DNA from: Fructilactobacillus florum DSM 22689 = JCM 16035
GTDB taxonomy: Bacteria > Bacillota > Bacilli > Lactobacillales > Lactobacillaceae
Length of the DNA: 64,000 bases
Assembly (NCBI RefSeq): GCF_001436645.1
Contig: NZ_AYZI01000004.1
Span: 36,565-100,564 of the forward strand
Reading direction: 5' to 3'
Shown here: positions 1 to 64,000 of the stretch, one piece after another
Layout of the letters: every line of letters begins with the position of its first letter
How positions within the stretch are numbered: position 1 is the first letter of the stretch
Position numbers and translations under genes: made by a program
The notes under the pieces: model-generated
Databases searched by the model: none
What the model saw: the letters and a program-made list of their open reading frames with translations, nothing else
What the model was told of the DNA's origin: nothing

Positions 1-3
1 TAT

Positions 4-91
4 GGAGAAGTACTCAAGTGGCTGAAGAGGCGCCCCTGCTAAGGGTGTAGGTCGTTTATACGGCGCGAGAGTTCGAATCTCTCCTTCTCCG
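4..91 (+). tRNA. tRNA-Ser (anticodon GCT)
   Basis: The acceptor stem GGAGAAG at 4-10 pairs with CTTCTCC at 84-90. The anticodon GCT lies at 38-40, and there is a long variable arm typical of class II serine tRNAs before the TTCGAAT T-loop. CCA is not encoded. It is the first of four closely spaced tRNA genes and probably the tail of a larger rRNA or tRNA operon lying to the left. Confidence 0.95.
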
Positions 92-97
92 TTTTTT

Positions 98-170
98 GAC
101 CCGTTGGTCAAGTGGTTTAAGACACTGCCCTTTCACGGCAGTAACATGGGTTCGAATCCCGTACGGGTCA
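98..170 (+). tRNA. tRNA-Glu (anticodon TTC)
   Basis: The anticodon stem CTGCC/GGCAG encloses a loop with TTC at 132-134. The acceptor GACCCGT pairs with ACGGGTC at 163-169, and the T-loop reads TTCGAAT. It lies 6 nt downstream of tRNA-Ser and is presumably cotranscribed with it. Confidence 0.95.
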
Positions 171-186
171 TTTTCATTTTTATTAT

Positions 187-260
<74 letters not shown>

Positions 261-262
261 TT

Positions 263-337
263 GGTCCGTTGGTCCAGTCGGTTTAAGACGCCTGCCTGTC
301 ACGCAGGAGATCACGAGTTCGAGTCTCGTACGGACCG
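263..337 (+). tRNA. tRNA-Asp (anticodon GTC)
   Basis: The anticodon stem CCTGC/GCAGG encloses the loop CTGTCAC with GTC at 298-300. The acceptor GGTCCGT pairs with ACGGACC at 330-336. It is the last tRNA of the cluster and is followed immediately by an intrinsic terminator. Confidence 0.95.
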
Positions 338-340
338 TAA

Positions 341-375
341 AAAAGAACCCTATCATTGATAGGGTTCTTTTTTTG
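341..375 (+). terminator. Intrinsic terminator of the tRNA cluster
   Basis: A perfect stem (AAAGAACCCTATC against GATAGGGTTCTTT) with a three-base loop is followed by a run of T. It ends the tRNA transcript and may also serve the convergent gene that follows. Confidence 0.92.
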
Positions 376-382
376 CCTTTAA

Positions 383-895
383 TTAAATATTTTGTTTTTG
401 CTCGAGAGCTTGATAGCTAGAATCATGGTAATCAACAGTAAAATCGTTTTTGAAATTCTGGTAGGTAATAAAAGCGGCGGCTGCGGTTTTTTTCCAAGCC
501 AAACAATCAAATTCACTTTTCCAAGTCGTTAACAAAATTTTTTGATCTTGATTATTTTCAGCCTTTAAATAGTAAGCACTTTGCAATCCGTTAGGTTGGT
601 GTGGATTACTAATGAAATCACTGGCTCGTGAATTTAAAACTTTTCGATGTTGTTCGTCAGGAGTTACTTGAATGATGTTGAGATAATCATGCCAGTCATC
701 AGTACCGCTGTGATCAACGACACGATAAGTAATCGGGGTAACGAAAATCGGGCTTTTACCTGAATAATCGATTAGTTGAACACCGCTAGTTCCACTAATC
801 CCGGCAAACAAAGCTAACCGGCGCTTGGGGTAGCGCTTTATAATTTGATTGAGAACGGCTTGCGAGCCAAAAGTTACTGAAATTTTATCAATCAT
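383..895 (-). CDS. Antibiotic biosynthesis monooxygenase-like (ABM fold) protein
   Basis: This 170-residue protein resembles the ABM/dimeric ferredoxin-like proteins of lactobacilli. The C-terminal half (about residues 60-155) carries the expected pattern: a stretch like YLNIIQVTPD, a central hydrophobic strand, and an LTTWKSEFDCLAWKKT segment like the W-x(6,8)-F/W pattern of this fold. I chose the start at 895 because GGAG lies 8 nt upstream; the in-frame ATG at 913 overlaps that site and has none of its own. The gene converges on the tRNA terminator. No substrate can be read from the sequence; ABM proteins range from haem degradation to quinone or thiol oxidation. The family call is moderately sure and the function is unknown. 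Confidence 0.6.
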   Translation of the reverse strand: MIDKISVTFGSQAVLNQIIKRYPKRRLALFAGISGTSGVQLIDYSGKSPIFVTPITYRVVDHSGTDDWHDYLNIIQVTPDEQHRKVLNSRASDFISNPHQPNGLQSAYYLKAENNQDQKILLTTWKSEFDCLAWKKTAAAAFITYQNFKNDFTVDYHDSSYQALEQKQNI

Positions 896-989
896 TGTAT
901 TATCTCCATTCAATTTGGTTTACATTTAGTGTAGAATAAAGTACCTTAAGTTAAAAGTAAAATTATTTAAAAATGATGAGGTTAGTAAA

Positions 990-1730
990 ATGCGTGTAAC
1001 TATTTTAGGATTTTACGGTGGGTATCCATTTGCAGGCATTGGGACTAGTAGTTACTTGATTGAAACAGGAACCTACAGACTCTTGTTAGATTGTGGAAGT
1101 GGAGCGTTGTTGGAATTAGAAAAGCACTGTGACCCTTTACAATTAGATGCAGTTTTATTATCTCATTACCATGCTGATCATATTGCTGATTTAGGCGTTT
1201 TACAGTATTATTGGCAACTTCATGACCGACGACCGCGCCGTTCCATTTTGCCAATTTACGGACACCAGCTTGATCAAGCTCATTTTCAGGAATTAACCTG
1301 GCCACATGCAACCCAGCGCCAAGCTTACCTGCCTACACAAGTTAATGAGCTCGGGCCCTTTGAGCTTTCATTTTTGCGGACGGTTCATCCAGTACCAGCC
1401 TTTGCCATACGGATTGTTGAGCGTGCTACCGGGCATGCCCTGATGTACACTGCTGATTCAGCATTTTTTCCAGGACTTACAAAATTGGCGCAGCGGGCAG
1501 ATCTGGTTATTGCAGACACTAACTTTGCTGCTAACGATCACCGAAAGCACTGGCATTTGACATCTGTCGAAGCAGGACGCTTGGCTCGTCAAGCACACGT
1601 TTCACGACTGTTACTTAGTCATTTGCCCCAAACCATTCCACCTGAGCAATTACGTCAAGAGGCTCAGGCAGAGGCCGGTACAAACGTCACCGTTTTATTA
1701 CCATCTCAGGGGCAATCATTAGAAATTTAA
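990..1730 (+). CDS. MBL-fold metal-dependent hydrolase (YhfI/RNase Z-like)
   Basis: This is a 246-residue metallo-beta-lactamase-fold protein. The metal-binding HxHxDH motif is H59-Y-H-A-D-H64, with further ligands in HPVPAF (mid-protein), YTADSAF and the C-terminal LLSHL. The N-terminal GFYGGYPFAG and LLLDCGSG match the small YhfI-type branch related to RNase Z, although the helical exosite arm of true tRNase Z is not evident. A GAGG site precedes the ATG. The gene starts 95 nt from the divergent ABM gene and lies 20 nt before mecA, so it may be cotranscribed with mecA. The enzyme class is clear; the natural substrate (RNA or a phosphodiester) is not. Confidence 0.8.
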   Translation: MRVTILGFYGGYPFAGIGTSSYLIETGTYRLLLDCGSGALLELEKHCDPLQLDAVLLSHYHADHIADLGVLQYYWQLHDRRPRRSILPIYGHQLDQAHFQELTWPHATQRQAYLPTQVNELGPFELSFLRTVHPVPAFAIRIVERATGHALMYTADSAFFPGLTKLAQRADLVIADTNFAANDHRKHWHLTSVEAGRLARQAHVSRLLLSHLPQTIPPEQLRQEAQAEAGTNVTVLLPSQGQSLEI

Positions 1731-1750
1731 TGAACTAAAGAGGGATCACA

Positions 1751-2407
1751 GTGAAATTTAAAAAAACGAATGAAGATACAATTAAAGTCTGGGTCGATAA
1801 GGCTGATTTAAAAAAGAGGCATATTAATTTAATGGAACTGGTTGAGGATCAGGATAAGATTGAGGACTTTTTTTATCAAATTCTAGAAGAAGTTGATGTC
1901 AATCATGAATTTTCCAATAATGAGTTAGTTTCATTCCAAGTTATGCCAGTTGCAAGTGGGTTTGAATTAATCATTAGCAAGGATGAAAAATTGGTCGCTA
2001 AGATGACTTCTAGTGTCGCTGAACCAGGAGAAAAGCCAGGTGGCGATGAGTTTGATGAAGAGCACTTACAGCGAACGGTTGCACTCCAGTTCACTAATTT
2101 TGATGATCTAGTTGCTGCCAGTCAAGCCTTGAGTAAGGCATCGCGTCCTACTGGAGTTGAACTGCAGAGTGCACTTTATCGTAATCAACAAGGGTATGAA
2201 TTAATTTTAACTTACCGACTGCTACCTAGTGGCGCTACTACTGATTTTTCCGCGGTTAATCAGAAATTAGTTCAGATTGATAACCAACTTGCGCTGGGCT
2301 ACGAATACGGAAAGTTAAGTCCCCAAGAACCAGTTTATATTGAGAAAAATGACCGTCAGTTGCTGGGAAAGCAGGCGTTGCCGACATTAAATCAGTATTT
2401 TGGTTAG
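1751..2407 (+). CDS. mecA: Adaptor protein MecA
   Basis: MecA is the substrate adaptor that delivers proteins such as the competence regulator ComK to ClpC-ClpP. The 218-residue length is normal. The N-terminal substrate-binding domain (about 1-80, beginning MKFKKTNEDTIKVWV) and the C-terminal ClpC-binding domain (about 110-218) are joined by an acidic linker rich in E, P and G. The start is GTG at 1751 with AGAGGGAT upstream. It precedes coiA, the arrangement usual in lactobacilli, where mecA and competence genes are neighbours. spx, often found just upstream in this group, is not present here; an MBL-fold hydrolase takes that place. Confidence 0.95.
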   Translation: MKFKKTNEDTIKVWVDKADLKKRHINLMELVEDQDKIEDFFYQILEEVDVNHEFSNNELVSFQVMPVASGFELIISKDEKLVAKMTSSVAEPGEKPGGDEFDEEHLQRTVALQFTNFDDLVAASQALSKASRPTGVELQSALYRNQQGYELILTYRLLPSGATTDFSAVNQKLVQIDNQLALGYEYGKLSPQEPVYIEKNDRQLLGKQALPTLNQYFG

Positions 2408-2443
2408 AAAATAATCATTTACGTATTTAACTGGGGTCTACAA

Positions 2444-3529
2444 ATGTTAACAGCATGGAATCAGTACCATCAGTTAATTACAGCTAAGGGAGCCAAAGCA
2501 GGTCAACCTTATGTCTGCCCGGGATGTCACCAGCCAGTGATTTTAAAACGTGGTCAACAAAAGTTAGCACACTTTGCGCATCAACAGCACCAATTGTGTG
2601 GATCCAGTGAGAGCGAAAGCCCGGAACATCTGCAGGGGAAATGGTTTTTAGCCACTGATCTAAGGACGATTTTTCCTCGAGTTACTTTGGAAAGTTATCT
2701 GCACGCGATCCGCCAACGAGCCGACATCAGGTGCGATCAGGTGGTCTTTGAGTACCAGTGTAGTCCGTTATCAACCCAGCGACTTTCTGAAAGAATTTAT
2801 GGATACGCCCAAATTCAGTTAGTTTCTTTCTGGATTCTTGGGAATCGATATTATCAGCAACGTTGTACTGCTTCTTCAGTGCAACGTTTTTTACGTTTTC
2901 GAAAGACAATTGGATATTATCTGGTTTTTTTACTAGAACCACAAAATCAGTATCGCTTGCGGTATCAGATCCAATTACACGATCACCGCCTGCAGTTTCA
3001 AGAACGGAGTTTTACTAGTTTTCAAGCTGTGCAGCATTTTTGGAGCAAGGAGCATTTGCAAACCAAGAAACCCGAGTCACTTAGCCATGTAACAAAAACT
3101 GTGGCACGGCGATTGCAGCACGGACAGGCTCCCTATCTCGAACTTCAGTTAAGTTGTTATCAGGCCGGGTATAACCTATTGGGATGCCCGTTGATTGTAC
3201 ATTGGCCACGGTTCCAGTCCCCACTAATGAAACCAGATTGGCTGGGATGGCGAGTTCGTTGCCTCTTATTGTTGCAAACTAGGCGTGAAATAGCAGTAAC
3301 AACCCATTATCAAAGATCTTGCAACTTGATTCGGAGACGAGCAACGTATCCGTGTTTGCACGATGTGAACAATCTGATTTTTGCTCAGTTTGAGGTTTTC
3401 TTAACGGCACTAATTCGACAGCGTTTGGTGCAAAGAACTCCAACAGGAGTGATCCTGCTAAAAAAAATCCCGTGGTTTTCGGACACTTCTGTTAAACTAA
3501 AGGAAATTACAAAACAGGAGGGGAAATAA
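2444..3529 (+). CDS. coiA: Competence protein CoiA
   Basis: CoiA is a cytosolic competence-induced protein needed for recombination of incoming single-stranded DNA. The 361-residue protein shows the family order: an N-terminal Zn-binding-like motif (C25-P-G-C28, then H43 and H46), an ESPEH segment near residue 58, and a restriction-endonuclease-like core in which D...EYQ-x-SPLS (about residues 95-106) matches the E-x-Q nuclease motif. GGGG lies 8 nt before the ATG. Its stop TAA overlaps the pepF start by one base, so the two are translationally coupled, as in many Firmicutes. Together with the comE genes at 49215-52658 it suggests at least a remnant DNA-uptake system. Confidence 0.92.
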   Translation: MLTAWNQYHQLITAKGAKAGQPYVCPGCHQPVILKRGQQKLAHFAHQQHQLCGSSESESPEHLQGKWFLATDLRTIFPRVTLESYLHAIRQRADIRCDQVVFEYQCSPLSTQRLSERIYGYAQIQLVSFWILGNRYYQQRCTASSVQRFLRFRKTIGYYLVFLLEPQNQYRLRYQIQLHDHRLQFQERSFTSFQAVQHFWSKEHLQTKKPESLSHVTKTVARRLQHGQAPYLELQLSCYQAGYNLLGCPLIVHWPRFQSPLMKPDWLGWRVRCLLLLQTRREIAVTTHYQRSCNLIRRRATYPCLHDVNNLIFAQFEVFLTALIRQRLVQRTPTGVILLKKIPWFSDTSVKLKEITKQEGK

Positions 3530-5328
3530 TGACTGCCAAAGCATTGCCTAAAAGAAGTGAGGTTGATCCTCAATTAACGTGGGATTTAACCACTATTTTT
3601 GCTAACCAAGCAGATTTTCAAGCAGAGTTAGCGGCTGTAAAAACGTTGGCACAACAGTTAAAAAAGACAGCAGTGCCTAAATTTATTAGTGCAAACACGC
3701 TTCAAGCAGCGACCGAACAGGTTTTGCAGTTAAATCGAAGATTTGAAAAGGTGCGCGTCTTTGCAGAGTTACAAAATGATGTGGAAACTACTGTACCAAG
3801 TACCCAAGCAGCCCTTGTTCAAACTGAACAGCTTGATAATTTAGTCAGTGAAGCTCAGGCATGGTATCCTAATGCGGTGGTAGCCACTGGAGCTACTTTG
3901 ATTACTACTTGGTTAAAGAGCTATCCGTCATTACAGACTTACCATCGTTTCCTAGAACTAAATTTGCGAGCTGCTGGACACTTGCTTCCAGTAAATCAGG
4001 AACAGTTATTAGCGCAGGCAACTCAAATTTTTAATGCGCCAGAAAAAATTTTTAATCAGCTGGATAGTAGTGACTTACCGTTTCCAACGGTAACTGATGA
4101 ACAGGGAAACCGAGTACAGCTTTCAAATGGTCGCTACGGATTACTATTAGAATCAACTCAGCAAGCAGTGCGGGCTGAGACTTTTCACAAGACTTATGAA
4201 GTTTACCAGCAATTTCAAAATACGTTTGCCACAACTTTAGGTAGTCAAGTAAATGCTAATAACTTTAGTGCCCGAGTTCATCATTTTGAAAGTGCACAGG
4301 CACAGGCGCTATTCGAAAATGAAGTACCCCAATCGGTGCTTGACACTTTAATAACAGAAGTTCACCGTCACCTGCCACTTTTACAGCGCTACGTGGCTTT
4401 ACGTAAGCGTTTTTTGCACACGGAACAACTGCACATGTATGATATGTATGTTCCCTTAGCGACTTCGCCTCAAACCAAATATACGTTTGCTGAAGCAAAA
4501 CAGCTGGCACGACAAGCCTTGCAGGTCCTTGGACCAACTTACCAGCAACTGATGGAGACCGCTTTTAAGCAACGTTGGATCGATGTGGTTGAAAATGAAA
4601 ATAAGCGAACGGGAGCATACTCTAGCGGATCATACGATACAAATCCGTTTATTTTGTTAAACTGGCAAGATAATCTAAATAATGTATATACTCTAGTACA
4701 TGAAATGGGACACAGCATCCATAGTGCCATGACTAGAAAGCATCAACCTTATCAAACCGGTGATTATTCTATTTTTGTGGCTGAAATTGCGTCCACAACT
4801 AACGAAAATTTATTGACTGACTATCTTTTAGAGCATACTACGGATGACAATCTCAAAAAATACATTCTGAGTCTCTATCTCGAAGGGTTTAAAGGCACAA
4901 TTTTCCGCCAGACGCAGTTCGCAGAATTTGAAAAATTAATTCATCACGAGGCTCAGCGGGGGACTCCACTAACTGCTAGTCAATTAAACCAGTGGTATCT
5001 GCAACTTAATTCGCAATACTACGGTCCCGATTTACAAGCCGATCCTGAAATTCAACTGGAGTGGGCTCGTATTCCTCATTTTTACTATGATTTTTATGTA
5101 TATCAGTATGCTACTGGTTATGCTGCGGCCATTAATTTGGCAGGAAACTTGGAAACAGGGGGACAAACTGCTCGGCGCCAGTACTTTAGCTACTTGCAGG
5201 CCGGCAATTCAAAAGCGCCACTAGATATTATGAAAATGGCAGGGGTCGCAATGGATCAATCAGCTTACCTAACTAAGGCCTTTACCCAGTTTGAAAAGCG
5301 ACTAGCTGCATTAGAAAAATTAATTTAA
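3529..5328 (+). CDS. pepF: Oligoendopeptidase F (M3B metallopeptidase)
   Basis: PepF is a cytosolic zinc peptidase that cleaves peptides of roughly 7-17 residues. The 599-residue protein has the M3 active site H391-E-M-G-H395 with the downstream glutamate in FVAEIAST, and the family regions GSYDTNPFILLNW and RIPHFYYDFYVYQYATG. AGGAGG precedes the ATG, which overlaps the coiA stop by one base. The gene ends at a clear intrinsic terminator. Likely roles are peptide nutrition and protein turnover. Confidence 0.96.
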   Translation: MTAKALPKRSEVDPQLTWDLTTIFANQADFQAELAAVKTLAQQLKKTAVPKFISANTLQAATEQVLQLNRRFEKVRVFAELQNDVETTVPSTQAALVQTEQLDNLVSEAQAWYPNAVVATGATLITTWLKSYPSLQTYHRFLELNLRAAGHLLPVNQEQLLAQATQIFNAPEKIFNQLDSSDLPFPTVTDEQGNRVQLSNGRYGLLLESTQQAVRAETFHKTYEVYQQFQNTFATTLGSQVNANNFSARVHHFESAQAQALFENEVPQSVLDTLITEVHRHLPLLQRYVALRKRFLHTEQLHMYDMYVPLATSPQTKYTFAEAKQLARQALQVLGPTYQQLMETAFKQRWIDVVENENKRTGAYSSGSYDTNPFILLNWQDNLNNVYTLVHEMGHSIHSAMTRKHQPYQTGDYSIFVAEIASTTNENLLTDYLLEHTTDDNLKKYILSLYLEGFKGTIFRQTQFAEFEKLIHHEAQRGTPLTASQLNQWYLQLNSQYYGPDLQADPEIQLEWARIPHFYYDFYVYQYATGYAAAINLAGNLETGGQTARRQYFSYLQAGNSKAPLDIMKMAGVAMDQSAYLTKAFTQFEKRLAALEKLI

Positions 5329-5348
5329 AAACCGCTTAGGCGGTTTTT
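5327..5348. terminator. Bidirectional terminator between pepF and spxH
   Basis: The stem AAAAACCGC/GCGGTTTTT with a four-base loop lies directly after the pepF stop. It has T-runs on both strands, so it can terminate pepF and the convergent spxH. Confidence 0.88.
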
Positions 5349-5913
5349 AAAGAATATGAAGATGAGAGTTCGCCGGTGCTTGTGGTTTTTTATTTGTCTC
5401 CAGCCGGCTACACAATTCAAATAGCTTGGAATACTCGATATCTTGGATGCGGATCCCCTTGTCAGCAGTAGCGCAGTCAAACAGCACCAAACAATCATGA
5501 TTGCTCACGCCCATTTCGCGGGACAGCTGTTGATCAGACTGTAAAGCTTTTTCACAGAGTTCTGAATTTCGATCAGTTTTGAACATTTGTAAATCAAGCT
5601 GGTTATTCTGCGCAATCTGCCAAACTAGCTCTTCGGAATAAGTTTGTTTTTTGATAAGCAGAGCTTCTTGTAGTTCAGTTAAAAACGAACGCCCCTTCTT
5701 ACAGCCTTGAAAAAGCGCAGCTTTATAATCTAACGTAAGATGGTAAGCATCTAGGTTACCAGTTAATCCCTCACTAACGGTACTAAGCTCAAACACGGGA
5801 ATAAATTTAATCCGGACTTTTTGTTGGAGGGCAGTGGCTACTTTTGTAACGTCTTTTTCAGCGGAAATACACTTCGTACAAGTGGGATTAACGAAGAGAT
5901 ACATTTCAAGCAT
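5347..5913 (-). CDS. spxH: ClpXP adaptor SpxH (YjbH family, DsbA/thioredoxin fold)
   Basis: SpxH/YjbH binds the redox regulator Spx and speeds its degradation by ClpXP. The protein starts MLEMYLFVNP and carries the thioredoxin-like C12-T-K-C15 near the N-terminus, followed by the family stretch ending GCKKGRSFLTELQEALL. I chose 5913 (188 codons) because GAAAGGG lies just upstream on the reverse strand; the longer open frame to 6045 has no ribosome site and runs through AT-rich promoter DNA. It is divergent from relQ, an arrangement shared with Bacillus yjbH-yjbM. clpX is also in this window at 60219. Confidence 0.88.
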   Translation of the reverse strand: MLEMYLFVNPTCTKCISAEKDVTKVATALQQKVRIKFIPVFELSTVSEGLTGNLDAYHLTLDYKAALFQGCKKGRSFLTELQEALLIKKQTYSEELVWQIAQNNQLDLQMFKTDRNSELCEKALQSDQQLSREMGVSNHDCLVLFDCATADKGIRIQDIEYSKLFELCSRLETNKKPQAPANSHLHIL

Positions 5914-6002
5914 AATTAAACCCTTTCGTGAACTTAAGCTTTTCTTATAGATTAATGTACTTTCAAGAATAACAAATTTTTCCTGATTTTCAATTAATTT
6001 GT

Positions 6003-6033
6003 TTGTGAAGCATAAAAATAAATGTGATATGAT
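6003..6033 (+). promoter_or_regulatory. Probable relQ operon promoter (extended -10)
   Basis: TATGAT at 6028-6033 is preceded by TGA, giving an extended -10. The best -35 is TTGTGA at 6003-6008 with a loose 19-nt spacing. It lies 34 nt before the GTG start of relQ. Confidence 0.5.
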
Positions 6034-6066
6034 TAGCAAAGACATTAGTAGAATTGGGGTGGTTCC

Positions 6067-6693
6067 GTGATTGAAGACTGGGATTTATTCCTTTTTCCCT
6101 ACGAACAAGCTGCTAAAGAATGGAAAGATAAATTACGTGGCATTCGTAACGAATATCAAAGTCGTAATCAGCAGTCACCAATTGAATTTGTGACTAGCAG
6201 AATTAAGGCAATTGATAGCATCCAAGAAAAAATGAAACGGCGTCAGATTACTTCCGATCGTTTATCAGAAGACATGGAAGATATTTGTGGCTTGCGAATT
6301 ATGTGCCCATTTTTAGACGATATTTATACCGTAGTTGAAATTTTGCGCAAACGAAATGATATCAGTATTATCTCAGAAAGAGACTACGTGAATAATGAAA
6401 AAGAAAGTGGCTATCGATCTTACCACATTGTATTTTCATATTCGCTACAATTAGTCGATGGGACACGTCAGATTTTAGTTGAAATTCAAATTCGTACCCT
6501 GGCAATGAATTTTTGGGCAACATTGGAGCACTCACTTAATTATAAACACGGTGATACTTTCCCAACAGAAATTCATACGCGGCTGCAAAAAGCCTCAGAA
6601 AAAGCTTTTCAGCTTGATGAAGAGATGTCTCAAATCAGACATGAACTAGAAAAGAGTAATCCTGCCACGCCGGCAGAACAAGAGGAACATTAA
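6067..6693 (+). CDS. relQ: Small alarmone synthetase RelQ ((p)ppGpp synthetase)
   Basis: RelQ transfers pyrophosphate from ATP to GTP or GDP to make (p)ppGpp, independent of the ribosome. The 208-residue length and lack of hydrolase, TGS or ACT domains fit the SAS1/RelQ class. Conserved synthetase motifs are visible: SRIKAIDSIQEKM, DICGLRIMCPF, GYRSYHIVF and EIQIRTLAMNFWATLEHSLNYK. The start is GTG at 6067 with GGGGTGG upstream. It is followed after 2 nt by nadK, the same pairing as yjbM-ppnK in Bacillus, so the alarmone enzyme and NADP synthesis share a transcript. Confidence 0.95.
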   Translation: MIEDWDLFLFPYEQAAKEWKDKLRGIRNEYQSRNQQSPIEFVTSRIKAIDSIQEKMKRRQITSDRLSEDMEDICGLRIMCPFLDDIYTVVEILRKRNDISIISERDYVNNEKESGYRSYHIVFSYSLQLVDGTRQILVEIQIRTLAMNFWATLEHSLNYKHGDTFPTEIHTRLQKASEKAFQLDEEMSQIRHELEKSNPATPAEQEEH

Positions 6694-6695
6694 TA

Positions 6696-7505
6696 ATGCG
6701 GATTGCAATCTATGGAAATGATCGAAAAACTTCTAGTGAAGTTGCTACTAAATTATCACAATTAATCCAAAGCTCAGACGAACTCGTTTTAGACGAATTA
6801 AATCCGGAAGTGGTAATTTCGGTTGGTGGGGACGGGACGTTACTGTCTGCTTTTCACCACTACAATGATTTGACAGAAAAAGTTCGTTTTGTGGGAATTC
6901 ACACTGGTCACTTAGGATTTTATACGGATTGGCGTGATAATGAAGTTGAACAATTGGTTAGTAGTTTAGAACATGATAACGGGCAAAGTGTTAGTTATCC
7001 GCTCTTAGATATTGAAGTGTCGTATTCTGATCGAGGTAGCAGTGATTACATGGTGGCTCTGAATGAATCAACGGTCAAAAAATTATTTGGGACAATGGTC
7101 GCTAAAGTATATATTAAGGATCAGTTATTTGAGAATTTTCGAGGAGATGGGCTTTGCATTTCAACACCGACAGGCTCAACTGCTTATAACAAGTCCGTCG
7201 GTGGTGCTATTATTTCTCCGAACTTTAATGCCGTGCAGGTGGCTGAGATGGCATCGATTAACAATCGGGTATTTCGCACGATTGGTTCCCCAATTATCGT
7301 ACCACCAACGGAATCGGTGACAATTGTTCCTATGGTTTCCTTGCATAATGTTCTAACGTGTGATCAGTTGCTGATTGTTGATCGCCCGATCAAAGCAATT
7401 ACTTACCGAATCTCGCAGCGCCGCATCTATTTTGCAAAATATCGGCATACTCATTTTTGGGAGCGCGTTGGAAACTCCTTCATTGGAGATGATCTAGATG
7501 ATTAG
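6696..7505 (+). CDS. nadK: NAD kinase
   Basis: It phosphorylates NAD to NADP. The 269-residue protein has the diagnostic G44-G-D-G47 phosphate-binding motif (VGGDGTLLSAF), the NE motif in ALNESTVKK, and the glycine-rich DGLCISTPTGSTAYNKSVGG region. It starts 2 nt after relQ and overlaps the next gene by 8 nt, indicating tight translational coupling. Confidence 0.96.
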   Translation: MRIAIYGNDRKTSSEVATKLSQLIQSSDELVLDELNPEVVISVGGDGTLLSAFHHYNDLTEKVRFVGIHTGHLGFYTDWRDNEVEQLVSSLEHDNGQSVSYPLLDIEVSYSDRGSSDYMVALNESTVKKLFGTMVAKVYIKDQLFENFRGDGLCISTPTGSTAYNKSVGGAIISPNFNAVQVAEMASINNRVFRTIGSPIIVPPTESVTIVPMVSLHNVLTCDQLLIVDRPIKAITYRISQRRIYFAKYRHTHFWERVGNSFIGDDLDD

Positions 7506-8382
7506 CTATCAATGGTACCATCAAGGTTCGCAGCCGCTGTTACTGCGAACCTTTTTGTTCCAGCAGGGAGTAACGCGGACATTATTAAAACGGATTAAAT
7601 ATCACGGTGGCTCCCTGTTGGTTAATCAAATTGCGGTTCATAGTGATTTCTCAGTGCAACCGGGCGCTTTAGTGCAAATTATTTTGCCACCCGAGCCGCA
7701 AAATCCAGTGTTACAGGTCTCCGATTTACCAATTGAAATTCTACTTGAAACCGAAAATTATTTAGTGGTGAATAAACCAGTCCCACTGGCAACGGTGCCA
7801 TCACGACTTCATCCACGAGATACCTTAGCTAACCGAGTTTTGGGTTATTTTGTGCGCTCAAAAGCTGCCAGTCAAGTTATTCATGTAGTCAATCGGTTAG
7901 ATCGAGAAACGAGTGGTCCCGTTATTTTTGCCAAAAATGCCTTAGCACATGCAATTTTGGACCAAAAATTTCAAACGCACGAGATTCATAAATTTTACGT
8001 GGCTGGGCTACAAGGGCGGATTCCATGGCGTCATGCTGAGATCAACTTACCGCTGGGCAGAATGGAAGGGTCGTTCTTAAAAAGAACGGTTCGCGGAGAT
8101 GGCAAACCATCGCGGACGGAATTTTGGCGGGAACGATTTACTACGACACGTTCCTTAGTTAAAGTCCAGTTACACACGGGGCGGACGCATCAAATTCGGG
8201 TTCATTTTGCAGCACTGGGTTATCCGCTATTGGGGGACTGGTTATACAACGACCATCCCACGGATTTTTCACATCAGGCATTGCATTGTTATCAGATGTC
8301 CTTTTGGAGCCCGTTGGATCGGCGCCAATTAACGGTTACGGTACCACTGCCAGCTTATTTTCAGACCCTAATTCCAGATTAA
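7498..8382 (+). CDS. RluA-family pseudouridine synthase (YjbO-like)
   Basis: It isomerises uridine to pseudouridine in rRNA or tRNA. The 294-residue protein has a short S4-like N-terminus (about 1-65) and the catalytic motif NRLDRETSG, in which the Asp is the nucleophile; GRTHQIRVHF and YPLLGD further match the RluA family. It overlaps nadK by 8 nt. The order relQ-nadK-rluA-type gene is the common Firmicute arrangement. The exact target uridine cannot be told from the sequence. Confidence 0.92.
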   Translation: MISYQWYHQGSQPLLLRTFLFQQGVTRTLLKRIKYHGGSLLVNQIAVHSDFSVQPGALVQIILPPEPQNPVLQVSDLPIEILLETENYLVVNKPVPLATVPSRLHPRDTLANRVLGYFVRSKAASQVIHVVNRLDRETSGPVIFAKNALAHAILDQKFQTHEIHKFYVAGLQGRIPWRHAEINLPLGRMEGSFLKRTVRGDGKPSRTEFWRERFTTTRSLVKVQLHTGRTHQIRVHFAALGYPLLGDWLYNDHPTDFSHQALHCYQMSFWSPLDRRQLTVTVPLPAYFQTLIPD

Positions 8383-8416
8383 AATTTAAGTGCTATGATT
8401 AGAAATGGAGAAGCTT

Positions 8417-8953
8417 ATGACGAATCACATTGTACTTTTTGAACCACTAATGCCAGCCAATACAGGTAATATTGCTCGAACTTGTGCTGGGACAGACACG
8501 GTCTTAGATCTCATTAAACCGTTGGGATTTAAAATTGACGATAAACATTTAAAACGAGCTGGGTTGGATTATTGGGATCAAGTTCAGGTACATGTTCATG
8601 AAAACTTACCGTCCTTTTATCAGACGATTGCTGATCCCGAACATGAACTATTTCTTGTTTCCAAATTTGGAACAACGGTTTATAGTAATCGTGATTATAC
8701 GAATTCAGATCATGAATATTACTTTTTATTTGGTAAGGAAACCACGGGGTTGCCTGCTGGGTTTGAGCAACAACATGCCGATCAGACAATTCGCATTCCG
8801 CAAAATGATGATCATATTCGGGCGTTGAATGTTTCGAATACCTGTGCAATTGTAATTTATGAGGTTCTCCGCCAACAGCAGTTTGGATCATTGGACCAGG
8901 TTCACCACTATGAGCATGACAAATTAGCAGCTTACAAAGCAAAAATGGGGTGA
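8417..8953 (+). CDS. trmL: tRNA (cytidine(34)-2'-O)-methyltransferase TrmL
   Basis: TrmL is a SPOUT-fold methyltransferase that modifies the wobble position of leucine tRNAs. The N-terminus [19 protein letters not shown], the [10 protein letters not shown] segment and the C-terminal [20 protein letters not shown] are the knotted SAM-binding motifs of the CspR/TrmL family. I placed the start at 8417, six bases after GGAG; an in-frame ATG at 8405 overlaps that site. It lies 4 nt before ftsK. Confidence 0.93.
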
Positions 8954-8957
8954 TTTT

Positions 8958-11225
8958 GTGGCTCGAAAACAAGGAACGAAGCGAAAACCAGCAGCTACTC
9001 GGCGTCCACGAAAAAAGCCAGCCAGCAAGCCGTCTCGGGTACATTGGGATCATTGGTGGCGAAAACATTGGCAGGTTTGCATAGGATTTTTATTGGGTGG
9101 AAGTTCGCTACTGGGAATTTTTAAACTTGGAATTGTAGGGGTTGGTACGGCAAATTTGATGCGGCTTCTGCTTGGAAATATCTATCTAGCTGGTCTATTG
9201 GGATTGTTATTGATAGGTGGCTGGCTAATTGTAGGACATCCTGCGATTAAAATTGCAATTCATTACTGGATTGGGTTATCGCTAAGTGTCTTGGGCTGGT
9301 TGCTCTTTGCTGCAGTTTTGATGTTTAACGAGGTGGAGCAACGCCCCCAATTTTTGCGAATTGTGTGGGAAACTTGGCAACAGCAATTTCAAAGTGGACA
9401 GATCACCGCTGATATGGGTGGTGGGATACTTGGAGCCACACTGGCAGCCGGCTTAGTACCGCTCATTTCCAGCATTGGTTGCTTATTTTTGGGAATTTTT
9501 TTGGTTGGGAGTGGGATTCTTATTTTCTTCGATGTCCCCTTACTTGCTTGTAGCCGTTTTTTGGTTCAATTAGTGAGTCAAACGTGGCATCGTTTAAATA
9601 ATGATTGGCACCAGCACCAGCGTAATATTCGCATGCGAAAAGCAGAGGTTGTTGAGCAACCCCCACGTACTAAACAGTCATACACTCCAAAGCCTACTGA
9701 GCAAGCGCAGTCCGCAGAGCCGCAGCCAGTCATCCACCGAGCTTCGCCAACTGATGATGTTGATGAACCAGACTTTGTCCAGCATCCGCAAGTGCAGGGT
9801 GATTATCAGCTGCCGACAACGGATTTACTAACTAAGTTGGCTCCAACTGACCAAAGTCAAGAAGACCATGATATTGATAAAAATACTGAGATTTTAAAAC
9901 AGACGCTCCAAAGCTTCGGTGTTGATGCTCAGGTTAAAAATGTGAGCTTAGGTCCATCGGTGACAGAGTACGAAATCCATCCAGCAATTGGGGTTAAGGT
10001 TAGTAAAATTGTAAACCTCAGTGATGATTTGGCACTTGCGCTGGCCGCAAAGGATATTCGAATTGAAGCACCAATTCCAGGTAAATCATTGATTGGAATT
10101 GAAGTTCCCAATAAAGAGATTGCGACGGTATCATTCCGTGATGTGTTTGAACATCAGGGACAAGCAGCCTGGGAGCAACTTTTGAGTGTTCCACTTGGTA
10201 AGGATGTTAATGGAAATGTGCAAACCTGTGATTTAACTAAAATGCCACATCTATTAATCGCAGGTTCAACTGGGAGTGGGAAATCGGTCGCAATCAACGG
10301 CTTTTTGACTAGTATTTTACTGAAAGCCGCTCCTTCGCAGGTAAAACTAATGCTGATTGATCCTAAAAAGGTGGAACTAGGAGTTTATAATGGAATTCCT
10401 CATCTTTTAAGTCCAGTGGTTTCGGATCCAAAAAAGGCAGCACGTGCTTTGAACAAGGTTGTTGCGGAAATGGAAAAACGATACGAACTGTTTGCGAAAA
10501 CCGGTCAGCGAAAAATCAGTACTTACAATCAATTTATTAGAGAAAAAAATGAAAAAGAGCAAACTACAGTTCCTCAACTTCCTTACATTGTAGTGGTAGT
10601 TGATGAATTAGCTGATTTAATGATGACCGTTTCCAATGAGGTTGAAACAGCGATTATTAGATTGGCACAGATGGGACGAGCGGCAGGCGTGCATATGATT
10701 TTGGCCACCCAACGTCCGTCGGTTGATGTCATTACTGGTCTCATTAAAGCCAACGTTCCTTCCAGAATTGCATTTGCGGTTTCTAGCGGAACGGACTCGC
10801 GGACCATTTTGGATGCCAATGGTGCTGAGAAACTGTTGGGACGTGGAGATATGCTTTATCAACCAATTGATCAGAATAAACCAGTTCGAATTCAAGGATC
10901 CTTCATCAGTGATCAGGATGTTGAAGCCGTAGTTAAGTTTGTTCGTGAGCAGGCTGACCCAGATTATGATGAAGAGATGGTTGTTAGTGATGCTGAACTA
11001 GAAGCTGAGGATGAAGCTGCCGACCAAGATCCATTATTTGCAGAAGCGCTTGCATTCGTGGTTTCAGAGCGCAAAGCAAGTACCTCGATGTTGCAACGTC
11101 GTTTTCGGATTGGGTATAATCGGGCAGCTCGAATTATTGATGAGTTGGAGCAGCGGGGCTATATCGGAGCGCAACACGGTAGTACTCCGCGAACGGTTTA
11201 TAAACAGCCTGATGATCAATCATAG
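8958..11225 (+). CDS. ftsK: DNA translocase FtsK/SpoIIIE family
   Basis: FtsK is a septum-located motor that clears and aligns chromosomes during division. The 755-residue protein has a basic N-terminus, about four membrane segments (roughly 30-195), a charged P/Q-rich linker (about 215-300), and the motor domain with Walker A GSTGSGKS near residue 438 and Walker [11 protein letters not shown] near 540. A C-terminal winged-helix gamma domain ([28 protein letters not shown]) completes it. The start is GTG at 8958 with GGGGTG upstream. It ends at a terminator just before the dcw region. Confidence 0.95.
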
Positions 11226-11230
11226 CTACA

Positions 11231-11264
11231 AAAAAAGAAAGGTTTGCGAGGCAACCTTTCTTTT
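11231..11264. terminator. Terminator shared by ftsK and the DUF4044 gene
   Basis: The stem AAAAGAAAGGTT/AACCTTTCTTTT encloses a short GC-containing loop. It is A/T flanked on both sides, so it can stop ftsK transcription and the converging small gene. Confidence 0.85.
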
Positions 11265-11266
11265 GA

Positions 11267-11389
11267 TTACATACCGCCTAATAATGGAACTACCGCACCA
11301 AAGACGACCCCTGCTAGAGTAACGATAATCATGACCCATACAAAGATGAACAGGATTTTTTGGAAGGTAGATCGATCTTTCCATTTCAT
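11267..11389 (-). CDS. Small DUF4044 family membrane protein
   Basis: This 40-codon reading frame on the reverse strand begins MKWKDRSTFQKILFIFVWVM and continues with IIVTLAGVVFGAVVPLLGGM. It has a basic N-terminus with the STFQK signature, then one long hydrophobic span (about 12-37), which is the pattern of DUF4044 proteins found near mraZ in lactobacilli. GGTGT upstream on the reverse strand is a weak ribosome site. It ends against the ftsK terminator. The role is unknown. A single-pass membrane anchor beside division genes is suggestive only. Confidence 0.75.
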   Translation of the reverse strand: MKWKDRSTFQKILFIFVWVMIIVTLAGVVFGAVVPLLGGM

Positions 11390-11490
11390 TCTAAACTACA
11401 CCGCTTTCTGCTTTACATGGTATTTATTTCAGTGTAACCGTGACATTCTGACTTTGCAAATTTTGTTTAAATGATGGAGGGGTACTTTCA

Positions 11491-11889
11491 ATGGGAACCG
11501 TTAAAATTCCAACGACGATCATCGCCTTATTGCAGCAGCAATTGTGGCCGTTAGTATTGTTTGCTGGAGGTGGAGTACTGCTGAGCATTTGGCGACGGCT
11601 ACCATTTTCACCACAGCTAAAACGACTCCGCGTCCTTGATTTCTGGATTTTTCCAGCTAGTTGGTTGGTGCACGTCACGACGTTACAAGCAACCGGAGCC
11701 TCGTTGCTGCCGATCCTGTTTTGTGGATGGTTTGTGATAGGTTTAGCTTGGTTAAGTTGGCTTTGGTTCGTTGATGGAGAAGTCGTGATGACGCGATTTT
11801 GGTTTTTGTTTTGGAGATTTGGAGATTTATACTGGTTATTTTGGTATTTTATTTGTTTAGGTGGAGCGTTGCTAATCCGCATTAAATAA
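11491..11889 (+). CDS. DUF3397 family membrane protein
   Basis: This 132-residue protein has about four hydrophobic segments (roughly 15-33, 48-66, 70-92, 108-128) separated by short basic loops, with almost no soluble part. Length, membrane layout and position just upstream of mraZ fit the DUF3397 proteins of lactobacilli. A strong GGAGGGG site lies 9 nt before the ATG. A terminator follows, so it is probably transcribed apart from the dcw operon. Its function is not known. Confidence 0.75.
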   Translation: MGTVKIPTTIIALLQQQLWPLVLFAGGGVLLSIWRRLPFSPQLKRLRVLDFWIFPASWLVHVTTLQATGASLLPILFCGWFVIGLAWLSWLWFVDGEVVMTRFWFLFWRFGDLYWLFWYFICLGGALLIRIK

Positions 11890-11927
11890 AGCTTTCTTAA
11901 AGTTTTTTTTAAGGAAGCTTTATTTTT
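11884..11927 (+). terminator. Terminator after the DUF3397 gene
   Basis: The long stem AATAAAGCTTtCTTAAA pairs with TTTAAGgAAGCTTTATT and is followed by a T-run. It insulates the dcw cluster from upstream transcription. Confidence 0.85.
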
Positions 11928-11948
11928 GTGGAGTAAAAATGGAATTAA

Positions 11949-11983
11949 GTGGTTGAAAGTGGTGCTTTGTGGTAGACTAAAAT
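11949..11983 (+). promoter_or_regulatory. dcw promoter with triple GTGGT repeats, probable MraZ operator
   Basis: GTGGT occurs at 11949, 11959 and 11969, exactly 10 bp apart on the same face of the helix. A further GTGGA lies at 11928. A candidate -35 TTGAAA (11953) and -10 TAAAAT (11978, 19-nt spacing) fall within and after the repeats. Known MraZ proteins repress their own operon by binding three or more GTGG-type direct repeats spaced about 10 bp apart, so this is the expected autoregulatory site. Confidence 0.72.
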
Positions 11984-12012
11984 TAACCGATCAGAAAGCG
12001 GGGTGATTTGCA

Positions 12013-12438
12013 GTGTTTTTTGGTGAATATCGTCACAATATTGATACAAAAGGCCGGCTTATTATCCCTGCTAAATTTAGAAATCAGCTCAAACAACATT
12101 TTATGATTACTCGGGGACTAGATGGATGCTTGTTTGGATATACAGCAAGTCAGTGGGAGCAAGTCCAAACCGAGGTTGATCAGTTGCCCTTTAATAAAAG
12201 CGCAGCGCGCAAGTTTTCCCGGCTGTTTTTCTCAGCTGCGACTGAGTGTGAACTCGATAAACAAGGACGGGTTAACTTGCCTGAGCCGCTACGAGCATAT
12301 GCATCCCTCACTAAGCAATGTGTGCTTACTGGTGTTTCCAGCCGTTTTGAAATTTGGGACGCCGCTCGCTGGCAGAAATATAACGAACAAGCTCAAACAG
12401 AATTTAATGATATTGCGGAAGATTTGCTGGATTTTTAA
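12013..12438 (+). CDS. mraZ: Transcriptional regulator MraZ
   Basis: MraZ is a ring-forming DNA-binding protein that represses the dcw operon. The 141-residue protein has two SpoVT/AbrB-like halves, each with the DxxxR DNA-contact motif: D-T-K-G-R near residue 11 and D-K-Q-G-R near residue 82. The start is GTG at 12013 (MFFGEYRHNIDTKGR), with GGGGTGAT upstream. It is the first gene of the cluster, 40 nt after the triple GTGGT repeat, its likely operator. Confidence 0.96.
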   Translation: MFFGEYRHNIDTKGRLIIPAKFRNQLKQHFMITRGLDGCLFGYTASQWEQVQTEVDQLPFNKSAARKFSRLFFSAATECELDKQGRVNLPEPLRAYASLTKQCVLTGVSSRFEIWDAARWQKYNEQAQTEFNDIAEDLLDF

Positions 12439-12458
12439 CGGAAAGGTAGGTGAGATTG

Positions 12459-13397
12459 ATGACGGAGTTTAAACACCAAACGGTTCTATTAACCGAGGCG
12501 GTTGATGAGTTGTCAATCAATCCGGCCGGTATTTATGTAGATTGTACTCTCGGAGGTGGCGGTCATAGTCGCCGCATTGCTGAGCGCTTAGAAACAGGTC
12601 ACTTATTTGCGTTTGATCAGGATGAAGCGGCAATCACTTACAACCAAAGCGAGTTAGCTGATCAAAAGCAAAAGATTACCTTTTTACATGAAAATTTTCG
12701 AAATCTAACGAAAGCACTGCAGGAGCAGGGAATTAGTGAGGTTGATGGGATTGTCTATGATTTGGGGGTTTCTTCTCCACAATTAGACGAGGGGGCGCGC
12801 GGGTTTAGCTATCAGCAGGCTGCGCGCTTAGATATGCGAATGGACCGCCGTCAACATTTGGATGCTTGGGAAGTCATTAATCATTATTCATACCAGCAAC
12901 TAGTGCGAATCTTTTATCGTTATGGGGAAGAAAAGTTTGCAAAGCCGATTGCCCGCAGAATCGAACAAATTCGAACTGAGCATCCGATTGATACGACGAC
13001 GGAGCTTGCAGACATTGTTAAAAGCGGGATTCCAGCCGCAGCTCGCCGTCATGGCGGTAATCCAGCGAAGCGGGTGTTTCAAGCGGTTCGGATTGCAGTT
13101 AATGATGAGTTAGGGGCTTTAGAAAGTTCCTTAGAACAGGCGTTGCAATTATTAAAGTTGCATGGACGCTTGAGTGTAATCACGTTTCAGTCACTAGAAG
13201 ACCGATTGGTAAAGGGGATCTTTCGAGAAAAGACCACCATACCAGATTTACCAGCTAATCTACCGGTGATTCCGCCGGAATTGATGCCAAATTTTAAGTT
13301 GCCGCAGAAAAAACCAATTTTGCCGAGTCAAGTTGAACTGGATAATAATCACCGCGCTCATAGTGCACGGTTGCGGGTCATTGAAAGAATCAAATGA
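12459..13397 (+). CDS. rsmH: 16S rRNA (cytosine(1402)-N4)-methyltransferase RsmH
   Basis: RsmH (MraW) methylates N4 of C1402 in 16S rRNA using SAM. The protein shows the SAM-binding [10 protein letters not shown] motif, the conserved [22 protein letters not shown] and RMD patches, and the C-terminal [12 protein letters not shown] and [15 protein letters not shown] chose ATG 12459 (312 codons), preceded by AGGTGAG; an in-frame GTG at 12450 lies inside the ribosome site. It is the second gene of the dcw operon, with the usual position and length. Confidence 0.95.
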
Positions 13398-13415
13398 TGG
13401 TAGGGGGATGCGATC

Positions 13416-13787
13416 ATGATGCAAGATGAATTAGTACGAAAAAGAAATTATGAAGTAACGACGCCGACACCACAGTTGACACCAACGCCAACACGGCAGC
13501 CGGTGGTTAACTCACGATTACGTTTATCAGGTTTTGAGAAAACACTGATGGTTACTGGGGTTGTTCTCATTGTTGCGCTCATGGTTTCAATCGTGAATAC
13601 TAAATTTGAAATTGGTCGCTCCCAACGAAAGTTGCAAGACACTACTTCACAAACCACTGAATTGAAAACGCATAATCAAAATTTGAAACAGGAGCTGGAC
13701 AGTAACGAAAACGATGCCATTGCGAATATGGTTAAGCAAGACCAACTTTCCATTAACAATGGGCAAGTAAGGGATGTTACGCGATGA
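13416..13787 (+). CDS. ftsL: Cell division protein FtsL
   Basis: FtsL is a small bitopic protein of the divisome that forms a complex with DivIB and DivIC. The 123-residue sequence has a cytoplasmic T/P-rich N-terminus, one membrane span (about 45-65), then a Gln-, Lys- and Asn-rich coiled-coil ectodomain (about 70-110). Sequence identity in this family is low, so the call rests mainly on topology and its place between rsmH and the PBP. Two ATGs in tandem (13416, 13419) follow GGGGGAT. It overlaps the next gene by 4 nt (ATGA). Confidence 0.9.
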   Translation: MMQDELVRKRNYEVTTPTPQLTPTPTRQPVVNSRLRLSGFEKTLMVTGVVLIVALMVSIVNTKFEIGRSQRKLQDTTSQTTELKTHNQNLKQELDSNENDAIANMVKQDQLSINNGQVRDVTR

Positions 13788-15928
13788 ATGAACGTCAAAA
13801 GATTCAGCAATCAGATAAAGCAGCAAAATCACGTCGAAATTTTGGACGGATTCTGTTGCTTTTTGTCGTTATTGTGTTTGGGTTGATAATTGTATCATTT
13901 GCACAAAAGGCAATTTTTAAAACAGCGAATCATGTTAACCTTTCTCGCCAAACTCAGCATTTATATAACAAAACTAGTATCATTAAGGCTCGTCGTGGTA
14001 GCATTTACGACGACAAGCAGCAACCATTGGCGGAGGACACTAACACCTATTCGATGTACGCTGTTCTTGACCGAAGTCAGGTTACGGATCGTAAACGTCC
14101 AGCGTATGTTCAAGATAAACGCAAAACAGCCCAAGTACTGTCTCAAAATCTCCCAATTTCAGAACAGCGAGCCTATCAGGTTCTAACGGAACATCCGCGC
14201 GCCTTTCAAGTTGAATTTGGAAACGCAGGTAATAACATTCCGTTGGCGGTTAAACAAAAGATCGAGAGTCATCGGCTACCGGGGTTAATGTTTATTCCAC
14301 AGCAAGCGCGTCTCTATCCAAATGGAGTTTTTGCTTCCCACGTTGTTGGGCTGGCTTCCTCAACAACCGATCCAAAAACGAAGCAACCGATGTTGGTTGG
14401 TCAAATGGGGATTGAAAAAACCTTCAATGCGGAATTGACCGGTAGAAATGGGCTGAAAAAAAGCCAACATGATAACTATGGTTATCAAATTCCTTCCGAA
14501 AAAGGAACAGAGTTACAAGCCCGAAATGGTGACAATGTTCATACTAATATTAACTCCAGCTTAGAGTTGCTGTTGGAGAATCAGATGAACAAGGTTGATG
14601 CGGAGGTACATCCGAAAGTTTTGAACGCCATGTTGATGGATGCCAAGACTGGCAAAATTGTGGCAGCAGCGCAACGGCCATCATTTAATCCAACTACTGG
14701 AACGGGATTGGACAATGTGTGGCGGGACACTTTGACACAAGATCTTTATGAACCAGGTTCGACCATGAAAATCTTTACAATGGCGGCCTCGATCGATAGT
14801 GGAAACTACCGGGGATCTGATTTATACCAGTCGGGAATTTATAAGATTGGTAATCAAATTGTGCCAGATTGGAATCGCAATGGCTGGGGTGATATTTCTT
14901 ATGACAAGGGTTTTGCACTTTCAAGTAACGTGGCGATGGCTCATTTAGAAGAAAATATGGGACCAAAAACCTGGAATAATTACATCCAACGGTTTCAACT
15001 CCTGAAGAACAATGCCTCAAATTTTGATCAACAACCGACTGGAAGCATGCAATTTCAACAACCGATTGAGCAGGCTAATACAGCCTTTGGACAAGGAATT
15101 TCCGTTACTGCCCTCCAAATGTTGCAAGGCTTTAGTGCGATTGCCAACGATGGAGAGATGTTGAAGCCCCAGATGATTAATCGGGTAACCACGGCAGATA
15201 ATCAACATACGGTTAAAAATTATGGAAAAACAGTTGTCGGTCATCCGATTAGTGCAAAAACGGCTGCTGCCGTGCGAAAGCACATGGAAGACGTCGTTTA
15301 TAAGCCATATGGGATTGGGCAGGATTTCCAGATCCCTGGGTATCGAGTGGCTGCAAAAACTGGAACCGCTCAAATTTCTGATGGCAGCGGTCAATATGAA
15401 AATGGTGCTGACAGTTATCTGTACTCTGTTGCAGGAATGGCTCCAGCAAAGCATCCGCGTTATGTCATGTATGTCACAATGAAGCAGCCTCAGCTGGCAA
15501 CTCAGCCGGCCACGAAGGTGTTGGCAGAGATTTTCAACCCGGTAATGCAACAAGCACTTTCAGTTTCTAAAGGACGCCCCGAACAGGTTCGGATTCCCAA
15601 TTTAGTCGGAAAAAGTCCGATGGATGCCCAGCAACTATTGAATCAAAAACAAATGGCAAGCGTTGTGATTGGAACCGGTCATGCAATCACGAAACAGAGT
15701 CCGGCAGCAGCAGCGCCAAAGGATCTTGCGAGCCGAATTATTTTAATGACAGACGGCCCTATGACCATGCCTGATTTAAACGGCTGGAGTCGTGATGATC
15801 TCAATGATCTTGCTCGATTAGTAAATATCAAAATCAATTTTACTGGTGATGGGCACGTGAGTGACCAAAGTATTAAGCCAGGTCAGCAATTTGATGAGAA
15901 AAGTACTCTAGATGTTAGTTTGAAATAG
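13784..15928 (+). CDS. pbp2B: Septal transpeptidase PBP2B (FtsI) with PASTA domains
   Basis: This class B penicillin-binding protein cross-links septal peptidoglycan. The 714-residue protein has an N-terminal membrane anchor (about 22-42), a dimerisation domain beginning near [10 protein letters not shown], and the transpeptidase with S326-T-M-K (nucleophile), SSN (about 382) and K525-T-G-T. The C-terminal about 125 residues hold two PASTA-like repeats ([16 protein letters not shown] and [15 protein letters not shown]). It overlaps ftsL by 4 nt. The PASTA tail is usual for dcw-encoded PBPs of low-GC Gram-positives and probably binds uncross-linked peptidoglycan. Confidence 0.94.
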
Positions 15929-15960
15929 CAGCTGGACTCCTAATAGTGAAAGGAAGCGAA

Positions 15961-16920
15961 ATGATGAGTTGGATGATCCCTTTTTTAGCAACATTTTTGA
16001 TCACAGCTGGATGTACCCCGCTGTTAATTACCTATTTCCGCGCAAAACATGAGGGACAAATGATCCGAGAGGAAGGTCCTAGTTGGCATGAAAGTAAGAG
16101 TGGAACGCCGACTATGGGAGGGCTGATGTTCATCATTGCCATTCTGATTGTTGACCTGATTACTGGCTTTGCGATGCAACTATTTGACTCCACGCTCCTA
16201 ATTCTTCTGTTCGTAATGGTGTTTTATGGTCTGATTGGCATGTGGGATGACAGTATTAAACTGTTTAAACGTCAAAATGAAGGCTTTAAGGCATGGCAAA
16301 AATTTGCACTACAAGTACTAGGTTCATTGGTCTTTGCGGCGGTTTATTACTTCAATGGCTTTCCGATGTCACTTCGGTTTTTCGGATTGGGTGAACTACC
16401 ACTTGGTCCCTTATACATCATCTTCATTGTCATTTGGCTGACCGGTTTTTCCAATGCAGTTAATCTGACGGATGGGTTGGACGGCTTGGTTAGCGGTTTG
16501 GCTGCGATTGCCTTTGGAGCTTACGCAGTGATTGCTAACGCACAACAGCAGTATGCGGTCATGTTATTTTGTGTTTCAGTGGTAGGCGCTTTACTAGCCT
16601 TTCTCCTGTATAACCACAAGCCGGCTAAAATTTTTATGGGTGATATGGGTTCTTTGGCGCTGGGAGGCTCCCTTGCAGCAGTATCAATCTTATTGCACCA
16701 AGAATTGTCTTTGTTGTGGATTGGACTAATCTTTGTGGTAGAAACACTTAGCGTGATCTTGCAAGTAGCATCGTTTCGCCTAACTGGCAAACGAATTTTT
16801 AAAATGACCCCCATTCACCATACGTTTGAAATGATGGGCTGGGGTGAATGGAAAATTGATTTTGTTTTCTGGCTGGTTGGCTTGTTTACGGCGCTAACAG
16901 GTGTGTTAATCATAATTTAA
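15961..16920 (+). CDS. mraY: Phospho-MurNAc-pentapeptide transferase MraY
   Basis: MraY attaches phospho-MurNAc-pentapeptide to undecaprenyl phosphate, making lipid I at the membrane. The protein is about 319 residues with some ten membrane segments. The family motifs [22 protein letters not shown] (the DD pair), [14 protein letters not shown] (the catalytic DGLDGL region) and [16 protein letters not shown] are all present. Tandem ATGs at 15961 and 15964 follow AAGGAAG; the GTG at 15946 lies upstream of that site and is unlikely. Confidence 0.96.
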
Positions 16921-16939
16921 AAGAGTGGAGTTCAGTGTG

Positions 16940-18313
16940 ATGAAACAGATTAATGCTTATCAAAATAAAAGGGTTTTGGTGTTTGGGGCCGGAATGAGCG
17001 GGGTAAATGCGGCTAAGTTACTAGTGAAACTAGGCGCCCAGGTAACTTTAACTGATCAAAAGCCTGCAAATGAAATCCCTGAAGTAGTAGCACTCCAACA
17101 ACTAGGGGTTAAAATTGTTGCTGGTTCATCCCCAGTGAGCCTGGTTGCCAACCTTGACTTAATGGTGAAAAACCCTGGAATTCCTTACGACGTACCCTTG
17201 GTTCAAGCTGCACAAGAACAACAAATTCCCATTATTTGTGAAGTGGAGTTAGCCTATGAAATTTCTGCTGCTCCTGTGATTGGGGTCACTGGGAGTAATG
17301 GGAAAACGACTACGACCACTTTAATTGCTGAGATGTTAAATGCTGATAAGCACCACGGACATGCTTATGTGGCCGGTAATATTGGTGTGCCGGCGACTAA
17401 AATTGCCGAAAAAGTTACCGCAGAGGATCAGCTTGTGATGGAATTGTCGAGCTTTATGCTGTTAGGCATTACTAAACTACATCCGCACATTGCGGTAATT
17501 ACAAACATCTTTTCTAATCATCTTGATTATCATAAAACCCGCGAAAATTACGTCAATGCTAAGTTGCAAATTACTAAGAATCAAACGCAATCCGACTATT
17601 TAGTGATTAACTTTGAGAAAAAAGAATGGAGCCAGTTGAGTCAACAAAGTCAAGCACAGGTTGTTCCGGTTTCCGTTTCAGGTCGGTATGAGGACGGTGC
17701 TTATCAAAAACAGGGTGGCTTGTATTTTCGAGATGAGTATCTGTTAGATGCCGATGAGGTTCGCCTTCCTGGTCAATACAATTTAGAAAACGCTCTAGCT
17801 GCGATTGCAGCAGCAAAATTAGCCGGAGTAGAAAATGCTGCGATTGTAAAGGTGCTCCGTACTTTTGGCGGGGTTCGTCATCGAAATCAATATGTTTTAA
17901 CGGCTCAGCAGCGGATGTTTTACAACGATTCTAAGGCAACCGATATTGAAGCAACGGAGATGGCACTGTCGAGCTTTAAAAAGCCCGTGGTGTTGATCGC
18001 TGGTGGCTTGGATCGAGGCTATACGTTTGAAAAGTTAGAACCAGCTTTGCGCCAGCACGTGGTAGCCATGGTTGTTTTTGGCGAAACCGCGGAACTGTTG
18101 GCCACGGCAGGGCAACATGCCCAAGTAGGTCATATTAAGCACGTTGCTAATCTTGATGAAGCAGTTGTAAAGGCCTATGAACTAAGCAAGCCGGGAGAGA
18201 TTATTTTATTATCACCGGCGAGTGCCAGTTGGGATCAGTTTACTAATTTTGAAGAGCGTGGGAATCGATTTGTTGCGGATGTTTCCAAGTTAACAGGGAA
18301 AAAGGAGGAGTAG
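16940..18313 (+). CDS. murD: UDP-N-acetylmuramoylalanine--D-glutamate ligase MurD
   Basis: MurD adds D-Glu to UDP-MurNAc-L-Ala in the cytoplasm. The ATP loop GVTGSNGKTTTT lies near residue 115, followed by the catalytic NHLDYH segment and the C-terminal domain with NDSKATD and SPASASWDQF. I chose ATG 16940 (457 codons, MKQINAYQNKRVLVFG), 9 nt after GGAG; GTG 16937 and GTG 16925 are less likely. It follows mraY after 19 nt. Confidence 0.95.
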   Translation: MKQINAYQNKRVLVFGAGMSGVNAAKLLVKLGAQVTLTDQKPANEIPEVVALQQLGVKIVAGSSPVSLVANLDLMVKNPGIPYDVPLVQAAQEQQIPIICEVELAYEISAAPVIGVTGSNGKTTTTTLIAEMLNADKHHGHAYVAGNIGVPATKIAEKVTAEDQLVMELSSFMLLGITKLHPHIAVITNIFSNHLDYHKTRENYVNAKLQITKNQTQSDYLVINFEKKEWSQLSQQSQAQVVPVSVSGRYEDGAYQKQGGLYFRDEYLLDADEVRLPGQYNLENALAAIAAAKLAGVENAAIVKVLRTFGGVRHRNQYVLTAQQRMFYNDSKATDIEATEMALSSFKKPVVLIAGGLDRGYTFEKLEPALRQHVVAMVVFGETAELLATAGQHAQVGHIKHVANLDEAVVKAYELSKPGEIILLSPASASWDQFTNFEERGNRFVADVSKLTGKKEE

Positions 18314-18317
18314 ACAG

Positions 18318-19433
18318 ATGAAAATGGTTGTTTCCGGCGGCGGGACCGGTGGGCATATTTACCCCGCCTTAGCATTGGTTGAAGCATTGCAATCACGCGA
18401 CCCACAAGCTGAAATCTTATATGTTGGTTCGCAACGGGGGCTTGAAAAGGGGATTGTTACAAAAAAGGGCTTAAAATTTGAAGCATTAAAGATCCAAGGC
18501 TTCCGACGTAAACTTTTTTCTTTATATAACTTTGAAACTGTACATCTTTTTTTAAAGAGTGTTCGACAGTCTAAACAAATCTTACGCAGTTTTCAACCGG
18601 ATGTTGTCGTTGGCACCGGTGGTTATGTCTCTGGAGCCGTTCTGTATGCAGCTGCTAAACTAGGAATTCCAACGGTTATTCATGAACAAAACAGTGTAGT
18701 GGGTTGGACCAATAAATTTTTGAGTCGCTATGTTGATAAAATTGCGATTGCCTTTGACGAGGCGCGGTCACAATTTCCTGCTAACAAGGTGGTTTTTACT
18801 GGTAACCCGCGCGCTCAGCAGGTGGCAAATGTACGTAGTGATTTTAAATGGTCCCAGCTTGGGTTGCATGATCAGCAACCTACGGTATTAATTTTTGGAG
18901 GGAGTCAGGGAGCTTTAAAGTTGAATCAGGCAAGTGTTGCAGCACTTCCAGCCTTTAAAACAAAAGCCTACCAAGTGGTTTTTGTAACGGGGAAGGGAAG
19001 ATATGATGATGTGATGCAGCAGGTTGATGCTAGTGCAATTGGTAAAAATGTTAAAATCTTACCTTACATTAATAACATGCCAGAAGTGTTGCCAAAAGTT
19101 GCTTTGATCGTAGGCCGAGCAGGAGCAACTAGTTTAGCTGAAATTACAGCGCTCGGGATTCCGTCAATTTTGGTTCCGAGCCCCTACGTTACGGCTGATC
19201 ACCAAACGAAAAATGCCATGAGTTTAGTGAAAAATCGGGCTGCTATTCTGGAAACGGAAACAGATTTATCGGGGAAGTCGTTGGTGACTAAGATTGATTT
19301 ATTGATGGATGATGAACCTCGACGAGCTGCGATGGCCCAAAATGCTAGGGGACTAGGAGTAGTTGACGCAGCTGACCGATTGCTAGCGGTTTGCGATGCA
19401 GCAATCGCAAATCATCAGGTTCATAATAACTAG
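18318..19433 (+). CDS. murG: N-acetylglucosaminyltransferase MurG
   Basis: MurG transfers GlcNAc from UDP-GlcNAc to lipid I, forming lipid II on the inner membrane face. The 371-residue GT28 enzyme starts MKMVVSGGGTGGHIYPALAL, with the first glycine-rich loop, a second loop in VVGTGGYVSG, and the UDP-GlcNAc-binding C-terminal half (FGGSQGALKLN, GRAGATSLAEITALG, DHQTKNA). GGAGGAG lies upstream. Its stop region supplies the ribosome site of divIB. Confidence 0.96.
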   Translation: MKMVVSGGGTGGHIYPALALVEALQSRDPQAEILYVGSQRGLEKGIVTKKGLKFEALKIQGFRRKLFSLYNFETVHLFLKSVRQSKQILRSFQPDVVVGTGGYVSGAVLYAAAKLGIPTVIHEQNSVVGWTNKFLSRYVDKIAIAFDEARSQFPANKVVFTGNPRAQQVANVRSDFKWSQLGLHDQQPTVLIFGGSQGALKLNQASVAALPAFKTKAYQVVFVTGKGRYDDVMQQVDASAIGKNVKILPYINNMPEVLPKVALIVGRAGATSLAEITALGIPSILVPSPYVTADHQTKNAMSLVKNRAAILETETDLSGKSLVTKIDLLMDDEPRRAAMAQNARGLGVVDAADRLLAVCDAAIANHQVHNN

Positions 19434-19442
19434 GTGAGCGAC

Positions 19443-20255
19443 ATGAAGGAAAAACGGGGGTTACCTCCTGCTACTGATGGGGGCAATCATTGGGAAAAAT
19501 ATGAGAAACAAAAAAAGCACCGATACAGTCGACGGCGTCCAGGGCGTCAAATCAGACAGCTACAAAAAGAACGGCACCGTAAAAACCGCTTATTTGTCCT
19601 ACCGGCTTGGATTGCGTTATTGCTGGGAAGTCTAATCAGTGCCTATTTTGCGTCGCCACTGAGTCGAATTGAAACCATTAGATTGGTTGCACCTGCTAAG
19701 CAAACGGAACTCCGTCAACATGTTCCCTTTCAAACCGGAGATACGTTAGTTGTGTTTATGCAACGTAAGGGGCAAACGGTCAAGAAGCTGCAGCGTGCCG
19801 ATCCCCAGGTTGATCACGTACAAGTTGACCGAAGAAATTGGAATCATATCCAGATTAAGGTGAGTTTATTCCCGATTGTCGCCATGGTTAATCATCATCA
19901 GCGACCCTTTCCGGTGTATAGTAATGGCAAGATTGGGGATGCTCCAATTTCCAAACAAGCACAGCAACCCCAACTACGCTTGGATGGTTTGCAAAACCCC
20001 GGCCAGATTGCAGAGTTGATTGGTGCAATTCAGCACCTCAATCCTAAATTGCAACGGCAAATTGTAGCTGTGAAGAATCGAGCTACTCGTGATAACCCGC
20101 AACGAGTTGAACTGCTGATGGATGACGGTAATGAAGTGGTGCTTGGAATTAATCAAATCAAGGAAAAAATGCCGTATTATCCAGACCTGAAGACAAATTT
20201 GAAACAAAAAAGCAGGATTAATTTAGAGTTTAATCCGTATTCGCAACCAATTTAA
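19443..20255 (+). CDS. divIB: Cell division protein DivIB (FtsQ)
   Basis: DivIB is a bitopic divisome protein that joins FtsL and DivIC. It has a strongly basic cytoplasmic tail (about 1-55), one membrane span (about 58-78), a POTRA domain beginning SRIETIRLVAP (about 80-150) and a C-terminal beta domain. I chose ATG 19443 (270 codons), because AGGTGAG at the murG stop is its ribosome site; the GTG at 19434 lies within that site. Its position between murG and ftsA supports the call. Confidence 0.92.
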   Translation: MKEKRGLPPATDGGNHWEKYEKQKKHRYSRRRPGRQIRQLQKERHRKNRLFVLPAWIALLLGSLISAYFASPLSRIETIRLVAPAKQTELRQHVPFQTGDTLVVFMQRKGQTVKKLQRADPQVDHVQVDRRNWNHIQIKVSLFPIVAMVNHHQRPFPVYSNGKIGDAPISKQAQQPQLRLDGLQNPGQIAELIGAIQHLNPKLQRQIVAVKNRATRDNPQRVELLMDDGNEVVLGINQIKEKMPYYPDLKTNLKQKSRINLEFNPYSQPI

Positions 20256-20294
20256 TCTGCTTACTTTTTAAATTTTTTGTTTGTATGGTAAAAT

Positions 20295-20300
20295 TATACT
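20295..20300 (+). promoter_or_regulatory. Possible ftsA promoter -10
   Basis: TATACT at 20295-20300 lies in the 97-nt gap between divIB and ftsA, the longest inside the dcw cluster. The DNA upstream is T-rich without a convincing -35. It may allow separate transcription of ftsA-ftsZ. Confidence 0.4.
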
Positions 20301-20352
20301 TAATTATAGTAACGAAGCATTATTAAATGAGGGATTAGGAGGTTCCATTCTT

Positions 20353-21696
20353 ATGAAAGAATCTGATATCTGTGTCGGTCTAGACATTGGAACCACTTCG
20401 ATAAAAGTGATTGTTGCTCAACAAGTTGATGGTCAGACTAACATTATTGGTGTTGGTAATGAAGTTTCTGCCGGAGTTAGTCGCGGAATAATTGTTGATA
20501 TTGATAAGGCGGCGGCTGCGATCAAAAAAACAATTGCTCAAGCTGAAACGAAATCAAGTGTTGAAATTTCTCGAGTGATTGTTGGCTTACCTGCCGATAT
20601 GATTAGTATTGACCGCTGTTCTGGAATGATCAGTTTGGATGATAATTCACAAGAAATCAGTGATGCAGAGGTCGTTCAAGTCACCCAAGCTGCCATTGCT
20701 AGTAACATTCCTCCAGAACGTGAAGTTATTGATTTGATTCCAGAAGAGTTTAAAATTGACCAGTTTGATGGCATTCCTGACCCTCGTGGAATGGTGGGAT
20801 CACATCTAGAGTTGAAAGGTCGCATCATTACAGGTCCAAAGACCCTGATTCATAATGTCCGAAAAGCGGTTGAACGGGCTGGACTTGCGATTGACTTGTT
20901 GTTGGTTAGTGCTGAGGCAGAGGGTCGCACCATTTTGAGTGATACCGAACAAGATTTTGGTACGATTATCATTAATCTGGGGGGCGGTCAATCGACCGCG
21001 TCAGTGGTTCATAATCACGAATTAAAATATGTTGATGTTGATCATGAAGGTGGACAATACATAACGAAGGATATTTCGTCTGTGCTGAACACCTCTCTTA
21101 AAGAAGCTGAAAACATTAAGCGCGAGTATGGTTTTGCAGATGTTGAGCAAGCTTCAACTGAAAATCAAATTCCGGTGGAAGTCGTGGGACAAAGCCAACC
21201 TGTTAAGGTTAGTGAGTCACTGTTAGCAGAAATTATTCAGGCTCGGCTTGATCAGATTTTTGGTCGTCTGAAGGATAAACTGCAGAGTGCTAATGCTTTA
21301 GAATTGCCAGGCGGGCTGGTTTTGACTGGTGGAGTAGCAGCGATGCAAGGCATCGCCGAGTTAGCGGCCAATACCTTTGGAATTAATGTTCGAATCTTTG
21401 TCCCCGATCAAATGGGGTTACGACATTCCTCCTTTGCAACCTCGCTAGCTCTGGTCAACTATGCAAATCAGCTAAGTGAAATTGAGCGGGTGATGCGAAC
21501 AGCATTTGTAACCGATCAAGCAACTCCTAGCAACAACAAGACGAAGCTTGATTATATGGAGCCATCAACTCGTACCGCGCAGATTAAACAGCCTGAGCGA
21601 AGTGCGTCCCTGTTCTCGCGAAGGCAATCCAAAGGGGAACCGAAGAAGCCCAAAAAGAGTGGGTCAGGCTTCTCCTTGAAAAATTTCTTTGAATAA
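20353..21696 (+). CDS. ftsA: Cell division protein FtsA
   Basis: FtsA is an actin-like ATPase that tethers FtsZ to the membrane. The ATP-binding phosphate-1 motif is [11 protein letters not shown] near the N-terminus, with [11 protein letters not shown] and [11 protein letters not shown] further on. The C-terminus [12 protein letters not shown] is the amphipathic membrane-targeting helix after a basic linker. I placed the start at 20353 (447 codons), ten bases after AGGAGG; the open frame reaching 20281 lies over the probable promoter. Confidence 0.95.
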
Positions 21697-21713
21697 CAAT
21701 GGAGGTTAGCAAG

Positions 21714-22961
21714 ATGGATTATGGAATGGATCAAACTACTGGCAAGGGCGCCAATATCAAAGTTATTGGTGTCGGTGGCGGTGGTGGCAACGCTGTTAAT
21801 CGAATGATTGAAGACGGGGTTGAAGGTGTCGAGTTCATCGCAGTCAACACGGATGTGCAGGCCCTAAATGCCTCAAAGGCGGAAACCAAAATCAATCTTG
21901 GCCCAAAGCTGACTAAAGGTTTAGGGGCTGGTTCTAATCCAGAGGTCGGAGCCAAAGCTGCTGAGGAGAGTCAGGAGGATATCACCAATGCGCTTGATGG
22001 TGCTGACATGGTCTTTGTAACCGCTGGAATGGGCGGTGGAACTGGAAACGGGGCTGCACCAATTATTGCCAAAATTGCGAAGCAGTCAGGGGCTTTGACA
22101 GTGGCAGTTGTCACGAGACCATTTACTTTTGAAGGTCCGGCTCGTTCCCATAATGCTAGCGAAGGTTTAGCTGCATTGAAACAAAATGTTGATACTATGG
22201 TGGTTATTTCGAATAATCAGGTGTTAGAAATGGCCGACAAAAAGACTTCCTTCTTAGGAGCCTTGCACGATGCTGACAATGTCTTGCGTCAAGGAGTGCA
22301 GGGAATCTCTGATCTAATTACCCGACCAGGATATGTCAACCTGGACTTTGCTGATGTAACTACCATCATGAAAGACAAAGGAACGGCATTAATGGGGGTA
22401 GGTTCGGCGAGTGGCGAGAATCGCGCAGCTGAAGCCACTAAAAAAGCGATTAATTCGCCACTATTAGAAGTTTCTATTGATGGTGCCCGTCAGGTACTTT
22501 TAAACATCACTGGTGGTTCCGATTTAGGGATTTTTGAAGCTCAGGATGCAGCTAACATTATTCGTGATTCGACTTCGGAAGACACTAACATTATCTTTGG
22601 AACTTCGATTGATGAAAATATGGGGGACGAGATTCGCGTTTCTGTGATTGCAACGGGAATTGACAGTGAAAATCCCGAACTTGCTGATCAACCTGATCAT
22701 GCGGCTTCAAAATCACAACAGTCCGGGCAAGTGGTCCAACCCCAGCGAACTGCTAATCAGATTGTATCGCCAACGAGAAATCCACAAGCTGCTGATGCTA
22801 CGCAACAACAGCCCGTACAACCTGACCGACGTTTTCAAAATGTGGAAAAGCATGAGTTTGAACCGTTCAGTGCTACTTCAGCCGAGGAACAAGATGCTAG
22901 TCAGGACGACAAAAATGATGATATTCCCCCATTTAATTTCAAGTATCGGAATAACAAATAA
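21714..22961 (+). CDS. ftsZ: Cell division protein FtsZ
   Basis: FtsZ is the tubulin-like GTPase that forms the Z ring. It has the N-terminal [17 protein letters not shown] loop, the tubulin signature [10 protein letters not shown], and the T7 loop with [12 protein letters not shown] Gln-rich variable linker (about 325-400) ends in the conserved C-terminal peptide DDIPPFNF followed by a basic tail, which binds FtsA and SepF. ATG 21714 (415 codons) sits 8 nt after GGAGG; an ATG at 21699 overlaps that site. It follows ftsA after 17 nt. Confidence 0.97.
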
Positions 22962-22975
22962 GGAGGTAAGCAATC

Positions 22976-23386
22976 ATGGCCAAGGGAATTTTTAACAGTT
23001 TTTTTGGTGGTATAGATGACGAAACTGAAGATTATCAGCCTAACCCAGCTGATAGTTCAGTTAAGCTGAATCCACGGAAGGTGTTGTCAATGAGTGATAA
23101 GCGTATTCCAGACAGTAAAATAAACATTGTTGAGCCACGAATTTTTGCTGATGCGAAAAACATTTCCAACAAATTGATGACAGGGAATGCCGTCTTAATT
23201 AAGATGGAAAATGTTGATAATGCTACGGTTCGCCGAATTGTTGATTTTTTAACCGGCACTATCTATGCCATCGATGGCAACTTGCAACAAATTGATGACA
23301 AAGTTTATCTTTGTGCCCCTAAAAATTTTGCCGTTGATGGGGATGTTAAACAGCAATTTTATGATCGAAATGAGAACAAAAACTAA
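22976..23386 (+). CDS. sepF: Cell division protein SepF
   Basis: SepF is a membrane-binding FtsZ partner that organises FtsZ filaments. The 136-residue protein has a short N-terminal amphipathic helix (AKGIFNSFF), a flexible acidic linker, and the DUF552 core (about 45-130) with FADAKNISNKLMTGNAVLI and RRIVDFLTGTIYAIDG. AAGGAGG precedes the ATG. Its stop overlaps the yggT start by one base. Confidence 0.94.
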   Translation: MAKGIFNSFFGGIDDETEDYQPNPADSSVKLNPRKVLSMSDKRIPDSKINIVEPRIFADAKNISNKLMTGNAVLIKMENVDNATVRRIVDFLTGTIYAIDGNLQQIDDKVYLCAPKNFAVDGDVKQQFYDRNENKN

Positions 23387-23667
23387 TGCTATCCACAATA
23401 ATTGAAATGATTGCCAAACTCTTGAACGATGCGATTAATGTTTATGTATTTCTTATTATTATTGATGCACTAATGAGCTGGTTGCCGGGGGCTCCCAGTT
23501 CAAAATTGGGTCAGTTGATTACTCGTCTGGTAACGCCTTTCTTAAAATATTTTGAGTTTGCGCGTATTGGAATTATCGGATTTGGACCGATTTTAGCGGT
23601 CATTGCACTAGGTTTTATACAAATTGGAGTTAATGGAATCGCTAACTTTCTAATCACGATCTTCTAA
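23386..23667 (+). CDS. YggT family membrane protein
   Basis: This 93-residue protein has two hydrophobic spans (about 5-30 and 62-90) joined by the conserved ALMSWLPGAPSSKLGQLITRLVTPFL loop of the YggT/YlmG family. It overlaps sepF and ylmH by one base each, so all three are translationally coupled. A function in membrane organisation or ion homeostasis has been suggested for the family but is not settled. Confidence 0.9.
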   Translation: MLSTIIEMIAKLLNDAINVYVFLIIIDALMSWLPGAPSSKLGQLITRLVTPFLKYFEFARIGIIGFGPILAVIALGFIQIGVNGIANFLITIF

Positions 23668-24458
23668 TGACAGCAAATGAAAGATTGCAGCAACACGTTC
23701 GACCGAGTGAGCGCTTCTTTTTACAAAAAGCAACTGATTGGGTGAGTCAAGCAGACCACGAGTATCGCCCCGTGCTAACTGATTTTTTGAATCGCCGGGA
23801 ACGCTACCTAGTGCAAACCATTGTTAATCAGACACCGTCGCTGCAATTCGCCACTAATGGGGGTTTTGCTGATGCTGAGATGCAACGGGGACTGGTTTTT
23901 CCAGATTACTTTGTACCACAGCTGTCAGATTTTGAGTTACAGTTGATGGCAATTGACTATCCCATGCGGTTTGCAACGATCAAGCACTATCAAATTTTGG
24001 GAGCTCTCTTAGGTACCGGAGTTAAACGTGAAGTGCTAGGTGATGTAATCACAAATCAAAAACACTGGCAATTTTATTGTGAAGCTACCCTTGTTAAATA
24101 TTTACAAAGTAATCTTACAAAAATTGGATCCACAACAGTTTCAGTATTACCAGTTTCAATGAGCAGTCAACTATTGCCGGAAGATGATTCCGTTCTTGTT
24201 CATCAAACCTTGCAGTCATTGCGAATCGATAATGTAATTGCAGCTGCTTTTCATATTTCCCGTCAGGTGGCTAATGATTTGGTGCGACACGGTCAGGTGC
24301 GCTTGAACTGGTTTACAGAAGAGCGCCCAGCGGAGTGGTTGACAGTCCAAGACTTGGTTTCGGTTCGTGGTCAGGGACGGTTTGTTTTACAAACAGAAGA
24401 CGGTTTTTCAAAAAAGGGGAAAATCAAAGCCACTTTGGCGGTAATCAAACATAAATGA
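23667..24458 (+). CDS. ylmH: S4-domain RNA-binding protein YlmH
   Basis: The 263-residue protein has an N-terminal alpha/beta region (FLNRRERYLVQTIV, PDYFVPQLSDFEL) and a C-terminal S4 RNA-binding domain (about 180-260: LRIDNVIAAAFHISRQVANDLVRHGQVRLNW). Relatives in Bacillus act in ribosome rescue, and in streptococci the gene lies in the division cluster. It overlaps yggT by one base and precedes divIVA by 12 nt. Confidence 0.9.
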   Translation: MTANERLQQHVRPSERFFLQKATDWVSQADHEYRPVLTDFLNRRERYLVQTIVNQTPSLQFATNGGFADAEMQRGLVFPDYFVPQLSDFELQLMAIDYPMRFATIKHYQILGALLGTGVKREVLGDVITNQKHWQFYCEATLVKYLQSNLTKIGSTTVSVLPVSMSSQLLPEDDSVLVHQTLQSLRIDNVIAAAFHISRQVANDLVRHGQVRLNWFTEERPAEWLTVQDLVSVRGQGRFVLQTEDGFSKKGKIKATLAVIKHK

Positions 24459-24470
24459 TGGAGGCAGATC

Positions 24471-25139
24471 ATGGTATTATCAGCAGCAGATATTCATAAT
24501 AAAAAATTCTCGACCAAGATGCGCGGATATAATATTGATGAAGTTAATGACTTTTTGAATCAGATTATCAAGGATTACCAAATCCTGAAAGAAGAGAATG
24601 ACCAACTAACAGCTAAATTAAAACAAAGCAGTGATGCGTTGTCTTATTATGATGATTTAAAGGGCTCTTTAAATCAGTCGATTTTAGTGGCACAAGAAGC
24701 TGCTGATAATGTCAAACAGACTGCTGATCATCAGGCGCAACAAACGATTGCGGCTGCGCAAAACAAGGCGGATGAATTACTTTCGGCTGCAACTCAACAA
24801 GCTAATCAGGTCTTAGCTGAGAGCTCAAAGAAGGCGGCTGCCGTTGTAGTTGCTACTAATGACTATCGGGATAGTATTAAGACTTTTCGGACTAAGATGA
24901 TTGCGATGCTTCAGACTCAGTTAGAGTTTGCTAACCGTTCGGATTGGACGGAGCTATTAGAAGGTTCTGATTATCATCAATTCCAAGAGATTAATGATGC
25001 CGTTAAACAGCTTGACAGTTTGCGCTCAAACAGTGTAGAATCTGAAGGTAGTCAGTCGCTTCCTAAGCGAAAGCAACGATCGGAATATTCAGAACCGACA
25101 GTTTTGATTTTTCCAAACGGTGAGGTGCGACCCATTTAA
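24471..25139 (+). CDS. divIVA: Division-site and pole-targeting protein DivIVA
   Basis: DivIVA binds curved membrane at septa and poles. The 222-residue protein has the N-terminal lipid-binding domain (IHNKKFSTKMRGYNIDEVNDFLNQIIKDY, about 7-36) followed by long coiled coils rich in A and Q (about 37-155) and a polar tail. GGAGG precedes the ATG. It ends the division cluster, and its 3' end runs into the ileS T-box. Confidence 0.93.
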   Translation: MVLSAADIHNKKFSTKMRGYNIDEVNDFLNQIIKDYQILKEENDQLTAKLKQSSDALSYYDDLKGSLNQSILVAQEAADNVKQTADHQAQQTIAAAQNKADELLSAATQQANQVLAESSKKAAAVVVATNDYRDSIKTFRTKMIAMLQTQLEFANRSDWTELLEGSDYHQFQEINDAVKQLDSLRSNSVESEGSQSLPKRKQRSEYSEPTVLIFPNGEVRPI

Positions 25140-25320
25140 TAAAGATATCAAACTAACTGACTAACTTTTAGCGAGTTGGGGATGGTGAAAGCCCGATAGC
25201 ATTAGTCAGTTGGCAAATCACTTTATTAACGATTTAAATACAACAAATGAAGAGAATCTTTGGATTCTGAATTTGGGTGGTACCACGAAGACTTCGTCCC
25301 TTGCTGACGAAGTTTTTTTG
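25136..25320 (+). promoter_or_regulatory. T-box leader controlling ileS (specifier ATC)
   Basis: The T-box core GGGTGGTACCACG lies at 25275-25287, followed by a terminator hairpin (ACTTCGTC at 25291 against GACGAAGT at 25306, then a T-run). Stem I is closed by AATAAAG (25138) and CTTTATT (25221), with an upper helix AACTGACTAA/TTAGTCAGTT and a GGTGAAAGCC apical region. The internal loop contains ATC at 25217-25219 followed by A, an isoleucine specifier. Uncharged tRNA-Ile should stabilise the antiterminator and turn on ileS. Confidence 0.93.
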
Positions 25321-25339
25321 TTTACAAACGGAGGTTAAT

Positions 25340-28141
25340 ATGCGAGTTAAAGATACGCTAAATCTAGGAAAAACCAAGTTTAAAATGCGAGGTAATTTGC
25401 CGGTTAAAGAATTAGAACGGCAGCAGGAATGGGATGCAAATCAGTTGTACGAACAGCGACAAAAGTTGAATGAAGGAAAACCAACTTTTGTATTACATGA
25501 TGGTCCCCCCTATGCTAATGGCGATATTCATATGGGTCATGCTTTAAATAAGATTACGAAAGATTTAATTGTTCGATATAAGTCAATGAGTGGTTATCGG
25601 GCTCCTTATGTTCCTGGTTGGGATACGCACGGACTTCCGATCGAACAGCAGTTAAAAAAGGCTGGTTATGACCGAAAGAAGATGGATACCAACGCTTTTC
25701 GCAAATTGTGTCATGACTATGCTTTAAAACAGGTTGATCGACAACGTGCCGAGTTCAAACGGTTGGGGGTTACTGGCGACTGGGATCATCCATATCTGAC
25801 CTTACAACCAGAATATGAAGCTGCAGAAATCCGAGTATTTGGTAAGATGGCAGCTCAAGGTTTGATCTATAAAGGATTAAAGCCTGTAATTTGGTCATGG
25901 TCATCTGAATCGGCGCTAGCAGAAGCAGAGATTGAATATCATGATGTTGAATCACCATCAGCCTTTTTTGCAGAAAAGGTTTTGGATGGAAAGGGTGTCT
26001 TGGATGAACCAGATACTTACATGATTGTGTGGACCACTACTCCGTGGACGATTCCAGCTTCAGAAGGGGTAACCATCGCACCAGACTTTGAATATTCGGT
26101 GGTTCAACATGATGATGATCCCAACCGATATGTGTTGGCAACGGAGTTATTGCAAAAGGATGCAGAATTATTTGGTTGGAAAAACGTTCAAACCATTAAG
26201 ACAGTTCCAGGAAGAGCGTTGGATCGTATAACGGCCTTACATCCTTTTGATGAAAACAAACAATTGGTGACCATGCTTGGTGATTTTGTTACGGCAGATG
26301 CTGGAACAGGGATGGTGCATACCGCTCCTGGATACGGTGAAGACGATTATCTAATCGGAAAACAATACGGATTACCGATTTTTGCGCCGGTCGACAATAA
26401 AGGTTACCTGACTAAAGCAGCTGGTCCTGATTTTGCTGGTGTTTTCTATGAAGATGCGAATCAAGTTGCACTCGATAAGCTAAAACAGCAAGGTCAATTG
26501 ATTCATTACATGCCTTATAAGCATAGTTATCCATTTGATTGGCGCACCAAAAAACCGGTTATTTATCGAGCCACTCCGCAGTGGTTTGCGTCAGTTGATC
26601 AGATTCGTGATCAGATTTTAGCGGCCATTGAGACGGTTACTTTTCGTCCTAGTTGGGGGAAACAACGCCTTTATAATATGATTAGGGATCGTGGTGATTG
26701 GGTGATCTCTAGACAACGGGTCTGGGGTGTGCCACTTCCAATTTTTTACGCAGAAGATAAGACGCCGATCATGACTCCAGAAACCATTAACCACGTGGCA
26801 GACTTAATTGCTAAGCATGGTTCTGACATCTGGTTTGAAAAATCGGCCCAAGAATTATTGCCGGCTGGTTTTACTAGTCCGCATTCTCCAAATGGACATT
26901 TTACCAAAGAGACTGATATCATGGATGTTTGGTTTGACTCCGGTTCTTCGCACCAGGGGGTTTTAGCTCAGCGTCCAGAACTAAGCTACCCGGCTGATTT
27001 ATATCTAGAAGGATCTGATCAATACCGGGGCTGGTTTAACTCGAGTTTGATTACCAGCGTCGCTTTTGCTAAACAAGCACCATACCGCCAACTTGTTTCT
27101 GAAGGATTTACGTTGGATGGACAAGGGCATAAGATGAGTAAATCGCTTGGAAATACGGTGGCACCAGCCGATGTTATCAAGCAAATGGGAGCAGACATTG
27201 TTCGCTTGTGGGTAACTAGTGTTGATACAGATTCAGATGTCCGAGTTTCTATGGAAAACTTTAAAAAAGTTAGCGATGGTTATAAAAAAATCAGAAATAC
27301 GATTCGGTATCTGTTAGCCAATACCAGTGATTTTGAACCAGATGAAGACGCTGTCTCCTATGAACAGTTGAATCCAGTTGATCAGTTCATCATGATTAAA
27401 TTAAATCAATTGATTACAGAAGTTCGAACGGCCTATGATCAGTATGATTTTATGACGGTTAATAAAAAGTTGTTTCAGTTTATTACAGGAGACCTCTCTG
27501 CGTTTTATTTGGATTTTGCTAAAGATATTCTGTATATCGATAGTGCAAATAGTCAGCGGCGTCGCTCAATGCAGACAGTTTTATATCAATCGCTAGTGGT
27601 GCTTACAAAATTGCTGACGCCAATTATTCCTCATACAACCGAAGAAATTTGGCAGTTTTTAGCTGAGCCAGCCTCTTATGTGCAATTGACAGAAATGCCA
27701 ACGGCGGAACACTTTACTAATGAAGAAGAGTGTCTCGCACAATTTGATGAATTTTTAAAACTAAGAAAAGCTGTTTTAAAGGCGATGGAAAATGCGCGCA
27801 ATGACAAAGTCATTGGAAAACCTTCTGAAGCTAAGTTGATTTTATATTTAACCGAAGCAGACCAACAGGCGTTATCTAACCTGAAAATTGATGTTGCTCA
27901 GATTCTGATGGTTTCGCAGTTAGTTATTAAACCAGTTGTTAGTGCGAATGAAGATGTAACTTCATTTGGAGATCGGCTAGCAATTGAGGTTCAGCATGCT
28001 GACGGGGAAACTTGCGAACGATGTCGTTTAATTAAAACCGACGTTGGTAGTGACCCTGATTATCCTGATTTTTGTGCTCGTTGTGCAAAGATTGTTCGCT
28101 CGAGTTATCCAGAAACTGCACAGCAGGGTTTTGATGAATAG
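25340..28141 (+). CDS. ileS: Isoleucyl-tRNA synthetase
   Basis: It charges tRNA-Ile and edits misactivated valine. The 933-codon class I synthetase has the HIGH motif as HMGH in [14 protein letters not shown], a CP1 editing domain ([27 protein letters not shown]), the KMSKS motif in [10 protein letters not shown], and a C-terminal zinc site (CERCR...CARC). I chose ATG 25340 with GGAGG 5 nt upstream, just after the T-box terminator. An earlier in-frame start would lie inside the T-box. It is the bacterial, eubacterial-tRNA type with the C-terminal zinc domain. Confidence 0.97.
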
Positions 28142-28171
28142 AAAAGAGCGAGATGCAAGTCTCGCTTTTTT
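28142..28171 (+). terminator. Terminator after ileS
   Basis: The stem AAAAGAGCGAGA/TCTCGCTTTTTT with a six-base loop lies immediately after the ileS stop. Confidence 0.92.
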
Positions 28172-28187
28172 GTTAGGGGGAAATTAG

Positions 28188-28391
28188 ATGCAAGGAGTTG
28201 TTAAGAGTTACCAGGCACAGCAGGGGTACGGATATTTGCTTGATCCTGAAGGAAATGATGTTTTCTTTCACATTACTGGCATAATTAGCGGCAGTCCTCA
28301 ACAAATTCGAGTAAACATGCCGGTTGAGTTCGTTCAAGCCATGGGTAAACATGGCTTTCAAGCTGCAAAAATCAGATTGTTGGGTGCATAA
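28188..28391 (+). CDS. Diverged cold-shock-domain protein
   Basis: This 67-residue single-domain protein follows the cold-shock fold: MQGVVKSYQAQQGYGYL corresponds to the first strands with RNP1, and DVFFHI corresponds to RNP2 (VFVHF). The C-terminal PVEFVQAMGKHGFQAAKIR matches the last strand of Csp proteins. Several aromatic positions differ: the usual VKWFN is VKSYQ, and KGFGFI is QGYGYL. GGGGGAA precedes the ATG. It probably binds single-stranded nucleic acid, but the altered surface makes a normal CspA role uncertain. Confidence 0.72.
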   Translation: MQGVVKSYQAQQGYGYLLDPEGNDVFFHITGIISGSPQQIRVNMPVEFVQAMGKHGFQAAKIRLLGA

Positions 28392-28440
28392 TGACATGGA
28401 AGCTTGATGATATAATCCTGACATTAGCGGAGGTAAGTAC

Positions 28441-29004
28441 ATGGATTTAAAGGAAACTGAAGTAGGTCGTTCGTTAAAATATGATGGCGAAGTGGTTCGC
28501 GTAGAACAACTGCGAGTTCGATTAGCTAATGGCGAACTGGCAAATCGCGACGTGGTTTATCATGCACCAGCGGTGGCAATGCTGGTTGTGACCAACGACG
28601 ATAAGATGGTGCTTGAACGGCAATGGCGCATGCCTGCTAACCAAACACTGTTAGAAATTCCGGCAGGGAAGCTTGATGATCGTGATCAAGGGGAACCATT
28701 GTCAGCAGTTGAGCGAGAATTAAACGAAGAACTTCGTTTGCATGCGCAACACGTGCAGCTTTTAAGTGAGTTTTATACCTCTTGTGGCTTTACCGATGAA
28801 TTTATGTATCTGTATCTAGTTACAGAATTGGAACCGGTTACCCATGATTTGCCACGTGATCAAGGTGAATTTTTAGAATTGCAGAAAGTCTCACTGCCTG
28901 AAGCGTTGCAGTTAGTTGCTGATCATCAAATTAAGGATGCTAAAACCATCATGGCCATCCAAGCTTGGAGATTGATGAAACTGCAGCCGGAGGATAAGGC
29001 ATGA
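28441..29004 (+). CDS. Nudix hydrolase, ADP-ribose pyrophosphatase type
   Basis: It probably hydrolyses ADP-ribose or related nucleoside diphosphates. The 187-residue protein has a Nudix box: an AGKLDD start and the ERELNEEL helix carrying REx2EE-like residues. The loop between the Gly and the catalytic helix is a few residues longer than usual (DDRDQGEP). The upstream IPAGKL and downstream FYTSCGFTDEFMYLYL match the ADPRase group. GGAGG precedes the ATG. It overlaps the next gene by 4 nt. Confidence 0.88.
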   Translation: MDLKETEVGRSLKYDGEVVRVEQLRVRLANGELANRDVVYHAPAVAMLVVTNDDKMVLERQWRMPANQTLLEIPAGKLDDRDQGEPLSAVERELNEELRLHAQHVQLLSEFYTSCGFTDEFMYLYLVTELEPVTHDLPRDQGEFLELQKVSLPEALQLVADHQIKDAKTIMAIQAWRLMKLQPEDKA

Positions 29005-29270
29005 AAAATGAACCGTCACAATTAAATCAAACTCGCTCGGCCACAAATGACGCTCAAATGTCTGGGGCTGAAACAGAAACTAGAACTTCACGCTATGGAA
29101 AGCAGCCCGGCCAGCGGGTGTCAGCGGGTCAATCGGAACAAGAACCATTACCAAAACGTGACTTAGCTTTACAGCGTCAAAATAGACTCGGTCGTCGCTT
29201 AAATTGGGCAATTTTTATTTTAGTGGTGTTAATTATTTTAGTATTGCTAATAATGAGGTTTGTTGGTTAA
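29001..29270 (+). CDS. Unknown protein with C-terminal membrane anchor
   Basis: This 89-residue protein has a polar, disordered-looking N-terminus rich in Q, S, E and R (about 1-65) and one strong hydrophobic segment at the C-terminus (about 68-88, NWAIFILVVLIILVLLIMRF). It begins within the Nudix stop codon (ATGA) and ends 22 nt before mtnN, so it lies in the same operon. I recognise no family. A tail-anchored topology with the N-terminus in the cytoplasm is likely. Function unknown. Confidence 0.7.
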   Translation: MKNEPSQLNQTRSATNDAQMSGAETETRTSRYGKQPGQRVSAGQSEQEPLPKRDLALQRQNRLGRRLNWAIFILVVLIILVLLIMRFVG

Positions 29271-29292
29271 TTAATGAAGGGAGCAGGTTTGC

Positions 29293-29994
29293 ATGAAAAC
29301 TTTTGGAATCATTTGTGCTATGGATGAAGAAATTAAGCTTTTACAGGAGGCATTGACGGATGGTCATTGTCAACAAGTGGGGGCGATTACCTTCTATCAA
29401 GGAAAAATTAAGCACCAACCCGTAGTTTTAGTTAAGTCAGGAATTGGGAAGGTCGAAGCAGGAATTACGGCGGCCTTACTATTAACTAATTTTAAAATTG
29501 ATGTGCTAATCCATTCGGGGTCTGCAGCGGGAATTGGAGAAAACCTTCAGGTCGGTGATGTGGTTTTGTCGACAGAAACGGCTTATCATGATGTTGATTG
29601 TACTGCTGATGGAGAAGTACTGGGTCAATTGCCAAACCAGCCGGCGCGGTTTGCTGCAGATGCAGAGTGGCGCGCACGGCTTGTTAAGGCCTCGCAAACA
29701 GCCCAATTGACCGTGCATCAGGGATTAATTGTAACTGGAGATCAATTCATTGCTGGAGCAGCGATGAAAAAGCGGATTTTAACTGCATTTCCAGATGCAC
29801 TAGCAGCTGAAATGGAAGGGGCCGCAGTTGGACAAGTAGCGCATCAATTTAAAGTACCTTACGTAGTGGTGCGGGCGATGTCCGATGTTGGTGATGAAAA
29901 TGCTAACACCAGTTTTAATGAATTTATCATAAAAGCGGGACAACAAGCTGCGCAAATGTTGGTAGATTTACTAGCAGCGGAACCTCAGATTTAA
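29293..29994 (+). CDS. mtnN: 5'-methylthioadenosine/S-adenosylhomocysteine nucleosidase
   Basis: MtnN (Pfs) cleaves adenine from MTA, SAH and 5'-deoxyadenosine, recycling SAM by-products. The 233-residue protein has the family N-terminus IICAMDEEIKLL, the GSAAGI loop, EMEGAAVGQVA (ribose-binding Glu) and SDVGDENANTSFNEF, containing the catalytic Asp. AGGGAGCAGG precedes the ATG. It is followed 11 nt later by the cysteine desulfurase, linking SAM recycling and sulfur metabolism. Confidence 0.95.
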   Translation: MKTFGIICAMDEEIKLLQEALTDGHCQQVGAITFYQGKIKHQPVVLVKSGIGKVEAGITAALLLTNFKIDVLIHSGSAAGIGENLQVGDVVLSTETAYHDVDCTADGEVLGQLPNQPARFAADAEWRARLVKASQTAQLTVHQGLIVTGDQFIAGAAMKKRILTAFPDALAAEMEGAAVGQVAHQFKVPYVVVRAMSDVGDENANTSFNEFIIKAGQQAAQMLVDLLAAEPQI

Positions 29995-30005
29995 AGGAAG
30001 ACGTT

Positions 30006-31163
30006 ATGGAAGAAGTCTATTTAGATAATGCAGCGACAACACCGATTTCTTCGGCAGTTTTGGCAGAATTAACCGATCGATATCAGCATGTTTTTGGCAA
30101 TGCATCGACCCTCTATGGATTAGGACGAGCGGCTAATCAAGTTCTAGAGCAGGCTCGGCACACCATGGCAACTAGTATTCATGCCGATGACGAGGAGATT
30201 GTTTTCACTAGTGGTGGAACTGAAAGTGACAATACCGCAATTATCAAAACTGCCGAAGCTCGCCAAGCGCTGGGAAATCATTTGATTACAACTGCTGTTG
30301 AACATGAGGCTGTTTTAAAATCAATGGCGTACTTAGAAGAACGTGGTTTTCGGGTTACGTACCTGCCAGTTGATGAAACGGGGCAGCTCTCGTTAGCAGA
30401 CTTGGAAAATGCTCTAGATGATGAGACGATCCTCGTTTCAATCATGAGTGTAAATAATGAAGTTGGTACGCGGATGCCGATTCATGAGATTGGGGAACGG
30501 TTAAAAAATCATCAAGCCTGGTTTCACACGGATGCCGTTCAGGCCTACGGATTGGAAGATATTGATGTTAAAAGGGATCACATTGATATGTTATCGACCT
30601 CGGCTCATAAAATTAATGGTCCTAAGTTATTAGGTTTTTTATATAGGCAAAAAGATCTCCAATTTTCGAGTTATCTATTAGGTGGCGATCAAGAAGACAA
30701 ACGACGGGCGGGCACTGAAAATGTCCCGGCGATTGCTGGATTTGCGACGGCGGTAGCGGCCCTTGATGCGTCTGAAAGAACCCAGCGTGCCGAGCGTTTT
30801 CAAGCATTTAAACTCCAAATTTTGCAACAGTTCAAGAAACATCAAATTGAGGTTAAAGTAAACGGCACGCTTGATCAGCACACTTCTCCTCATATTTTAA
30901 GTCTCTGGTTTCAGGGAATTTCTACTTATGTCTTACAAAATAATTTAGATCTAGAGGGAATTGCGGTGTCTGGTGGGTCGGCTTGTACGGCTGGAAATTT
31001 AGCCCCTTCCCACGTCTTGACAGCGCTGTTTGGTAAGCAAAGTCCGCGGCTAGAAGAATCTATTCGCCTGAGTTTTGGACAAGCTACCACGAGCAGTGAA
31101 ATTGAAATCTTTACGACGGCAGTGATAAAAATCATTCGGCGATTAGCCGCACGGAGGTCTTAA
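30006..31163 (+). CDS. Cysteine desulfurase (NifS/IscS family)
   Basis: This PLP enzyme takes sulfur from cysteine as a protein persulfide. The 385-residue protein has the N-terminal YLDNAATTP, the PLP-binding lysine in STSAHKINGPK (about K201), and the active-site cysteine in SGGSACTAGN (about C326). The position two genes upstream of mnmA suggests it donates sulfur for tRNA 2-thiouridine rather than general Fe-S assembly, as do NifS-like partners of MnmA in Bacillus and lactobacilli. Confidence 0.93.
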   Translation: MEEVYLDNAATTPISSAVLAELTDRYQHVFGNASTLYGLGRAANQVLEQARHTMATSIHADDEEIVFTSGGTESDNTAIIKTAEARQALGNHLITTAVEHEAVLKSMAYLEERGFRVTYLPVDETGQLSLADLENALDDETILVSIMSVNNEVGTRMPIHEIGERLKNHQAWFHTDAVQAYGLEDIDVKRDHIDMLSTSAHKINGPKLLGFLYRQKDLQFSSYLLGGDQEDKRRAGTENVPAIAGFATAVAALDASERTQRAERFQAFKLQILQQFKKHQIEVKVNGTLDQHTSPHILSLWFQGISTYVLQNNLDLEGIAVSGGSACTAGNLAPSHVLTALFGKQSPRLEESIRLSFGQATTSSEIEIFTTAVIKIIRRLAARRS

Positions 31164-31165
31164 TC

Positions 31166-31519
31166 ATGCAATTTAAAACAGAAGTTAGGTTGCCAAATAG
31201 TCCGATGAGTTACCGTTTGAACCCTGAAATCAAGGTGTTTACCCTATTGGATTTAAATTTTACAAAGAGTAAGCGGGGGAATTATGAACTGCAGCAGTCC
31301 CTGGGAACCGCACCGGGCAGTGCCAAAGAAATCAAATTAAAATTAACGATTTCAAATGATTTGACAACTTTTAAAATGGCAGTGGTCGACAGCACGGGTC
31401 TACAAACGATTAATATTTTTAAGCAACCGGCTGATCAAGAAGTCCAAGAACGGTTTAATTTTACAATTCGTCAGTTAGTATTACGAAAGGTTTTAACGGT
31501 AACTAAACTGCCGGACTAG
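31166..31519 (+). CDS. DUF1831 family protein
   Basis: This 117-residue soluble protein is of mixed alpha/beta character, with no signal peptide, membrane span or cysteine. Its position between a cysteine desulfurase and mnmA is where DUF1831 proteins occur in lactobacilli, and the N-terminal RLPNSPMSYRLNPEIKVFTLLDLNF fits that family. GGAGG lies upstream and the gene starts 2 nt after the desulfurase stop. A role in sulfur relay or tRNA thiolation is an inference from neighbours only. Confidence 0.75.
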   Translation: MQFKTEVRLPNSPMSYRLNPEIKVFTLLDLNFTKSKRGNYELQQSLGTAPGSAKEIKLKLTISNDLTTFKMAVVDSTGLQTINIFKQPADQEVQERFNFTIRQLVLRKVLTVTKLPD

Positions 31520-31527
31520 CGGATTAC

Positions 31528-31557
31528 TTGCGCATTAAATTCTAAATAGTTTATGAT
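31528..31557 (+). promoter_or_regulatory. Probable mnmA promoter
   Basis: TTGCGC at 31528-31533 and TATGAT at 31552-31557 are spaced by 18 nt, about 65 nt before the mnmA start. mnmA may therefore be transcribed separately as well as with the upstream genes. Confidence 0.6.
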
Positions 31558-31623
31558 ACTGATACTGGAATTACGACCTTCAAATCGTGGATTTCTGAAT
31601 CTATAAGAATGATGGTGATATAA

Positions 31624-32740
<1,117 letters not shown>

Positions 32741-32742
<2 letters not shown>

Positions 32743-32772
32743 AAGGCTGACTTTTTAGGTCGGTCTTTTTTT
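32741..32772 (+). terminator. Terminator after mnmA
   Basis: The stem AAAAGGCTGACTT pairs with AGGTCGGTCTTTTT using a few G-U pairs and is followed by a T-run. Confidence 0.8.
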
Positions 32773-32832
32773 GCGTCTGACAGCGGAAACTGCAATAATA
32801 ATGGTATCTAAAAAATTCGTAGGATGGTAAGT

Positions 32833-33489
32833 ATGAGACTCTATTTTATCAGGCACGGGAAAACGACGTGGAATTTAGAAAGCCGTTATCAAGGCGCTGG
32901 TGGGGATTCTCCACTATTGGCGACTAGTTATTCTGAAATTCGGCAGGCCGGATTCTTCTTGCGGGAACAATCATTTGCACATGTATACGCAAGTCCAATT
33001 AAGCGAGCCCGAGTGACAGCAAGTAAATTATTAACCGCAATGAACGTTAAGGTACCGTTATCACTTGACAACCGATTGGAAGAATTCCATCTTGGTCAGC
33101 TAGAAGGAATGAAATTTACAGATGCAGCGGCAGCATATCCGCAGGTATTTGATAATTTTAGAAATCATCCTGATCAATATGATCCAACCGAGATTGGTGG
33201 CGAAAGTTATGCTGAAGTCGTAGCTCGCATGCGCCAAAAGATTTTTGAAATCACCGCTAATTTTGAAAATTCACAACAAATCCTGCTAGTCAGTCATGGC
33301 GCGGCTCTTACTGCTCTGATTAATTCACTCTTACAGGTTCCAATGGCAGATTGGCGCAAACGTGGTGGTCTGGGGAATACCAGCACAACTATTTTGGAAA
33401 CCCTTGATCATGGGCAAACCTTTTCGTTAATTGCATGGAACCAAACGAACTATTTGAACCGGCCTTTGGAAACTTCTGACTTAATTTGA
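32833..33489 (+). CDS. Histidine phosphatase family protein (phosphoglycerate mutase-like)
   Basis: The 218-codon protein carries the RHG catalytic motif in YFIRHGKTTWN at its N-terminus, the second arginine in YASPIKRARVTA, the catalytic Glu in LEEFHLGQLEG, and the second histidine in LLVSHGAALTALI. This is the branch-1 histidine phosphatase pattern. Whether it acts on phosphoglycerate, a sugar phosphate or another phosphoester cannot be told. I chose ATG 32833, which follows AGGATGG; an in-frame ATG at 32824 lies in that site. Confidence 0.88.
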   Translation: MRLYFIRHGKTTWNLESRYQGAGGDSPLLATSYSEIRQAGFFLREQSFAHVYASPIKRARVTASKLLTAMNVKVPLSLDNRLEEFHLGQLEGMKFTDAAAAYPQVFDNFRNHPDQYDPTEIGGESYAEVVARMRQKIFEITANFENSQQILLVSHGAALTALINSLLQVPMADWRKRGGLGNTSTTILETLDHGQTFSLIAWNQTNYLNRPLETSDLI

Positions 33490-33501
33490 GGATAGAATAT
33501 T

Positions 33502-34185
33502 ATGATAGATAAACCGGATGCACATACAAAACAACAGCAGGCGGAGGCAACCCTACACCAGTTAGTACAAGATATTGATAATCATCCGCATGATTATCGT
33601 CCTTACTATGATCTCAGTGTGTTGTTAATTGAATTGCACAGTTACACGCAGGCAGAGGAATTATTGGTAAAGGCTCTGGGATTGTTTCAAGATCGTAGTC
33701 GAACCGCTAAAAATCTCTTGACCTATGGGCTCGGTAATGTATACTATTCTGCCGGTCAATATCAAAAAGCCATTACAGAATTTCAACAGGTAAATGATCA
33801 GCAACTGCAACACGATGCGTATCTAATGTTAGCGCAAAGCTACATGGGAGAACATGACTATCAACATGCCGTAGCATTTTTGTTGACAGCCCAAGAGACC
33901 AGTCGACAAGATCCAACCGTTAATCGACTATTAGGGCAGTCATTATTAGCATTAGGTGATTTTAAGCAGGCAGCTAGTTTTTATGATCAGGTGTTGCAGG
34001 CGCAACCACAGGATTTAGTAGCAAATTTTGATCGCGGACTAATTGCCCTAGTTTTAGGAGCAACTGCCGAACCGTATTTTGAGAAGGTTAAAACGATTGA
34101 TCCTCAATATTATTCGCAACAGCAGCAGCGGATTACAGCGATCAAGGAGCAAATTAAAGCTAAGCAACAAAGAACTGATTCGTAA
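33502..34185 (+). CDS. Tetratricopeptide repeat protein
   Basis: This 227-residue soluble protein is built from consecutive 34-residue helical repeats: YDLSVLLIELHSYTQAEELLVKAL, YGLGNVYYSAGQYQKAITEFQQV, YLMLAQSYMGEHDYQHAVAFL and LLGQSLLALGDFKQAASFYDQVL. These are TPR motifs with the typical small and aromatic positions. It lies 11 nt before recD2 and 12 nt after the phosphatase, so it is probably cotranscribed. TPRs bind proteins; the partner is unknown. Confidence 0.85.
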   Translation: MIDKPDAHTKQQQAEATLHQLVQDIDNHPHDYRPYYDLSVLLIELHSYTQAEELLVKALGLFQDRSRTAKNLLTYGLGNVYYSAGQYQKAITEFQQVNDQQLQHDAYLMLAQSYMGEHDYQHAVAFLLTAQETSRQDPTVNRLLGQSLLALGDFKQAASFYDQVLQAQPQDLVANFDRGLIALVLGATAEPYFEKVKTIDPQYYSQQQQRITAIKEQIKAKQQRTDS

Positions 34186-34196
34186 GGAGAGAACAG

Positions 34197-36638
34197 GTGG
34201 CACGGTCGGTGGATTTATTTGCACAAGCAGAACAAGACGATCATTCTACGACCTCAGAAGTGGTCGTAGGGCGAGTTGTAACCACTTTTTTTGCTGGCAA
34301 GGATAGTTTTTATAAAGTGCTTCTGGTCAAAGTGGAAGAGCATAGCTTTGCCTGGGATGAGGCAGAGATTGTGGTGACTGGTGATTTTGCAGAAATTGGT
34401 GATGATATTAGTTATCGATTCGTGGGAAAGCTGGTTGATCATCCCAAGTATGGAAAACAATTTCAGGCAGTTAACTACCAGCGAAATCAGCAGACTTCTG
34501 CTTCAGGTTTGATTAAATATCTAGCTGGAAGTGATTTTCCCGGAGTTGGACCCAAGTCTGCCACTAAAATTGTACAGACCCTTGGACTTAATCTTATTGA
34601 ACAGGTTTTAAAGAACCCCGCAATTTTGGACCGCGTTCCATTAGCCGCACAGCAGAAAAAAACGGTTTTGACGACTTTACAACAAAATAATGGCGCCGAA
34701 CAAGTGATTGTGGGGTTAAATAGTTTTGGCTTTGGGAGCAAATTGGCCGCAGCTATTTTTAAAAAATATCATGAAGAAGCACTGACAGTTATCCAAGAGG
34801 ACCCTTATCGGTTAGTAGGTGATATTCCAAACATTAGTTTTAAACGGGCGGATCAACTAGCGCAACAGCTTGGAATTAGCTATAACGATCCCACCCGGTT
34901 GCAAGCCGGACTGATAACCACTTTAGAAGAGCTGGCTAATACTAGCGGTAGTACCTATGCTAATCGTGAAGAAGTTGTAAGAGCTAGTTTTTCCGTCTTA
35001 AATACGGATCCAAATCAGACAATTGATGAGCAACAGCTCGGTCAGGCATTGCAACAGTTAGTTACCACACAACAAATTATGGTGGTTGATGAAGAAAAAT
35101 TTTATTTAAAACGGTTTTATGATGCAGAACGCCAAATTGCGAATCAGTTACAGCGGATTGCAAAGGCGCCCACTGCTACTAAAACGATTGACTATGAAAC
35201 AGCGTTAGCAACGTGTGCCAATCAGCTGAAGATTAACTATGACCAGTCCCAACACCAAGCAATTTTGGCCGCTTTAAACCAGCAATTGTTTATTCTTACC
35301 GGTGGTCCAGGAACTGGGAAGACTACAATTATTAAGGGAATCGTGCAGACATTTGCGGTCGCGCAGGAGCTTTCCCTGGAATTATCGGATTATCACGACC
35401 AACCATTTCCAGTCTTACTAGCGGCACCAACTGGTCGTGCTGCCAAGAAAATGAGTGAGGCGACTGGGATTCCGGCCAGTACCATTCACCGCTTGTTGGG
35501 ATTAAATGGAAATGAAGAACCAGGGACTAGCGAAATTGATGGGCAGTTGTTAATTATTGATGAGATGTCGATGGTTGACACGGAGCTCTTTGCTAAACTG
35601 GTACAAGCGATCCCAACAGGAATGAAATTAATCTTAGTGGGGGATCAAGATCAATTGCCGTCAGTGGGTCCGGGTCAAGTCTTTTATGATTTAATCCACT
35701 CGCAGACGATTGCAACCCAAGAACTAACCCAGATTCACCGCCAAAGTTCTGATTCAACAATTGTCGACTTGGCTCATGAGATCAGAATGGGAATGTTGCC
35801 ACCAGACTTACTTAAGAAGGCAGCAGACCGAAGTTTTATTCCGTGTGGCAGTCAACAAGTCGTTCAGGTGATTGAGCAGGTAGTTAAAAAAGCTCATCAA
35901 CATGAGTTTGCTACGGCAGAAATTCAAGTGTTGGCTCCCATGTATCGGGGAGTTGCTGGAATTGATCATTTGAATACAGCCCTGCAACCGGTACTTAATC
36001 CACCAGCTGGTCAGGCTGCGAAGGAAGTTAATTATCGAGATACAACCTATCGAATTGGTGATAAGGTGTTGCAATTAACTAATGATGCAGATCATAATGT
36101 TTTTAACGGTGACATTGGGAAGATTGTTGGGATTGATGTGAACAACCAAAAGAAGCCGTATCTAGATAAACTAATTATTGATTTTGATGATTCCGAAGTA
36201 ACCTATAGTCGAAATGATTGGAATCAAATTACGCTGGCGTACTGTACTTCAATTCATAAGGCCCAGGGGAGTGAGTTTCAGTTAGTAGTGTTGCCATTAG
36301 TCCCTCAATATGGTCGGATGTTACAACGAAATTTATTGTATACAGCGGTAACGCGCGCCGCCGAAAAATTAATTATGGTTGGTGATCCCCAAGCATTTCA
36401 GACTTGTTTGGAGCACGAATCAAGCAATCGGAAAACTTTTTTGGAGCACTGGCTACATCAGGTTTTTACATCTGAAGGCGATTCGACAGTTCCCGCAAGA
36501 GAGTTGCAGTCTGAACCGCAGGACAAGCTCTTAACGTTGAGTGCCATTCAAAATAATGAAATTGATCCAATGATTGGAATGGATGGGATCGTCCCGGCAG
36601 ATTTTTTACGTACTAAATCAACGAAAACTACGATATAA
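34197..36638 (+). CDS. recD2: ATP-dependent DNA helicase RecD2
   Basis: RecD2 is a 5'-3' superfamily 1B helicase in DNA repair, found in bacteria without RecBC. The 813-residue protein has an N-terminal OB-like region and helix-hairpin-helix motifs (GVGPKSATKIV, about 114-124), then the motor: Walker A LTGGPGTGKTTIIKG (about 366), Walker B IIDEMSMVD (about 452), VGDQDQLPSVGPG, and the C-terminal SIHKAQGSEFQLVVLP and LLYTAVTRA motifs. The start is GTG 34197 with AAGGAGA six nt upstream. The N-terminal extension separates it from RecD of RecBCD. Confidence 0.95.
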   Translation: MARSVDLFAQAEQDDHSTTSEVVVGRVVTTFFAGKDSFYKVLLVKVEEHSFAWDEAEIVVTGDFAEIGDDISYRFVGKLVDHPKYGKQFQAVNYQRNQQTSASGLIKYLAGSDFPGVGPKSATKIVQTLGLNLIEQVLKNPAILDRVPLAAQQKKTVLTTLQQNNGAEQVIVGLNSFGFGSKLAAAIFKKYHEEALTVIQEDPYRLVGDIPNISFKRADQLAQQLGISYNDPTRLQAGLITTLEELANTSGSTYANREEVVRASFSVLNTDPNQTIDEQQLGQALQQLVTTQQIMVVDEEKFYLKRFYDAERQIANQLQRIAKAPTATKTIDYETALATCANQLKINYDQSQHQAILAALNQQLFILTGGPGTGKTTIIKGIVQTFAVAQELSLELSDYHDQPFPVLLAAPTGRAAKKMSEATGIPASTIHRLLGLNGNEEPGTSEIDGQLLIIDEMSMVDTELFAKLVQAIPTGMKLILVGDQDQLPSVGPGQVFYDLIHSQTIATQELTQIHRQSSDSTIVDLAHEIRMGMLPPDLLKKAADRSFIPCGSQQVVQVIEQVVKKAHQHEFATAEIQVLAPMYRGVAGIDHLNTALQPVLNPPAGQAAKEVNYRDTTYRIGDKVLQLTNDADHNVFNGDIGKIVGIDVNNQKKPYLDKLIIDFDDSEVTYSRNDWNQITLAYCTSIHKAQGSEFQLVVLPLVPQYGRMLQRNLLYTAVTRAAEKLIMVGDPQAFQTCLEHESSNRKTFLEHWLHQVFTSEGDSTVPARELQSEPQDKLLTLSAIQNNEIDPMIGMDGIVPADFLRTKSTKTTI

Positions 36639-36639
36639 T
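36634..36639 (+). promoter_or_regulatory. Possible promoter -10 for the prs paralogue
   Basis: A consensus TATAAT at 36634-36639 overlaps the recD2 stop, 38 nt before the likely prs start. No good -35 is visible at the right distance, so activity is uncertain. Confidence 0.4.
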
Positions 36640-36676
36640 AAAAGTGAAAGCAAATCATAATTTGAGAGGAAACCGT

Positions 36677-37627
36677 ATGGGTAAAACAACTGCACATCAA
36701 CCAATTATTTTTGCCTTAAGTTCCAATGAGCCATTAACGGAAAAAATTGCTGCCGTAAGTGGGATGTCGGTAGGGAAAGCAACCATCAATCACTTTAGTG
36801 ATGGTGAGATTAAAATCTCAATTGATGAAAGTATTCGTGGTGACGATGTTTATTTAGTACAATCACTTTCTGACCCAGTCAATGATAACTTCATGGAACT
36901 GATGATTATGATTGACGCGGTTCGGCGCACGAGTGCCCACCGGATCAATGTCGTGATCCCTTATTACGGCTATTCTCGTTCTGATCGCAAAGCTAAGTCG
37001 AGGGAACCGATTACAGCAAAATTGGTAGCGTCATTCTTGCAGAGTAGCGCCGTTGATCGGGTAATTGCGCTTGATTTACATGCTGCGCAGATTCAAGGCT
37101 TTTTTGATATTCCGGTTGATCATTTGCAACCGGCGCGTTTGTTTGCTGATTATTTGCGTGCACAGCATTTGGATGAGAATGCCGTAGTAGTTGCTCCTGA
37201 TCATAATGGAGTAGCACGGGCTCGCTCAATTGCGAAGCTGTTACAGTTGCCGCTTGCAATTGTCGATAATCGTGATCCAGAAGATTCTGGGCATATTCCA
37301 GAATCAGTCATTGGTGACGTAGCTGGCAAGAATACTTTGATTATTGATGATATTATCGTAACGGGACACAAGTTGTTAGTGTCTGCGGAAGCGTTGAAAA
37401 AAGCGGGAGCCCAGCAAACGATTGGAGTGGTAACCCACCCAGTTTTTTCAAAAAATGTTTTGGAAAATTTGAAAAATCCAGCAATTGATCAGTTACTAGT
37501 GACTGATTCCGTTCAAGTTCCAGCAGACCAACATAGCGATAAGTTAACTATTATTTCGGTTGGCAAGTTGCTGGGCTCCGCATTAAAGTTGATTCAAAAT
37601 AATGAATCAACACACTTACTATTTTAG
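36677..37627 (+). CDS. Ribose-phosphate pyrophosphokinase paralogue with altered active site
   Basis: PRPP synthetase makes PRPP from ribose-5-phosphate and ATP. The 316-codon protein has the full fold: FSDGEIKISIDESIRGDD, a YSRSDRK segment, DLHAAQIQGFFDIPVDHL, and PDHNGVARAR. Key sites differ from active enzymes. The catalytic-loop DKRR is DNRD, losing the Lys and Arg used in catalysis. The PRPP-binding loop DDxxDTGGT is DDIIVTGHK. YxRQDRK has Ser for Gln. I chose ATG 36677 with GAGAGGA upstream; the in-frame GTG at 36644 is less likely. It may be inactive or regulatory, like the PRPP synthetase-associated proteins of animals. A standard prs should exist elsewhere. Confidence 0.82.
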   Translation: MGKTTAHQPIIFALSSNEPLTEKIAAVSGMSVGKATINHFSDGEIKISIDESIRGDDVYLVQSLSDPVNDNFMELMIMIDAVRRTSAHRINVVIPYYGYSRSDRKAKSREPITAKLVASFLQSSAVDRVIALDLHAAQIQGFFDIPVDHLQPARLFADYLRAQHLDENAVVVAPDHNGVARARSIAKLLQLPLAIVDNRDPEDSGHIPESVIGDVAGKNTLIIDDIIVTGHKLLVSAEALKKAGAQQTIGVVTHPVFSKNVLENLKNPAIDQLLVTDSVQVPADQHSDKLTIISVGKLLGSALKLIQNNESTHLLF

Positions 37628-37639
37628 GGGGAAATGTTG

Positions 37640-38635
37640 ATGGTTTATCGAGCAAGTGAACATCGATACGATACAATGAAGGTTCGTAGAGCCGGACAGA
37701 GTGGATTACAGCTCCCGGCATTATCATTTGGAATGTGGCATAGTTTTGGCGATGACGCAAATTTTCAAGATAGTGAGAAAATTATTTTGGATGCTTTTGA
37801 CCGTGGGATTTTTAGCTTTGATTTAGCTAATAACTATGGACCTGGTTCAGGGGCAGCGGAGCGAATGTTTGGGCAGGTCTATCGCCAGGATTTAAAACCA
37901 TATCGAGATGAGCTAGTGATTACTACTAAAGCTGGTTTTCATATGTGGCCTGGAGTTTATGGTAATTTTTCCTCGCGAAAAACGCTGATTGCAGCCTTGG
38001 ATCGTAGTTTGCAACGCATGGGATTAGAGTACGTTGATATTTATTATTCGCATCGATTTGATCCTGAAACTAAGCTTGAAGAAACAGCCGAAGCTTTGGA
38101 TAGTATAGTGCGAGCAGGAAAGGCGCTTTATATAGGAATTTCCAATTATGATGGTCCACAGACGGCTCGCATGATTGAGCTGTTTCAGCAATTGCACACA
38201 CCATTTGTAGTTAACCAAAGTTCGTATAACCTCTTAAACCGCCAAGCTGAAACCGATGGCACCCTTCAGACGCTGGCTGACCATGATGCAGGGTTTGTTG
38301 CTTATGGACCATTGGCGGAGGGCTTATTAACTAACAAATATTTGACCAGTAAACCTAGCAATCTGCATCTCCACTGGACTAATAATTTCTTACTAAAAAA
38401 TGGGCAGGAACGGGCTCTGCAAAAGTTAAAGCAATTGAATGACCTAGCTCAAAACCGAAATCAGACGTTGGCACAGATGTCGTTGGCATGGCTGCTAAAT
38501 AACCCAACCATTACTAGTGTGGTTACGGGGGCGTCAAAAACCGCTCATTTAGATGATAACCTCGCCGCATTAGATCATCTTGACTTTACAGCTGATGAAC
38601 TGCGTCGAATTGATCAAATTGTAAAGGAAAACTAA
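37640..38635 (+). CDS. Aldo/keto reductase (YghZ-like)
   Basis: This NADPH-dependent carbonyl reductase has 331 codons. The catalytic tetrad is visible: Asp and Tyr in FDLANNYGPGSGAAE, Lys in ITTKAGFHMWPG, and His in DIYYSHRFDP. The last matches the YghZ/KCNAB-like branch, which often reduces glyceraldehyde-3-phosphate or methylglyoxal. NADP-binding residues lie in the C-terminal TSVVTGASKTAHLDDNL. I chose ATG 37640, 8 nt after GGGGG; ATG 37634 is too close to it. It lies 12 nt after the prs paralogue. Substrate uncertain. Confidence 0.88.
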   Translation: MVYRASEHRYDTMKVRRAGQSGLQLPALSFGMWHSFGDDANFQDSEKIILDAFDRGIFSFDLANNYGPGSGAAERMFGQVYRQDLKPYRDELVITTKAGFHMWPGVYGNFSSRKTLIAALDRSLQRMGLEYVDIYYSHRFDPETKLEETAEALDSIVRAGKALYIGISNYDGPQTARMIELFQQLHTPFVVNQSSYNLLNRQAETDGTLQTLADHDAGFVAYGPLAEGLLTNKYLTSKPSNLHLHWTNNFLLKNGQERALQKLKQLNDLAQNRNQTLAQMSLAWLLNNPTITSVVTGASKTAHLDDNLAALDHLDFTADELRRIDQIVKEN

Positions 38636-38640
38636 TATTA

Positions 38641-38687
38641 GAACAAAAAAACATCACCAGAATATCTCTGGTGATGTTTTTTTGTTC
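38641..38687. terminator. Strong bidirectional terminator between the reductase and rnjA
   Basis: The long perfect stem GAACAAAAAAACATCACCAG against CTGGTGATGTTTTTTTGTTC has T-runs on both strands. It separates the forward reductase gene from the convergent rnjA. Confidence 0.93.
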
Positions 38688-38720
38688 ATAGCAATTTTGG
38701 TTACAAACAAGGCTCCTAAA

Positions 38721-40415
38721 CTAATTTTTTTCTTTGCCATTGTTCATAATTAGCATTGGTAAAACTAGGGGACTACGTTCTGTTTTTTCGTAGAGAAAGT
38801 TTGATAAATCATTGACGATTGCTTTTTGAATTGATTTTTCGTCTGCTTTTTTATTGCTCATGGCACGTCGAATCGTGCGAAAGACTAATTTTCTTCCTTG
38901 ATCTAGCAATTCGCCTGATTCACGCATGTAAACAAAACCACGTGACAGTAGGTCAGGACCGGACTGGATTTCTTGGTGTTTAAGGTTAATGGTAGCAACT
39001 ACTACAACTAGACCTTCCTCTGACAATAACTGACGGTCTTTGATAACGGCTTCGTTGACTTTATCGACGCCATTGCCGTCAATGTAAACATCATCGGCTA
39101 CAAAGCTACCAGCCATGCGAGCGTGATCTTTGGTTAAAGCTAAGACTTGCCCATTTTTGAGGATGAAACAATGGTCAGCAGGAACGCCACACTGTTCTGC
39201 TAAACCAATGTGAATTTTTTGCATCCGATACTCACCGTGAATGGGGACAAAGAACTTGGGCTTCATGAGACGAATCATTAGTTTCTCTTCTTCTTGGCCA
39301 CCATGACCAGAAGTATGGATATGATTTTCATATCCTTTGATGACTTTGGCACCAGCAGCCTCTAATTCGTTTAAAATGCGATTAACGCTGAGAACGTTTC
39401 CAGGAATCGGATTACTTGAGAGAACCACTGTGTCACCAGGTTCGATTGAAACCTGACGATGAGTCCCATTAGCAATCCGTGAAAGAGCAGCCATCTGCTC
39501 TCCTTGAGAACCAGTACAAAGAATCATTACCTTATTTGCTGGCAGTGATCGGAGCTGGTTGGCATCAATGAAAGCACTGTCAGGAACTTTGATGTAACCA
39601 AGGGCGCGACCATTCACGACGGCTGCTTCCATACTGCGTCCAAATACGGCAATCTTACGACCGCGTTGATAAGCAGCATCAATTGCAGTCATGACACGAG
39701 AAAGGTTAGAGGCGAAGGTGGCAAAAATAATCCGACCATCAATTTTATCAAAGATGTTACGGACAGACTGACTGACATAGTTTTCAGATTTAGTCCAAAC
39801 CGGTTTTTCTGCATTGGTGCTGTCGCCCATTAAACAAAGCACGCCTTCTTCGCCTAGACGAGCCATTTCTTGTAAGTCCGGTGGGGTATTGGTAACGGGA
39901 GTTAGGTCAAATTTGTAATCGCCTGTTTCCACGATCACTCCATCGGGAGTGTGCACCGCAACTCCTAAAGTATCTGGGATGGAATGGGTCGTACGAAAAA
40001 AGGAAACACTAGTTTTTTTAAAGCGGAGAACTGATTTTTCGTTGATTTCATGTAACTCCGTTTGCTTCAGGAGATTATGTTCCTCAAGCTTGTTTTTTAT
40101 CATCGCTAGGGCTAACGGACCAGCATAAACGGGCACGTTAATCGCCTGTAGGATAAATGGAATCCCCCCAATATGGTCTTCGTGTCCGTGAGTAATTACC
40201 AAACATTTAATTTTAGCTTGGTTTTCAACTAGGTATTGGTAATCAGGAATTACGTAGTTAATCCCCAATTGATCTGATTCTGGAAACTTGATTCCGGCAT
40301 CAATTAGGACAATTTCATCCTGAAATTGAACTCCGTAGGTATTTTTACCGATTTCTCCCAAGCCACCAACGCCGTAGATAGCAGTTTCGTTATTTTTGAC
40401 GTTTAATTTGCTCAT
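38721..40415 (-). CDS. rnjA: Ribonuclease J1
   Basis: RNase J1 is the main 5'-3' exo- and endoribonuclease in Firmicutes. The 564-residue protein has the intact beta-CASP/MBL metal motif H76-G-H-E-D-H81 (ITHGHEDHIGG), GETGDYKFD-like and MGDSTNAEKP segments, the CASP motif region and HTSGHGGQEE near the C-terminal part of the core. It overlaps rpoY by one base, forming the conserved rpoY-rnjA operon on the reverse strand. A second RNase J at 54583 lacks some of these residues. Confidence 0.96.
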   Translation of the reverse strand: MSKLNVKNNETAIYGVGGLGEIGKNTYGVQFQDEIVLIDAGIKFPESDQLGINYVIPDYQYLVENQAKIKCLVITHGHEDHIGGIPFILQAINVPVYAGPLALAMIKNKLEEHNLLKQTELHEINEKSVLRFKKTSVSFFRTTHSIPDTLGVAVHTPDGVIVETGDYKFDLTPVTNTPPDLQEMARLGEEGVLCLMGDSTNAEKPVWTKSENYVSQSVRNIFDKIDGRIIFATFASNLSRVMTAIDAAYQRGRKIAVFGRSMEAAVVNGRALGYIKVPDSAFIDANQLRSLPANKVMILCTGSQGEQMAALSRIANGTHRQVSIEPGDTVVLSSNPIPGNVLSVNRILNELEAAGAKVIKGYENHIHTSGHGGQEEEKLMIRLMKPKFFVPIHGEYRMQKIHIGLAEQCGVPADHCFILKNGQVLALTKDHARMAGSFVADDVYIDGNGVDKVNEAVIKDRQLLSEEGLVVVVATINLKHQEIQSGPDLLSRGFVYMRESGELLDQGRKLVFRTIRRAMSNKKADEKSIQKAIVNDLSNFLYEKTERSPLVLPMLIMNNGKEKN

Positions 40416-40633
40416 TATTTTTTAAACTCCGTTATTTTAAAAGTCGGTTCTTGTTGTTCAAATTCGAGGTGTTTACCACTAATTTGCTGAATAAATTCAA
40501 TTTCATAATCAGTGTGTTTAGCAACTAGTTCGCGAACCTCTGCTTCAGTAGTTGCGTCTAAATAAAGCGCCTTAGTAGTTTCGCGTTTGGGGTTTTGTTG
40601 AGGTTTAGGTTGATATAAAACTTTAAAAATCAA
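40415..40633 (-). CDS. rpoY: RNA polymerase epsilon subunit RpoY
   Basis: RpoY (YkzG, formerly omega1) is a small accessory subunit of Gram-positive RNA polymerase. The 72-residue protein begins MIFKVLYQPKPQQNPKRETT and contains the TDYEIEFIQQISGKHLEFEQ core of the DUF1447 family. The start is TTG at 40633, 8 nt after AAGGAGC on the reverse strand. The stop overlaps the rnjA start by one base. Its leader has a small hairpin (GTTGTG/CACAAC, 40687-40702) and an extended -10 TAAAAT preceded by TGC (40713-40721, reverse). Confidence 0.93.
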   Translation of the reverse strand: MIFKVLYQPKPQQNPKRETTKALYLDATTEAEVRELVAKHTDYEIEFIQQISGKHLEFEQQEPTFKITEFKK

Positions 40634-40747
40634 AATAATCGCTCCTTCATATAAGTTAATTGATAAATTTTAATGTCGAACAAAAGGTTGTGATAGCACA
40701 ACAGCTAACCTAATTTTAGCATATCGGAGAAAATAAGTATAGAAAGC

Positions 40748-40776
40748 TTGTTTTAGCAACTGAGTGCGTTCATAAT
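40748..40776 (+). promoter_or_regulatory. Promoter of the membrane-protein gene at 40808
   Basis: TTGTTT at 40748-40753 and CATAAT at 40771-40776 are separated by 17 nt. The start codon lies 31 nt downstream. Confidence 0.65.
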
Positions 40777-40807
40777 TTAGAAGCATATTAGTAGGGAGTG
40801 AACAACT

Positions 40808-41287
40808 TTGCATTTAATCAGCGAATTGATTGTGGGTACGGTCGTAGCAGTTGTCATTTACAATATTTTGCATCATTTTTTAGTAGTGATCCCTAATCGG
40901 AGGCATCAACAACAGACGAAAACCTTTGTTGACCAAGTCGTCTACACTAGTTTGCGCCGGCTCTCACAACAAACAAAGGGGGCGGTGGCAGCTAAGCCAC
41001 AGTCGTCACGGGTGTTGTCGAGTGTATGGGGGAGAGGGGTGATGGTGTTTGAATACCGTTATCAATTACAGGATACGAATTCTTTAGACGTGCTCCAACC
41101 AGCAATTAAAAATCAGATCGAGCAGGTTGCTAAAGATAATGGTTTGATCAACCATAAGCACGACTCACGATTGTTAGTTACAGATTGTTGGCAACAAGCT
41201 GACGTACTGGTTTTTAATGTAGCAGACGTTAAAAATAATGCAACGACCGAGTTTATTCATGATCTCAAAAAAATTGATGAAAAATAG
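40808..41287 (+). CDS. Unknown membrane-anchored protein
   Basis: This 159-residue protein has one N-terminal membrane span (about 4-28, ISELIVGTVVAVVIYNILHHFLVVI) followed by a basic polar linker and a soluble C-terminal domain of about 90 residues. The last part (DSRLLVTDCWQQADVLVFNVADV) looks like alternating strands. I recognise no family. The start is TTG at 40808, 8 nt after GGAG, and a good promoter lies upstream. It stands alone between rpoY and def. Confidence 0.65.
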   Translation: MHLISELIVGTVVAVVIYNILHHFLVVIPNRRHQQQTKTFVDQVVYTSLRRLSQQTKGAVAAKPQSSRVLSSVWGRGVMVFEYRYQLQDTNSLDVLQPAIKNQIEQVAKDNGLINHKHDSRLLVTDCWQQADVLVFNVADVKNNATTEFIHDLKKIDEK

Positions 41288-41428
41288 CGCTTGGTTTCAA
41301 AGTAGTCTTACTAGTCAGAAGGGGGAATGTAGCTACCTAAAGCTTTCCTTAAACGATTAGACAATAAGATCTAACGTCAGTGCTTTGACTGAATGTTAGT
41401 AGTTGTTTAGCTTGCAATACATTCAAAA
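41288..41428 (+). other. Non-coding gap with small palindromes
   Basis: No ORF of note lies here. It holds GTAGCTAC (41329), AAAGCTTT (41339) and a hairpin CTAAC-TCAGT/ACTGA-GTTAG (41371-41399) without a T-run. A GGGGGA site precedes an ATG that is followed directly by TAG (41326-41331). The role, if any, is unknown. Confidence 0.4.
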
Positions 41429-41487
41429 AATAAAAGACGTCATCCCCAGTTGAAAGTTAATTCAATTGGGGATGACGTCTTTATTAG
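41429..41487. terminator. Long bidirectional terminator before def
   Basis: The stem AATAAAAGACGTCATCCCCA pairs with TGGGGATGACGTCTTTATT, with an inner TTGAA/TTCAA extension. It lies between the forward unknown gene and the convergent def and can serve both. Confidence 0.9.
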
Positions 41488-41507
41488 AAATGGCTGACTT
41501 AATTGCT

Positions 41508-42074
41508 CTAATCGATAAAAATTTCGCTTCGATCCCTGCGGAAGGGCTGGTTTTTATCGATATGATCATAGAATAAAGTCCCGTGTAAATGATCGATTTC
41601 ATGTTGCACAATAATAGCTGGATAGTGTTTTAAGCGAACCTGATGTTCAGCACCATCAAGGTCCTGATAATGAACTGTAATTCGATCAGATCGCGGAACA
41701 TAGCCCGGGAATTCTTTGTCAACCGACAGGCATCCTTCACCTACGGTCAGGGCCGCCTGCTGAACCGAACTAGAGACGATCACGGGATTGACCATGATTG
41801 CTTTGAAGGGAGAAATCTGTTCAGGATCATCTTCATCCGGAGGAGTTAAAACTGCTGCCATCAGTTTGCCGACCCCTACTTGAGGTGCAGCTAAACCAAC
41901 GCCGGCACGGAGCTGATATTTTTCACATTGCTCCGGATCCTGACTAATTTCTAAATACTGCATCATCTTTTGACCAAGTTTGCGATCTTCAGCACTCAGG
42001 GGGTAAGGAACGGTTTCAGACTGTTGACGTAAAATTGGGTTACCATCGCGGGTAATGTCTTTCATTAAATACAA
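41508..42074 (-). CDS. def: Peptide deformylase
   Basis: Def removes the formyl group from nascent N-terminal methionine. The protein has all three motifs: GVGLAAPQ (motif 1), EGCLS with the metal-binding cysteine (motif 2), and QHEIDHLHG (motif 3). The insertion between motifs 1 and 2 is typical of the type 2 enzymes of Gram-positives. I chose a TTG start at 42074 (188 codons), 8 nt after GGAGG. The ATG at 42089 includes that site, and the next ATG is too far. It is divergent from the dehydrogenase-like gene. Confidence 0.94.
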   Translation of the reverse strand: MYLMKDITRDGNPILRQQSETVPYPLSAEDRKLGQKMMQYLEISQDPEQCEKYQLRAGVGLAAPQVGVGKLMAAVLTPPDEDDPEQISPFKAIMVNPVIVSSSVQQAALTVGEGCLSVDKEFPGYVPRSDRITVHYQDLDGAEHQVRLKHYPAIIVQHEIDHLHGTLFYDHIDKNQPFRRDRSEIFID

Positions 42075-42237
42075 ACGAGAAACCTCCATTCGCTAACATA
42101 AGAATACCTTTAATATTATATGGCAATTTGAAAATAATGGGAAATCGAACTAAAATTTAAGAAAAACTTTGTTTTTTTACAGTGGAATGTTAAATTATTA
42201 CCAGATTAGTATCTCAACTAAAAGGAGTTGGCGACTT

Positions 42238-43173
42238 ATTGAACCATTACAAATCATGATCGTTGGAGATCAACAGCGGATTCGCCAGTTTATTCAAACA
42301 TTAATCATGCATGATTGGCCGTTAAAAGTTATTGTAACGGATTTAGCAGCTTTTGAGCCAGAAGTGGTGGCTCAGCGTGGATGCCGTCGCTTTCAACTTC
42401 AATCGGTGTCAACGGACTTAACGAAAACGGCTGTTGTAATTTGGCTACCAGACACGACTTTTTTTGATGCTAAAGTAGTGGAGCCGACTGAGGTGGCGCT
42501 CTCCTTACGAACGATGATCGACGAATTACGGAGTACCGTTAATCGTCTAATTTCTGCTGGGTTTGCTGGCAAAATGATTTTTGACGTCCCTCACGACGAA
42601 ATTTTCACTTATTTTGCAGCTTACTTTTCGGGATTTGCGGTGGAGCAGATTATTGGGGTAGGAACGTTGCCACAAGAAATGCTGTTGCGCAATGAATTGT
42701 GCAACCGGTTAGGAGTAGCAAGTGATGATTTAAACGTAAACACCTTAGGATTGAATACCAATAGCTTTGTGGCTTGGAGTCGAATTTATTTAGGTTCGAT
42801 GAACCTTTTATCATATTTAAAAAGTGAGGACAATAACTTAGATTTGGACTTGTTAGAAGAACTGCAGGCGACTATTTCGGATCAAGCAATCGTTGGCAAT
42901 GAGATTATTCAGCAAAAAGCAATTTTAAAGTTGTTAGATGCCTTATTTTACCAACACGCAATTTTGTACACTGGGGTAGGTCTTAAAAAGAATAAAGACC
43001 AGCTACAATTAGCATTGGTTAACAGAATTATTAATACCAAAGGGATGCAGCATGAACTTCAGCTGCCACTTTCAGACCAAGAAGCCCAGGACTTAGCAAC
43101 GGATTTGGATTTTGCAAATGAAGTCATTACGGCTATTAAAAAGGAAAATTCAGCTGATGGAACGACGAAGTGA
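42238..43173 (+). CDS. Lactate/2-hydroxyacid dehydrogenase-fold pseudoenzyme
   Basis: The protein aligns with L-2-hydroxyisocaproate and lactate dehydrogenases along its length, for example GFAGKMIFDVP-x-IFTYFAAYFSGF-x-IIGVGTL and NSFVAWS. Catalytic positions are lost. The Asp and Arg of the TLLDTAR-type motif are replaced in TLPQEMLLR, the catalytic His of LGEHG is replaced in LGLNTNS, and the NAD-binding GxGxxG is GDQQRI. So dehydrogenase activity is unlikely. I put the start at ATT 42238, 10 nt after AAGGAG, which gives an N-terminus of normal length (MEPLQIMIVG). The first later ATG (42256) removes half of the first strand. An ATG at 42187 lies upstream of the ribosome site. It overlaps the UPF0223 gene. 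Confidence 0.7.
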   Translation: MEPLQIMIVGDQQRIRQFIQTLIMHDWPLKVIVTDLAAFEPEVVAQRGCRRFQLQSVSTDLTKTAVVIWLPDTTFFDAKVVEPTEVALSLRTMIDELRSTVNRLISAGFAGKMIFDVPHDEIFTYFAAYFSGFAVEQIIGVGTLPQEMLLRNELCNRLGVASDDLNVNTLGLNTNSFVAWSRIYLGSMNLLSYLKSEDNNLDLDLLEELQATISDQAIVGNEIIQQKAILKLLDALFYQHAILYTGVGLKKNKDQLQLALVNRIINTKGMQHELQLPLSDQEAQDLATDLDFANEVITAIKKENSADGTTK

Positions 43174-43450
43174 TAATTATGAATACCCATTATTTGACGA
43201 TTGGACAACCGCAGAACTGATGGAAGTTTTAGAATTTTTTCGTAATATTGAGCGTGCTTATCAAGATCCTCGCGGGGTACAACGTGAGCAACTTTTGCAA
43301 AGTTATCGTAATTTTCAAAAAATCAACCCGGCTCCGGCTGATCAGCACCAATTACAACGTTCATTTGAAGCTCGGTCCGGATTAGATGGCTTCCATCTAA
43401 TTAAGAGAGCACGAGATTGTCCGGAGTTGAACTGGATTAAAGCAAAGTAG
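43157..43450 (+). CDS. UPF0223 family protein
   Basis: This 97-residue protein begins MERRSDNYEYPLFDDWTTAELMEVLEFFRNIERAY and contains NFQKINPAPADQHQLQRSFEARSG, the pattern of the UPF0223 (YktA) family of small helical proteins. The start at 43157 lies inside the end of the preceding gene, with AAGGA 11 nt upstream. The reading frame open further upstream, to 43112, lies wholly within the other gene. Function unknown. Confidence 0.8.
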   Translation: MERRSDNYEYPLFDDWTTAELMEVLEFFRNIERAYQDPRGVQREQLLQSYRNFQKINPAPADQHQLQRSFEARSGLDGFHLIKRARDCPELNWIKAK

Positions 43451-43463
43451 CGCGGTTCGGTCG

Positions 43464-43493
43464 TTGACACAATCAGATTTGTTGTGGTAGGAT
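43464..43493 (+). promoter_or_regulatory. Strong promoter upstream of typA
   Basis: A perfect TTGACA (43464) and TAGGAT (43488) are spaced by 18 nt, and TGG just before the -10 makes it extended. Transcription should start near 43500, about 150 nt before the typA start. Confidence 0.78.
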
Positions 43494-43557
43494 GAGAGAC
43501 AGAGTTATGACGAATCAGAAGGCAAACGAATTTTAAATTAGATATTAGTTTGAACTA

Positions 43558-43584
43558 AGGCTGTGACCGTGTCACAGCTTTTTA
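43558..43584 (+). terminator. Intrinsic terminator inside the typA leader
   Basis: The stem GCTGTGAC/GTCACAGC with a three-base loop is followed by five T. It lies between the promoter at 43464 and the typA start at 43648. It could be an attenuator, or the end of a separate small RNA of about 85 nt. A ten-codon reading frame (43507-43536, start MTNQKANEF) lies before it. Confidence 0.7.
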
Positions 43585-43647
43585 TCTGAATTTACGCTAT
43601 TCCCGCTGGAGTTGTTCGTTTTACCCACCCTAAAAGGAGGAAATACT

Positions 43648-45486
43648 TTGAAAACTAGAGATGACATTCGTAACATTGCAATTATTGCCCACGTTGACCA
43701 TGGGAAGACGACCTTGGTGAATGAACTTTTAAAGCAGTCTGATACGCTGAATGGTCATGATGAAATTCAAGACCGAGCTTTGGACTCTAACCCAATTGAG
43801 AGAGAACGTGGTATTACGATTCTTTCAAAAAATACAGCGGTTAAATACGATGACAAACAAATTAATATCCTAGATACTCCCGGACATGCCGATTTTGGTG
43901 GGGAAGTAGAACGGATTATGCGGATGGTTGATGGAGTTTTATTAGTGGTTGATGCCGCCGAAGGAACGATGCCTCAGACTCGGTTTGTGCTTAAAAAAGC
44001 TTTGGATCAACACCTTACTCCCATTGTTGTCATTAACAAAATTGATAAACCTGGAGCTCGTCCAGAAGAAGTGGTTGACGAAGTGTTGGATCTCTTCATC
44101 GAACTTGGTGCTGATGAGAGTCAGTTGGAGTTTCCGGTTGTGTATGCTTCGGCCATGAACGGAACTTCTAGTACAGAGCCAGCTCTGGACTCACAAGAAC
44201 ATACGATGAAACCAATTTTTGACGCCATTTTGTCAAACATTCCGGCTCCAATTGACAACTCTGATGAACCACTTCAATTTCAGGTTGCCATGCTAGATTA
44301 TGATGATTTTGTGGGTCGCATTGGAATTGGTCGGGTCTTTAGAGGTACCATCAAGATTGGTGATAACGTCGTGGTGATGAAGCTCGATGGTTCCCAGCAG
44401 AAATTCCGTGTTACTAAGATTATGGGATTTGTTGGTTTGAACAAGGTTGAAATTAAGGAAGCCCGTGCGGGAGACCTGATTGCCGTTTCCGGAATGGAAG
44501 ATATCAACGTGGGAGAAACGGTCGCAGCTGCTGATTGTCTTGAGGCATTACCTATTCTACGTATTGATGAGCCCACAATGCGAATGACCTTTGGAACCAA
44601 CACTTCCCCCTTTGTTGGAAAAGAAGGTAAATTTGTGACCGCCCGTCAATTAATTGACCGATTAAGTCGGGAACTTCATACTGATGTTTCATTACGAGTT
44701 GATGAAACCGATGATCCAGGTTCATGGGTGGTTTCCGGTCGTGGAGAACTGCATCTTTCGATTTTAATTGAAACCCTACGTCGTGAAGGGTTTGAACTCC
44801 AAGTTTCTCGCCCCGAGGTAATCTATAAGGAAGTTGACGGAGCCAAATGCGAACCATATGAAATGGTTCAAATTGATACTCCAGAAGAATATTCTGGTAC
44901 GATTATTGACACCCTGTCCCAACGAAAGGGTGAAATGCAAAACATGGAAAGTGTGGGGAATGGTCAAACGAGATTGAGTTTCTTAGTACCTTCTCGAGGC
45001 TTAATTGGCTACTCTACTCAATTCTTGTCCATTACGCATGGATATGGAATTATGAATCATAGCTTTGAAAAGTATGCTCCGGTAGTTAAAAATTGGGATC
45101 CCGGTCGTCGTAATGGGACCTTAGTTTCGATTAACACTGGGAAAGTTACCACTTATGCTATCATGGCGGTTCAAGATCGGGGACAGATCTTTACCGATCC
45201 TGGAACTGAGGTTTATGAAGGGATGGTTGTTGGTCAAAATTCGCGTGATAATGATATTTCTGTTAACATCACTCGTGGTCGCAACCAGACCAATGTGCGG
45301 GCTGCTGGTTCCGAAGATATCGCCAAAGTTAAAGCTCCTGTTCATTTAACGTTGGAAGAATCACTTGAATTTTTGAATAGTGATGAACTATGCGAAGTTA
45401 CGCCGGAACATATTCGCCTGCGGAAACGAATTTTGAACACGAATGAACGAGAAAAAGCGGCAAAAAAACAAAAACATAACCACTAA
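43648..45486 (+). CDS. typA: Translational GTPase TypA (BipA)
   Basis: TypA binds ribosomes and assists 50S assembly and growth under stress or cold. The 612-codon protein has the G1 motif [15 protein letters not shown], switch region RERGITI, G3 [14 protein letters not shown]4 [15 protein letters not shown], and the EF-G-like domains V and the TypA-specific C-terminus. The start is TTG at 43648 ([13 protein letters not shown]), seven nt after AAGGAGG. The long leader with a terminator hairpin suggests regulated read-through. A terminator follows the gene. Confidence 0.95.
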
Positions 45487-45490
45487 GCTT

Positions 45491-45520
45491 AAAAAAACCA
45501 CTCCTAACGAGTGGTTTTTT
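45491..45520 (+). terminator. Terminator after typA
   Basis: The stem AAAAAAACCACTC/GAGTGGTTTTTT with loop CTAAC lies just after the typA stop. Confidence 0.92.
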
Positions 45521-45551
45521 CGTAAGGTTTGCTGGAGCGATTAGTAAAGGT

Positions 45552-45580
45552 ATGAAAATCTTCTCAAAGACTAGTACAAT
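45552..45580 (+). promoter_or_regulatory. Probable ftsW/rodA promoter
   Basis: ATGAAA at 45552 and TACAAT at 45575 are spaced by 17 nt, 40 nt before the start codon. The -35 is weak. Confidence 0.55.
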
Positions 45581-45619
45581 GAAACTACTAGCAAACAACG
45601 ATGTCTGAGGAGCGTTTCC

Positions 45620-46789
45620 ATGAAAAAATTTTTAAATGGAATTGATTGGTATTTGTTTTTTCCTTATATTATCCTGTGTGGAATTGGAATCGTGATGGTT
45701 TATTCAGCCAGTGCAGGGATGGGGATGTTACATCAAGGAATGGCACAGTCCTATTTGCATAAACAAATTTTATTTGTAATTATTAGTCTGATGATTGTGT
45801 TAGGCATGTCTCGCTGTCGCTTCGTTTATTTGAAAAATATCACTTTTTTGATGGTAGCAATTTTAACAATGTTTTTTATTTTGATTGCACTGTTTTTTTG
45901 GGGAAAAAGTATCAATGGAGCTTCTGGCTGGATTACACTAGGATCATTTAGTATTCAACCAGCGGAATTGTGTAAATTCTTGTTCATCGTCTACTTTGCC
46001 CACCTTTTTTGGAAGCGACGTTTTTTGATTGCTCAAAATGGTGCTTTGAGAACCTTTCTTTGGCCCAAAAAATTTTATCCTTTAATGTTTCCAGTGGTAA
46101 TGATTGGGCTGATTTTTATTCAACCGGACACTGGTGGCGCTCTGATCAACACTTTTATTATTTTGGTGATGTTTGGAACAACGATTACTAGTAAGCGATG
46201 GTTGACGCTGTATTCGCTACTAGTCATGATTGGACCGCTAGCCTTATATCGAATTTTCAAAAAACCAATTGGGCTTTTTTTTGCAAATAGTCATCATTAT
46301 CAATTCCAGCGGTTTGTTGCCGTTTATAATCCGTTTCTTCATCCGCAATCATCAGGACAACAGCTTATTAATTCATTTTATGCAATTAGTAATGGTGGTT
46401 TATGGGGTCGGGGTCTAGGTAATAGTATTCAAAAAATGGGATATTTAGCTGAACCTAACACTGATTTTATTTTGCCGATCATTTCTGAAGAATTAGGATT
46501 AGTTGCCGTTATTTTTGTGCTTGGCTTATTGTTAATGTTAATTGTTAGATCCATTGATATTGGATTTCGCAGTAATAACATTTATTACAGTTCGATTTGT
46601 TATGGAACCGCTGCCTATTTATTTGTCCAGACACTTTTAAATGCGGGTGGGTCTGTTGGATATATTCCGTTAACCGGAGTGGCTTTGCCCTTTGTTAGCT
46701 ACGGGGGTTCGAGTATTGTGACTCTAAGTCTCTGTTTGGGTATGGTAATGAGTATTAGCCGAATTGAACAACATCAAGGATTACTATAG
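45620..46789 (+). CDS. FtsW/RodA/SpoVE-family SEDS glycosyltransferase
   Basis: SEDS proteins polymerise lipid II into glycan strands with a partner class B PBP. The 389-residue protein has about ten membrane segments and the family motifs GIGIVMVYSASA (N-terminal), SWGGSINGASGWI-like GKSINGASGWITLGSFSIQPAEL, QPDTGGALI (carrying the catalytic Asp), SEELGLV and LPFVSYGGSSI. GGAG lies upstream. Position outside the dcw cluster, after typA, is where lactobacilli keep ftsW. FtsW is more likely than RodA, but the two cannot be separated by sequence alone here. Confidence 0.9.
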   Translation: MKKFLNGIDWYLFFPYIILCGIGIVMVYSASAGMGMLHQGMAQSYLHKQILFVIISLMIVLGMSRCRFVYLKNITFLMVAILTMFFILIALFFWGKSINGASGWITLGSFSIQPAELCKFLFIVYFAHLFWKRRFLIAQNGALRTFLWPKKFYPLMFPVVMIGLIFIQPDTGGALINTFIILVMFGTTITSKRWLTLYSLLVMIGPLALYRIFKKPIGLFFANSHHYQFQRFVAVYNPFLHPQSSGQQLINSFYAISNGGLWGRGLGNSIQKMGYLAEPNTDFILPIISEELGLVAVIFVLGLLLMLIVRSIDIGFRSNNIYYSSICYGTAAYLFVQTLLNAGGSVGYIPLTGVALPFVSYGGSSIVTLSLCLGMVMSISRIEQHQGLL

Positions 46790-46810
46790 TCGTTAAGGAG
46801 GAGATTGATC

Positions 46811-47083
46811 GTGAGCGAAATTCCAGCACGGACTGAGCTGGTTATTGGGTTCCTTAACCAACGGTCACTGAGGCAACTAGCTAAGTTTGGAGATATGCGT
46901 TACGCTTCACTGAAAATGCACTATGCGATTATGTATGTAAACCAGGCCGATGAACAGCAACAAATTGAAAAGATCAAGCAGTTACGTGGGATTAAATCGG
47001 TTGCAGTTGCACCAACGGCAACTTTGGCAGCTGATTTTGCGGAACTAAATCAGCAACTAAGTGAGGATAGTCAGTTATCATGA
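46811..47083 (+). CDS. YlbG family protein (UPF0298/DUF2129)
   Basis: This 90-residue soluble protein has the ELVIGFLNQRSLRQLAKFGDMRYASLKMHYAIMYVN sequence of the UPF0298 family. The start is GTG at 46811, seven nt after GGAGGAG; TTG at 46805 is too close to it. It overlaps rsmD by 4 nt, giving the ylbG-rsmD-coaD-ylbL order known in Bacillus. Function unknown. Confidence 0.85.
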   Translation: MSEIPARTELVIGFLNQRSLRQLAKFGDMRYASLKMHYAIMYVNQADEQQQIEKIKQLRGIKSVAVAPTATLAADFAELNQQLSEDSQLS

Positions 47084-47634
47084 GAATTATTGGCGGGACT
47101 CATCGAGGACAGCGACTAGTACCAGTTGCGGGGCGCCAAACTCGTCCAACAACTGATAAGGTTCGCGAAGCGCTTTTTAATATGATCGGTCCCAGCTTTC
47201 GTGGCGGGCATTTTTTAGATTTATACGCTGGTTCTGGAGCCGTTGCCTTAGAAGCACTGTCACGTGGAGTTGATCAAGCCGTGGCGATTGATCGCCAGTA
47301 TCAGGCAGTTAAAACCATGGAAAAAAATGCGGCGAACCTTAAAATCACAAAAACAAAATTTCAAATAAAAAAAATGACGGCGGCGCGGGCGATAGAAATC
47401 ATGGCTGGCTCTGAGACTCAGTTTGACTATGTTTTTTTGGATCCTCCATATGCAGAGCAACAAATGCAAATAGATTTAGATAAACTAGCCCAGCAGGGGT
47501 TGTTAAAACCAGCAGCGTTAGTAATCTGTGAAACCGATCGAGCAACAAAATTGCCTAAGGTCGTAGATTATTCAATGGTGCGTCAAAAAAACTATGGGTT
47601 GACAACGATTACAATTTATCAGTATAAGGATTAA
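47080..47634 (+). CDS. rsmD: 16S rRNA (guanine(966)-N(2))-methyltransferase RsmD
   Basis: RsmD methylates G966 of 16S rRNA with SAM. The 184-residue protein begins MRIIGGTHRGQRL, has the substrate segment PTTDKVREALFNMI, the SAM loop FLDLYAGSGAVALEALSRG, and the catalytic DPPY motif in YVFLDPPYAEQQ. The start lies in the ylbG stop (ATGA). It is followed by coaD after 3 nt, as in most Firmicutes. Confidence 0.95.
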   Translation: MRIIGGTHRGQRLVPVAGRQTRPTTDKVREALFNMIGPSFRGGHFLDLYAGSGAVALEALSRGVDQAVAIDRQYQAVKTMEKNAANLKITKTKFQIKKMTAARAIEIMAGSETQFDYVFLDPPYAEQQMQIDLDKLAQQGLLKPAALVICETDRATKLPKVVDYSMVRQKNYGLTTITIYQYKD

Positions 47635-47637
47635 ATC

Positions 47638-48123
47638 ATGAAAAAAGCAGTTTATCCGGGTAGTTTTGACCCCTTAACTAATGGTCATTTGAATATTATT
47701 CGTCGAGCTAGCACAATTTTTGACGAAGTGACGGTGGCAATCGGAAGAAATCCCGAAAAGAAGACCTTGTTTTCAGTTAGCGAGCGGATTCAGCTACTCC
47801 AATGTTGTACAACTGAATTGAAAAATGTTACTATCAAATCCTATCAGGGGCTGACTGCTGATTTTGTCCGTTCAGAACATACTAACATTGTGATTCGTGG
47901 CACTAGAAACTCCCGCGATTTTGTATATGAACAAGAGATTGCCAATCTTAATAATCTGTTGGATGCGGATATTGAAACAATGCTATTATTTGCTAATCGT
48001 GATTACGAGTTAATTTCTTCATCGATGGTTAAGGAAATCAATCGGTTTGATGGTGATGTGCGACAGTTCGTTCCTGATCAAGTTTTCAAAGCACTGAAGG
48101 AGAAGAATCATGAAAAAAATTAG
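47638..48123 (+). CDS. coaD: Phosphopantetheine adenylyltransferase CoaD
   Basis: CoaD makes dephospho-CoA from 4'-phosphopantetheine and ATP. The 161-residue nucleotidyltransferase has the N-terminal AVYPGSFDPLTNGHLNII with the T/HxGH-type motif, the IRGTRNSRDFVYE segment and ISSSMVKEI near the C-terminus. It overlaps the downstream protease by 14 nt. Confidence 0.96.
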   Translation: MKKAVYPGSFDPLTNGHLNIIRRASTIFDEVTVAIGRNPEKKTLFSVSERIQLLQCCTTELKNVTIKSYQGLTADFVRSEHTNIVIRGTRNSRDFVYEQEIANLNNLLDADIETMLLFANRDYELISSSMVKEINRFDGDVRQFVPDQVFKALKEKNHEKN

Positions 48124-49159
48124 TAAGCAGCTACAACACTATCGCATTCTAATTTTATTGTTAGCTGCGCTTTCATTTTTACTGTGGTTTTTCTTTTGGC
48201 CACTTAATACAGTGGTGGAAGCTCCGGGAGAAGCAGTTAATTTGCAACCAATGGTCAAGATTTCGGGACAGCCACCGCTCAAAAAAAATCAATTTATGAT
48301 CACAGCTGTTTCGTTATCTCAAGCGCGTCCGGTAACTTATGTTCAATCATGGTTTAATCCACATTTGACAATTGAAAATGCAAATAACATTACCGGTGGA
48401 CAAAGTGGCAGTCAGTTTAATGATGTTCAAAATGTTTATATGGAAAGCGCAATTAATAATGCGATTTATGTTGCATACCAGCACGCAAATCGACCGGTAC
48501 AACGAAGTTTCCATGGAGTCTATGTTTTGAATCTACTACCTAATTCTGATTTTAGAGATAAATTAGAACCGGCTGACCTGATTGAATCGATTAATGGAAA
48601 GCAGTTGAAGCAAAGCACAGATTATGTCAAATATATTCGGTCGCTACCAGAAAACGCTAAGTTAAAAATAGATTTCAAAAGAAAAGGAAAGCCCCACACT
48701 ACCACTGGGTTTAAACGCGAAATTGCAAAGGGATTTAATGGAATCGGGATTACAATGACTGATGATGTTTCTGTGAAATCAAATCCGGCCGCTAGTATCA
48801 AACCAGGTGAAATTGGTGGTCCTTCCGGAGGTTTGATGTTTGCACTCCAGATTTATTCACAACTAGAACAAAAAACATATCAACCACAAAAAATTGCAGG
48901 AACGGGAACGATTGCTGCTAATGGTCAAGTTGGTGAAATTGGTGGGGTTGACAAAAAAATTATTGCAGCCCATGATAGCGGTGCAAAAGTTTTCTTCTGC
49001 CCGTACGTAAAGCCAACGAAGACCAATTTGGCAATGGAAGAAAATCATCAGACTAATTATCAGGTGGCTAAAACTACGGCGGCTAAATATGCACCAGGAA
49101 TGAAAGTTGTCCCTGTAACCACTTTCCAAGATGCTATTAATTATTTAAATAAACAATAA
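48110..49159 (+). CDS. PDZ-domain Lon-like serine protease (YlbL/SepM family)
   Basis: This is a membrane-anchored S16 protease with the active site outside. The 349-residue protein has one N-terminal membrane span (about 12-32), a PDZ domain (about 130-205), and the Lon-type catalytic domain with the serine in GGPSGGLMFALQIY (about S241) and the lysine in GGVDKKIIAA (about K284). Relatives process peptides: SepM matures the competence peptide of Streptococcus mutans. It shares the rsmD-coaD operon and ends at a terminator. Confidence 0.93.
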   Translation: MKKISKQLQHYRILILLLAALSFLLWFFFWPLNTVVEAPGEAVNLQPMVKISGQPPLKKNQFMITAVSLSQARPVTYVQSWFNPHLTIENANNITGGQSGSQFNDVQNVYMESAINNAIYVAYQHANRPVQRSFHGVYVLNLLPNSDFRDKLEPADLIESINGKQLKQSTDYVKYIRSLPENAKLKIDFKRKGKPHTTTGFKREIAKGFNGIGITMTDDVSVKSNPAASIKPGEIGGPSGGLMFALQIYSQLEQKTYQPQKIAGTGTIAANGQVGEIGGVDKKIIAAHDSGAKVFFCPYVKPTKTNLAMEENHQTNYQVAKTTAAKYAPGMKVVPVTTFQDAINYLNKQ

Positions 49160-49186
49160 AGATGCTGTAATGGGCATCTTTTTTCG
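49158..49186 (+). terminator. Terminator after the YlbL-type protease
   Basis: The stem AAAGATGC/GCATCTTT with an eight-base loop is followed by a T-run. It separates the coaD operon from the comE genes. Confidence 0.85.
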
Positions 49187-49214
49187 TATTTAAAATTATA
49201 GAAAGGGGAATAAG

Positions 49215-49844
49215 ATGGATAAGTATCGAGAAAAGTTGGTTGAATTAGTTCAAGATCATGGTGCAAAATTATGGATTGTGATAATTGGAATCATGGTCGT
49301 CATTAGCGGGTACTTTTTATGGCCGCAATCGGTCGCTAGTAGTGAGAATCAGCAACAGGTGACACAGCCGGTGTCACCTAAGTCTCAACCAATCCACCAA
49401 AAAGGGATGCTGAAAAAGACCTTTGTAGTGGAAGTTAAGGGAGCAGTTCAACGTCCAGGGGTATATCATTTGCCACCGGGAACTCGTTGCGAGACGTTGA
49501 TACAACAGGCGGGAGGTTTTACACCCACGGCTGACCAGCGACAAGTAAATTTGGCAAAAAAGCTTCTTGATCAAGAAAGCTTGTATGTTCCAGCTCAAGG
49601 AGAAAATAAGTCAATTACTATGCCGACTGGGGGTGGATCAGAACAACCGTCGGAACCGATCAACTTAAATGAAGCGGATGTCACCAAATTGCAACAAATC
49701 GATGGGGTTGGTGCAAAAAAAGCAGAAAAGATTGTGGCTTATCGACAAGCACATGGCGAATTCAAGTCTGTGGATGATCTCAAAAACGTAGCGGGTTTTG
49801 GTGTTAAAACTGTCGCAAAATTGAAAGATAATTTGACAATTTGA
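49215..49844 (+). CDS. comEA: Competence protein ComEA
   Basis: ComEA is a membrane-anchored double-stranded DNA receptor. The 209-residue protein has an N-terminal membrane span (about 18-36), a Q/S/P-rich linker, an SLBB-like domain (FVVEVKGAVQRPGVYHLPPGTR, about 70-135), and two helix-hairpin-helix motifs at the C-terminus (LQQIDGVGAKKAEKIVAY, LKNVAGFGVKTVAKL). GAAAGGGGA lies upstream. It is followed by comEB and comEC, the usual order. Confidence 0.93.
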   Translation: MDKYREKLVELVQDHGAKLWIVIIGIMVVISGYFLWPQSVASSENQQQVTQPVSPKSQPIHQKGMLKKTFVVEVKGAVQRPGVYHLPPGTRCETLIQQAGGFTPTADQRQVNLAKKLLDQESLYVPAQGENKSITMPTGGGSEQPSEPINLNEADVTKLQQIDGVGAKKAEKIVAYRQAHGEFKSVDDLKNVAGFGVKTVAKLKDNLTI

Positions 49845-49899
49845 ACCACCAAGAATTGCTGTTATACTTGAGAAAATCAGCTACAGGAGGTGGTCTTGT

Positions 49900-50385
49900 A
49901 TGAAGCGAGAAAGAATTCCCTGGGATCAATACTTTATTCTACAAGCAATTTTAATTGCTAGTCGCAGTACTTGTAAGCGTCGCTCAGTCGGAGCGGTTTT
50001 AGTGCGCAATAAGCGGGTAATTGCCTGCGGCTATAATGGTTCAGTTGCCGGTGATGATCACTGTTTGGACGTCGGTTGTTATTTAGTAAATAATCATTGC
50101 GAACGGACAATTCATGCCGAAATGAATGCAATTTTGCAATGTGCGAAGTTTGGTGAATCAACGGATGGAGCGGTCATTTATGTAACTGATTTTCCATGTT
50201 TGCAGTGCACAAAAATGTTGTTACAAGCAGGAATTACTGCGATTAAATATGTAAGAGAATATCATAACGATCCCTATGCAGAGCAATTGTTACAAAAAAA
50301 ACAGGTTCAGGCGACGCAGGTAATGATTGACCAGCAACAATTTGATAACTTACCCTTTGCAGACTACTTATCTATCGATGAATAA
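49900..50385 (+). CDS. comEB: dCMP deaminase ComEB
   Basis: This zinc deaminase converts dCMP to dUMP; in the comE operon it is not needed for DNA uptake. The 161-residue protein has the catalytic HAE motif in TIHAEMNAIL and the PCxxC motif in FPCLQCTKML, plus an N-terminal CKRRSVGAVLV and an additional C/H-containing loop (DHCLDVGCYLVNNHC) that resembles the second zinc site of dCMP deaminases. GGAGG lies upstream. It ends next to the open frame that leads into comEC. Confidence 0.93.
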   Translation: MKRERIPWDQYFILQAILIASRSTCKRRSVGAVLVRNKRVIACGYNGSVAGDDHCLDVGCYLVNNHCERTIHAEMNAILQCAKFGESTDGAVIYVTDFPCLQCTKMLLQAGITAIKYVREYHNDPYAEQLLQKKQVQATQVMIDQQQFDNLPFADYLSIDE

Positions 50386-50474
50386 TTAAAGAAAATTTTT
50401 GGATTTTTACAGCCGTCTGGTGGGCGCTTTTAGCGGTATTTTTCTTCGTTTCGCCGATCTATGGTGCGATTGGA

Positions 50475-52658
50475 ATGATAATATGGGCAGTTCGTCTAGC
50501 CTGCTTGCAGGTTAGGTGGTTTTTCCTTATAAATTGTTGTCTCCTAATAATTCCGGCAGGATGTTTTTTTAGTTGGCAACAATTCCGTGCTAGCCAATTA
50601 CAAACATTTCAACAAGCAACCGGTAATCATGTTACCCTGCAGGTTCGGATTACTCCAGACAATCTGAGGTGGTCGGGCAGTCGTTATAGTGGGTTGGTAA
50701 CCGTTCCTAGTCTCCATCAACAGCTTTATTTGCGCGGACAAGCAACATCACGAATGCTTGCTACGTTGCATACTACCAAAAGTTTATTAGTAACTGGTCG
50801 ACTACAGCCTTTGGCGCCCATCGGGAATCAAAATCAATTTGATGGAGGCACTTTTCAACGCCAACGCGGGATTAATGGACAACTACAGGTTCAGCAACTC
50901 CGATTGATTGCTAAGCAACCACCAGCAACTTTTTTTGAAAAATTACACGAGTTGCGATTTTGGGGATTATGGCAGTTACGGCGGTTTCCTCACTTGGTTC
51001 GGTTATACGCTGCTTGTTTGTTATTTGGTTATCAAACCGAAGACTTCCGGCTCGATTTGAATGGAGTGCAACAATTAGGTTTGATCCACTTGTTTACGAT
51101 TTCGGGACGCCACGTCTACTTTCTTTTACAGTTGGCAACCTATTTATTGACTCGATTACGGCTTCGTCGCAAATGGATCGATTGGTTTAATTGCTGCTGG
51201 CTTCCAGTGTATTGTGTGATATCAGGCTTTGGCGTTGGACTATGGCGGGCCTGTTTGGGGACAGAATTACGAATTCAAGCGCGGCTACTACAGGTTAACT
51301 TAAGGGGGCTGGATCTTTGGGCAGTGACCTTGATGCTCCATTTATTGATTAATCCATGGGTTCTTTGTCAATTTGGCGGTCAGCTGGCTTATTTGTTATC
51401 ATTTACAATGTTAGTTACAAATACATCTCGTTACTGGCAACAAATGCTTTGGATGAACCTAATTGGGCTTCCCCTGATTTTATATCATGGTTACACCTGG
51501 CATTGCCTCTCTTTTTTGGTCAGTTTATGGATGGTGCCAATTTTTGGTAGATTAGTGTTTCCGTTAATTTTAGTTAGTTATTTGCTGGGGGTTTTTCGGT
51601 TACCTGGTTTGCAAATTAGTAATTGGCTGTTGCAACAGATCACAGTGGTAATCAATGGAATTAGTCAATTCCCAGGGGAAATTATTTTTGGAAAGCCCCA
51701 GCTGGTTCTCGTGGTCTTGTTATTGTTGGTCGGATTGGGAGCATTTTTTAAACAAGTTTGGCAACGGTGGATCACGTTTTTTTTATTACTATTACTGTCA
51801 TTTGGACAAATTCATTTGCCAACGACTGGGGAAATCACCTTCTTTGACGTGGGTCAAGGTGATAGCATATTGATCAGAGCACCATTTAATCAGACGGTGA
51901 CTTTGATTGATACTGGTGGTCGGCTTGATTTTGGCAATCATCGAAGACAAGGACAGCGTTATCAAGCAGAACAAACGTCAATTAATTATTTACACAGTAT
52001 TGGAATTCATCGGATCGATAATCTATGTTTAAGTCATCAGGATGCTGACCATATTGGAGATTTGCCTGCTTATCTAAAAACCATGCAAATTAAAAGAATT
52101 TATTTTCCCTGGGGAATGGAACGGAATCGTAGTTTTATGCACCGCCTAGTCCACTTAAAACAAGGAACGGAGTTAATTCCTGCTCGAGCTGGAATGAAGA
52201 TTGCAAAGACATCCCTTCGGGTGCTCCATCCGCATCATCCCGGATTTGGACACAATGAAGATTCACTGGTCTTGTGGGGTAAAATTGCGGGACTTAAATG
52301 GATATTTACGGGTGACTTGCCACGAGTAGAAGAGGTCAAGTTGTTGCAACAGTACCCCAAGCTCCAAGCAGATGTTATCAAGTTGGGTCATCATGGTAGT
52401 AAAACAGCTTCTGATCCCAGTTTTTTGCGGAGACTGGCACCTCGATTTGGGATTATCTCAGCCGGAAGAGCCAATCGATATGGACATCCTAATCACCAGA
52501 CCCTGGATACGTTACAGCGATTGAAAATTAGGTCGTTTAGTACGCAAACACAGGGGATGATTTCATTTGAATATCGAGCAGGGCAAGCCGGCAGATTTAA
52601 AACAAAGTGGAAAGGAAAATCAGATGACCATCAGTCAACAAGTAGCCAAAATTACTAG
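50475..52658 (+). CDS. comEC: DNA uptake channel protein ComEC
   Basis: ComEC forms the membrane channel for transforming DNA. The protein has hydrophobic segments near the N-terminus, an OB-like external loop (about 50-155), the Competence domain with several spans (FTISGRHVYFLLQ, ISGFGVGLWRACLG), and a C-terminal MBL domain with LSHQDADHIGDL and HHGSKTASD. 50475 is the first ATG. However, the same frame is open from 50382 and encodes a good first membrane span (FWIFTAVWWALLAVFFFV), so the true protein probably starts about 30 residues earlier, from ATT or through a frameshift. The end overlaps holA. Confidence 0.9.
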   Translation: MIIWAVRLACLQVRWFFLINCCLLIIPAGCFFSWQQFRASQLQTFQQATGNHVTLQVRITPDNLRWSGSRYSGLVTVPSLHQQLYLRGQATSRMLATLHTTKSLLVTGRLQPLAPIGNQNQFDGGTFQRQRGINGQLQVQQLRLIAKQPPATFFEKLHELRFWGLWQLRRFPHLVRLYAACLLFGYQTEDFRLDLNGVQQLGLIHLFTISGRHVYFLLQLATYLLTRLRLRRKWIDWFNCCWLPVYCVISGFGVGLWRACLGTELRIQARLLQVNLRGLDLWAVTLMLHLLINPWVLCQFGGQLAYLLSFTMLVTNTSRYWQQMLWMNLIGLPLILYHGYTWHCLSFLVSLWMVPIFGRLVFPLILVSYLLGVFRLPGLQISNWLLQQITVVINGISQFPGEIIFGKPQLVLVVLLLLVGLGAFFKQVWQRWITFFLLLLLSFGQIHLPTTGEITFFDVGQGDSILIRAPFNQTVTLIDTGGRLDFGNHRRQGQRYQAEQTSINYLHSIGIHRIDNLCLSHQDADHIGDLPAYLKTMQIKRIYFPWGMERNRSFMHRLVHLKQGTELIPARAGMKIAKTSLRVLHPHHPGFGHNEDSLVLWGKIAGLKWIFTGDLPRVEEVKLLQQYPKLQADVIKLGHHGSKTASDPSFLRRLAPRFGIISAGRANRYGHPNHQTLDTLQRLKIRSFSTQTQGMISFEYRAGQAGRFKTKWKGKSDDHQSTSSQNY

Positions 52659-53652
52659 CCAACAAAAATCGATTTATTTGGTAATTGGTCAGAATGAATT
52701 TTGGGAAAGCAGAATTTTGGAACGCTTGCAACAGTTGATTCCTATAACAGAACAAACCATGAATTTTGCAAGTTACGACCTAGAAGCAACTTCACTAGGA
52801 ACTGCACTGAACGACGCGCGCTCACTTCCTTTTTTTGGGAATCATCGAATAGTGGTGATTAAAAATGCTGCTTTTTTAACCGGTCAGGCGAAAAGCACTG
52901 CCAGTCCAGCAGAAATATCTGATTTATTGAAATATCTACAACAACCAGTGGCAGAAACCACTTTAGTAATTTTTGCCCCCTATGAAAAGCTTGATAGTCG
53001 TAAAAAAATCACCAAAGAATTAAAAAAACAGGCTGAAATCATCGATTTTAATCAATTATCAGAGAGGGAAATTCGTGATTTTATTAAAAAGTATGTCAAA
53101 AACAAGCATTATCAAATTGAACCGGCAGCACTCGAAGAATTAATCAGCCGCACGCAAGCAGATTTGACCATGACAATGAACGAACTGCAAAAAGTTTTTT
53201 TATATTGTTATCAGCAACCAAATATTACTGTTGCGGTAGTTGATCAAGTTGTTTCTAAATCTTTAGATCAAAATGTTTTTTCCTTAGTTAATTACTTATT
53301 GCGTGGTGAAACGACGCAAGCAATTTCTTTTTATCATGAATTAATTGAGGAGGGGCAGGAAGCTATTAAATTAAATGCCATTTTAGAAGGTCAGTTTCGG
53401 CTGCTTCTACAAGTGTCAATTCTTAGCCGTCAGGGGCGTCGTCAGACCGAGATGGCAACCATCCTGAAAGTCCATCCTTATCGGGTTAAACTAGCACTAA
53501 AAAACGAGCAGCAGTTCACTTTGCAAGAACTACGGACTGCATATTTAAATTTAATTGAGATTGAATGCCAACTAAAAAGCAGCTCTAGTAATCCAGAACT
53601 GCTCTTTGAAAATTTTGCACTTCAACATAGCAAAAAAAAGAACCCGCAATAA
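52624..53652 (+). CDS. holA: DNA polymerase III subunit delta
   Basis: The delta subunit of the clamp loader opens the sliding clamp. The 342-codon protein has the ssDNA- and clamp-related YLVIGQNEFWESRILERL N-terminus, an AAA+-like fold without a P-loop, and the C-terminal collar domain (QNVFSLVNYLLRGETTQAISFYHELIEEGQEAIKLNAILEGQ region). I chose ATG 52624, following GGAAAGGA; the frame is open further back but lies inside comEC. The comEC-holA-rpsT order is common in Firmicutes. Confidence 0.94.
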   Translation: MTISQQVAKITSQQKSIYLVIGQNEFWESRILERLQQLIPITEQTMNFASYDLEATSLGTALNDARSLPFFGNHRIVVIKNAAFLTGQAKSTASPAEISDLLKYLQQPVAETTLVIFAPYEKLDSRKKITKELKKQAEIIDFNQLSEREIRDFIKKYVKNKHYQIEPAALEELISRTQADLTMTMNELQKVFLYCYQQPNITVAVVDQVVSKSLDQNVFSLVNYLLRGETTQAISFYHELIEEGQEAIKLNAILEGQFRLLLQVSILSRQGRRQTEMATILKVHPYRVKLALKNEQQFTLQELRTAYLNLIEIECQLKSSSSNPELLFENFALQHSKKKNPQ

Positions 53653-53665
53653 CGGGTTCTTTTTA
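53634..53665. terminator. Bidirectional terminator between holA and rpsT
   Basis: The stem AAAAAGAACCCG/CGGGTTCTTTTT has a six-base loop and T-runs on both strands. It covers the ends of the two convergent genes. Confidence 0.9.
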
Positions 53666-53923
53666 ATTGGTTTTGTTTTTTAGTTTAGTTAAATGAGACT
53701 TCTTACGGTTAGCGCTGTTAGTTTTAATCAAACCCTTTGATTTCGTGTGGTTGATTGCAGCAATTGCGTTGCGGTAAGCTGTTTCTACATCTTCGGAACC
53801 ATTCTCAATTGCACTTTCGAATTTCTTTACAGCGGTCCGCATCTCATTTTTTTTAGAGGCATTGCGCTTGCGTGCGATTTCATTGGTTTTCATCCGTTCG
53901 ATGGCTGATTTAATGACTGGCAT
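53663..53923 (-). CDS. rpsT: 30S ribosomal protein S20
   Basis: S20 is a primary 16S rRNA-binding protein. The 86-residue, very basic, helical protein has the family pattern SAIERMKTNEIARKRNASKKNEMRTAVKKFE and the C-terminal HTKSKGLIKTNSANRKKSHLTK. GGAGGTG lies 7 nt before the ATG on the reverse strand. It is transcribed alone and away from rpsO, from a consensus promoter. Confidence 0.96.
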   Translation of the reverse strand: MPVIKSAIERMKTNEIARKRNASKKNEMRTAVKKFESAIENGSEDVETAYRNAIAAINHTKSKGLIKTNSANRKKSHLTKLKNKTN

Positions 53924-53977
53924 TTTTTCACCTCCATATCGGAATTAATCATAAAATTCTTGGTTACAACGTCCTTA

Positions 53978-54006
53978 ATTATACAAAATTAAGGGAATAA
54001 TTGCAA
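53978..54006 (-). promoter_or_regulatory. rpsT promoter
   Basis: On the reverse strand TTGCAA (54001-54006) and TATAAT (53978-53983) are spaced by 17 nt. The -10 lies within a small palindrome (CCTTAATT/AATTAAGG). Confidence 0.78.
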
Positions 54007-54035
54007 TACCAACGCAGATGATTACTTGGAATATC

Positions 54036-54064
54036 TTGCGTTATTAATTGAGATAGTGTATATT
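54036..54064 (+). promoter_or_regulatory. rpsO promoter
   Basis: TTGCGT (54036) and TATATT (54059) are spaced by 17 nt. It is divergent from the rpsT promoter, with the -35 elements about 30 nt apart. Confidence 0.7.
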
Positions 54065-54073
54065 AAATTGTAT

Positions 54074-54140
54074 AACTCAAACTTAGTTTTACGAGTCACT
54101 GACGTATTACCCAGCTTGAGCAGTTGTCACTATATTTAGG
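54074..54140 (+). promoter_or_regulatory. Structured leader of rpsO
   Basis: About 90 nt separate the promoter from the rpsO ATG. CTCAA near 54077 can pair with TTGAG near 54116 around an inner hairpin (GTC-ACT-GAC with flanking TAC/GTA). S15 represses its own translation in several bacteria through leader structures, so an autoregulatory site is plausible but unproven. Confidence 0.45.
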
Positions 54141-54155
54141 AAGGTGGAATTAAAC

Positions 54156-54425
54156 ATGGCATTAACTAAGGAACAAAAAACCGAAATTATTAATAAATAT
54201 GCACAGCACGAAGGTGATACCGGTTCAACCGAAGTGCAGATTGCAGTTTTGACTGCTGACATTAACGAGATTAATGATCACATGAAGACTCATAAGAAAG
54301 ATTTTCATTCCCAGCGAGGCTTGATGAAAAAGATTGGTCATCGACGAAATTTATTAGGTTACCTGCGGAAAAAAGATGTACAAAGTTATCGTGAACTAAT
54401 TAAGAGTTTAGGTTTGCGTCGTTAA
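54156..54425 (+). CDS. rpsO: 30S ribosomal protein S15
   Basis: S15 binds the 16S rRNA central domain. The 89-residue protein has the family sequence EHEGDTGS-like [49 protein letters not shown] and ends SLGLRR. The start is ATG 54156 with AAGGTGG upstream; GTG 54144 lies in that site. It has its own promoter, leader and terminator. Confidence 0.97.
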
Positions 54426-54429
54426 ACAA

Positions 54430-54475
54430 GATAAAAAAAGATGTGCCAAGTTCACTTGGCACATCTTTTTTTATC
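54430..54475 (+). terminator. Terminator after rpsO
   Basis: The stem GATAAAAAAAGATGTGCCAA pairs with TTGGCACATCTTTTTTTATC around a short loop. Confidence 0.93.
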
Positions 54476-54494
54476 CCCGATTATATTGAAAGTA

Positions 54495-54503
54495 TGGTAC
54501 ACT
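54495..54503 (+). promoter_or_regulatory. Possible rnjB promoter (extended -10)
   Basis: TGG followed by TACACT (54498-54503) forms an extended -10. No clear -35 is seen at 17 nt. It lies 80 nt before rnjB. Confidence 0.42.
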
Positions 54504-54582
54504 AACAGATAAGAAAGATTAGGCTGATTGAAGGGTTCCTTCATAAAATACAATTAAAAATTATCTTGAGGTGTAATTATTT

Positions 54583-56298
54583 ATGAAAAAAAATATTAAA
54601 ATCATTCCTTTAGGAGGAGTGCGCGAAGAAGGTAAAGACTTATTTGCGATTGAAGTTAATGATCAAAGTATCTTTATTTTAGATTGCGGTTCTAAATTTC
54701 CCCTTGATGAAATGCTGGGAATTGATTTTGTGATTCCAGACTTTACTTACATTCGCGAGAATGCTGATAAGGTTGTGGGGATCTTTTTAACGTCCGGACA
54801 CTTGGATTCCATTGGAGCACTGCCTTACCTTTTGAGTGAGTTTGATGTGCCAGTCTTTGGTACTGATTTAACCATCAGACTAGCCCGTCACCTGATCAAA
54901 CAACATCATGATAGTCGAAATTTTGATAATTTCCAGGTAATTAATGAAAAAAGTGAAATTGTGTTTGATGATGGGACGATTACCTTTTTCTCTGTAACGC
55001 ACTCGATCCCAGATGCGATGGGAATTGCTTTAAAAACAGATCAGGGAACGGTTGTCTACACCGGCGATTTCAAATTTGACCAAACAGTTCCGGCTGATTA
55101 CCAAACTGATTTTCCAGCAATTATCGGCACTGGCAAAGAACGAGTTTTAGCACTACTTGCTGATGCTAGAAATGCTGAAGCACAGGGGCAACTGGCCGAA
55201 GAACGAGCAGTACAGGCTTATCTAAGTGATACCTTTGAATTTCAAGATAGTCGACTGGTGCTCACCTGTATTGCTGAAAACTTGTTGCGGTTGCAAGAGA
55301 TTTTTAATGCGGCGGCTGCGAGTGAGCGAAAAATTTATTTTGCAACTGAGCACGGGCAGACAATCTTTAAAATTGCGCAACAAGCTGGCAAATTAAAGCT
55401 ACCTGATCCAAAGATTATTATCAAATCAGCCCAAGAATTAGCTAAACTTGATGATGGTCAGATCATTATTTTGCATTTGGGTCAGCCGGGCGAAGCAATG
55501 CGTTCCCTGGCAAGAATGGCGAATCAGCATGATCCACACGTTCAGATTGAAACGGGGGACCTGGTACTGCTAACCACTGCTCCTTATCGTTCGATGGATA
55601 ACGCCTGGGCTAAGACACGTGACTTGGTTTATCAAGCTGGCGGAACGGTTACTAGTGTTACTGAAGCATTGACGGTTGCTGATGATGCTACTCGTAGCGA
55701 TTTACAGTTAATGTTGGGAATGGTAAAGCCGGATTACTTTTTGCCAGTACAAGGTGAATATCGCCAACTGGCAGCAGCAAAAGAGGCTGCGCTGGTCAGT
55801 GGATATCAGGATGATCAGATTTATTTAGCAGCAAAGGGTGATCGGCTTCAGTTTGATGATCAGGGACTCACTCTTGGTGAGGCGGTTCCAGCAGCCGATA
55901 CGATGATCGATGGGATTGGAGTTGGTGATATTGGAAACATTGTCTTGCGGGATCGAAATGTTTTATCACAAGACGGTGTCTTTATTGCAGTCGTTACTAT
56001 TGATCGTAAGAAGCGGCGGATTGTTGAAAAGCCTAAAATCACATCACGCGGGTTCATCTATAATCGTGCCCATCATAAATTATTGAAGGATGCTAGCGAC
56101 TTAGTAATTAAAACGGTAGAAAGTAACCTTGATAATCAGGATTTTGATTGGTCTCATTTGAAACAGGATGTCCGAGAAAAATTAAGTTCCTTTCTCTACA
56201 AAAAAACTGATCGGCGGCCGGTAATTTTACCCGTGATCATGGAAGTTAATCAACATCATCGGCGCAGTAAAGCCAATAAAAAGAAAAAGAATGATTAA
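54583..56298 (+). CDS. rnjB: Ribonuclease J2
   Basis: RNase J2 is the paralogue that forms a complex with RNase J1. The 571-residue protein keeps the beta-CASP/MBL layout (IIPLGGVREEGKDLFAIEV, GDFKFDQ, VQGEYRQL, TSRGFIYNR). The metal-binding motif is degenerate: S71-G-H-L-D-S76 replaces HGHEDH, losing two histidines. Bacillus RNase J2 is also altered here and is a poor nuclease, so this protein may be chiefly structural. GAGGTG lies upstream. It is followed by a TPR-like gene. Confidence 0.93.
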   Translation: MKKNIKIIPLGGVREEGKDLFAIEVNDQSIFILDCGSKFPLDEMLGIDFVIPDFTYIRENADKVVGIFLTSGHLDSIGALPYLLSEFDVPVFGTDLTIRLARHLIKQHHDSRNFDNFQVINEKSEIVFDDGTITFFSVTHSIPDAMGIALKTDQGTVVYTGDFKFDQTVPADYQTDFPAIIGTGKERVLALLADARNAEAQGQLAEERAVQAYLSDTFEFQDSRLVLTCIAENLLRLQEIFNAAAASERKIYFATEHGQTIFKIAQQAGKLKLPDPKIIIKSAQELAKLDDGQIIILHLGQPGEAMRSLARMANQHDPHVQIETGDLVLLTTAPYRSMDNAWAKTRDLVYQAGGTVTSVTEALTVADDATRSDLQLMLGMVKPDYFLPVQGEYRQLAAAKEAALVSGYQDDQIYLAAKGDRLQFDDQGLTLGEAVPAADTMIDGIGVGDIGNIVLRDRNVLSQDGVFIAVVTIDRKKRRIVEKPKITSRGFIYNRAHHKLLKDASDLVIKTVESNLDNQDFDWSHLKQDVREKLSSFLYKKTDRRPVILPVIMEVNQHHRRSKANKKKKND

Positions 56299-56342
56299 GA
56301 ATGGGGTTTCTAACCCGATTCTTTTTTAATAAGGTGGAGCAA

Positions 56343-57245
56343 ATGACTGATTCTCAACTTAAACTTTTAAAAAAAGCAGAAACTGATTATCGACGAAAGA
56401 ACTATTCAGCAGCGGTGGTGGGCTTTTCGCAGTTATATAACGAGCTAGAAGTGGTGCCCGATCCGGTCGTAGTCGGATTGACATCAAGTTTGTTAGCGGT
56501 TAAGCGTCCTAATGAAGCTGCTCAAATTGTGGATGATCACTTTTCATTTTTTAGTCAGCATCAATTGAGCTTGTTGGTTCAGACGCTACTACAAGCTCAG
56601 CGGTTGCTCGACGTGCAGTTGTTAAAGCAGTACGTAACAGATACCGAGCAAATCAAATTAAACGAACAATTAGCCGCAGCTGAAACAAGGGCGACAAAAG
56701 ATGCTACCGTCCAACGGGTGGCTCGCCAGTTTAAACATCTAGGTGCTGTAGAAATTCCACAACAACAAGCAATTGTACAACAGGCGGAACGCTTGCCACT
56801 AAAACTTTATCGGGCGGGGGTTGAGGTTAATTTACAAGATGCCGATGTTAGCCCGGTTTGGCGTGCACAAATGTTAAATAATCTAATGCGGTTAAAAGTT
56901 ACCAATCCAGTTTCCTTTCGCTTTTTGGATAACAAACTTTATCAGGCAACTCCAGCCCAGCTGCAAGATGTGAGTGAAACGGTAGTGGCACAAATCCTTG
57001 AGCAACAACTACAGGATCAGTTTGGTCAAAAAGATCCAATTGAAGTTCAACAACTTCAACAAATGATCCAAACAGTATTACAACTCTTGTTTCCGTTTGT
57101 TGATCAAATCATCCATGACCCCGCCCAATGGTTCACGGTGTTTACGAAGATGCAGGAGCCAGATTTTGATATTCAGACAGTGGCTACTGAAATTCGGCGT
57201 TGGTTACTTCCAATCGAACAAATTTTGCAAGCGTTGGTAAATTAG
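56343..57245 (+). CDS. Unknown helical-repeat protein (TPR-like)
   Basis: This soluble, Gln- and Leu-rich, all-helical protein has 300 codons. The N-terminal KLLKKAETDYRRKNYSAAVVGFSQLYNEL resembles a TPR unit, and the rest looks like further degenerate helical repeats (VQRVARQFKHLG, LKLYRAGVEVNL, VVAQILEQQLQDQFG). No enzyme motif is visible. I chose ATG 56343 with AAGGTGGAG upstream; ATG 56301, 3 nt after rnjB, has no ribosome site. It lies between rnjB and tuf, a spot where lactobacilli often carry a TPR gene. Confidence 0.72.
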   Translation: MTDSQLKLLKKAETDYRRKNYSAAVVGFSQLYNELEVVPDPVVVGLTSSLLAVKRPNEAAQIVDDHFSFFSQHQLSLLVQTLLQAQRLLDVQLLKQYVTDTEQIKLNEQLAAAETRATKDATVQRVARQFKHLGAVEIPQQQAIVQQAERLPLKLYRAGVEVNLQDADVSPVWRAQMLNNLMRLKVTNPVSFRFLDNKLYQATPAQLQDVSETVVAQILEQQLQDQFGQKDPIEVQQLQQMIQTVLQLLFPFVDQIIHDPAQWFTVFTKMQEPDFDIQTVATEIRRWLLPIEQILQALVN

Positions 57246-57263
57246 GAAAATAAGACTTTTGTG

Positions 57264-57292
57264 TTTACAAATATTTATCGAGTAGCTATAAT
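57264..57292 (+). promoter_or_regulatory. tuf promoter P1
   Basis: TTTACA (57264) and TATAAT (57287) are spaced by exactly 17 nt, 125 nt before the tuf start. Confidence 0.8.
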
Positions 57293-57307
57293 TAACAAGT
57301 GAATTCT

Positions 57308-57337
57308 TTGGACTTGGCGGGCTTTATTTTTTATAAT
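57308..57337 (+). promoter_or_regulatory. tuf promoter P2
   Basis: TTGGAC (57308) and TATAAT (57332) are spaced by 18 nt. A further TATAAT at 57345-57350 lacks a good -35. Tandem promoters suit a very highly expressed gene. Confidence 0.7.
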
Positions 57338-57416
57338 AATGTAGTATAATTAATTATAAGGATGCTTTGGCGTCAAACCAAAGAAAGTCTTACGAAAATA
57401 ATAGGAGGGTTTCATA

Positions 57417-58604
57417 ATGGCAAAAGAACATTACGAAAGAACTAAGCCCCACGTTAATATTGGTACGATTGGCCATATTGACCACGGGAAGACTACTTTA
57501 ACGGCAGCAATTACGAAGGTTTTATCAGAAAAGGGCTTGGCTAAAGCTGAAGATTTTGCTGATATTGATGCTGCACCAGAAGAAAAAGAACGTGGTATTA
57601 CAATCAATACTGCTCACGTTGAGTATGAGACTGAAAAACGTCACTATGCTCATATTGATGCTCCTGGACATGCCGATTATGTTAAAAACATGATTACCGG
57701 TGCTGCCCAAATGGATGGTGCCATTTTGGTTGTAGCTGCAACTGATGGTCCAATGCCTCAAACCCGTGAACACATTTTGCTAGCTAAGCAAGTTGGAGTT
57801 GACTACATCGTGGTCTTCTTAAACAAAACTGACATGGTTGACGATGAAGAGTTAATTGACTTGGTTGAAATGGAAGTTCGTGACCTCTTATCCGAATACG
57901 GTTATGATGGTGACAATATTCCGGTTATTCGTGGATCAGCTTTGAAGGCTCTTCAAGGGGACAAAGAAGCTGAAGACCAGATCATGGAATTAATGGATAC
58001 CATTGATGAGTACATTCCAACACCAGAACGTGATGAAAACAAGCCATTCTTGATGCCAATCGAAGATGTCTTTACGATTACTGGTCGGGGAACGGTTGCT
58101 TCTGGACGAATCGATCGTGGAACTGTAAAAGTCGGCGATGAAGTTGAAATTGTTGGGTTAGTTCCTGATGTATTGAAGACGACTGTAACTGGATTGGAAA
58201 TGTTCCGCAAGACCCTTGACGTTGGTGAAGCTGGTGACAACATTGGTGCTTTGCTTCGTGGTGTTAACCGTGATCAAGTTGTTCGTGGACAAGTTTTGGC
58301 TGCTCCTGGTTCAGTTCAGACTCACCAGAAATTCAGTGCCGAAGTTTATATCATGACCAAAGAAGAAGGTGGACGTCATACTCCATTCTTCTCAAATTAC
58401 CGTCCTCAATTCTACTTCCACACCACTGATGTTACTGGTGTAATTGAATTAGATAAAGGAACTGAAATGGTAATGCCTGGTGATAACGTTACTTTCCATG
58501 TGGAATTAACTAAACCAGTTGCCATCGAAAAAGGTACTAAGTTTACTATTCGTGAAGGTGGTCACACCGTTGGTGCCGGTACAGTTACGGAAATCCAAGA
58601 CTAA
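57417..58604 (+). CDS. tuf: Elongation factor Tu
   Basis: EF-Tu carries aminoacyl-tRNA to the ribosome. The 395-residue GTPase has G1 [10 protein letters not shown], the ERGITI switch I, G3 [10 protein letters not shown]4 NKTDMVDD and G5 GSALKAL, then the two beta-barrel domains ([31 protein letters not shown]). GGAGGG precedes the ATG. Codon use is strongly biased towards preferred codons, unlike its neighbours. It stands outside the rpsL-fusA operon, which is usual in lactobacilli. Confidence 0.98.
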
Positions 58605-58615
58605 TAGTAATTTTC

Positions 58616-58650
58616 AAAAGATTGAAGAGGTTGCTCTTCAATCTTTTTTT
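58616..58650 (+). terminator. Terminator after tuf
   Basis: The stem AAAAGATTGAAGA/TCTTCAATCTTTT with a short loop is followed by a T-run. Confidence 0.92.
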
Positions 58651-58669
58651 GTTGCAAATGGGTAAAATG

Positions 58670-58698
58670 TTTACATTTAAGAGCCCGTACGGTAGAAT
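58670..58698 (+). promoter_or_regulatory. Trigger factor gene promoter
   Basis: TTTACA (58670) and TAGAAT (58693) are spaced by 17 nt. The expected transcript starts near 58705, about 55 nt before the tig start. Confidence 0.75.
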
Positions 58699-58721
58699 TA
58701 AGGATGTATATTAATTACTTG

Positions 58722-58743
58722 AATGGGAATACTCCCCATTCAT
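58722..58743 (+). promoter_or_regulatory. Hairpin in the tig 5' leader
   Basis: TGAATGGG and CCCATTCA can form an 8-bp stem with a seven-base loop, ending five bases before the GGAGG site of tig. Its closeness suggests effects on ribosome access or mRNA stability. Confidence 0.5.
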
Positions 58744-58758
58744 GTTGGAGGATTTAAA

Positions 58759-60075
58759 ATGGCAGAATGGAATAAAAAAGATGGCAACAAAGGTGAGTTA
58801 ACTTTTAAAATTGATTTGGATAAGATTAAAGAAGGCCTTGACAAAGCTTTTAATAAAAATAAAAAGTCAATTAAGGTTCCTGGTTTCCGTAAAGGGAAAG
58901 TTTCTCGACAAGTTTTTAATCAGTTATACGGAGAAGAAACCTTATACCAAGATGCATTGAACATTCTTTTGCCTGATTCATACGCAGGAGCAGTTGCTGA
59001 CGCTGGGATTGAAGCAGTTGGTCAACCTGAAATCAACGTTGAATCAATGGAAAAGGGCAAACCTTGGGTTTTAAAAGCAGTAGTTAGTGTTAAACCAGCG
59101 GTTGAGTTAGGAGAATATAAAGGAGTCGAGGTTCCAAAACAAAATACGCGGGTATACAAAAAGGACATCGATGAAAAGCTTGATAGCATGCGCAAATCGC
59201 AAGCTGAGTTAGTTCTAATTGATGGAGCTGCTAAAAAGGGTGATACTGTTACCATTGATTTTAAAGGCACTGTTGATGGGAAGGCTTTTGAAGGCGGTGA
59301 AGCCACAAACTATTCGCTTGAATTAGGTTCTGGTTCGTTTATTCCTGGTTTTGAAGATCAGTTGATTGGTAAAAAAGCTGGTGACGACGTCGATGTTAAG
59401 GTCACTTTCCCTGAAGATTACCAGCAAAAAGATTTAGCTGGTAAAGCAGCTGTCTTTGCAACGAAAGTACATGAAGTCAAAGAAAAACAGCTTCCTCAGC
59501 TTGACGATGATTTTGCCAAAGATGTTGACGAAGATGTCGATACTTTAGACGAATTAAAAGAAAAACTAAAAAAAGAGCTTAAGGAACAAAAAGAATCAGC
59601 TGCACACGATGAAATCCAAGCCGCTGCCGTGACCGCAGCAACTAAAAATGCAACTGTCAAGGATATTCCACAAGTGATGTTAGATGAAGATATTCAACGT
59701 CAAACGGATCAATATCTAGCCGGCTTACAACAACAAGGCATTTCGGCTGACATGTACTTCAAGATGACTAACACAAGTAGTGATGATTTGAAGCAACAGT
59801 TTTCTAAAGATGCTGACGAACGAGTTAAAACCAGCTTGGTTTTGGAAGCCATTGTTAAAGCAGAAGCAATTAAACCTTCTGATGAAGAAATTAATCAAGA
59901 AGTTAAAAATTTGGCAGATCAATATGGCATGAAAGAAGCAGCAGTTCGTGGGGCACTCTCTGATGAAATGTTGAGTCATGATTTGGCGATTCAAAAAGCA
60001 GTTGATTTGATCGTGGATAATGCTAAACTAATTACTCCAGAAAAAACTGAGGCTAATGACCAAGCCAGCAAATAA
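58759..60075 (+). CDS. tig: Trigger factor
   Basis: Trigger factor is the ribosome-bound chaperone with a PPIase domain. The 438-codon protein has the N-terminal ribosome-binding domain with the GFRKGKVSR signature (the GFRxGxxP loop), an FKBP-type PPIase domain (KKGDTVTIDFKGTVDGKAFEGG, ELGSGSFIPGFEDQLIG), and a long helical C-terminal domain with many K, E and Q. I chose ATG 58759 with GGAGG upstream; an ATG at 58723 lies in the leader hairpin. It is followed by clpX, as in many bacteria. Confidence 0.96.
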   Translation: MAEWNKKDGNKGELTFKIDLDKIKEGLDKAFNKNKKSIKVPGFRKGKVSRQVFNQLYGEETLYQDALNILLPDSYAGAVADAGIEAVGQPEINVESMEKGKPWVLKAVVSVKPAVELGEYKGVEVPKQNTRVYKKDIDEKLDSMRKSQAELVLIDGAAKKGDTVTIDFKGTVDGKAFEGGEATNYSLELGSGSFIPGFEDQLIGKKAGDDVDVKVTFPEDYQQKDLAGKAAVFATKVHEVKEKQLPQLDDDFAKDVDEDVDTLDELKEKLKKELKEQKESAAHDEIQAAAVTAATKNATVKDIPQVMLDEDIQRQTDQYLAGLQQQGISADMYFKMTNTSSDDLKQQFSKDADERVKTSLVLEAIVKAEAIKPSDEEINQEVKNLADQYGMKEAAVRGALSDEMLSHDLAIQKAVDLIVDNAKLITPEKTEANDQASK

Positions 60076-60092
60076 ATTTTAAGATATGGATC

Positions 60093-60130
60093 AAAGGGTC
60101 TCTCAACGCTTATCGTTGCGACCCTTTTTT
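60093..60130 (+). terminator. Terminator after tig
   Basis: AAAGGGTC pairs with GACCCTTT, with an inner AACG/CGTT, and is followed by T-rich DNA. Confidence 0.85.
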
Positions 60131-60190
60131 GTAATAAGGCTTCTTTAGCGAAAAAAACTAATTTTTATGCTAACGTGTTGGAGCAGTAGC

Positions 60191-60226
60191 ATGAAATTAG
60201 CTGATAAGGAGAATTTAAATGTTTGA
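60191..60226 (+). CDS. Eleven-codon upstream ORF overlapping the clpX start
   Basis: ATG at 60191 opens a short frame ([11 protein letters not shown]) whose TGA stop at 60224-60226 lies just past the clpX ATG at 60219. It has a good ribosome site of its own (GGAG, 7 nt upstream). The internal AAGGAG within it is the clpX ribosome site. It could couple or control translation of clpX. No peptide function is implied. Confidence 0.5.
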
Positions 60227-61502
60227 CAATAGTGATCCGGATAAACAAATTGCCTGCTCGTTTTGCGGGAAAACGCAAGATCAGGTTAAAAAAATTGTTG
60301 CTGGTCCAGGAGTCTATATCTGTAATGAATGCATTGATTTATGTAAGCAGATCATTGACGACGAAAAAACGCAAGCTCAATCGGAAGAAATCAATGTTTT
60401 AACCCCGCAACAGATTGTCACGAAACTTAATGACTATGTGATTGGTCAGACGGATGCGAAAAAAACACTTGCAGTGGCTGTCTACAATCACTATATGCGG
60501 ATTAAAGAATTGTTGCGGACTGAATCGGATGCAACGGACCGCATTACACCTGATTTTCCGGAATTAGAAGCGGATACTGAAATTCAAAAAAGTAATATTT
60601 GTATGATTGGTTCAACTGGATCAGGAAAAACTTACATCGCTCAAACGCTAGCTAAAATTATCAATGTCCCGTTTGCAATTGCTGATGCAACTACATTGAC
60701 AGAAGCTGGCTACGTCGGGGAGGATGTCGAAAATATTCTGCTTAAGTTATTGCAGAATGCTGATTACGATGTGGAACGCGCTGAACATGGAATTATCTAT
60801 ATTGATGAAATTGATAAGATTGCCAAAAAGAGCGAAAATGTTTCGATTACCCGAGACGTATCCGGTGAAGGAGTGCAACAGTCGCTGCTTAAGATTTTGG
60901 AGGGGACCGTTGCCAATGTTCCACCAAAGGGTGGTCGGAAAAATCCACAGCAAGAATTTATTAAAATTGATACCAAAGATATTTTGTTCATTGTTGGAGG
61001 AGCGTTTCCTGGGATTCAAGAGATTGTGAAGCACCGCTTAGGCGATCAAACCATCGGGTTTAATTCTAAACATGCGGTCACTAAAGCAATGAATGAAAAC
61101 GTAATGCAGTCAGTTATTCCAGAGGATTTGATGAAATTTGGCTTGATTCCTGAATTTATTGGAAGACTACCAATTTTGACCATTCTGAACACTCTGACGG
61201 AAGCTGATCTAGTTCGTATTTTAACGGAACCGAAAAATGCACTGGTCAAACAGTATCAAAAACTGTTTGCGCTGGAAGGGGTTAAGTTATCTTTCGAACC
61301 AGATGCATTGCGAGCGATGGCTAAAGAGGCAATCGCCCGCCAAACGGGAGCTCGGGGATTACGTTCGATTATTGAAAATGCGATGCGGGACATTATGTAC
61401 ACGCTTCCTAGTCGAGATGATGTTTCTGAAGTTATCATTACGAAAGCAACTGTCGTCAAGCAGCAGGAACCTCGGATCATCTTGAAAACTCCTGCCAAAT
61501 AA
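60219..61502 (+). CDS. clpX: ATP-dependent protease ATP-binding subunit ClpX
   Basis: ClpX is the AAA+ unfoldase of ClpXP. The 427-residue protein has the N-terminal zinc domain (CSFC...CNEC), Walker A GSTGSGKT (about 131), pore loop GYVGED (about 166), Walker [10 protein letters not shown] (about 190), and sensor segments. The usual RKH pore loop (GGRKHP) here reads GGRKNP. The ClpP-contact IGF loop appears as TIGFNSK. SD AAGGAG lies 8 nt before ATG. Substrates probably include Spx, delivered by SpxH encoded at 5347. It follows tig and precedes engB, the common order. Confidence 0.97.
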
Positions 61503-61527
61503 TGCTTAGCTTTAGCGGAGGTAAATT

Positions 61528-62130
61528 ATGAAAGTGACCGATGTACAACTAGTGATGAGTGCCGTTTCGCCCGCTCAATATCCAACGACTGGTTACCCAG
61601 AAATCGGGTTTTTAGGTCGATCCAATGTCGGTAAATCATCTTTAACGAATGTCTTGATTGAAAGAAAAGACTACGCTCATACTTCTGGGCAGCCGGGTAA
61701 AACCCAGACCCTTAATTTTTACGAATTAAATCACAAATTATACTTTGTGGATGTGCCCGGCTATGGTTATGCCAAAGTTTCAAAACAAGCACGTGAAAAA
61801 TGGGCAGAGATGATTGAAACCTATCTAACCCAACGTTCCACCTTAGCGGGGGTCGTTAACTTGATTGACAGTCGACATGCTTTGAGTGATTATGATCGGC
61901 AAATGCATGATTGGTTAGCTTACTATCAGATTCCGACTTTGTACGTGGCAACTAAAATGGACAAGTTAGCTAAAAGTAAGGTCAAAGCTCAGGCAAAAGA
62001 TTTGCAACAGCAATTACACTTAACCGCTGATCAGTCGCTGGTCATGTTTTCAGCTAAAACTAAACAGGGGGCTCCGGAAATCTGGAACTGGATTACGGAC
62101 CAAACAAAAAATCAGCTGCAACGCAGCTGA
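61528..62130 (+). CDS. engB: Ribosome biogenesis GTPase EngB (YsxC/YihA)
   Basis: EngB acts in 50S subunit assembly. The 200-residue protein has G1 GRSNVGKSSL, the switch I TSGQPGKTQT, G3 DVPGYGYAKV, G4 TKMDK and G5 FSAKTKQG. GGAGG precedes the ATG, 25 nt after clpX. A terminator overlaps the 3' end. Confidence 0.95.
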   Translation: MKVTDVQLVMSAVSPAQYPTTGYPEIGFLGRSNVGKSSLTNVLIERKDYAHTSGQPGKTQTLNFYELNHKLYFVDVPGYGYAKVSKQAREKWAEMIETYLTQRSTLAGVVNLIDSRHALSDYDRQMHDWLAYYQIPTLYVATKMDKLAKSKVKAQAKDLQQQLHLTADQSLVMFSAKTKQGAPEIWNWITDQTKNQLQRS

Positions 62131-62136
62131 TTTTAT
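62108..62136. terminator. Terminator at the engB end
   Basis: AAAATCAGCTGC pairs with GCAGCTGATTTT around loop AAC. It overlaps the last codons of engB and serves the convergent small gene too. Confidence 0.8.
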
Positions 62137-62139
62137 AAT

Positions 62140-62313
62140 TTATTGGTTGTTTTTGTGATGAAATAAATGGTGCTTCTTTTTTTGTTCGTCAATCTCTGAT
62201 GATTTAGGTGCGGGTTTCAAAAAATCAGTGCGCTGATTATTTTTAGGATTAATTTTGGCAAATTTGTTTAGCATCTCGTCGAGATCGTTTTGTTTATTAA
62301 TATGCAGTCCCAT
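62140..62313 (-). CDS. Small unknown protein
   Basis: This 57-residue polar protein has an N-terminal segment GLHINKQNDLDEMLNKFAKI with a short helix and a very basic, His-rich C-terminus (EQKKKHHLFHHKNNQ). I chose ATG 62313, which has AAGGAG 8 nt upstream on the reverse strand; the frame open to 62361 lacks such a site. The DLDEML-NKFA stretch is faintly like small streptococcal SPJ_0845-type proteins, but I do not trust this. It lies between engB and uvrC on the opposite strand. Confidence 0.6.
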   Translation of the reverse strand: MGLHINKQNDLDEMLNKFAKINPKNNQRTDFLKPAPKSSEIDEQKKKHHLFHHKNNQ

Positions 62314-62426
62314 AAGATCACTCCTTTCGTTCATCATACCAAAAAGCAACTTGACTGTCATTTAATATACAAAGCAGCTGTGGTTAACTATAATTTAAAC
62401 ATAGGCTGGGTGAAAGGAGAAAGTCG

Positions 62427-64000
62427 ATGGCATCCAAGTACATTGAGGATAAACTGACATTGCTGCCGGAAAAACCCGGTGTTTATATTATGAAAGACCG
62501 AAACGGGAAGGTGATTTACGTTGGTAAATCCAAAAATCTCAAAAATCGAGTGCGATCCTATTTTAAAAGCCGTCAAGTTGGTCGCCGAGAAAAATTAGTT
62601 AACAATATTGCTGATTATGAAACTATCATTACCGCAAACGACAAAGAAGCTTTTTTGTTAGAAATTACACTCATCCAAAAGTATCGACCATATTATAATG
62701 TGAGCCTGAAAAATGGTAGCGGGGGCTATCCATATATTAAAATCACTAATGAGCGTAATCCTAAAATGTTGGTAACTAGCTTTCAGCGCCATGACGGGGC
62801 CTACTATTACGGACCCTATCCTAATATCTATGCAGCAGATGAAACTTTGAAATTTTTGCAAAAAATGTATCCGTTGCGTCGTTGCAATGGGTATCAAGGA
62901 CGTCCTTGTCTGTATTATCATATGGGTCAATGTCTTGGTAGTTGTTTTAAAACGGTTCCTAAGCAAGCATATCAACAGCAAATCAAGCAAATTAAATCAT
63001 TTTTAAATGGTAATGTAACTCAGGCAAAACAACTCTTGCAACAACGAATGGAGACAGCAGCAGCGCAACAAGAATATGAACGGGCGGCTGAGCTTCGGGA
63101 TCAATTGCGTTATATTCAAGCAACCGTAGAAAAACAAAAGATCATCTCAAATGATTATACACAACGAGATATTTTTAACTTTTATGCCGATCATGGCTGG
63201 TTATCAATTCAAATTTTCTATATTCGGCAGGCGCGGTTGATGAAACGCACTAAGCGACTCTTTCCGATTGTTAGTACTTCAGAAGAAGAGGTTACAAATT
63301 TCATTGTTCAGTTTTACAATCAGAAACAACAGCTTAAACCAGTTGAAATTTTAGTTCCAAGCGAAATTGACCCTGAGATTATCTATCAGTTAACTAAGAT
63401 TCCGACAAGAGTCCCGCAGCGGGGGCAAAAACGGGCACTGCTTCAGATGGCGCGGGAGAATGCTAAATATGTTTTGGATGAAAAATTTCGGTTATTAGAA
63501 TTGAATCAACAAAAGACCACTGGAGCGATGACAGAGTTACAGCAGGCTTTGAATTTATCGCAACTAAATCGGATTGAAGCGTTTGATCATTCACATCTTG
63601 ATGGAGCTGATTTAGTGTCGGCCATGGTGGTGTTTGAAAATGGAAAACCGAATAAAAATAAGTATCGCAAATATAAGTTACGCACGGTTGATCATGCTGA
63701 TGAAACCGCTAGTACGAAGGAAGTCATTCGCAGACGGTATACAAGATTGTTAAAAGAACATGCGGACTTACCAGACCTGATTTTGATGGATGGTGGTGAG
63801 ATTCAAATGAATGCGGTTAAGGATGTCTTAGAAAATGAGTTGGCTTTGGAGATTCCTGTGGCTGGAATGGTAAAGAATTCCAAACACCGGACGGCAGACT
63901 TACTGTATGGTGATCAAGATGAGCATGTTGCCTTGAATCCGCAAAGCCAGGCCTTTTATCTGGTTCAACGGGTGCAAGATGAGGTACACCGTTTTGCAAT
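62427..64000 (+). CDS. uvrC: Excinuclease ABC subunit C (3' end outside the window)
   Basis: UvrC makes both cuts in nucleotide excision repair. The frame runs uninterrupted from ATG 62427 to the window end (524 codons). It shows the GIY-YIG nuclease (GVYIMKDRNGKVIYVGKSKNLKNRVRSYF, about 16-45), cysteine-containing CRR-like loop, the UVR motif (QQEYERAAELRDQLRYIQ, about 213), and the RNase H-like second nuclease (AFDHSHLDGADLVSAMVVFENGKPNK, DGGEIQMNA). AAGGAG lies 8 nt upstream. The C-terminal HhH domain is beyond the window. Confidence 0.95.
   Translation, partial: MASKYIEDKLTLLPEKPGVYIMKDRNGKVIYVGKSKNLKNRVRSYFKSRQVGRREKLVNNIADYETIITANDKEAFLLEITLIQKYRPYYNVSLKNGSGGYPYIKITNERNPKMLVTSFQRHDGAYYYGPYPNIYAADETLKFLQKMYPLRRCNGYQGRPCLYYHMGQCLGSCFKTVPKQAYQQQIKQIKSFLNGNVTQAKQLLQQRMETAAAQQEYERAAELRDQLRYIQATVEKQKIISNDYTQRDIFNFYADHGWLSIQIFYIRQARLMKRTKRLFPIVSTSEEEVTNFIVQFYNQKQQLKPVEILVPSEIDPEIIYQLTKIPTRVPQRGQKRALLQMARENAKYVLDEKFRLLELNQQKTTGAMTELQQALNLSQLNRIEAFDHSHLDGADLVSAMVVFENGKPNKNKYRKYKLRTVDHADETASTKEVIRRRYTRLLKEHADLPDLILMDGGEIQMNAVKDVLENELALEIPVAGMVKNSKHRTADLLYGDQDEHVALNPQSQAFYLVQRVQDEVHRFA

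Follow-up and report, generated by a model that had tools for sequence, protein, structure and literature searches.

Does a gene that follows lactate dehydrogenase (LDH) along its length, but appears to have lost the residues for catalysis and cofactor binding, still serve the cell, and, if so, in what capacity? This question is raised by a locus in the window (i.e., the whole 64,000-nucleotide stretch of Fructilactobacillus florum DNA that was analyzed), which a sequence-only reading had described as a dehydrogenase-like pseudoenzyme next to def with a retained non-enzymatic role. The features of the locus are as follows, with LDH sites in the window and the family (Asp168, Arg171, His195, Arg109, and Asn140) given in what we take to be the LDH residue numbering.

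41508 to 42089, reverse strand: def (peptide deformylase; PF01327), a divergent neighbor that is not conserved family-wide
42220 to 42227, forward strand: Shine-Dalgarno-like sequence AAAAGGAG, 10 nt 5' of the ATT at 42238, read directly
42238 to 43173, forward strand: pseudo-LDH gene (311 amino acids), with a probable ATT start and a TGA stop at 43171 to 43173; its product is modeled with a full-length LDH fold
42265 to 42282, forward strand: GDQQRI (residues 10 to 15), replacing the NAD-binding GxGxxG in the alignment
42673 to 42684, forward strand: Gln146 to Leu149 (within GTLPQEMLLR), replacing the catalytic Asp168 to Arg171 in the alignment
42754 to 42756, forward strand: Asn173 (within LGLNTNS), replacing the catalytic His195 in the alignment
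42775 to 42783, forward strand: Trp180-Ser181-Arg182, a clade signature
43157 to 43450, forward strand: UPF0223 gene (PF05256, 88.5 bits; cutoff, 25), with a 17-nt overlap with the 3' end of pseudo-LDH
43648 to 45486, forward strand: typA/bipA, the downstream neighbor here and also downstream at many related loci

The pseudo-LDH frame in the window is uninterrupted, as judged from the open reading frame and its translation. Against the NCBIfam L-LDH model (TIGR01771), the protein scored 52.2 bits (E = 5.5e-14), below the cutoff of 303.55; the intact LDH of the same genome (L175) scored 404.6 bits against this model. There were zero Pfam matches in the window protein. Among the 15 family members scanned, the NCBIfam L-LDH models matched all 15, and the Pfam models Ldh_1_C and Ldh_1_N matched 6 and 3, respectively. 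One of these 15 members also gave a weak PilZN match (2.1e-5), which is probably spurious. In phmmer searches, the matches of the window protein to solved L-LDHs began at residue 83 (best E = 1.3e-8), and the L-2-hydroxyisocaproate dehydrogenase (HicDH) 1hyh matched it far more weakly (E = 0.0021).

The structure modeling that the sequence-only reading had proposed yielded an LDH fold. The AlphaFold model, for which the input was the window protein together with four orthologs (mean pLDDT of 76.5, versus 52.6 to 60.0 in four other models; pTM of 0.80), aligns with L-LDHs over residues 1 to 305, and its comparison with the Lactobacillus casei LDH 2zqz_B gave a Z score of 27.2 and an rmsd of 3.0 over 288 aligned residues (VIA-align). 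The pLDDT drops below 50 at residues 171 to 180 and 192 to 197 (i.e., the former His195 loop and the segment just past it), and the C-terminal tail (residues 307 to 311) is also of low confidence. As modeled, the window protein keeps the full-length LDH fold. The earlier claim of a likeness to L-HicDH or LDH over the entire length thus stands with respect to the LDH fold (residues 1 to 305 of the model) but not with respect to HicDH affiliation, given the best matches to L-LDHs and the tree described below.

The missing sites named in that reading (the catalytic Asp-Arg pair at TLPQEMLLR, the catalytic His at LGLNTNS, and the NAD glycine pattern at GDQQRI) are borne out by the alignment with LDHs and HicDHs, in which no intact Asp, Arg, or His was found at the aligned positions. 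Moreover, Pro118 replaces Asn140 in the window protein, and the substrate loop carrying Arg109 is shortened, with Arg109 lost. Across 71 aligned family members, His195 and Glu194 are retained in none, Asn140 is retained in 1, Arg171 in 2, Arg109 and Thr246 in 3 each, and Asp168 in 14. Asp168 and Arg171 occur together in 0 of the 71, and the second and third glycines of the NAD motif remain in 3 and 0 members, respectively. None of the five catalytic residues is kept in 51 members, one is kept in 20, and more than one is kept in none; the intact LDH/HicDH rows have all five in 44 of 45 cases and four in the remaining case, with His195 present in all 45 by definition, because these rows were labeled by their EHG motif. 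This motif was the basis for calling 28 of the 71 members pseudo and every intact row intact; 40 loci and three more rows from the genus were chosen blind to it, and His195 is found in none of them. Exact duplicates of members and the copies L161 (broken) and L162 (apparently broken) were left out before counting; each of the 71 rows is unique, although several are nearly identical, and three pairs of duplicates occur among the 45 intact rows. Many family members have a shortened substrate loop, and the pocket loops are unlike those of LDH. Judged from the aligned sequences, active-site loss is a family-wide trait and not a one-off decay.

A shift of the catalytic residues to other places was rejected on the alignment of the 71 members, which has no His at the 195 site and no Asp-Arg pair. 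A His does occur within six columns of position 195 in 15 of the 71, at differing places and never at the aligned site. Near-invariant positions in the family comprise several glycines, Phe109 (71/71), Trp180 (71/71), and Arg182 (70/71). Arg182 is family specific, with intact LDHs having no single consistent residue at that position, and Glu282 is conserved in the family (1.00) much as in the intact rows (0.98). Since Arg182 and this LDH-shared Glu are the only near-invariant charged positions, the family shows no sign of a new catalytic set in common.

In a 75-row tree, the pseudo-LDHs occupy one side of a single branch (support of 100/99), with the 45 intact LDH/HicDH rows on the other; the branch received 100/100 in a second tree, from which eight of the nine rows flagged as long had been removed and to which twelve new rows had been added. 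Both trees were built without a malate dehydrogenase outgroup and carry long-branch warnings (the second has long rows of its own), and a single origin here means one branch only, with the root assumed to lie on the enzyme side. The reference HicDH (L044; best PDB match 1hyh, 1.4e-105) falls among the intact enzymes. Descent from HicDH was rejected, as the reference HicDH lies in the intact clade and the window protein lies across the 100/99 branch; by these sequence comparisons, the pseudo-LDH family descends from L-LDH. Set beside known systems, pseudo-LDH shares its full-length fold with L-LDH (TIGR01771/PRK00066; L. casei 2zqz and Bacillus stearothermophilus 1ldn) but lacks Asp168, Arg171, His195, Arg109, Asn140, and two NAD glycines and scores far below the family cutoff. 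HicDH (1hyh) belongs to the same superfamily, but it groups with the intact enzymes and pseudo-LDH stands apart.

Named carriers of orthologs are Fructilactobacillus lindneri, F. fructivorans, F. sanfranciscensis, and Lactobacillus sp. S2-2, and the frame is intact in all 10 genomes of the window's genus. Profile searches detected pseudo-LDH in 70 of 251 genomes (9 of 40 genera) at the family level and in 46 of 295 genomes (11 of 74 genera; one match is a fragment) at the order level. Together, these searches gave 106 different genomes with a match, of which 72 were inspected and 34 were accepted on score alone. Since a profile search across the class returned intact LDHs together with pseudo-LDHs, the cut was set at E = 1e-49, between the best intact LDH seen (159.5 bits) and the weakest counted match (174 bits); members scoring below this cut would be missed. 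The matches fall in three Lactobacillales family codes, namely, f1 (the window's), f2, and f8. The Listeria RNA rli22 (Rfam) scored above its cutoff in four of nine f8 genomes and below it in three, with no match in the other two, and there was no rli22 match in three f2 genomes or 14 controls. This distribution suggests that f8 is very probably the Listeriaceae. In the Listeria-like genomes of our set, pseudo-LDH lies between pdhD and UPF0223.

The sequence-only reading had stressed def, which does adjoin the gene in the window, and had suggested looking for orthologs with the same losses beside it. Such orthologs exist (His195 in 0 of 71), but def is adjacent in some genera only. The conserved neighbor is UPF0223, which was found downstream on the same strand in all 68 carrier loci counted. 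With UPF0223 start positions picked by Shine-Dalgarno score, its start is within 60 nt of the pseudo-LDH stop in 67 of the 68 loci and overlaps it in 39. Upstream, many genomes have pdhD, and others, including those of the window's genus, have def on the opposite strand. UPF0223 (PF05256; YktA) is a separate small protein encoded by the next gene downstream and is probably a co-translated partner of pseudo-LDH, as the gene arrangement suggests. Many genomes have UPF0223 without pseudo-LDH: UPF0223 loci fetched for genus diversity contained pseudo-LDH in 9 of 40 cases (one of them an already known carrier), and a further 13 loci contained it intact in 5 and in pieces in 2. UPF0223 therefore does not require pseudo-LDH. 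One genome (G474; L112, 2295 to 3155) has a transposase-like frame, presumably IS30-like, between pdhD and UPF0223, at the site that pseudo-LDH occupies in carriers. UPF0223 itself diverges fast within the genus (39 to 49% identity between the window copy and those of six relatives), and the window copy scores below the NCBIfam equivalog cutoff (81.7 versus 90). In a mirror-tree test, partial r was 0.29 (P = 0.001) for pseudo-LDH and UPF0223, 0.24 (P = 0.0005) for pseudo-LDH and suhB, and 0.04 for UPF0223 and suhB, across the 49 of 68 loci in which all four genes were long enough, F. fructivorans being the sole member of the window's genus. Rate covariation with UPF0223 hardly exceeds that with suhB and thus does not single out UPF0223. 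From the tree and synteny, an ancestor shared by several Lactobacillales families would have acquired an L-LDH copy at the junction upstream of UPF0223, and this copy would then have lost its active sites, been inherited with UPF0223, and been repeatedly lost from lineages.

Translation of pseudo-LDH in the window probably starts at the ATT at 42238. This assignment rests on the spacing of AAAAGGAG, on the rival in-frame starts (TTG at 42169, ATG at 42187, and ATG at 42256), for which no Shine-Dalgarno match at the usual spacing was seen by eye, and on the homologous position in F. lindneri (L002) and F. sanfranciscensis (L003), which is likewise an ATT with a Shine-Dalgarno match. The probable start codon is thus ATT in 3 of 10 genomes of the genus, counting that of the window; it is TTG in Lactobacillus sp. 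S2-2, and the other six members have ATG at or near this position. From what is established for infC, the ATT start would probably make pseudo-LDH translation in the window organism low or sensitive to initiation factor 3. The infC gene itself probably starts with ATA, a rare start codon, after TGGAGGTGA in all four genomes examined (L216 to L219; G007, G000, G009, and G006). A scan for promoter-like and terminator-like sites gave 7 versus 5.8 expected and 2 versus 2.3 expected, respectively; these counts are close to expectation, and neither class of site is therefore counted as evidence.

Relatives of the window gene are under purifying selection. Ten close pairs were compared; dS was saturated in one, and the dN/dS of pseudo-LDH was 0.021 to 0.132 in the other nine. 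These pairs, all from relatives other than close relatives of the window sequence, include two trios and so lack full independence, dS is >1 in four of the nine that could be measured, and the alignments took in open frames upstream of the start. Neighboring genes in the same pairs gave 0 to 0.116, beside which pseudo-LDH is on the high side yet still well under 1. Neutral decay was rejected on these values. Amino acid identity between the window and six genus relatives is 31 to 44% for pseudo-LDH, 69 to 81% for def, and 85 to 93% for typA. A broken copy (L161, in G462) and an apparently broken one (L162, in G489), both beside pdhD in genus code g37, indicate that the gene can be lost.

Because the active site is lost and yet the gene is kept intact by selection beside UPF0223, we regard the protein as a retained pseudoenzyme of the L-LDH family, probably with a non-enzymatic job. 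The retained role proposed at the outset is thereby supported by the family-wide site loss, the intact frames in 10 of 10 genomes, the dN/dS values, and the UPF0223 linkage. We favor, with slightly less than even confidence, a non-catalytic, LDH-like oligomeric protein that would act by contacting other proteins, UPF0223 being the likeliest candidate partner. Pseudo-LDH would retain the core of LDH, would assemble into oligomers like those of LDH, and would act as a scaffold or adaptor through protein-protein contact rather than by catalysis; the adjoining, often overlapping downstream frame suggests the UPF0223 protein as the most likely contact. A more specific version, which we consider doubtful, is that pseudo-LDH and UPF0223 may form a Lactobacillales-specific complex in which the dead enzyme, labeled L-LDH in databases, is a structural or regulatory subunit, with the ATT start tying its level to initiation factor 3 in some Fructilactobacillus.

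Several other explanations can be weighed against this proposal, and we rank them, from the most to the least probable, as a ligand sensor, a dead LDH subunit, an enzyme with new chemistry, an accessory of pyruvate dehydrogenase, and a relic. The pocket loops that differ from LDH, the short substrate loop of many members, and the kept fold would suit a sensor whose remodeled pocket binds a non-NAD metabolite and signals via UPF0223 or another partner. Such a sensor is unlikely: besides Arg182, no charged residue is both family specific and near-invariant in the 71 members, which suggests no common ligand, and the low-confidence loops, which leave the pocket beyond judgment from the model, also count against it. 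Less likely again, pseudo-LDH might mix into the cell's own L-LDH tetramers and tune their activity or allosteric response. Its L-LDH descent, the presence of at least one intact LDH-like gene in each of the 10 genus genomes, and the near-invariant Trp-Ser-Arg at what we take to be LDH positions 203 to 205, presumably close to the P-axis interface, are consistent with this arrangement; however, by branch length, pseudo-LDHs have evolved at a much higher rate than intact LDHs from the genomes that encode them, which is not expected of a subunit constrained by a conserved partner, and their distribution is uneven (present in 70 of the 251 genomes of the family), whereas intact LDHs are common.

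An enzyme with a new chemistry at migrated residues is improbable. Some pseudoenzymes have been found to be active in other ways (PMC10211241), and subgroup-specific sites are conceivable, but no His, Asp, Cys, or Lys is conserved at ≥75% across the family, the Asp168-Arg171 pair is found in no member, and the NAD glycines are gone. The gene directly upstream is pdhD in many carriers, and pseudo-LDH might regulate the pyruvate dehydrogenase complex encoded there or serve as one of its accessory subunits. This role is disfavored, being slightly less probable still, as an E1_dh match is absent from all five Fructilactobacillus genomes tested and from G719, all of them pseudo-LDH carriers (it is present in three other carriers), and persistence without E1_dh indicates a role not tied to pyruvate dehydrogenase. 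Least probable of all is a slowly decaying, functionless relic; high divergence, broken copies, and patchy presence would fit it, but the dN/dS of 0.02 to 0.13 in the nine measurable pairs, the frames intact throughout the genus, and the fixed UPF0223 linkage argue against it.

Listeria lmo1057, which by its gene order would lie between pdhD and UPF0223, is probably a member of the pseudo-LDH family. In PMC7880126, lmo1057 (Q8Y860) is called L-lactate dehydrogenase and is among the proteins unique to lactocin-treated biofilm cells; it is also named in a table of PMC5750592. Among titles and abstract openings of the openly licensed PubMed Central literature, we found no description of a comparable LDH pseudoenzyme from bacteria. 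Databases probably label pseudo-LDH as lactate dehydrogenase, lmo1057 being the one such label seen, and metabolic models may be misled as a result. The family offers a natural series from a core metabolic enzyme to a non-enzyme, in which Asp168 is kept in 14 of 71 members and His195 and Glu194 are lost in all 71. A dead LDH that appears to be under purifying selection beside an uncharacterized gene would also provide a direct handle on UPF0223.
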